Shown here piece by piece: positions 1-20,335 of a stretch of DNA of 20,335 bases; position 1 is the stretch's first letter; every line of letters starts with the position of its first letter. The DNA comes from a virus. The translations under genes were made by a program, and so were the position numbers. The DNA lies in IMG/VR virus record IMGVR_UViG_3300020160_001136, positions 1-20,335 of that record; one strand, written 5' to 3'. The notes under the pieces are model-generated. The model saw only the letters and a program-made list of their open reading frames with translations. It did no database searches and had not been told where the DNA came from.

Positions 1-1953
1 ATAACGAACACCTTCACTATCCCAAACATTCAGGATATAACGTTTCTTGGCAGTCCAGATTCCACGGTCAGCAATATTTTCCCTCTTCATTTGCATCTTC
101 TGGGCATATGCATTCACATAGTCCGCCAGTTCTTGGTAACAACTTTCAATATATTTTTCAAGTTCCACCTGAGCGACCTTATCAAGGAACGACACAACAC
201 TCTCAGTAGTTTTTTCTCTTCCCTTGTATACAGTCTCCACCAAAGGACCCATATTAAGGTAGATAGAATCAGTATCCGAAGCAATAACATAGTCAACATC
301 ATTTGTCTTAAGAATTTTGTTTAGGTACTTGTTAAGTTTTTCTTCAATCCAACGAATTGAAACTTGCCCAGAAAGAGTAATTGCCTCAGCATTTGCTAGT
401 TTAAAATAACGGAAATACTGGTTGCCGATAGCACCATAAGCACTATTAAGTTGAATCTTCCGTGCCATTTGAATATTATTGCACCTTGCAATCTCCTTTT
501 CCAGTGCTTTTGTTTTTGTCTTTTCATATTCTTGTTTTGCCACAATCATCTTCTTTTTATAGATTGTGCGATCTTTATAGATTTTTTCCATCAGTTCTGG
601 AAGAAATCCACGAACATCTTTGCGATACATTGCACCATTTGCACAAACAGCATACTCTTTATAAGATTCAAAATCAATTTCTTGATTCAGAATCTTATCC
701 ACAGTTACAGAAGGATGCCTTTGTTCCACCAATGTTTCTGGTGAAATATTGTACATTTGGATTAAATGTGGATATAGGGAATTAAGGTCAAAGTTCACCA
801 CCCATTCATACACACCAGGAATCGGCTCTTTTACATAAGCACCAGCATACTTAGAATCTTTGTCAGACCTAACATTTGGAGGAATTACAATATTCCTTTT
901 TTTCAGATAGTTGTAGATAATTGTATCCCACATACGAACCTGAGAAAACACATCAGCATAATTTGCCTTAGCGTCATATGCCATCGTAAGTGCAAGTTCA
1001 ATCAGTTTCATCTTGTCTTCCATACGGTCAACAAGTTCAACGTCCTTGATGTTGTATTCTACAAATTTCTGCCAACCTTTGGTATAGAAATCCTTAAAAG
1101 TATCAAACTCACTGTGGTCTAACTTCTGCTGACCTAGTTCTACATTTGCAATATGATCAAGACGATAAGATTCCTGTGCCTTATAAGTGAACTTCTTGTA
1201 AAGATTCAAATAATCAAGTTGACTGACTCCACCAATATCATAAGAAATGTGCTTACGACCAGAAATAAATTTTTCACTTTCAGTTACCAATCCCCATGGA
1301 GACATCCTCTTCATGAGTTTTTCACCAAGAATACGATCTATACGACGAACCAAATATGGAATATCATACAGTTCACTATTCCAACCAGTAATAACTTCTG
1401 GAGTATTGTCCTCAATCATCCACCAACTGATGAAGTCATTCAACAAATCATACTCGTTTGTAAAAGAACGATAGTTCACATTACTCTGCTGATTATTGAA
1501 TTTACCAAGACCCCAAGTACGAATCTGTTTCGTATTATAATCTTGAATTGAAATCAGCAGCACTTCTTCTGCAGCACTTTCTACATCAGGAAACCCATTC
1601 TCAGATGCAACCTCAATATCAATTGTTGTAACTTTGATTTTACTGATATCAAACTTGACCTCATCTTCAGGATAAGTCTCAGAAATGTATTGATAGATGT
1701 ATCGGTCATTTCCAGAAATATCAAATCCCCTTACACCATCATACTTCTTAATAAACTCCCTACATTCTCTTACAGTTCCTGGTTGAACTGCTTCAACATA
1801 TTCACCATTCAGTGTTTGATACTGAGTATTCTTTTTTGAGGGGACAAAAAGAGTCGGGTAAAACTTCTCACGAGTCATGAAATGTTTACCATTTTCATAA
1901 CCACGAATCAAGAAGTGATCCCCGACCATCTGAACGTTTGTGTAAAATCGCAT
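1..1953 (-). CDS. 43: T4-like family B DNA polymerase gp43 (3' end beyond window)
   Basis: Replicative DNA polymerase with 3'-5' proofreading exonuclease. The frame is open from the ATG at 1953 to the window edge, giving the first 651 residues; the thumb and C-terminal clamp-binding tail lie outside. Visible motifs: Exo I TIDIEVASENG with D112 and E114, the same numbering as T4 gp43; polymerase motif A FDLNSLYP with D389; motif B ARKIQLNSAYGAIGN; motif C ASDTDSIYLN with D560 and D562. Motif C has Ser where most family B enzymes have Gly (GDTDS). The start ATG overlaps the stop of the preceding small Sm-like gene (TAATG), so translation is probably coupled to it. It should work with the gp45 clamp and gp44/62 loader encoded upstream in the same direction. 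The family call is secure. Confidence 0.97.
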   Translation of the reverse strand, partial: MRFYTNVQMVGDHFLIRGYENGKHFMTREKFYPTLFVPSKKNTQYQTLNGEYVEAVQPGTVRECREFIKKYDGVRGFDISGNDRYIYQYISETYPEDEVKFDISKIKVTTIDIEVASENGFPDVESAAEEVLLISIQDYNTKQIRTWGLGKFNNQQSNVNYRSFTNEYDLLNDFISWWMIEDNTPEVITGWNSELYDIPYLVRRIDRILGEKLMKRMSPWGLVTESEKFISGRKHISYDIGGVSQLDYLNLYKKFTYKAQESYRLDHIANVELGQQKLDHSEFDTFKDFYTKGWQKFVEYNIKDVELVDRMEDKMKLIELALTMAYDAKANYADVFSQVRMWDTIIYNYLKKRNIVIPPNVRSDKDSKYAGAYVKEPIPGVYEWVVNFDLNSLYPHLIQMYNISPETLVEQRHPSVTVDKILNQEIDFESYKEYAVCANGAMYRKDVRGFLPELMEKIYKDRTIYKKKMIVAKQEYEKTKTKALEKEIARCNNIQMARKIQLNSAYGAIGNQYFRYFKLANAEAITLSGQVSIRWIEEKLNKYLNKILKTNDVDYVIASDTDSIYLNMGPLVETVYKGREKTTESVVSFLDKVAQVELEKYIESCYQELADYVNAYAQKMQMKRENIADRGIWTAKKRYILNVWDSEGVRY

Positions 1954-2219
1954 TATGCAGTTAGTTTAAGATACTTTTCAATAATTTGGGGAGTTGGATC
2001 TGCAATTGTAAGAATACTATCAGAATGAATCATTAATTCATTTTGATCTGTAAAATCTAACCAAGTTTCCAAATAATAATCGCCGGAAATTCCTTTTTTG
2101 AGGGAATATGGATTGATTAATTTGCAATCAGGTTCTCCCAATTCCGATCCAACTTCAACAATTTCAGTAATCAATACTGTATCAACTTTCAGTAGAAGAC
2201 ATTTCACAATCTTTTCCAT
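1953..2219 (-). CDS. Small Sm-like protein, copy A
   Basis: An 88-residue protein of the type found repeatedly in cyanophage genomes. It has the same layout as the genes at 2182-2517 and 18952-19362: a short basic N-terminal strand, a mid-protein Pro, a Trp-containing strand (ETWLDF), an I-hydrophobic-T strand (ILTIADP), then a terminal helix IIEKYLK. A cyanophage-type protein from ocean metagenomes with this kind of layout was found by crystallography to have an Sm-like fold. Assigning this gene to it is my inference from pattern, not from a search. The start is supported by AGGAAAAGGTAA directly before the ATG. The gene overlaps the upstream paralogue by 38 bases and the gp43 start by one base. 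A role in RNA binding or in tuning gp43 expression is possible but unproven. Confidence 0.7.
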   Translation of the reverse strand: MEKIVKCLLLKVDTVLITEIVEVGSELGEPDCKLINPYSLKKGISGDYYLETWLDFTDQNELMIHSDSILTIADPTPQIIEKYLKLTA

Positions 2220-2517
2220 TTACCTTTTCCTCGTATAATTCAATTATGCTTTTAATTGGTTCGACAATTGTTACAATCCAATCATGTGGAACTGCTATTT
2301 TATCTTCAAGTGTAAGCAAAATCCATGGGGATAATGTTACATCAATAGAATTTTCAATATCTGTTGATAGATTTTCCGTCAATAGAATTGATTTGTTGAT
2401 ATTGATCTTATGCGGTTTTTGAAACAAATACCCACACAATTTTTCTTTAGAAATCAATTCTTTTGCATCAGAAATAACTGTTTCACCAGATTTTAGTAGT
2501 GCTAGTTTAATTGACAT
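2182..2517 (-). CDS. Small Sm-like protein, copy B
   Basis: A 111-residue protein and probable paralogue of the neighbouring 88-residue gene. It begins MSIKLALLKSGETVISDAKE, which matches the LKLISGEEIFSLI start region of the protein at 18952-19362. The rest of the pattern follows: a QKP loop, SPWILL strand, DWIVTIVEP strand and a terminal helix SIIELYEE. The start at 2517 is chosen over longer in-frame options because it follows GAGAGGAAACCTAAAA and because the longer frame would run through the terminator and promoter. It is the first gene after the promoter at 2539-2567 and so leads the short operon B-A-gp43. Its last 12 codons overlap copy A in another frame. The molecular function is unknown; the fold assignment is inferred. 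Confidence 0.72.
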   Translation of the reverse strand: MSIKLALLKSGETVISDAKELISKEKLCGYLFQKPHKININKSILLTENLSTDIENSIDVTLSPWILLTLEDKIAVPHDWIVTIVEPIKSIIELYEEKVNGKDCEMSSTES

Positions 2518-2538
2518 TTTTAGGTTTCCTCTCAAGTC

Positions 2539-2567
2539 ATTATAGCACAAAAAAAGGGGAGGTGCAA
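2539..2567 (-). promoter_or_regulatory. Host-type (sigma-70) promoter for the Sm-like B-A-gp43 operon
   Basis: The -10 box is a perfect TATAAT (2539-2544) with an extended TG (TGCTATAAT). A weak -35, TTGCAC (2562-2567), lies 17 bases upstream inside the arm of the hsp20 terminator hairpin. The same TGTGCTATAAT string occurs in the gp55 promoter. The first gene start (2517) is about 20 bases downstream. Confidence 0.7.
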
Positions 2568-2590
2568 CTGGTTTTTGCCAGTTACCTCCC
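2549..2590 (-). terminator. Rho-independent terminator after hsp20
   Basis: Minus-strand stem GGGAGGT plus AACTGG pairs with CCAGTT plus ACCTCCC around a short A-rich loop, with a two-base bulge, and is followed by CTTTTTTT. It closes the hsp20 transcript and directly abuts the TATAAT of the next promoter. Confidence 0.85.
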
Positions 2591-2614
2591 TGCGGCAACG
2601 ATATTCAGAAGTAT

Positions 2615-3058
2615 TTATTTGAGTTCATAAACCTTCCTTTTTTGATGCTCAGGAATCACTCTTTTAATTTTAATAGTAAGTAATCCATCCTCAAAAGAAA
2701 CATCTTTAACTTCAACATCATCAGAAAGAGTCCAGGTGCGTTTGAATGCTCTCTTTGCTAATCCTTGGTGAATATATTCATCCTCAGAATTACGAACTTT
2801 TCCTGATTCTACAAAGAGTTTATTCCATTCTGTAGATACTCTAATATCATCTCTTTTGTATCCAGCAAGTGCAATTTCTAATCTAAAATCAACACTACTT
2901 TCTTTGATTAGATTATATGGTGGATAGTTGGTATGCGTTTCATACGCAGTATCAAACCTTTTAAACCACTCATCCAATCCAATACTATTTCTTTGAATTT
3001 CCATCAGATACTTTGCAGTTTCTGGTATTGTAAGTGTAAGCGAACTTGTTCCGAACAT
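2615..3058 (-). CDS. hsp20: Small heat-shock protein, Hsp20/IbpA family
   Basis: A 147-residue ATP-independent chaperone of the alpha-crystallin type that holds unfolding proteins. It resembles bacterial IbpA (about 137 residues): YPPYNLI opens the domain, followed by FRLEIALAGYKRDDI, an YIHQGLAKRAFKRTWTL stretch and the closing DGLLTIKIKRVIPE with the IxI-like tail. The start at 3058 is set by a perfect AAGGAGG six bases upstream; a longer in-frame version to 3112 would lack this. The gene stands alone between two terminators and so is transcribed as its own unit. Hsp20 genes are characteristic of T4-like cyanophages, probably helping virion assembly or protecting phage proteins, though the client is not known from sequence. 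Confidence 0.93.
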   Translation of the reverse strand: MFGTSSLTLTIPETAKYLMEIQRNSIGLDEWFKRFDTAYETHTNYPPYNLIKESSVDFRLEIALAGYKRDDIRVSTEWNKLFVESGKVRNSEDEYIHQGLAKRAFKRTWTLSDDVEVKDVSFEDGLLTIKIKRVIPEHQKRKVYELK

Positions 3059-3064
3059 AATAGA

Positions 3065-3071
3065 CCTCCTT
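3065..3071 (-). promoter_or_regulatory. Consensus Shine-Dalgarno of hsp20
   Basis: AAGGAGG lies six bases before the ATG at 3058. It is the strongest ribosome binding site in the window, where most genes have weak sites or rely on stop-start coupling. It suggests high expression of hsp20 and fixes the start. Confidence 0.85.
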
Positions 3072-3113
3072 GAGCGTCTGTAAGTTAATAATGTCCCCGA
3101 AGGCAACATCATT

Positions 3114-3119
3114 AGTATA
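3114..3119 (-). promoter_or_regulatory. Possible -10 box for hsp20
   Basis: TATACT, preceded by TGATA, lies just after the regA terminator and about 55 bases before the hsp20 start. No convincing -35 is visible. A promoter is expected here because the terminator isolates hsp20 from regA. Confidence 0.4.
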
Positions 3120-3131
3120 TATCAGAGAACA

Positions 3132-3164
3132 TAAAAAATGGGGAGTGTTGTTCTCCCCCATTTT
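3132..3164 (-). terminator. Rho-independent terminator after regA
   Basis: Minus strand AAAATGGGGGAG pairs with CTCCCCATTTTTT around a seven-base loop, with one bulged base. It begins right after the regA stop codon at 3166. The A-rich and T-rich flanks make it potentially bidirectional. It ends the long clamp and clamp-loader operon. Confidence 0.85.
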
Positions 3165-3165
3165 C

Positions 3166-3609
3166 TTATTCGGTTTCCTCTTCTACCCTTTTCTTTTTGG
3201 CACCAATATTATATTTGGTCTCCAAAATCCAATCTCCCTTGTCCTTATAGGCAAGGACTTTAATCTGATTGAGTGGTGCAATGTCAGAAATCTTTGAAGC
3301 ATCAACGACTTCTACCAGGCCCCAATCTGCAATCAACTGAGCAATACGGTTACGACGCTGAACGTCGTTTACCGTAAGATTTGCATGTTTGCCATCAAGT
3401 GCAAACAATTCCTTAAAATGAACGAGATAGTATCTACCTTGCTTATGCAGAATATGACAAGATTGATAGATTTTCTTTTCCTTGCGTGAAGCAACTCCGA
3501 TGCGTGTCAAAGTTTCACGAACTTTCAGAAAGTCATCAGGTTCATTTAGGATTACCTCAACCATTTGGTCAGGTGTCCAATTTACAACAGGTTCTTGAAC
3601 GACACTCAT
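3166..3609 (-). CDS. regA: RegA translational repressor
   Basis: RNA-binding autoregulator that in T4 blocks translation initiation of early mRNAs, including those for replication proteins. The 147-residue product aligns by eye with T4 RegA (122 residues): VILNEPDDFLKVRETLTRIG, then YQSCHILHKQGRYYLVHFKE, RRNRIAQLIADWGLVEVV and WILETKYNIGAKK. It carries about 15 extra N-terminal residues. I keep the long start because GGAGGAAC lies directly before it, and because it overlaps the gp62 stop as ATGA. An internal Met (MVEVILNEP) matches the T4 start position but has no ribosome site. A charged tail KKKRVEEETE also extends beyond T4 RegA. It is the last gene of the replication operon and is followed at once by a terminator. 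Confidence 0.95.
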   Translation of the reverse strand: MSVVQEPVVNWTPDQMVEVILNEPDDFLKVRETLTRIGVASRKEKKIYQSCHILHKQGRYYLVHFKELFALDGKHANLTVNDVQRRNRIAQLIADWGLVEVVDASKISDIAPLNQIKVLAYKDKGDWILETKYNIGAKKKRVEEETE

Positions 3610-3992
3610 TTTGTTCCTCCAGTTTCAAATTTCGATTTAATAAATGTTAGTTGTTCTTGGGTAAGAATCCTCAAAGCCTGTTTTGCCTTTTCATTACTAT
3701 AACCATAGTAACGTTTTACATAATCAAGATCTTTGATCGTATCTTTACGGAGCCAAGGAGAAAATCTCTTTTTAACTCTCAGAATATTTATAAAAAAGTC
3801 ATACTGCATCTTTTTTGGAAGGAAATGATACTTGTTCATCTCATTCGCATACATCAAGCAATCAATGTGCCCAGAGAAGCAACGATTGATAATGTATGGT
3901 GCATAATCCTTTTCCAAAGAAGGATCTTCATCAATCAGGTTCTTCTTTGTTTGGTTTATTGAGTTTAACCAATCTTTCAATTCATAAGTCAT
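3606..3992 (-). CDS. 62: Clamp-loader small subunit gp62
   Basis: Non-ATPase subunit that joins gp44 to form the loader for the gp45 sliding clamp. The 128-residue protein is shorter than T4 gp62 (187) but has the form seen in cyanophages: MTYELKDWLNSINQTKKNLI at the start, YAPYIINRCFSGHIDCLMYANEMN, KRFSPWLRKD and YYGYSNEKAKQALRILT near the end. Start and stop both use ATGA overlaps, with the DruA-like gene before and regA after. In T4 gene 44 directly precedes gene 62; here three ORFs, two of them sizeable, separate them. That could alter the 44:62 ratio unless coupling is kept through the overlaps. Confidence 0.88.
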   Translation of the reverse strand: MTYELKDWLNSINQTKKNLIDEDPSLEKDYAPYIINRCFSGHIDCLMYANEMNKYHFLPKKMQYDFFINILRVKKRFSPWLRKDTIKDLDYVKRYYGYSNEKAKQALRILTQEQLTFIKSKFETGGTK

Positions 3993-5047
3993 CGAATAAT
4001 CTCCAAATCATTGTCATGTTTCCACAATTCAAGTTCAGTCCTAAGGCGCCCTTCGGACTTTAATTTCTCATATCTTTTAGATGCCTTCTTCTTCCACCAC
4101 TCAATAACCTGTTCAGGTTCATAACCAAATTTAGAAAGATAATATCTCTTCTTTTCGGTTAGAGTCTTTGCATGTTCGATACAAGAATTAAACTCATCTA
4201 ACTTAGAGTGACCTTTTAGAGAATTTCGAATGATAGAAATCATCTTGGTTTGAATCTTCAATTTCTTCGAAGACTTATCTGCAGAGATCAGTCTTTCTCC
4301 ACCATTTGCGGTGTTATTAAACCACCAGAACATTTCCTTGAAGTAATCATCATGGAAAAGTGGTAGAAAATTACTTTCAGTATCTCCTATGTGTCGAATA
4401 TAAGGTTTAAGGCCATCATACATGGATACCCCTTTCGTTGTACCGTATAGTGAAGTTGTTTCAAAGTATTGAAGATCAATTCCATATTTTCGATCAAATT
4501 GTCGTTTGAGTTCATTAGAAGATGCTAAAAGGGCAAGAAGTTTTCCACCAAGATAATTGTACCCAAATGGTTGAACAGGAACAATATTGAATCCCATTAC
4601 AAACTCACTGTTAATTCTGGAAAGTGAAAGAACTTCACCAAAATAATCATTTCTTGGTTTTGAATTAATAGTCGGAGATCCAAAACGGACTACTCCAATT
4701 ATTTTATTTGTGGTATCCTCAGTTACAATCCATTTCAAAGTTCTACCAGGAATTGCTTCCTCAATAGGATTCGAAGCAGTATCAGTTAAAATCTCAGAAT
4801 AAAGATCTTGATTGTACTTAGATTTTGGTTTGGGATTAGTGTCTACCTCATGAATTGAAAATGACATGTCATTTGGATGAAGATTAAAGTTTGAGAAAAT
4901 CTCATCTTCGGGTCCGAACAATTTTCCAGAAGCATTGGATGTTCTACTCTTTTTAACATATCGAAGATAATCATCAATACGATTAAACTTAGAATAGTAT
5001 TCTATAAATTGATCCGCCGCCCAAATCGCATCTTCAATGGATAACAT
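3989..5047 (-). CDS. DUF4338/DruA-like protein inserted between gp44 and gp62
   Basis: A 352-residue protein that I do not know from T4. The middle resembles the DUF4338 family, which includes DruA of the Druantia anti-phage system: KIIGVVRFGSP, then VMGFNIVPVQPFGYNYLGGK, then RKYGIDLQYFETTSLYG and KPYIRHIGDT. In that family these parts form a GNAT-like core (I...GFGSP, then a hydrophobic LGGK-type helix, then the YG..L..ETF segment). The C-terminus is Lys/Arg-rich (WWKKKASKRYEKLKSEGR), suggesting nucleic-acid binding. The ATG at 5047 follows the previous stop by one base; the longer frame would reach far into that gene. It ends in an ATGA overlap with gp62. The biochemical activity is not known; phage defence, counter-defence, or a DNA-mobility role are all open. 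The family call is moderate, made by eye. Confidence 0.6.
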   Translation of the reverse strand: MLSIEDAIWAADQFIEYYSKFNRIDDYLRYVKKSRTSNASGKLFGPEDEIFSNFNLHPNDMSFSIHEVDTNPKPKSKYNQDLYSEILTDTASNPIEEAIPGRTLKWIVTEDTTNKIIGVVRFGSPTINSKPRNDYFGEVLSLSRINSEFVMGFNIVPVQPFGYNYLGGKLLALLASSNELKRQFDRKYGIDLQYFETTSLYGTTKGVSMYDGLKPYIRHIGDTESNFLPLFHDDYFKEMFWWFNNTANGGERLISADKSSKKLKIQTKMISIIRNSLKGHSKLDEFNSCIEHAKTLTEKKRYYLSKFGYEPEQVIEWWKKKASKRYEKLKSEGRLRTELELWKHDNDLEIIR

Positions 5048-5048
5048 A

Positions 5049-5636
5049 TTAATTTGCCAAAAATTCTTTTTCGTAATCCAAAAGTTCTTGTGGAGTTGCA
5101 ATATAATTGTCAACCGGATCTGCTACTTTAGCATACCACTTCCGCCCATAATTTCTAGAAACAAGTTTAATATCCAAATACTGATATTTCTTATCAGTTG
5201 GTACATAAACTTTATATTTACCTCCCCTATTTGAAGTTAAAAGAGACAGACTTTTATTTTGCTCAGATAAAATATCAATAGTAGTACAAGCAGTTTTAAA
5301 TATCTGAAAATACTTATCATAATCATTCACATACATTTCATGATTATCCATAAGCATCTGATAAATGAACTGTGGAGAATAACAATGATCCCTACATAGC
5401 ACCCAGGTATTGTCAGTTCTCTTTTTTTCCAACGCCCTTTCAGTGATAAATCCTGAAGGTACTGAAAGAGAATGAACTAGATCATAAAATGGACGAGTAA
5501 TAGACCTAACTGCATCAGTATTGTTTCTATTTTTCTGCCAAAGATCAAGAACTTTAAGATTTTCAAAATCAAGAAATGTCCTATAACAATAAACTTCTAG
5601 TCGTGATTCAGTTGTAATTACTTCAATTCGTTTCAT
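5049..5636 (-). CDS. Unknown protein paired with the DruA-like gene
   Basis: A 195-residue protein I do not recognise. It starts MKRIEVITTESRLEVYCYRT and ends PQELLDYEKEFLAN. A Cys/His cluster (WVLCRDHCYSPQF) lies near the middle, followed by an aromatic-rich helix region (MLMDNHEMYVNDYDKYFQIF) and a C-terminal, probably beta-rich, part (GGKYKVYVPTDKKYQYLDI). No membrane segment or signal peptide is visible. The ATG at 5636 lies inside the end of the 52-residue gene upstream, overlapping it by 14 bases. The stop is one base from the DruA-like start, so the two are almost certainly translated together. The pair looks like a single insert between gp44 and gp62. An endonuclease remnant is possible because of the Cys/His cluster, but I see no complete HNH or GIY-YIG motif. 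Confidence 0.75.
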   Translation of the reverse strand: MKRIEVITTESRLEVYCYRTFLDFENLKVLDLWQKNRNNTDAVRSITRPFYDLVHSLSVPSGFITERALEKKRTDNTWVLCRDHCYSPQFIYQMLMDNHEMYVNDYDKYFQIFKTACTTIDILSEQNKSLSLLTSNRGGKYKVYVPTDKKYQYLDIKLVSRNYGRKWYAKVADPVDNYIATPQELLDYEKEFLAN

Positions 5637-5781
5637 TATAAGTCTTAGGGTGAAAATTACAATACTCATTAAACACAATCTTACACTCCTTATGAGTAAG
5701 ATTACAATGCTCTGCAGCTTTTGGCAAATTCCACTTAGCAGTAAAAAGCATTTCCATTGCTTCTCTTGTTTCAGGTCTCAT
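5623..5781 (-). CDS. 52-residue protein directly after gp44
   Basis: A small ORF beginning MRPETREAMEMLFTAKWNLP and ending HPKTYNETN. The middle, AAEHCNLTHKECKIVFNEYC, reads as a short helix-turn-helix-like unit with three Cys residues. The start overlaps the gp44 stop in the classic ATGA form, and the stop lies inside the next gene. This tight fit and the protein-like composition make it a likely real gene, of a type I believe is conserved after gp44 in cyanophages. Function unknown; a DNA-binding or clamp-loader accessory role would be guesswork from position. Confidence 0.72.
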   Translation of the reverse strand: MRPETREAMEMLFTAKWNLPKAAEHCNLTHKECKIVFNEYCNFHPKTYNETN

Positions 5782-6722
5782 TGGAACTCACACTCACACA
5801 TTATTTCAGTCAATGCTGCTAGGAGATTAATTTCTTGGTCAGCAACGAAACCAATTTGGTATTGGTACTTAGCAATAATAAGAACGGCAGCAGGGATAGT
5901 TTGGGGTGATAGACAAGTATAACAGGCATCATAAACCCTGCGAAGAATCACAGAAGAATCGTTGTCCAGATTGGCAACCACCCACTTTCGGACTTCGGGA
6001 AATTTCTTATCTTTGAGATGAGTAATGAGATCATTTACAGCAACGTCAGAAAAAGACGCAAGAATCCCACTATCTATTTCACCACCAACAGAATACCTCT
6101 GACACTCATTAAGTACTCTCCTCCAATCGGGAAAGTGTTTATTAATTAGTTCGGCAAGTACTTTCGGATCATATCGGACGCTCTCTGCATCCAGGATGTC
6201 CTGTAGACGCTTGAAGAAGGATCCTGCCAACTGGGTTTTTTCTTTTCCTTTGATACCGAACTCGACAACTGCACATCGGGAGTGGAGGGGTTCAATGATT
6301 TTGTTCTTGTAGTTGCAGGTGAAGATGAATCGGCAGTTACCAGCAAACTCCTCAATAAACGCCCGTAGGAGGAGTTGTACGTCGTTCCCCGTGTTATCTG
6401 CCTCATCAATGATGACGACTTTGTGCTTAGCATCTGACGAAAGTGAGACGGTCGAAGCAAAGTTCTTCGCATTGTTTCGGACAGTATCGAGGAATCTACC
6501 TTCGTCGGATCCGTTAATAACATAAAAATCTACTCCCAGTTCATTACATAGTGCTTTTGCCACTGTGGTCTTACCAACTCCTGGGGGTCCAGCAAGTAGC
6601 ATATTTGGAATTTCACCTTTATTTAGAAAGTCACTAAAGGTCTTTTTAATATTCTCAGGGAGAATACAATCCTCAATAGTCTTTGGGCGATACTTTTCCA
6701 CCCAAATAAAGTTAGAACTCAT
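5778..6722 (-). CDS. 44: Clamp-loader large subunit gp44
   Basis: AAA+ ATPase that opens the gp45 clamp and loads it at primer-template junctions, with gp62. The 314 residues are close to T4 gp44 (319). Motifs: WVEKYRPKTIEDCIL at the N-terminus, typical of RFC/DnaX proteins; Walker A GPPGVGKT at 45-52; Walker B VVIIDEAD at 101-108; sensor-1 region FIFTCNYKNKI; and the SRC motif (HSRC, 147-150) that supplies the arginine finger. I use the ATG at 6722 (MSSNFIWVEKYRP) rather than a non-ATG start 12 bases upstream. It lies two bases after the stop of the preceding gene, so coupling is likely. Confidence 0.97.
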   Translation of the reverse strand: MSSNFIWVEKYRPKTIEDCILPENIKKTFSDFLNKGEIPNMLLAGPPGVGKTTVAKALCNELGVDFYVINGSDEGRFLDTVRNNAKNFASTVSLSSDAKHKVVIIDEADNTGNDVQLLLRAFIEEFAGNCRFIFTCNYKNKIIEPLHSRCAVVEFGIKGKEKTQLAGSFFKRLQDILDAESVRYDPKVLAELINKHFPDWRRVLNECQRYSVGGEIDSGILASFSDVAVNDLITHLKDKKFPEVRKWVVANLDNDSSVILRRVYDACYTCLSPQTIPAAVLIIAKYQYQIGFVADQEINLLAALTEIMCECEFQ

Positions 6723-6724
6723 AA

Positions 6725-7252
6725 TCAAATCCAATCAGGTTTACGAGAAGGTATACGAAGATAGTTCTCCGCAACCCAAGGTTTGGAAGCAATATACATT
6801 TTGTATGCAGTGAATGTATCAATGCTTTCATCAAGTTTGTATTCGTCAGGCATTGCCCTTGTGAATTGTACCACATTTTTGTAGATAGAAATCTCCTTTC
6901 CACTTTTAGTAGCAAAGATATTCTCAGCAACTTCAAGGCCTTGCATACAGGCATGAACTTTACCATAACGACACTGATATTCATTACAAAGGGCAAATCC
7001 GTGGCGAATCAACCAGGCAAGGTTCTCATGGGATTTTGCTGCCCATTGAGTACAGGGATGATTACGGAACGCACCCTTCTCTGTACTGTACGGCAGACCG
7101 TCTTTTTTGGGAATGTATCCCCAATCATAGTACCACTTGGAGAAGATGACAGAGACCATTTGACAGGTCTCCAAAGGCATTTTCACTACGTGTTTGTCAG
7201 GAAGTGCCACGGCAGAAAGCACCGGGCACTCGTCAGTCACAAAGATGTTCAT
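6725..7252 (-). CDS. Conserved cyanophage-type protein of unknown function
   Basis: A 175-residue soluble protein, starting MNIFVTDECPVLSAVALPDK. Notable blocks are ALPDKHVVKMPLETCQM, FRNHPCTQWAAKSHENLAWL and MPDEYKLDES, and the C-terminus ends KPDWI. The spacing of DKH, a later NHP..W, and an H..L...RHG segment recalls, weakly, the pyrimidine-dimer DNA glycosylase family (PF03013). I would not annotate it as such without a profile search. It sits between the clamp operon's HExxH gene and gp44 with gaps of only a few bases on each side, so it is co-expressed with the replication machinery and may be a DNA-repair or replication accessory. Confidence 0.8.
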   Translation of the reverse strand: MNIFVTDECPVLSAVALPDKHVVKMPLETCQMVSVIFSKWYYDWGYIPKKDGLPYSTEKGAFRNHPCTQWAAKSHENLAWLIRHGFALCNEYQCRYGKVHACMQGLEVAENIFATKSGKEISIYKNVVQFTRAMPDEYKLDESIDTFTAYKMYIASKPWVAENYLRIPSRKPDWI

Positions 7253-7254
7253 AA

Positions 7255-7680
7255 TTAAAAGCAGAACTTTTTCAAATAATAAATGACTTGTTTTGGTTTA
7301 TTCTCTAACCAAAATGCTTCATGCTCATTTCTCCTCATAAATTTGTTTTTTGTTAGACCAAGTGAAGATTCAATGTCTTTCATTTTATTTGATGGTAATG
7401 GCATTTGACTAATTGGAATTCCAATTGGTTTCATGCCTTTACATGCTTGAACTACATGAACTGCTTCATGGTAAACAGTTTCATTTAAATACTTATTTGC
7501 ATTTGAACTTTTTAAAATGTTTTTAGTGCAGATAAAGAAAGTTTTATTTTCCCTTATAACTCCACCAGCATAACTTCCATCAGTACACCAAGAAATATTT
7601 TCTTGTACTTTGAAATGTGCTTTTGCAATTAATTCTACTATTTGGGTACTTTCAGGAGTCAAATAATAAGAGAATATCAT
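7255..7680 (-). CDS. Small HExxH protein, putative zinc metallopeptidase
   Basis: A 141-residue protein with YHEAVHVVQACKG in the middle, which fits the HExxH zinc-peptidase signature, and a downstream NEHEAFWLENKP block that could supply a third ligand. No signal peptide is seen, so it should act in the host cytoplasm. The ATG at 7680 overlaps the gp45 stop by one base (TGATG), placing it firmly in the clamp operon. Base composition is more AT-rich than that of gp45 and gp44 around it. The substrate is unknown. It could also be a catalytically inactive relative; only the HEAVH motif supports the call. Confidence 0.65.
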   Translation of the reverse strand: MIFSYYLTPESTQIVELIAKAHFKVQENISWCTDGSYAGGVIRENKTFFICTKNILKSSNANKYLNETVYHEAVHVVQACKGMKPIGIPISQMPLPSNKMKDIESSLGLTKNKFMRRNEHEAFWLENKPKQVIYYLKKFCF

Positions 7681-8345
7681 CAAGAAAGATCTGAATCAGG
7701 TTCCAGAGCAATATAATACTTCAAATTATACTTGGTGTTGCTGAACTGTGACAAAAGTTTTTCTGACACAACCACATCATAGGCACCAGGAATAATCTTA
7801 ATATTCTCAACCTTGAAGTTGAAGGTGAACTCTTTATCAGTCTCACCGACCACGATGGAATATTCGTTGGAAGTATCATTCTTTTTATCACGAACCACAA
7901 GACGAATAACACCTGCTTCTCCAATTGCAGAAAGATCAGGAAGTTGATAAACTGCTGCTGCCTTGAGAAGTTTCTCCAGAGATGCATGTTCCAGTTGAAA
8001 GCAAACATCCTGTGAAGGAAGTTGAATCTCCTTCTCAGGAGGAGAGATGATTACATTCGGGTCAGCATAAAAATACTTGACCCGGCGCTTACCTTCACGA
8101 ATTGTGATATAAGAATCATTCGTAAAATCCAGTTCAGGATCTTGGTGAAGTCCAAGACCATTCAGAAACTGATTAAGGTCATAAATTGCAAAGTTGCGGG
8201 GAAACTCTTCGGTAATATCTGCTTCGGCAAGAATATTCTTTGCCACAGAGATGGTACGGAGTTTAGTACCTTGCTTCACCAGAATAGAATTGTTGATTCC
8301 AGCAAAGTTCTTGAGAATAGTTAGGGTGTTATCAGAAAGTTTCAT
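7680..8345 (-). CDS. 45: Sliding clamp gp45
   Basis: Trimeric DNA sliding clamp that tethers gp43 and, in T4, also activates late transcription through gp55 and gp33. The 221-residue product aligns with T4 gp45 (228): MKLSDNTLTILKNFAGINNS at the start, FAIYDLNQFLNGLGL, YADPNVIISPPEKEI, EFTFNFKVENIKIIPGAYDV, and YIALEPDSD at the end. I chose the ATG at 8345 because it matches the T4 start. A second in-frame ATG at 8366 (MKLKSQI) lies two bases after the DUF3310 stop (TGATAATG) and may be the true coupled start; ATGAAACTT occurs at both. No clear Shine-Dalgarno precedes either. Confidence 0.95.
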   Translation of the reverse strand: MKLSDNTLTILKNFAGINNSILVKQGTKLRTISVAKNILAEADITEEFPRNFAIYDLNQFLNGLGLHQDPELDFTNDSYITIREGKRRVKYFYADPNVIISPPEKEIQLPSQDVCFQLEHASLEKLLKAAAVYQLPDLSAIGEAGVIRLVVRDKKNDTSNEYSIVVGETDKEFTFNFKVENIKIIPGAYDVVVSEKLLSQFSNTKYNLKYYIALEPDSDLS

Positions 8346-8368
8346 AATTTGAGATTTAAGTTTCATTA

Positions 8369-8764
8369 TCAACGGAATTCGGACAGTCCATTATCCTTAC
8401 GGGAATAATGACCATCAAAGTGGAGCAATAGCATAGCATAGTGAATAACTTTCATCAAGTCACGTTTGTTACGGCCATCCTTGTCACCATAACGGGAACC
8501 GTACTTCAGGATGTTTGCCTGACAGAAACCTGCGGCAAGTTTCTTTGCTGCCATCAGGTCAATAGTCTGGATATCGGAATACCCATCACTGTCACCACAA
8601 TAATGACCACGATAAGTGCTAGTCACATATTCCTCAACATCTTTGAGGATTTTATCTTCGTTGTATTTCCAAAGATGATTTTTGGATTGTTCAGTCATAG
8701 TTTTTTCAATTACAATTTTATCATCACTATTAATAGACATAGTGAATTGATTATACTCATCCAT
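8369..8764 (-). CDS. DUF3310 (SaV-like, 'nucleotide kinase') protein
   Basis: About 131 residues. The C-terminal half has the DUF3310 pattern: HYCGDSDGYSDIQTIDLM, then AGFCQANILKYGSRYGDKDG, then RDLMKVIHYAMLLL. Members are widespread in phages and often labelled nucleotide kinase, but no P-loop is visible here and the biochemical role is unproven. The gene is first in the clamp operon, after the promoter at 8796-8824. The start is uncertain: 8764 (MDEYNQ) gives the longest plausible protein, while 8698 (MTEQSKNHLWKY) is a good alternative. Neither has a strong ribosome site. Frames upstream of 8764 run through the CobS-like gene and are not coding. Confidence 0.8.
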   Translation of the reverse strand: MDEYNQFTMSINSDDKIVIEKTMTEQSKNHLWKYNEDKILKDVEEYVTSTYRGHYCGDSDGYSDIQTIDLMAAKKLAAGFCQANILKYGSRYGDKDGRNKRDLMKVIHYAMLLLHFDGHYSRKDNGLSEFR

Positions 8765-8769
8765 AATAA

Positions 8770-8793
8770 GGGAAGGCGCATTTTTACCTTCCC
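8770..8793 (-). promoter_or_regulatory. Hairpin at the 5' end of the clamp operon mRNA
   Basis: GGGAAGG and CCTTCCC form a perfect seven-base stem with a ten-base loop, starting right at the expected transcription start. The downstream bases (CTTATTATGG) are not a real T-tract, so I read it as a 5'-leader structure, perhaps stabilising the mRNA or attenuating transcription arriving from the CobS-like gene. Confidence 0.55.
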
Positions 8794-8795
8794 CA

Positions 8796-8824
8796 ATTAT
8801 ATCAGAAAGGAGCGGGTTCGTCAA
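8796..8824 (-). promoter_or_regulatory. Near-consensus sigma-70 promoter of the DNA-replication operon
   Basis: TTGACG (8819-8824), a 17-base spacer, then TATAAT (8796-8801). The -35 lies inside the last codons of the CobS-like gene and the -10 starts within its stop codon. It would drive DUF3310, gp45, gp44, gp62 and regA early, using host RNA polymerase. Confidence 0.85.
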
Positions 8825-9935
8825 TATTTGGAAGAACTTCATTTGAAACCGCAGTAGGCATCTGGAAGTCAGCATCCACTTTGTCATAAAGTTCCAGGAA
8901 AGATTGCTTGGTCTCGTCATCAAAACGATTGACACAGACTTGAATTGCCTTTGCCTTATCCTGGAAGATACTGTAGGCACGGATGATATGAACCAGACGG
9001 CGAGTGGAAATGATTTCCTCAATACCCCCATCATAGAAGGTCTTACGGATGATGTCTGCCCAGTCTACAAGGCGCTTACAGAAGTCACGATCCTCTACGC
9101 CCAAATCCAGAGCAACGCCTTCCAGGATCCTCTGCTCGGTAGCAGGAGCAGGATAGGACTGCTCAAAGGTCACAGGGAAACGTTCTAGGAACGCTTCGTT
9201 GAGCACATTGGTGCCGATAAAACGACCATCATCAGAACCCTTACCTTTGGTGTTTGCCGTAGCAACTACAGTAAATCCGGTAGAAGGTTTGACAAAACGA
9301 CCAATTTTTTTCAGGAATACACCTTTACCTTCTAGGATGGATTGGAGGCAAAGGATTTTATTAGATGCAAGATCCACTTCATCGAGAAGCAGGACAGCGC
9401 CACGTTCCAGTGCTTCGATGACTGGTCCATTGTGCCACACCGTTTCGCCATTAACAAGGCGGAAACCCCCAATAAGATCATCCTCATCAGTCTCAATAGT
9501 AATGTTTACACGAATCAGTTCACGATTAAGTTGAGCACAAACTTGTTCCACACAGAACGTCTTACCATTACCCGAAAGACCCGTAATGAACGCAGGATAG
9601 AAAATACCGGACTGAATAATTTTTTTAATATCGTTAAAATTACCAAACTTGACGAAGGTATCATCTTTATCAGGAATAAGGTTTTGTTCCACAGCAGGAA
9701 GAGCAGCAGGTGCTTGATAGGTACGCTCAATTTGTTCAACTTTCTCTTGAGTCACTTCCAGGTTCCAACGGCCACGATCAGTCTTAAAGGTTTCAAGACG
9801 GCGAGTTACAGTCTGATAATTCATGTTACGAGAAGCGCAATATCCACGAATATCACCTGCGCTCAGTTCAGAACCGAACAGAGATTTGAGATCAGCGATC
9901 AGTTGGTTGTCAGTCACGGAAATTTTACGAGGCAT
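8802..9935 (-). CDS. cobS: CobS-like / MoxR-type AAA+ ATPase
   Basis: A 377-residue AAA+ ATPase resembling the CobS subunit of aerobic cobaltochelatase and the wider MoxR group. Motifs: Walker A GLSGNGKT (119-126), Walker B VLLLDEVDLA (181-190), sensor 1 VVATANTKG around N228, and an arginine-finger region EAFLERFP near 250. The N-terminal 70 residues look like a separate helical, DNA- or partner-binding segment, followed by an Ala/Pro-rich linker. cobS is a known auxiliary gene of T4-like cyanophages and is usually discussed in terms of cobalamin synthesis. The nearby HExxH + VWA protein looks like its CobT-type partner, so a remodelling chaperone role on a phage target is an equal possibility. 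It has its own promoter at 9970. Confidence 0.88.
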   Translation of the reverse strand: MPRKISVTDNQLIADLKSLFGSELSAGDIRGYCASRNMNYQTVTRRLETFKTDRGRWNLEVTQEKVEQIERTYQAPAALPAVEQNLIPDKDDTFVKFGNFNDIKKIIQSGIFYPAFITGLSGNGKTFCVEQVCAQLNRELIRVNITIETDEDDLIGGFRLVNGETVWHNGPVIEALERGAVLLLDEVDLASNKILCLQSILEGKGVFLKKIGRFVKPSTGFTVVATANTKGKGSDDGRFIGTNVLNEAFLERFPVTFEQSYPAPATEQRILEGVALDLGVEDRDFCKRLVDWADIIRKTFYDGGIEEIISTRRLVHIIRAYSIFQDKAKAIQVCVNRFDDETKQSFLELYDKVDADFQMPTAVSNEVLPNIDEPAPF

Positions 9936-9969
9936 GATGTAGTTGGGTGTGTTTCATTTGAACTCTCAT

Positions 9970-9975
9970 ATTATA
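9970..9975 (-). promoter_or_regulatory. Promoter (-10) of the CobS-like gene
   Basis: A perfect TATAAT preceded by TGTG, directly after the T-tract of the terminator at 9981-10005. The -35 is weak (it would fall in the hairpin). The CobS-like start is about 35 bases downstream. Confidence 0.65.
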
Positions 9976-9980
9976 CACAC

Positions 9981-10005
9981 AAAAAAGGGGGCAGTCGGTG
10001 CCCCC
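9981..10005 (-). terminator. Rho-independent terminator after the 422-residue late gene
   Basis: GGGGGCA pairs with TGCCCCC around a five-base loop and is followed by TTTTTT. It lies about 25 bases after the stop codon at 10029. Confidence 0.88.
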
Positions 10006-10011
10006 CTGTGA

Positions 10012-10028
10012 CAGTTTAGAAAGTGGTC
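10012..10028 (-). repeat. 3' element, copy 1 (pairs with 13554-13570)
   Basis: Minus strand GACCACTTTCTAAACTG, matching 16 of 17 bases of the copy at 13554-13570. It begins at the stop codon of the 422-residue gene and precedes the terminator. The other copy has the same position relative to its own gene. Confidence 0.8.
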
Positions 10029-11297
10029 TCAACGATGCCAACCAGGTCTTTGCCCAGACTTTAATTTTGGTCCAGTTGGTCTCCATCCTTTGGGTTTTTT
10101 GGGACCTTCACCCGTAAATGGTTTTTTTGGTTCTTCCTCCTTTTCCTCACCCTCAATAATACTATCTCTCCACTCTTCACTCATATTTGCCATAATAGTA
10201 ATTGCCGATTCGTTGGTATCAGCATATCCTTCTGCAACTAGGTATTCTAGGATGGTATTAAAGAGGTCAAATGATTCTTTTTGTGTTCCACCTTCATTAC
10301 CACTTCCTCTTTCTCTTCTTTTTTTTCTTAGTGCATCTCTTGTATTTTTTGCTCTCTTAACTGCATCTTCCCTTCCTGTTTTACCATAATTGTTATATAC
10401 AGTTCTTCTATACTCTTTTTTGTCATCCAAAGGAGTCCACGTTGGTTTTTTGTCCGAAGAAGATGATGAAGACGAAGATCTTTCTGGTCTCATTCTAACA
10501 TCAGGATCGTTAGATGATCCAATTTGATCTGGATTACGACGATGCCATCCAGATTCATTCAAATAAGCCTCATACATCTCTTCCCAAGTATACTCACTCA
10601 GGTCATAACCTTCTTCTACGAGTTGATTAACCCATGCTTCAACTTCTTCACCAAATAATACCTTTTTACTTGCTTTTCCAACAATTCCGGCACCAGAACC
10701 AAACTGACCAGCAACACTTCCAACTCCCTTTGCAAGTTTACCTAAGGTTTTACCAGTTTCTCCTGCAAGGCGTTCAGCAGTAGCAGTTGCCTTATTGTGA
10801 CGATCTACACCTGATTTTATGGCATTAGAAATACGATCTCCAATTGATTTTCTTTCTGGTTTCTTTGACTTTGGTTGCTTTGCCTTTGCTTCACTTTCAG
10901 CACCACGGGATTCTGGTTGTGTTCTTTCTACTTCCTTTTTCTCAGAAGCTGCTGTAGAAACTTTCTTTTTAGCAGCCTCTTTTGCATCAATCTTTGCCTT
11001 TACTTCAGCATAAGATTCACCACCAGTTCTTTTTCTTGCTCTTCTTGCTTCAGTAAGATCATAAAGATCTTCCGACAACTCATAAACATACTCAACAAAG
11101 GATTCAAGACCAACATTTTCAATTAAAATATCAATACCATCTGAATTCAGACCATAAGAATAGAAGTACTCAGTAGCAACTTCTACAATATCTTCATCAT
11201 AAACAGTATTATTATATTCATCAAACTGTCCTCTGAGTTCTTCATCATAAACTGCATTATAAAGAAGATGCATGTCTTTAATTTGTTCAGTGTTCAT
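10029..11297 (-). CDS. Probable late virion-associated protein with gp21-type cleavage sites
   Basis: A 422-residue protein, highly charged. The N-terminal 80 residues are acidic and Tyr-rich. Then comes a Lys/Ala/Glu-rich stretch (residues 84-150), a small-residue and Lys-rich stretch, and the segment WVNQLVEEGYDLSEYTWEEM. Near the C-terminus is a 35-residue module, ILEYLVAEGYADTNESAITI onward, ending in SIIE then G (E382). The same module occurs in the protein at 13571-14005. The sequence LTE then A at 81-84 and IIE then G at 380-383 fit the (I/L)-x-E cleavage rule of the T4 prohead protease gp21, so this may be processed in the capsid. A TATAAATA late promoter lies 25 bases upstream and a terminator downstream, so it forms its own late unit. 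No enzyme motif is seen; the structural role is inferred. Confidence 0.78.
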   Translation of the reverse strand: MNTEQIKDMHLLYNAVYDEELRGQFDEYNNTVYDEDIVEVATEYFYSYGLNSDGIDILIENVGLESFVEYVYELSEDLYDLTEARRARKRTGGESYAEVKAKIDAKEAAKKKVSTAASEKKEVERTQPESRGAESEAKAKQPKSKKPERKSIGDRISNAIKSGVDRHNKATATAERLAGETGKTLGKLAKGVGSVAGQFGSGAGIVGKASKKVLFGEEVEAWVNQLVEEGYDLSEYTWEEMYEAYLNESGWHRRNPDQIGSSNDPDVRMRPERSSSSSSSSDKKPTWTPLDDKKEYRRTVYNNYGKTGREDAVKRAKNTRDALRKKRRERGSGNEGGTQKESFDLFNTILEYLVAEGYADTNESAITIMANMSEEWRDSIIEGEEKEEEPKKPFTGEGPKKPKGWRPTGPKLKSGQRPGWHR

Positions 11298-11321
11298 GTT
11301 ACTTTTACTTTTTCCTAACTT

Positions 11322-11329
11322 TATTTATA
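11322..11329 (-). promoter_or_regulatory. T4-type late promoter (TATAAATA)
   Basis: A perfect TATAAATA in the 34-base gap before the 422-residue gene. It is flanked by CCTAA and TTAGG, a weak five-base inverted repeat. In T4-like phages this octamer is the -10 element read by RNA polymerase carrying gp55. Confidence 0.8.
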
Positions 11330-11331
11330 AA

Positions 11332-13491
11332 TTAGGCAATTAACTCCACAAACTCTCCAAGAACCCTCTTATTCATCTTCTTGGATTTGAGAGATTTGAC
11401 AAAAGCAGTTTTGATTTGAGACTTGGTAGCATCTTCAGCAACCTCAAACTCTGCATCATTTGCAAGAGCAGAAGCAGAAAGTCCAAAGTAAGCATGATAA
11501 CCAGAATCTTTAATGGAGAAAGTTTTTTCCTTCTTCCAAGTATTCATAATTTTATCATACTCAGGATTAATCCATCCAGTATAACGACGAATAAAAGAAC
11601 TCGCATCACGAGATTCCAAAATCCTCATACCAATAAAATTGACAGTGGGGAACTTATCGCGGAGATTACGAAGTAGAACATCAGTAAATCCATACCATTC
11701 CACATTAAAAGAATAAGTATTTCCAGTCTTACGGTCACGCAGGAAACCATTCGTTCCAATTGAATTCACACCAAGATAATCTTCATCACGACGATTGAAC
11801 TCTTTATGATACTTCAATGGTGCTGCTTCACCGTCAGTCAGAATCACACACTGAACTTTCTGAAGTTTATTATCTTTCTGGAAAGTAGGAAGAATTTCGT
11901 GAAGAGCAATCAAAGCCTCATTTAAAGGAGTTCCCGAAAGACTCCAACCAACTGGAGTTTGATAACGACAGTAATACTGATCACTAAAACTACGGGCAAT
12001 CCGATAGATATTCAACATCTGGTCTTCCAATGTCTTACCATTCGTCTTGCTGGTAAGCATATTCATCAAAGAGAAGTATTCTCGAACCTGAATAAGCCCA
12101 TCTTTCTTTTTATACAAAGGTTCAGGCATAATCGGCATATTGTTCTGATCATACTTGAAGATTGGATAATCAGTCGTGAAGGCATAGACCTCAAAAGGGA
12201 TATTAACTTTCTTACAGAACCAGATGAGATTGAATAGTTGCTTTACAGTATCCAACATCACACGACTCATAGAACCAGACCAGTCTAAAACAAACACTAG
12301 ACCATGATTCTTGCCATTTGCAAGCGTTGTAACCTTACGGAACAGGTCTTCATTGTATCTGTAGGTGTGTAGTTTAGAGCAGTCTAGAACGCCTGTACGT
12401 GCTGTTGTAGAACGGGCATAACTATCTGCAGCCTTACGACAATCAAACTCTTTTACCAAATAATTAACTTCCTTCTGTGCCGAACGCTTGAATTCACGAA
12501 AATCTTTATCTGCCTCACCAAAAATTTCACCATGTTCATATTCATTGAGCTTGAGATAAGATTCCCAAGATTCCTTACAATAATTATGAACCTCAGTGTT
12601 ACTTGCAACAATTTGTTTTACGTTTAGTTTGGGAATCTCCACATAAGTATTTTCCCAACCATCTTTATTTACAAGGTCTTTGAGTGCATCTTCCAAATTA
12701 CCAACAGTCTTGACTTCAGGTTCAGAAGTTTCACCACCCTGTTCCCCCACAGATTCTTTAGATTCTTTAGATTCTTTAGATTCTTTTTCATTACCTTCAT
12801 CTGAACCAGAACCACCACTACCTTCCATTTCAGGTTGATCATTCCCACCTTCCGGTTGATCTAAGAAATCGGAAGCAGGAGAATTTCCACCAGACTGCTG
12901 ACCTTCATGAGAATCCAGATTGATTTTAGTTTCTTCCTGTTTCCGTTGCTTACAATACTTATAAAGTGCCTCAGAAGCGATCAGAACATCAGCAAAGGAT
13001 TCAGAATCTGCAATCAGATTAATAATCTCAGTCTCTTCACCAGATTCAATCAAGATATCGGTAAAATTACCAATCTTAAAGAAAAGATTGGCACGGTCGG
13101 CAAGATTCATTTCGTCAACTTCTTCATCTTCAATTTGGAAGAAGTCTTGCTCGGCAAGTTCTTTATATCCATTGAAGAAAGTCTTTGCGAGACCAGCATA
13201 ACGACGCTTCATCAGTTTTTCGATGCGAGCATCTTCCACAATGTTCACAAACTGTGGAGGGACTTTAACTTGCTTAGTCCAGTCCTCATCAGGAGTATAG
13301 AGGGCATGGCCCACTTCATGACCAACCAGAAGGTCATACACAGTATTGCTTGCCTTCTCCCACATGGGCAGAGTCAGCACACGGGTGTGAACATTGAATT
13401 GAGCAGTCTCTACTTTCTTGTGCTCGACAACAAGGTCTTCGGTGGCAAGTAGTTTAGCGAGTTGGGACTTGATTTCGTGATTGACGGGCAT
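11332..13491 (-). CDS. CobT-like protein with HExxH metallopeptidase motif and VWA domain
   Basis: A 719-residue protein. The N-terminal domain has LLVGHEVGHALYTP (HEVGH at 58-62) followed by IVEDARIEKLMKRRY (84-98). This gives a zinc-peptidase signature together with a segment like the R-V-E block of CobT. Residues about 190-265 are an acidic Gly/Ser/Glu linker with four KES repeats. The C-terminal half is a von Willebrand A domain with a complete MIDAS: DWSGS (403-407), T521 in LSGTPLNEAL, and D553 in LTDGE. VWA proteins of this build work with MoxR/CobS AAA+ ATPases, and such a gene follows at 8802-9935. Its target is unknown. It has a promoter at 13513-13540. No signal peptide, so it is cytoplasmic. 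Cyanophage homologues are usually called peptidase. Confidence 0.85.
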   Translation of the reverse strand: MPVNHEIKSQLAKLLATEDLVVEHKKVETAQFNVHTRVLTLPMWEKASNTVYDLLVGHEVGHALYTPDEDWTKQVKVPPQFVNIVEDARIEKLMKRRYAGLAKTFFNGYKELAEQDFFQIEDEEVDEMNLADRANLFFKIGNFTDILIESGEETEIINLIADSESFADVLIASEALYKYCKQRKQEETKINLDSHEGQQSGGNSPASDFLDQPEGGNDQPEMEGSGGSGSDEGNEKESKESKESKESVGEQGGETSEPEVKTVGNLEDALKDLVNKDGWENTYVEIPKLNVKQIVASNTEVHNYCKESWESYLKLNEYEHGEIFGEADKDFREFKRSAQKEVNYLVKEFDCRKAADSYARSTTARTGVLDCSKLHTYRYNEDLFRKVTTLANGKNHGLVFVLDWSGSMSRVMLDTVKQLFNLIWFCKKVNIPFEVYAFTTDYPIFKYDQNNMPIMPEPLYKKKDGLIQVREYFSLMNMLTSKTNGKTLEDQMLNIYRIARSFSDQYYCRYQTPVGWSLSGTPLNEALIALHEILPTFQKDNKLQKVQCVILTDGEAAPLKYHKEFNRRDEDYLGVNSIGTNGFLRDRKTGNTYSFNVEWYGFTDVLLRNLRDKFPTVNFIGMRILESRDASSFIRRYTGWINPEYDKIMNTWKKEKTFSIKDSGYHAYFGLSASALANDAEFEVAEDATKSQIKTAFVKSLKSKKMNKRVLGEFVELIA
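12751..12786 (-). repeat. Four tandem 9-base repeats coding KES
   Basis: Four perfect copies of a nine-base unit (plus strand AGATTCTTT) encode the Lys-Glu-Ser repeats in the acidic linker of the CobT-like protein. Copy number is likely to vary by slippage. Confidence 0.9.
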
Positions 13492-13512
13492 TGGTGTTTT
13501 TCAGATGACCCT

Positions 13513-13540
13513 ATCATACAAAAAAAGGAGGTCTTGCGAA
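13513..13540 (-). promoter_or_regulatory. Promoter of the CobT-like gene
   Basis: TTCGCA (13535-13540), a 16-base spacer, then TATGAT (13513-13518). The -35 is in the loop of the terminator hairpin and the spacer contains its T-tract. The gene start at 13491 is about 20 bases downstream. Confidence 0.55.
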
Positions 13541-13545
13541 CCCCC
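13520..13545 (-). terminator. Rho-independent terminator after the 144-residue late gene
   Basis: GGGGGT pairs with ACCTCC (one G-U pair) around a seven-base loop, followed by TTTTTTT. It lies about 25 bases after the stop at 13571. Confidence 0.8.
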
Positions 13546-13553
13546 TAGTGTGC

Positions 13554-13570
13554 CAGTTTGGAAAGTGGTC
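13554..13570 (-). repeat. 3' element, copy 2 (pairs with 10012-10028)
   Basis: Minus strand GACCACTTTCCAAACTG, one base different from the copy at 10012-10028. It starts directly after the TAG stop of the 144-residue gene and precedes the terminator. Confidence 0.8.
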
Positions 13571-14005
13571 CTATTTTTTCTTACCTCTTCTTTCCCCATG
13601 CTCTTCTCTACGTGCTCTTTGCTGTCCACCACCCAATGCCAGAGCACCACTAGGATTATCATACCTCGAAAGTCTAGCACCAGATCTTTCATGTTCTGGA
13701 AGTTTTTTATCCACCTTTGCCTCAACAATACTCTCAACCCATGCTTCACTCATAGCGCCCAGGATTGCCTCTGCAGACTTCTCATCAGAAGCAAAACCTT
13801 CATCGAGAAGATATGAGAGAACTTCCTCACTAACTGAACGACGATTCAAATATGGATTTACATCCGATTTATAAGTATTCCCACCAACATTCTGACCTAG
13901 ATTTTCTCTTCTTTTTTTCTCAAAATCATATTGCTTTTTTGGAGATCTTTTCTTTTTAGGGATAGGTTTACCCGTAATACCAATTTCGGTTTCGTCTTTT
14001 GCCAT
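13571..14005 (-). CDS. Probable late virion-associated protein sharing the C-terminal module
   Basis: A 144-residue, basic, low-complexity protein. The first 30 residues are Lys-rich (GKPIPKKKRSPKKQYDFEKK). Residues about 61-95 carry the module VLSYLLDEGFASDEKSAEAI onward, ending SIVE then A (E95). By eye it shares 16 of 35 positions with the module in the 422-residue protein. The remaining 49 residues are Arg/Gly-rich (RREEHGERRGKKK). IVE followed by Ala fits the gp21 prohead-protease rule. I start it at the ATG at 14005; a TTG in the same frame at 14023 is less likely. A TATAAATA late promoter lies 20 bases upstream and a terminator follows. No enzyme motif is present. A DNA-associated internal capsid protein would fit the charge, but this is inference. 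Confidence 0.75.
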   Translation of the reverse strand: MAKDETEIGITGKPIPKKKRSPKKQYDFEKKRRENLGQNVGGNTYKSDVNPYLNRRSVSEEVLSYLLDEGFASDEKSAEAILGAMSEAWVESIVEAKVDKKLPEHERSGARLSRYDNPSGALALGGGQQRARREEHGERRGKKK

Positions 14006-14024
14006 TGTTATAAAACTTTTCAAG

Positions 14025-14032
14025 TATTTATA
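14025..14032 (-). promoter_or_regulatory. T4-type late promoter merged with a terminator
   Basis: A perfect TATAAATA whose first T continues the T-tract of the terminator at 14032-14066 (minus strand TTTTTTATAAATAC). It lies 20 bases before the ATG of the 144-residue gene. Confidence 0.8.
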
Positions 14033-14165
14033 AAAAAGAAGCGTCTCTGGAGTTGAGACGCTTCTTGAGTGCTTGGCGACGGGCCTTTGCTTGTCGGAGT
14101 GCTTGCGGTTTGAGTTTCCGCTTCTGATCCTTCTTGGAGTGGTGGTAGCGATTGGGAACTTGCAT
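14028..14165 (-). CDS. 45-residue highly basic small ORF
   Basis: Starts MQVPNRYHHSKKDQKRKLKP and ends KKRLNSRDASFL. About 15 of 45 residues are Lys or Arg, with two His and no acidic run, so the product would bind nucleic acid or ribosomes. It begins 12 bases after the gp46 stop. Codons favour C and G at third positions more than its neighbours do. The last dozen codons coincide with a perfect 12-base terminator stem and the stop codon lies in the late promoter. Because a hairpin explains part of the sequence, the ORF could be chance, but the codon pattern before the hairpin looks genuine. Confidence 0.55.
   Translation of the reverse strand: MQVPNRYHHSKKDQKRKLKPQALRQAKARRQALKKRLNSRDASFL
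14032..14066 (-). terminator. Rho-independent terminator after gp46
   Basis: A perfect 12-base stem, AAGAAGCGTCTC with GAGACGCTTCTT, a seven-base loop, then TTTT running into TATAAATA. It is the strongest terminator in the window and ends the recombination-nuclease transcript. Confidence 0.92.
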
Positions 14166-14177
14166 TGTTCTGTTTGT

Positions 14178-15893
14178 TTATGATTCTACTTTATATGAGA
14201 ATCCTCCCTTCTTGTCAAACCTTGTGACACTTTGGAATTTGTCCTCAAGTCCAGTCTTATGAGAAATTACAAATATATTAGCATCCTTTATGACATAACG
14301 AATAATTTTAAGAAACTCTTCGGTTCCAAATCCATCCAGAGATGAATCAAAAACTTCATCCATAATTAAGAGATTTGTATTCACAGAGTTTTTGACTCTT
14401 GCAACTTCCCTCCAAGTAAAGAGAAGAGATAAATCCACTCTCATTTTCTCACCTTCACTGAAAGAACTATAAGAGAAGTTCTCGTGAATAGGGGACTTGA
14501 TGCTCTCATTAAACTCTTCATCCAGATGGAAATTAATGTAAAAATCCATCATCTGCAAATAACGATTCACCTGTTGATTGATGAAGGGAAGATATTTTTT
14601 GATAATTTTGGTTTTTACACCATCATCTTTGAGAAGAGAGTACGCAAAATCATAATGAACGATCTCTTCCTTTTTAGTTCCCAAATCCTCAAATACTTTT
14701 TGAAGATTGGTTTGAAACTCGTCTAACTTTTCGTGTTCAGTATTCTTGTTTTCAAGTTGTTCGGTAAGTGTTTGAATTTCACTTTCCAAATCCCTAACCT
14801 GTCGCTGGTTAGATGAAATCCTAGCATTGTTTTGAGAAATGTCATTGTTGAGTTTCGTAATCTCCTTAGATAGAGCAATAAATTGACGCTCTCTCTCCTC
14901 TTCCAGTTTTATGGTTTCTTCAAGGTCTTTATAACCTTGTTGAAGTTCCTTAGCACTATTTTGAGCGTCGGTAATTCTATTTAACCGAAACTCTTCTTCA
15001 ATTGTTTGAGTGCAGGTAGGACAAACCGTATTCTCTGTGAAGAACTTGTGCTCTTTGGTAATGGTAGATACTTTCTGGGAGATTTTACCTTTCAGGTTAC
15101 CCAACTTTCTCAATTTATCAGTCGCACCAATAACTTCCTCTTGCTCCTTAGTATATCCAAAGATACTTTCTTCGGTGGTTGAGTTTTGAAGCATATAAGC
15201 ATCAACCTCACTAATCAAATTAGTAATCTTTTGCTTATTAGCATTAATATTATCCTTTCCACGACTCTCTAACTGCTCAATAAAGTTCTTCTGCATTAGA
15301 ACCTTATCTTTGAGAGATTCTTTTCTAAGGTCCAAAGATTTAATCTGTTCCTTTTGCTGACGAATCTTTTCTTTAATCAAATTATTCATCGAGGAGAAGA
15401 TACGAATATCCAGCAAATCCTCAATTACCTCACGACGATTTGCCGTAGCCAATTGCATAAATGGAACAAAATTACTAGAACCCAGAATTACAATCTGAGT
15501 AAAAGACTTATAGTTGACCTTGAGAATATTCTCTTCTAAAATTTTTTGATTCGCACGATCATCTGCTTCCTTATGAAGTTGCTTTCCATTTACCTCAATA
15601 TCAAAAACATTTGGTTTAATTCCACGACGAACCAAATACTCACGACTATTCACAGAAAACTCAATCTCTACAAGACAGTCCTTTTCGTTGGTACTGTTAG
15701 GAAGTTGGGGTTTATTGATTTTGCGGAATGGGCGATTGAACAATACAAAAGTCAAGGCATCCAGCACAGTGGATTTGCCAGCACCATTTGTCCCAACAAT
15801 CAAGTTGGTTTGGTTTTTTTGGAAGTCCATTTCAGTGAAATGCTGTCCCGTAGAAAGAAAGTTCTTCCACCTAATTTTTTTAAAGATAATCAT
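14178..15893 (-). CDS. 46: Recombination nuclease ATPase subunit gp46 (Rad50-like)
   Basis: SMC-like ATPase that pairs with gp47 to resect DNA ends for recombination-dependent replication and host DNA breakdown. The 571 residues match T4 gp46 (560). Motifs: FKKIRWKNFLSTG at the start, Walker A GTNGAGKST (34-42), a Q-loop region, two coiled-coil arms (about 170-285 and 300-400) around the zinc hook CPTC (290-293), ABC signature FSEGEKMRVDLSLL (477-490), Walker B LLIMDEVFDSSLDG (507-520) and an H-loop VISHK. The ATG at 15893 overlaps the end of the preceding endonuclease gene by 14 bases. No ribosome site of note is seen, so it may depend on coupling to that inserted gene or to longer transcripts. 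Confidence 0.97.
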   Translation of the reverse strand: MIIFKKIRWKNFLSTGQHFTEMDFQKNQTNLIVGTNGAGKSTVLDALTFVLFNRPFRKINKPQLPNSTNEKDCLVEIEFSVNSREYLVRRGIKPNVFDIEVNGKQLHKEADDRANQKILEENILKVNYKSFTQIVILGSSNFVPFMQLATANRREVIEDLLDIRIFSSMNNLIKEKIRQQKEQIKSLDLRKESLKDKVLMQKNFIEQLESRGKDNINANKQKITNLISEVDAYMLQNSTTEESIFGYTKEQEEVIGATDKLRKLGNLKGKISQKVSTITKEHKFFTENTVCPTCTQTIEEEFRLNRITDAQNSAKELQQGYKDLEETIKLEEERERQFIALSKEITKLNNDISQNNARISSNQRQVRDLESEIQTLTEQLENKNTEHEKLDEFQTNLQKVFEDLGTKKEEIVHYDFAYSLLKDDGVKTKIIKKYLPFINQQVNRYLQMMDFYINFHLDEEFNESIKSPIHENFSYSSFSEGEKMRVDLSLLFTWREVARVKNSVNTNLLIMDEVFDSSLDGFGTEEFLKIIRYVIKDANIFVISHKTGLEDKFQSVTRFDKKGGFSYKVES

Positions 15894-16362
15894 TAATGTA
15901 AGAAATCATATTATAGAGAACTTTTGGATCTTCTTTCAAAAGACCAAGAGAGGTATTACAATTACGACATAGTAATGCCCTGACTTTATTTGTAGTATGG
16001 TTGTGATCTACTTGTGGAGAATTCATTTCACACTCACATATTTTACATTTATTATTCTGCTCCTCTAGCATAGCAGAAAATTCTTCTGTCGTCAATCCAT
16101 AATGAGTTTTTAACTTATATTTTTTTCTATATTCCGAATTGTTACAAGAATTATTTTTTCTAAGTTTTCTTTGTTGCTCTAGTGTTAAATTGTGATATTT
16201 TTCCTTTTGCTCTGCTCTTAAGCATTCCTTACAAGAAGATTTATAGCAAATGGTTTTACGCATATAACCATCCGATCCAATTTTTCCAGGTTTTTGTGCT
16301 ATATGAAATTCACAGACTGATTTTTCAATACGACAAATCTTACAAATTTTAGTATCTTTCAT
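15880..16362 (-). CDS. Endonuclease VII-like (His-Me/HNH) nuclease
   Basis: A 160-residue protein with the recombination endonuclease VII fold signature: HYGLTTEEFSAMLEEQNNKC, CKIC (C106, C109), VDHNHTTNKVRALLCRNC (D119 to C135) and SLGLLKEDPKVL. C106, C109, C132 and C135 should bind zinc; D119-H122 are catalytic. T4 gp49 of this family resolves Holliday junctions during packaging, but related free-standing nucleases in phages are mobile homing enzymes. An extra N-terminal Cys set (C7, C10, C44, C47) may form a second zinc ribbon for target recognition. It sits between the DUF3110-like gene and gp46, overlaps gp46 by 14 bases, and has its own late promoter inside a hairpin. That setting favours a homing-type insert, though a gp49-like role fits too. 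Confidence 0.85.
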   Translation of the reverse strand: MKDTKICKICRIEKSVCEFHIAQKPGKIGSDGYMRKTICYKSSCKECLRAEQKEKYHNLTLEQQRKLRKNNSCNNSEYRKKYKLKTHYGLTTEEFSAMLEEQNNKCKICECEMNSPQVDHNHTTNKVRALLCRNCNTSLGLLKEDPKVLYNMISYINDYL

Positions 16363-16364
16363 AG

Positions 16365-16403
16365 AAGTAGAAAAACTTTTAACTATTTATAACTTTTCCA
16401 CTT
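16365..16403 (-). promoter_or_regulatory. Hairpin enclosing the late promoter of the Endo VII-like gene
   Basis: AAGTGGAAAA (16394-16403) pairs with TTTTCTACTT (16365-16374), with one G-U pair. The loop holds TATAAATA. The 3' arm ends two bases before the start codon, so read-through transcripts would have the start region folded while transcripts from the late promoter would not. Confidence 0.6.
16384..16391 (-). promoter_or_regulatory. T4-type late promoter of the Endo VII-like gene
   Basis: A perfect TATAAATA 22 bases before the start codon at 16362, placed in the loop of the hairpin at 16365-16403. Confidence 0.78.
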
Positions 16404-16409
16404 TTAATA

Positions 16410-16673
16410 TCAATCATTATTCTTAGGAGGAATCACAATGTCGTCAGGAGTAATCACTGCATATCGATAATTATACATCTTACAAGTCTTTATGGCAAGC
16501 TCATCATCTACTTCTACAACATCCATCTCTTTCTCTTCTTGGTCTTCTAGCATTAGAGCATAACGAGTCGCATCATCTTCTTCCTCAAAAAGGAATAAAA
16601 CTTTTTCACCATATTTGTCTTGGACGGCAAATGCACCGTCACCCTTTTGATCCTTAAGTGTGAGAAGAAACAT
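16410..16673 (-). CDS. DUF3110-like protein of cyanobacterial type
   Basis: An 87-residue protein. EKVLFLFEEEDDATRYALML followed by an acidic mid-section, a Cys-containing helix and VITPDDIVIPPKNND resembles DUF3110, a short family of cyanobacteria and chloroplasts whose hallmark is a VLMFE-type strand, the DDATRYA helix, and a closing PP..N. Function is unknown in the family. The ATG overlaps the gp47 stop (TAATG), so it is co-translated with gp47 and lies between the two nuclease subunit genes. It could be a host-derived gene or a phage gene of the same ancestry. No membrane segment is visible. Confidence 0.72.
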   Translation of the reverse strand: MFLLTLKDQKGDGAFAVQDKYGEKVLFLFEEEDDATRYALMLEDQEEKEMDVVEVDDELAIKTCKMYNYRYAVITPDDIVIPPKNND

Positions 16674-17710
16674 TACTCAACTTCGCAAGCCTCTTTATAA
16701 AGATTTTGTAGAATTCCCTTGATGATATTTTTATCAAACTGAACTTCGGACTCATCAATATAACGATTTAGAATTGAAAGAGTATTCTCTTCTTCATCGA
16801 CTTGAAAATCTTCACTTTCCTGAATTTCAAAGTTTTCAATAATTTTAAGATCTTGAATTCCTGCTGTATATAATTTATCTACAAACTTTTCAAAATCCTT
16901 TGCTTTTGTTTTTTTACGAACAATAATCTTTACAATTTTATTCTCATACTCCCGAGCATCAAATGTCTGATAAGGAGTATCCTCATAATAAAGATTATAG
17001 AATAATTTATAAGGATTATCAATTGGAGTATGAATGAGGGTTTCTGTATCAAAGATATGAAATCCACGAGCATCATTTACATCCGTCCAATACATTTCAT
17101 AAGGATTACCAAGATAGAAGATGCGTCCATTATCAGAACGAGTGTGGTAATGACCAGAAAATACCTTTGTGAACTTTGAAAAAATATTTGAATCCAGTCC
17201 ATGTTCCTCCATTATAAGATTACAATTTACACGGAAACCTTGAAGTTCTAAGTGTCCCATTGCAACCTTTGCCTTGGATTTCTTAATGACATTCATAGTT
17301 TCATCGTGATTTTCACTACAAATCCAAGGAATAAAGGTCATATCAATTCCACCAACCTTTGTATTTGTTGGAGAACTATAAGTTTTGATATTTGGATAAG
17401 TCTTGAGAAGCAGGTCTGGGGAGTTTACATGATTAGTATTCTTATAATAACAATCATGATTACCAACAATCATATGAACATCATACTCACGCAGAGGTTC
17501 AAATACAACTCTCTTTGCCCATTCCAGACTTTGATAATCAATTGACTTACGACTATCAAATGCATCACCCATATGAATGACTGTCTTTACTTCATGCTCT
17601 TCTAGGGCAGGAAAGAAAACATTCTTATAGAAAAGTTCAAAATGGTCGTGAAGATGCTTTGAACCTTTTTTTGCCCCCCAATGTGTGTCAGAAATCACAC
17701 CAATTTTCAC
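16673..17710 (-). CDS. 47: Recombination nuclease subunit gp47 (Mre11-like)
   Basis: Metal-dependent phosphoesterase subunit of the gp46/47 complex. The 345 residues match T4 gp47 (339). Metal-binding motifs are complete: VISDTHWG (D8, H10), HMGDAFD (D49), VGNHDCYYKN (N84, H85, D86), MGHLEL (H152) and FSGHYHTRSD (H187, H189). The start codon is GTG at 17710, overlapping the stop of the HNH gene as GTGA. The Mre11-like start MKIGVISDTHWG leaves little doubt. The C-terminal third is acidic and probably binds gp46. It is separated from gp46 by the DUF3110-like and Endo VII-like genes. Confidence 0.96.
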   Translation of the reverse strand: MKIGVISDTHWGAKKGSKHLHDHFELFYKNVFFPALEEHEVKTVIHMGDAFDSRKSIDYQSLEWAKRVVFEPLREYDVHMIVGNHDCYYKNTNHVNSPDLLLKTYPNIKTYSSPTNTKVGGIDMTFIPWICSENHDETMNVIKKSKAKVAMGHLELQGFRVNCNLIMEEHGLDSNIFSKFTKVFSGHYHTRSDNGRIFYLGNPYEMYWTDVNDARGFHIFDTETLIHTPIDNPYKLFYNLYYEDTPYQTFDAREYENKIVKIIVRKKTKAKDFEKFVDKLYTAGIQDLKIIENFEIQESEDFQVDEEENTLSILNRYIDESEVQFDKNIIKGILQNLYKEACEVE

Positions 17711-18264
17711 TTTTGTTGCCTCCTACTATTTTCTTGTGCGGTTTTCATAAGATGCTCTTTGTGTGTAATAACTTGTAAATTATTAGGATGGTGCAATCCA
17801 CCTTCAAATAAAGGGACGATATGGTCTACATCATACTGCACACCAGTAGTAAAAGTCAAGTACTGTGCCTGTTGATATACTTCCTGTATTTGTCTAAGTT
17901 GCTGTTCTGTAATATCTAATGGAATACCAAGTTGTTTTCTTGCAAGGTATCTCCTTGTCTTTTCACAACTTACTGCCTTACCTCTTTCAGTTTTAGCATA
18001 TTTTCTTTTTATTCCATTAACTTTTTCTTTATTATCATCACAATATTTTTGTTTCTTCTCCTTTGTTCTATAAGGTTTCATCAACTCTTCATTATTCAAT
18101 TTTTCCAATCCTTTCTTTTTAAGGCAGGGGGCACAACTAGAGATAGATACATATTTTTCATAACTACCACAATGTTTGCAAGCAACAGAACCCTCATAAG
18201 TTTTCTTACCTTCTTCTATTGCCCGTAATCTATTTTCCCTACCTTTACTATATTGATTAGACAT
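17707..18264 (-). CDS. Free-standing HNH endonuclease, probable homing type
   Basis: A 185-residue protein. The N-terminus has a four-Cys zinc ribbon (ACKHCG with C29, C32; SSCAPC with C44, C47). A long basic linker follows, with repeated KRKYAK-type blocks. The C-terminal HNH motif is YDVDHIVPLFEGGLHHPNNL then VITHKEHLMKT, giving D147-H148, N161/N162 and H168/H171. Such nucleases cut DNA at specific sites and spread their own genes among T4-like phages. The gene lies between gp55 and gp47 with GTGA coupling to gp47. Its ribosome site (GGAG) sits in the 3' arm of a perfect 14-base hairpin whose loop holds a late promoter, so expression should be late only. Confidence 0.9.
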   Translation of the reverse strand: MSNQYSKGRENRLRAIEEGKKTYEGSVACKHCGSYEKYVSISSCAPCLKKKGLEKLNNEELMKPYRTKEKKQKYCDDNKEKVNGIKRKYAKTERGKAVSCEKTRRYLARKQLGIPLDITEQQLRQIQEVYQQAQYLTFTTGVQYDVDHIVPLFEGGLHHPNNLQVITHKEHLMKTAQENSRRQQK

Positions 18265-18316
18265 AGTGCTCCGTAATGCTATAACTATTTATAATTATTA
18301 AACATTACGGAGCACT
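18265..18316 (-). promoter_or_regulatory. Perfect 14-base hairpin masking the HNH start
   Basis: AGTGCTCCGTAATG (18303-18316) and CATTACGGAGCACT (18265-18278) pair perfectly around a 24-base loop. The GGAG ribosome site is in the 3' arm, next to the ATG at 18264. The 5' arm begins directly after the gp55 stop codon. The loop contains a late promoter, so only RNA begun there escapes the fold. Confidence 0.88.
18286..18293 (-). promoter_or_regulatory. T4-type late promoter of the HNH gene
   Basis: A perfect TATAAATA in the loop of the 18265-18316 hairpin, 22 bases before the ATG. Transcripts would start near the beginning of the 3' arm and lack the 5' arm. Confidence 0.82.
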
Positions 18317-18838
18317 TCATCGATTGTTGTTTCTGTATTGGATATTGTCCTTCATGGAATTATACTCCGAATTGTTCCCAGAAAGCAAGTTGTCGTCTAT
18401 CACCATAACCTCATCAAATCCAGTGCGTTCAATGATTTTATTTTTAATCTCCAATTGTTTCTTTTCTTTTTGAATTCTACGCAGAAACGCATAATGAATA
18501 ATCTGAGTAAAATAGGCAAATGGATTCTGAGATCTTTCAGGGTTAAAGTTATGAATATACTGAACACAGTTCTCAATCCCGTCAGAAATCATATCCTCAC
18601 GGAACATATAATTGACAAAATTTGGTTTATAGGATAAATGAGTGGCAATCTTTAAGAAGCAATCACCTAAGTAGTTAGGAATTCTGGGTTTTCCTTCCCA
18701 TGGCCCTGACTTTGGTGGATCAATATCATATTTCTCAATGAATAGTTGCCGTGCTTTTTCAACTTTACTGCGATACACTATCATTGCTTCTAACAACTCT
18801 TTATTGTTTACATAATGCTCTGATTTCTTTTTTGCCAT
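18317..18838 (-). CDS. 55: Late transcription sigma factor gp55
   Basis: Phage sigma factor that directs host RNA polymerase to TATAAATA promoters. The 173 residues align with T4 gp55 (185): HYVNNKELLEAMIVYRSKV at the start matches T4 YVNNKELLQAI, then REDMISDGIENCVQYIHNFN and NPFAYFTQIIHYAFLRRIQK, the sigma region 2-like core. The C-terminus is a polar KDNIQYRNNNR tail; I do not see the hydrophobic-acidic clamp-binding tail of T4 gp55. The start ATG at 18838 is placed after a strong host-type promoter. Four late-type promoters it could read lie in this window. The stop codon directly abuts the HNH hairpin. Confidence 0.95.
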   Translation of the reverse strand: MAKKKSEHYVNNKELLEAMIVYRSKVEKARQLFIEKYDIDPPKSGPWEGKPRIPNYLGDCFLKIATHLSYKPNFVNYMFREDMISDGIENCVQYIHNFNPERSQNPFAYFTQIIHYAFLRRIQKEKKQLEIKNKIIERTGFDEVMVIDDNLLSGNNSEYNSMKDNIQYRNNNR

Positions 18839-18872
18839 GGTGGTCTCATTTATCCATTAATAAGTTAAGTTA

Positions 18873-18902
18873 ATTATAGCACACTTTAAGAGGGCTTGAC
18901 AA
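18873..18902 (-). promoter_or_regulatory. Sigma-70 promoter of gp55
   Basis: TTGTCA (18897-18902), an 18-base spacer, then TATAAT (18873-18878) with an extended TG (TGCTATAAT). It lies about 35 bases before the gp55 start and would let host RNA polymerase make the late sigma factor early. Confidence 0.85.
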
Positions 18903-18951
18903 CTATCTAAAAGTCATATAGACTAGGTTTGTCCCCGTTGAAGATGAGAAC

Positions 18952-19362
18952 TTAGCTTTCTTTAATATTTTTATATAACTCTTCAAGTTTCTTACGAGCA
19001 TCCTCTACTGAAGAAATATATCCCATTGTATTTGTTAGATTAACTTTACCATTATCATCAGTATCATCAGTTGAAGTATCATCATTAAGATACTTTTTAT
19101 AAAAGTTAATTGTCATATTATCGGTAATTTCAGTCATTGTAATAATTTTATCCATTTTAATAAAATAAAAATCATCATCAGGAACTTCCATCCATGGTTT
19201 TATTTTTATAACAATTCCAGTAGAATTTTGATTCATTTTCATTATAACTGGATTTTGTAAAATTATAATAGGATCACCATCATTCTCATCCACTGCAATA
19301 AGTGAGAATATTTCTTCACCTGATATAAGTTTTAAACTGCAATAAAACTCTTCTCCCATCAT
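18952..19362 (-). CDS. Sm-like protein with C-terminal extension, copy C
   Basis: A 136-residue protein. Residues 1-90 follow the same pattern as the small proteins at 1953-2219 and 2182-2517: YCSLKLISGEEIFSLIAVD, a hydrophobic IIILQNPVIM strand with Pro, an IKIKPWMEVPDDDFYFI segment and IITMTEITDNM with a helix ending YKKYL. After that come an Asp/Thr-rich linker and a charged helical tail (EDARKKLEELYKNIKES). This layout recalls the cyanophage-type family shown to have an Sm-like fold; membership is inferred by eye. The first ATG overlaps the uvsW stop (ATGA) and a second ATG follows at once. It precedes the gp55 promoter and probably shares the uvsW transcript. Confidence 0.7.
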   Translation of the reverse strand: MMGEEFYCSLKLISGEEIFSLIAVDENDGDPIIILQNPVIMKMNQNSTGIVIKIKPWMEVPDDDFYFIKMDKIITMTEITDNMTINFYKKYLNDDTSTDDTDDNGKVNLTNTMGYISSVEDARKKLEELYKNIKES

Positions 19363-20335
19363 TCTTTTAGCGGTATGTTTACAATATCGTAATTAAAGTT
19401 TTCTTCATTATAAATTTTAATTCTTTCGATTAAGTGATTGAGTGTATAATTCTTTCTTGATTTATAACTGATATCATCGGCAATATCATACAAAGTTGCT
19501 TTTACTTTGTTTTCACCCTTTCTGAGTACTCTTCCGATAGATTGAAGATTTCTAATTCTCGATTTCGATGGTGACGCAAACACAACATTATGTAGATTGC
19601 GAATATTGATACCGGTAGAAAAAGTTCCATAGGATGCCACAATAATTGCGTTTGATTCCTTCTCTGTTATTTCACGAACTCTTTCTCTTTCCTCAGTTTC
19701 AACTCCACCATGAATGAAGAAAACATGGCGGTCATCAACCTTGCTAGTATTTATGAGATCGTATAAAGGTTGTCCGTGACCTTCTACTCTTGAAAATAGA
19801 ACAAGAGTATTTCCTTTTAAATCTAATGTAAGATTTTTAATAAAGTTATTTCGTTTTTGGTGATTAATAATATACTGAACCTCATCCTCAAATACCTCAA
19901 ACTTATTCGGTGGGTGTTTTAATAGTAGTATTTTGATATCTAATTTAGCAAGATGACCCTTCTTCATCAGTTCATCTGTATTGATAATTTTATAAGATGG
20001 TCCGAACAATCCTTCCAATACCCACTTGTGAGTTTGACTTCCATCTAGCGTTCCAGTGAATCCAAAGCGATACTTTGCATCACAAAGTTTCGTCATTATA
20101 GATATTAATGACTTGGATTTAAATTGGTGTGCCTCATCTCCTACGACTACATTAAATCTGGCAAAATACTGCTTAGGCAATTTGTAAATACTTTGCCAGG
20201 TAGTAATAATAACTTGGGAATCAGTTTCTCGTTCCTTACCAGCGTATATCTTGTGGCAGTATGAACCAACATCCCATCCATAATCTGCAAAATCTTTATA
20301 CATTTGTTCTACAAGGGAAGTCGTCGGAACAACTA
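19359..20335 (-). CDS. uvsW: UvsW helicase (5' end beyond window)
   Basis: SF2 helicase that in T4 unwinds R-loops and branched DNA, helping switch replication from origin to recombination mode. The frame is open to the right edge; the Met at 20303 is internal because upstream codons read VVPTTSLVEQ, matching motif Ia of T4 UvsW. Visible motifs: VVVGDEAHQF (motif II), a GFTGTL motif III, NTLVLFSRVEGHGQPLYDLI (motif IV region), VASYGTFSTGINIRNLHNVV (motif V) and QSIGRVLRKGENK (motif VI). The end, NEENFNYDIVNIPLKE, matches the T4 C-terminus. Walker A and the N-terminal domain lie outside. The stop overlaps the next start as ATGA. Confidence 0.96.
   Translation of the reverse strand, partial: VVPTTSLVEQMYKDFADYGWDVGSYCHKIYAGKERETDSQVIITTWQSIYKLPKQYFARFNVVVGDEAHQFKSKSLISIMTKLCDAKYRFGFTGTLDGSQTHKWVLEGLFGPSYKIINTDELMKKGHLAKLDIKILLLKHPPNKFEVFEDEVQYIINHQKRNNFIKNLTLDLKGNTLVLFSRVEGHGQPLYDLINTSKVDDRHVFFIHGGVETEERERVREITEKESNAIIVASYGTFSTGINIRNLHNVVFASPSKSRIRNLQSIGRVLRKGENKVKATLYDIADDISYKSRKNYTLNHLIERIKIYNEENFNYDIVNIPLKE

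Follow-up and report, generated by a model that had tools for sequence, protein, structure and literature searches.

A predicted translational mask enclosing a late promoter precedes a nuclease gene inserted between gp55 and gp47 in a T4-like virus

The analysed DNA, referred to as the window, is a stretch of 20,335 nucleotides from an IMG/VR virus record (IMGVR_UViG_3300020160_001136). It contains, in this order, uvsW, a small conserved protein, gp55, an HNH nuclease, gp47, a small ORF, an endonuclease VII-family gene, and gp46. All of these genes lie on the minus strand, and their order and proteins are of the T4-like cyanophage type. The nearest annotated DNA belongs to Synechococcus and Prochlorococcus phages. 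Judging by these features, the window appears to derive from a T4-like virus with a cyanobacterial host. The elements relevant to this study are the following:

18873–18902, minus strand: sigma-70-type promoter TTGTCA-18-TATAAT upstream of gp55 (11/12 match, TG before the -10 element)
18317–18838, minus strand: gp55, late sigma factor, 173 aa (PHROG 234, E 2.7e-65)
18319–18317, minus strand: stop codon TGA of gp55
18303–18316, minus strand: 5' arm AGTGCTCCGTAATG, immediately past the gp55 stop
18279–18302, minus strand: loop, 24 nt
18286–18293, minus strand: late promoter octamer TATAAATA in the loop, 29 nt before the ATG; predicted late start at about 18280
18265–18278, minus strand: 3' arm CATTACGGAGCACT, directly followed by the HNH start codon
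18269–18272, minus strand: GGAG Shine-Dalgarno sequence (SD) within the 3' arm, 4 nt before the ATG
18264–18262, minus strand: start codon ATG of the HNH gene
17707–18264, minus strand: HNH nuclease of the inserted cassette, 185 aa (PHROG 1035, 333; D147-H148/N162/H171 conserved; dN far below dS)
16673–17710, minus strand: gp47, with a GTG start overlapping the HNH stop (GTGA) and AGGAGG inside the HNH 3' end
16384–16391, minus strand: TATAAATA within the loop of another, weaker hairpin (hairpin region 16362–16410), before the endonuclease VII gene
15880–16362, minus strand: endonuclease VII-family nuclease, 160 aa (Pfam PF02945, E 2.9e-20), downstream of this second hairpin and its octamer

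A Pfam search of the HNH protein yielded no match, and PHROG provided the only matches. The four catalytic residues, a motif assigned by eye, are invariant in an alignment of 20 sequences.

Read 5' to 3' on the minus strand, the junction consists of the gp55 TGA, AGTGCTCCGTAATG, the loop TTTAATAATTATAAATAGTTATAG, CATTACGGAGCACT, and the HNH ATG. An earlier note on this DNA (the original prediction) had described a 14-base perfect repeat reaching from the gp55 stop to the HNH start, with GGAG in the 3' arm and the octamer in a 24-base loop. This description proved exact: the arms are 100% complementary, and the two elements were located at 18272–18269 and 18293–18286. It is the sole perfect repeat of at least 14 bp with a loop of at most 60 nt in the whole window. 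A repeat of such size occurred anywhere in 5/300 dinucleotide-preserving shuffles of the whole window, a count made without demanding stop-to-start placement or an enclosed late octamer. The fold z-score, computed on the plus strand sequence, was -4.4. An Rfam search gave a single, spurious match on the plus strand (mir-203, 28 bits compared to a gathering score of 65). The octamer TATAAATA occurs five times on the coding (minus) strand of the window and never on the plus strand. At 14066–14025 (minus strand), a perfect 12-bp repeat with a T run, resembling a terminator, is directly followed by a late octamer and then by an ORF at 14023. By itself, the perfect repeat at the gp55-HNH junction is suggestive; its placement and its relatives decide.

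In IMG/VR, 78 loci with HNH relatives were identified, and gp55, gp47 or both adjoin the nuclease gene in the expected order in all of them (78/78; in a few cut contigs a single flank is visible). In the phage collection, no isolate with a close relative of the HNH protein was identified, and the best full-length matches have about 35% identity. Together with pattern matches, these loci provided 112 leaders, of which 52 are distinct in the last 48 nt, and the hairpin is kept in nearly all of the latter. Two main types were distinguished. Type I leaders (TGCTCC.../...GGAGCA) precede proteins starting with MPNQY or similar, and type II leaders (CTAACTCC.../...GGAGTTAG) precede proteins starting with MTKPKYTPEE or similar. 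Wherever the context was readable, all matches to the type I and type II patterns adjoin gp55; DNA pattern scans for these leaders at other genomic sites thus found no other insertion site. The exact octamer NATAAATA is present in 45/52 distinct leaders. Among the seven leaders without it, four (L012, L014, L041, L072) contain a near-octamer in the loop, and in two (L068, L060 group) the loop is missing. Neither hairpin nor octamer was found in L160, a distant HNH relative with 35% identity. With the octamer loop gone in L068 (about 73–109) and in L060–L062, the two arms adjoin and form a near-perfect palindrome; such leaders may be silenced alleles, or they reflect an artefact of assembly or of the library.

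The pairing of the 12-bp core was evaluated in 22 distinct type I sequences, where 93.6% of cells are paired. Shuffling of the 3' letters reduced this value to 85.8% (0/500 shuffles reached the observed pairing), and sliding of the partners reduced it to 24–57%. Two-sided changes were found at 6/12 stem pairs. With 15 distinct arm pairs, a partner shuffle attained the observed pairing at p = 0.0002; the sequences are akin, and these shuffle statistics ignore kinship. A compensated change hits even the SD, which reads GGTG/CACC instead of GGAG/CTCC in some relatives. Weakening of the SD thus leaves the pairing intact. Many leaders mix the 5' arm of one allele with the 3' arm of another and then contain one or two mismatches. 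These data argue for conservation of the stem through compensatory change, and this comparative evidence for the hairpin is much stronger than the shuffle test. A chance inverted repeat, which the 5/300 shuffled windows with a 14-bp repeat might suggest, is extremely improbable in view of compensatory conservation in dozens of distinct leaders and was rejected on the basis of covariation.

The repeat might act as DNA, either as an operator or a cleavage/recognition site of the nuclease, or as a cruciform. It possesses dyad symmetry and overlaps a late promoter, and compensatory changes would preserve a DNA dyad equally well. Moreover, an operator bound by I-TevI overlies the late promoter of this nuclease, and autorepression of T4 intron nucleases via sites of this sort is either reported or proposed (PMC2988022). 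However, the stems of related nucleases (TGCTCC, TGCACC, TGTACC, and CTAACTCC types) differ greatly while pairing is kept, and G-U pairs occur at one stem position in 8/22 rows. A role as DNA is therefore an unlikely explanation of the repeat; it could coexist with a role in the RNA.

Folding predictions were performed for the read-through RNA and for an RNA starting at 18280. The inverted repeat is predicted to pair the ribosome site: the unpaired probability of the GGAG is 0.00 in the read-through RNA and 0.97, 0.97, 0.98, and 0.63 for its four bases in the late RNA. The predicted cost of opening the start region is 20.7 kcal/mol in the read-through RNA versus 6.1 kcal/mol in the late RNA; the HNH AUG is predicted to be mostly paired in the late RNA (unpaired probability of about 0.1). 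For 45 distinct nuclease leaders, the median extra opening cost in the read-through RNA is 12.7 kcal/mol, compared to 1.4 kcal/mol for 33 other octamer-preceded ORFs of a 213-kb relative, a background that includes some short ORFs which are maybe not genes. The corresponding Mann-Whitney p of 1.3e-13 overstates independence, because the nuclease leaders are mutually related. An initial search of the 213-kb relative for helices, which used a simple mismatch rule, missed the known hairpin of that genome (p = 0.24) and was superseded by duplex energies and opening costs. The identification of GGAG as the masked element calls for caution: it is paired in the predicted fold of the window leader, but some relatives have GGTG, and the stem of the second nuclease lacks an SD. 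Given these exceptions and the gap of only 4 nt between GGAG and ATG, the exact masked element is uncertain.

The sequence NATAAATA is the cyanophage late promoter, and g55 is present in all sequenced cyanophages (PMC2984593). In nearly all type I leaders the octamer starts 29 nt before the ATG (28 to 31 nt in a few), and in type II leaders 36 nt before it. This spacing is fixed although the stretch upstream of the octamer varies by about ten nucleotides. Pieces of the 213-kb relative contain 47 octamer sites upstream of ORFs, with 29 nt as the most frequent octamer-to-start spacing (8 sites; 23 sites within 26–31 nt). With NATAAATA at a typical distance from the start codon in a phage that encodes gp55, the element has the features expected of a T4-type late promoter. 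The late start presumably lies about 6 nt from the octamer, the usual offset of T4 late promoters. This places it near 18280, in agreement with the range of 18276–18280 claimed previously. As the octamer lies between the arms, a late RNA would lack the 5' arm, and with a start near 18280 it would leave out this arm entirely.

A sigma-70 match of at least 9/12 is found upstream of gp55 in 138/152 loci, compared to 7.8% of shuffled controls. This conserved promoter is a plausible source of early read-through RNA. The proposal that the nuclease is silenced during early gp55 transcription gains support from it as far as transcription is concerned; the silencing itself is a prediction.

L080 and L082 are relatives without an insert, and in them an ATGA is shared by the end of gp55 and the start of gp47. 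The window has the leader after the gp55 TGA and a GTGA in which the HNH stop and the gp47 start overlap; AGGAGG within the HNH 3' end lies just upstream of the gp47 start. Altogether, 158 gp55-gp47 junctions were compared: 77 contain members of the HNH family or chimeras, 65 are insert-free, and 16 contain something else. The comparison with HNH-free junctions, which the original prediction had proposed, came out in its favour: a leader would not fit into any of the 65 insert-free junctions, and these contain neither leader nor octamer. Among the 16 other, non-overlapping junctions, a late octamer was found only in L087, L131, L118, L157, and L159, in each case before a nuclease-like ORF, and it was absent from those lacking such an ORF. 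The junction ORFs of L118, L157, and L159 are endonuclease VII matches (tblastn). Those of L087 and L131 are open frames of 240 and 91 aa that look like GIY-YIG nucleases by eye; they have a late octamer and lack a clear masking stem. The cultured phage S-SRM01 has an endonuclease VII gene at the same junction, together with a similar TATAAATA hairpin.

These junctions bear on two further explanations. The octamer might mainly serve as a late promoter for gp47-gp46, with the hairpin having little effect on the nuclease; the overlap of the HNH stop with the gp47 start and the AGGAGG imply that a late loop RNA would feed gp47 as well. However, insert-free relatives have the gp55/gp47 overlap and no late octamer between the two genes. 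Thus, gp47 does not need the late octamer, and the masking stem would not be kept by compensation if the octamer mainly served gp47-gp46. We regard this explanation as quite unlikely. Alternatively, the hairpin could define the 3' end of the gp55 mRNA or act on the stability of this mRNA (as a terminator, an exonuclease block, or a processing site), and the overlap of the hairpin with the HNH start would then be incidental. In the window it directly follows the gp55 stop, and hairpins after genes often protect mRNA. However, the position of the hairpin tracks the nuclease start and not the gp55 stop, from which it is about 300 nt apart in L045 and L046. Furthermore, the hairpin is absent from insert-free junctions, a similar one precedes the endonuclease VII gene after a different gene, there is no T tract, and a terminator scan between gp55 and the HNH gene gave no terminator-like match. 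The element is thus not an intrinsic terminator in the sense of a stem followed by a T tract. Based on the L045/L046 position, the junction control, and the terminator scan, a terminator or gp55 3' element was rejected, and we consider it very unlikely. Between gp55 and the masked nuclease leader, L045 and L046 contain an extra ORF of about 300 nt; similar ORFs occur in L086, L116, and L117 without a nuclease.

The HNH insert is present or absent at one and the same site among close relatives, as judged from their sequences. The flanking proteins of the empty alleles L080 and L082 are 92–96% identical (gp55 95% and gp47 94% for L080). For the window compared to L001, dS of the HNH gene is 0.39, whereas dS of gp55 is saturated; the nuclease therefore appears to have moved between divergent phages. 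We propose that the leader travels with the nuclease as one cassette, which is inserted in the gp55-gp47 overlap. In chimeras (L065, L066, L068–L071, L073–L076, L201), the same leader type and HNH residues 1–76 are combined with an endonuclease VII-like domain.

A second, similar leader, which the original prediction did not contain, precedes the endonuclease VII gene between gp47 and gp46. Its octamer is 29 nt before the ATG, and its stem AAGTGGAAAA/TTTTTCTACTT contains one G-U pair and no SD. Taken alone, the window hairpin is not significant (p = 0.07), and the case rests on its relatives. In L165–L170, L020, and L028 the stems have changed and still pair, for example:

L165 stem: GTGGAAAAA/TTTTTCCAC
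L166 stem: TAGAAAAA/TTTTTCTA
L168 stem: GTGGAATAACT/AGTTATTCCAC

In the window, the predicted opening cost for this gene differs little between the two RNAs (5.0 versus 3.4 kcal/mol); for L168 a large effect is predicted (15.6 versus 1.8 kcal/mol). At the second nuclease, one may speculate that masking acts on the start region as such, perhaps on a pyrimidine-rich contact site for the ribosome.

We read the anatomy of the HNH leader, its compensatory conservation, the fixed promoter spacing, and the association with nuclease inserts as a translational mask of the T4 type that is combined with a late promoter and belongs to a free-standing, mobile nuclease gene, and assign to this reading a probability of about 0.87. 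A mask that is bypassed by a late RNA starting in the loop had been predicted originally, and covariation, constant spacing, the control junctions, and predicted folding strongly support it. From the sequences we infer the following course of events. Early in infection, host sigma-70 RNA polymerase would transcribe gp55 from the conserved promoter and continue into the nuclease gene. In this read-through RNA the arms would pair and bury the start region, as suggested by folding and covariation, so that little nuclease would be made. Once gp55 is present, late transcription would begin near 18280, directed by TATAAATA in the loop; as the resulting RNA lacks the 5' arm, the ribosome site would be open and the nuclease made late. 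Because the insert carries AGGAGG near the gp47 start, gp47 would be translatable from either RNA.

The further claim that gp55 and the nuclease form a circuit, in which the upstream gene product opens the downstream gene, was over-read, because gp55 serves all late promoters and is expected at each of the 47 octamer sites of the 213-kb relative. The claim is also weakened by the similar leader before the nuclease between gp47 and gp46, away from gp55. A circuit exists only insofar as every late gene depends on gp55. That gp55 lies next to the nuclease gene is better accounted for if the insertion site is the gp55-gp47 junction.

Masking hairpins combined with late promoters are known for I-TevI, I-TevII, I-TevIII, segB, and mobE (PMC2988022), and for e, soc, and 49 (PMC3014915). 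Like the HNH leader, mobE of the Aeromonas phage Aeh1 concerns a free-standing HNH gene of a T4-like phage with a hairpin over the ribosome-binding site in the read-through RNA, and its late promoter yields an RNA without the full structure (PMC2988022). mobE is inserted in nrdA, whereas the window HNH gene lies at gp55-gp47, and the likeness is one of design. T4 I-TevI, I-TevII, and I-TevIII similarly have a late promoter beside the ORF and a hairpin only on early/middle RNA (PMC2988022, PMC3014915). In contrast to the window HNH gene they are intron-encoded; I-TevI is a GIY-YIG nuclease whose control also affects intron splicing. T4 segB is a free-standing homing endonuclease gene with a predicted masking hairpin and a late promoter (PMC2988022), but encodes a GIY-YIG nuclease and lies in the tRNA region. 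The late genes e, soc, and 49 of T4 are present on early read-through RNA, in which their start sites are masked (PMC3014915). The product of gene 49 is endonuclease VII, of the same family as the second window nuclease. Unlike the window insert, these three are resident phage genes not shown to be mobile. The psbA 5' UTR of cyanophage S-PM2 likewise contains an inverted repeat, with an upstream gp55 site and the nearby homing endonuclease F-CphI; however, that hairpin lies on psbA and has been discussed with regard to light and mRNA stability, not early nuclease masking (PMC5931967). On the defining features decidable from sequence, the window leader belongs with the T4/Aeh1 design. It thus joins a known kind, and the mechanism, being that of T4 and Aeh1, is not new.

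In the open-access literature, which leaves most subscription journals outside the scope, no report of this leader in cyanophages was found. The finding thus concerns a phage group without a found report of such a leader and provides a useful natural data set. Tentatively, and at somewhat short of even odds, the leader may be regarded as a late-only safety catch that is portable: the same leader and an exchangeable N-terminal segment of about 76 residues would travel together and be combined with catalytic domains of the HNH or endonuclease VII type. Distinct leaders with unrelated stems would then have arisen or been acquired repeatedly at gp55-gp46 nuclease inserts, and cassettes would have been selected for a built-in late switch and a ribosome site for the displaced host gene.

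The leader extends a classic control device of T4 from coliphages and Aeromonas phages to cyanophage-related viruses. The natural variation is unusually rich: stems exist in dozens of alleles, some junctions are empty, and nuclease domains are swapped. This variation lets one test why mobile phage nucleases are delayed. The timing of expression of a nuclease insert becomes predictable from sequence alone. Finally, the arrangement points to a way in which two overlapping genes can receive a selfish insert while the neighbouring gene is still expressed.
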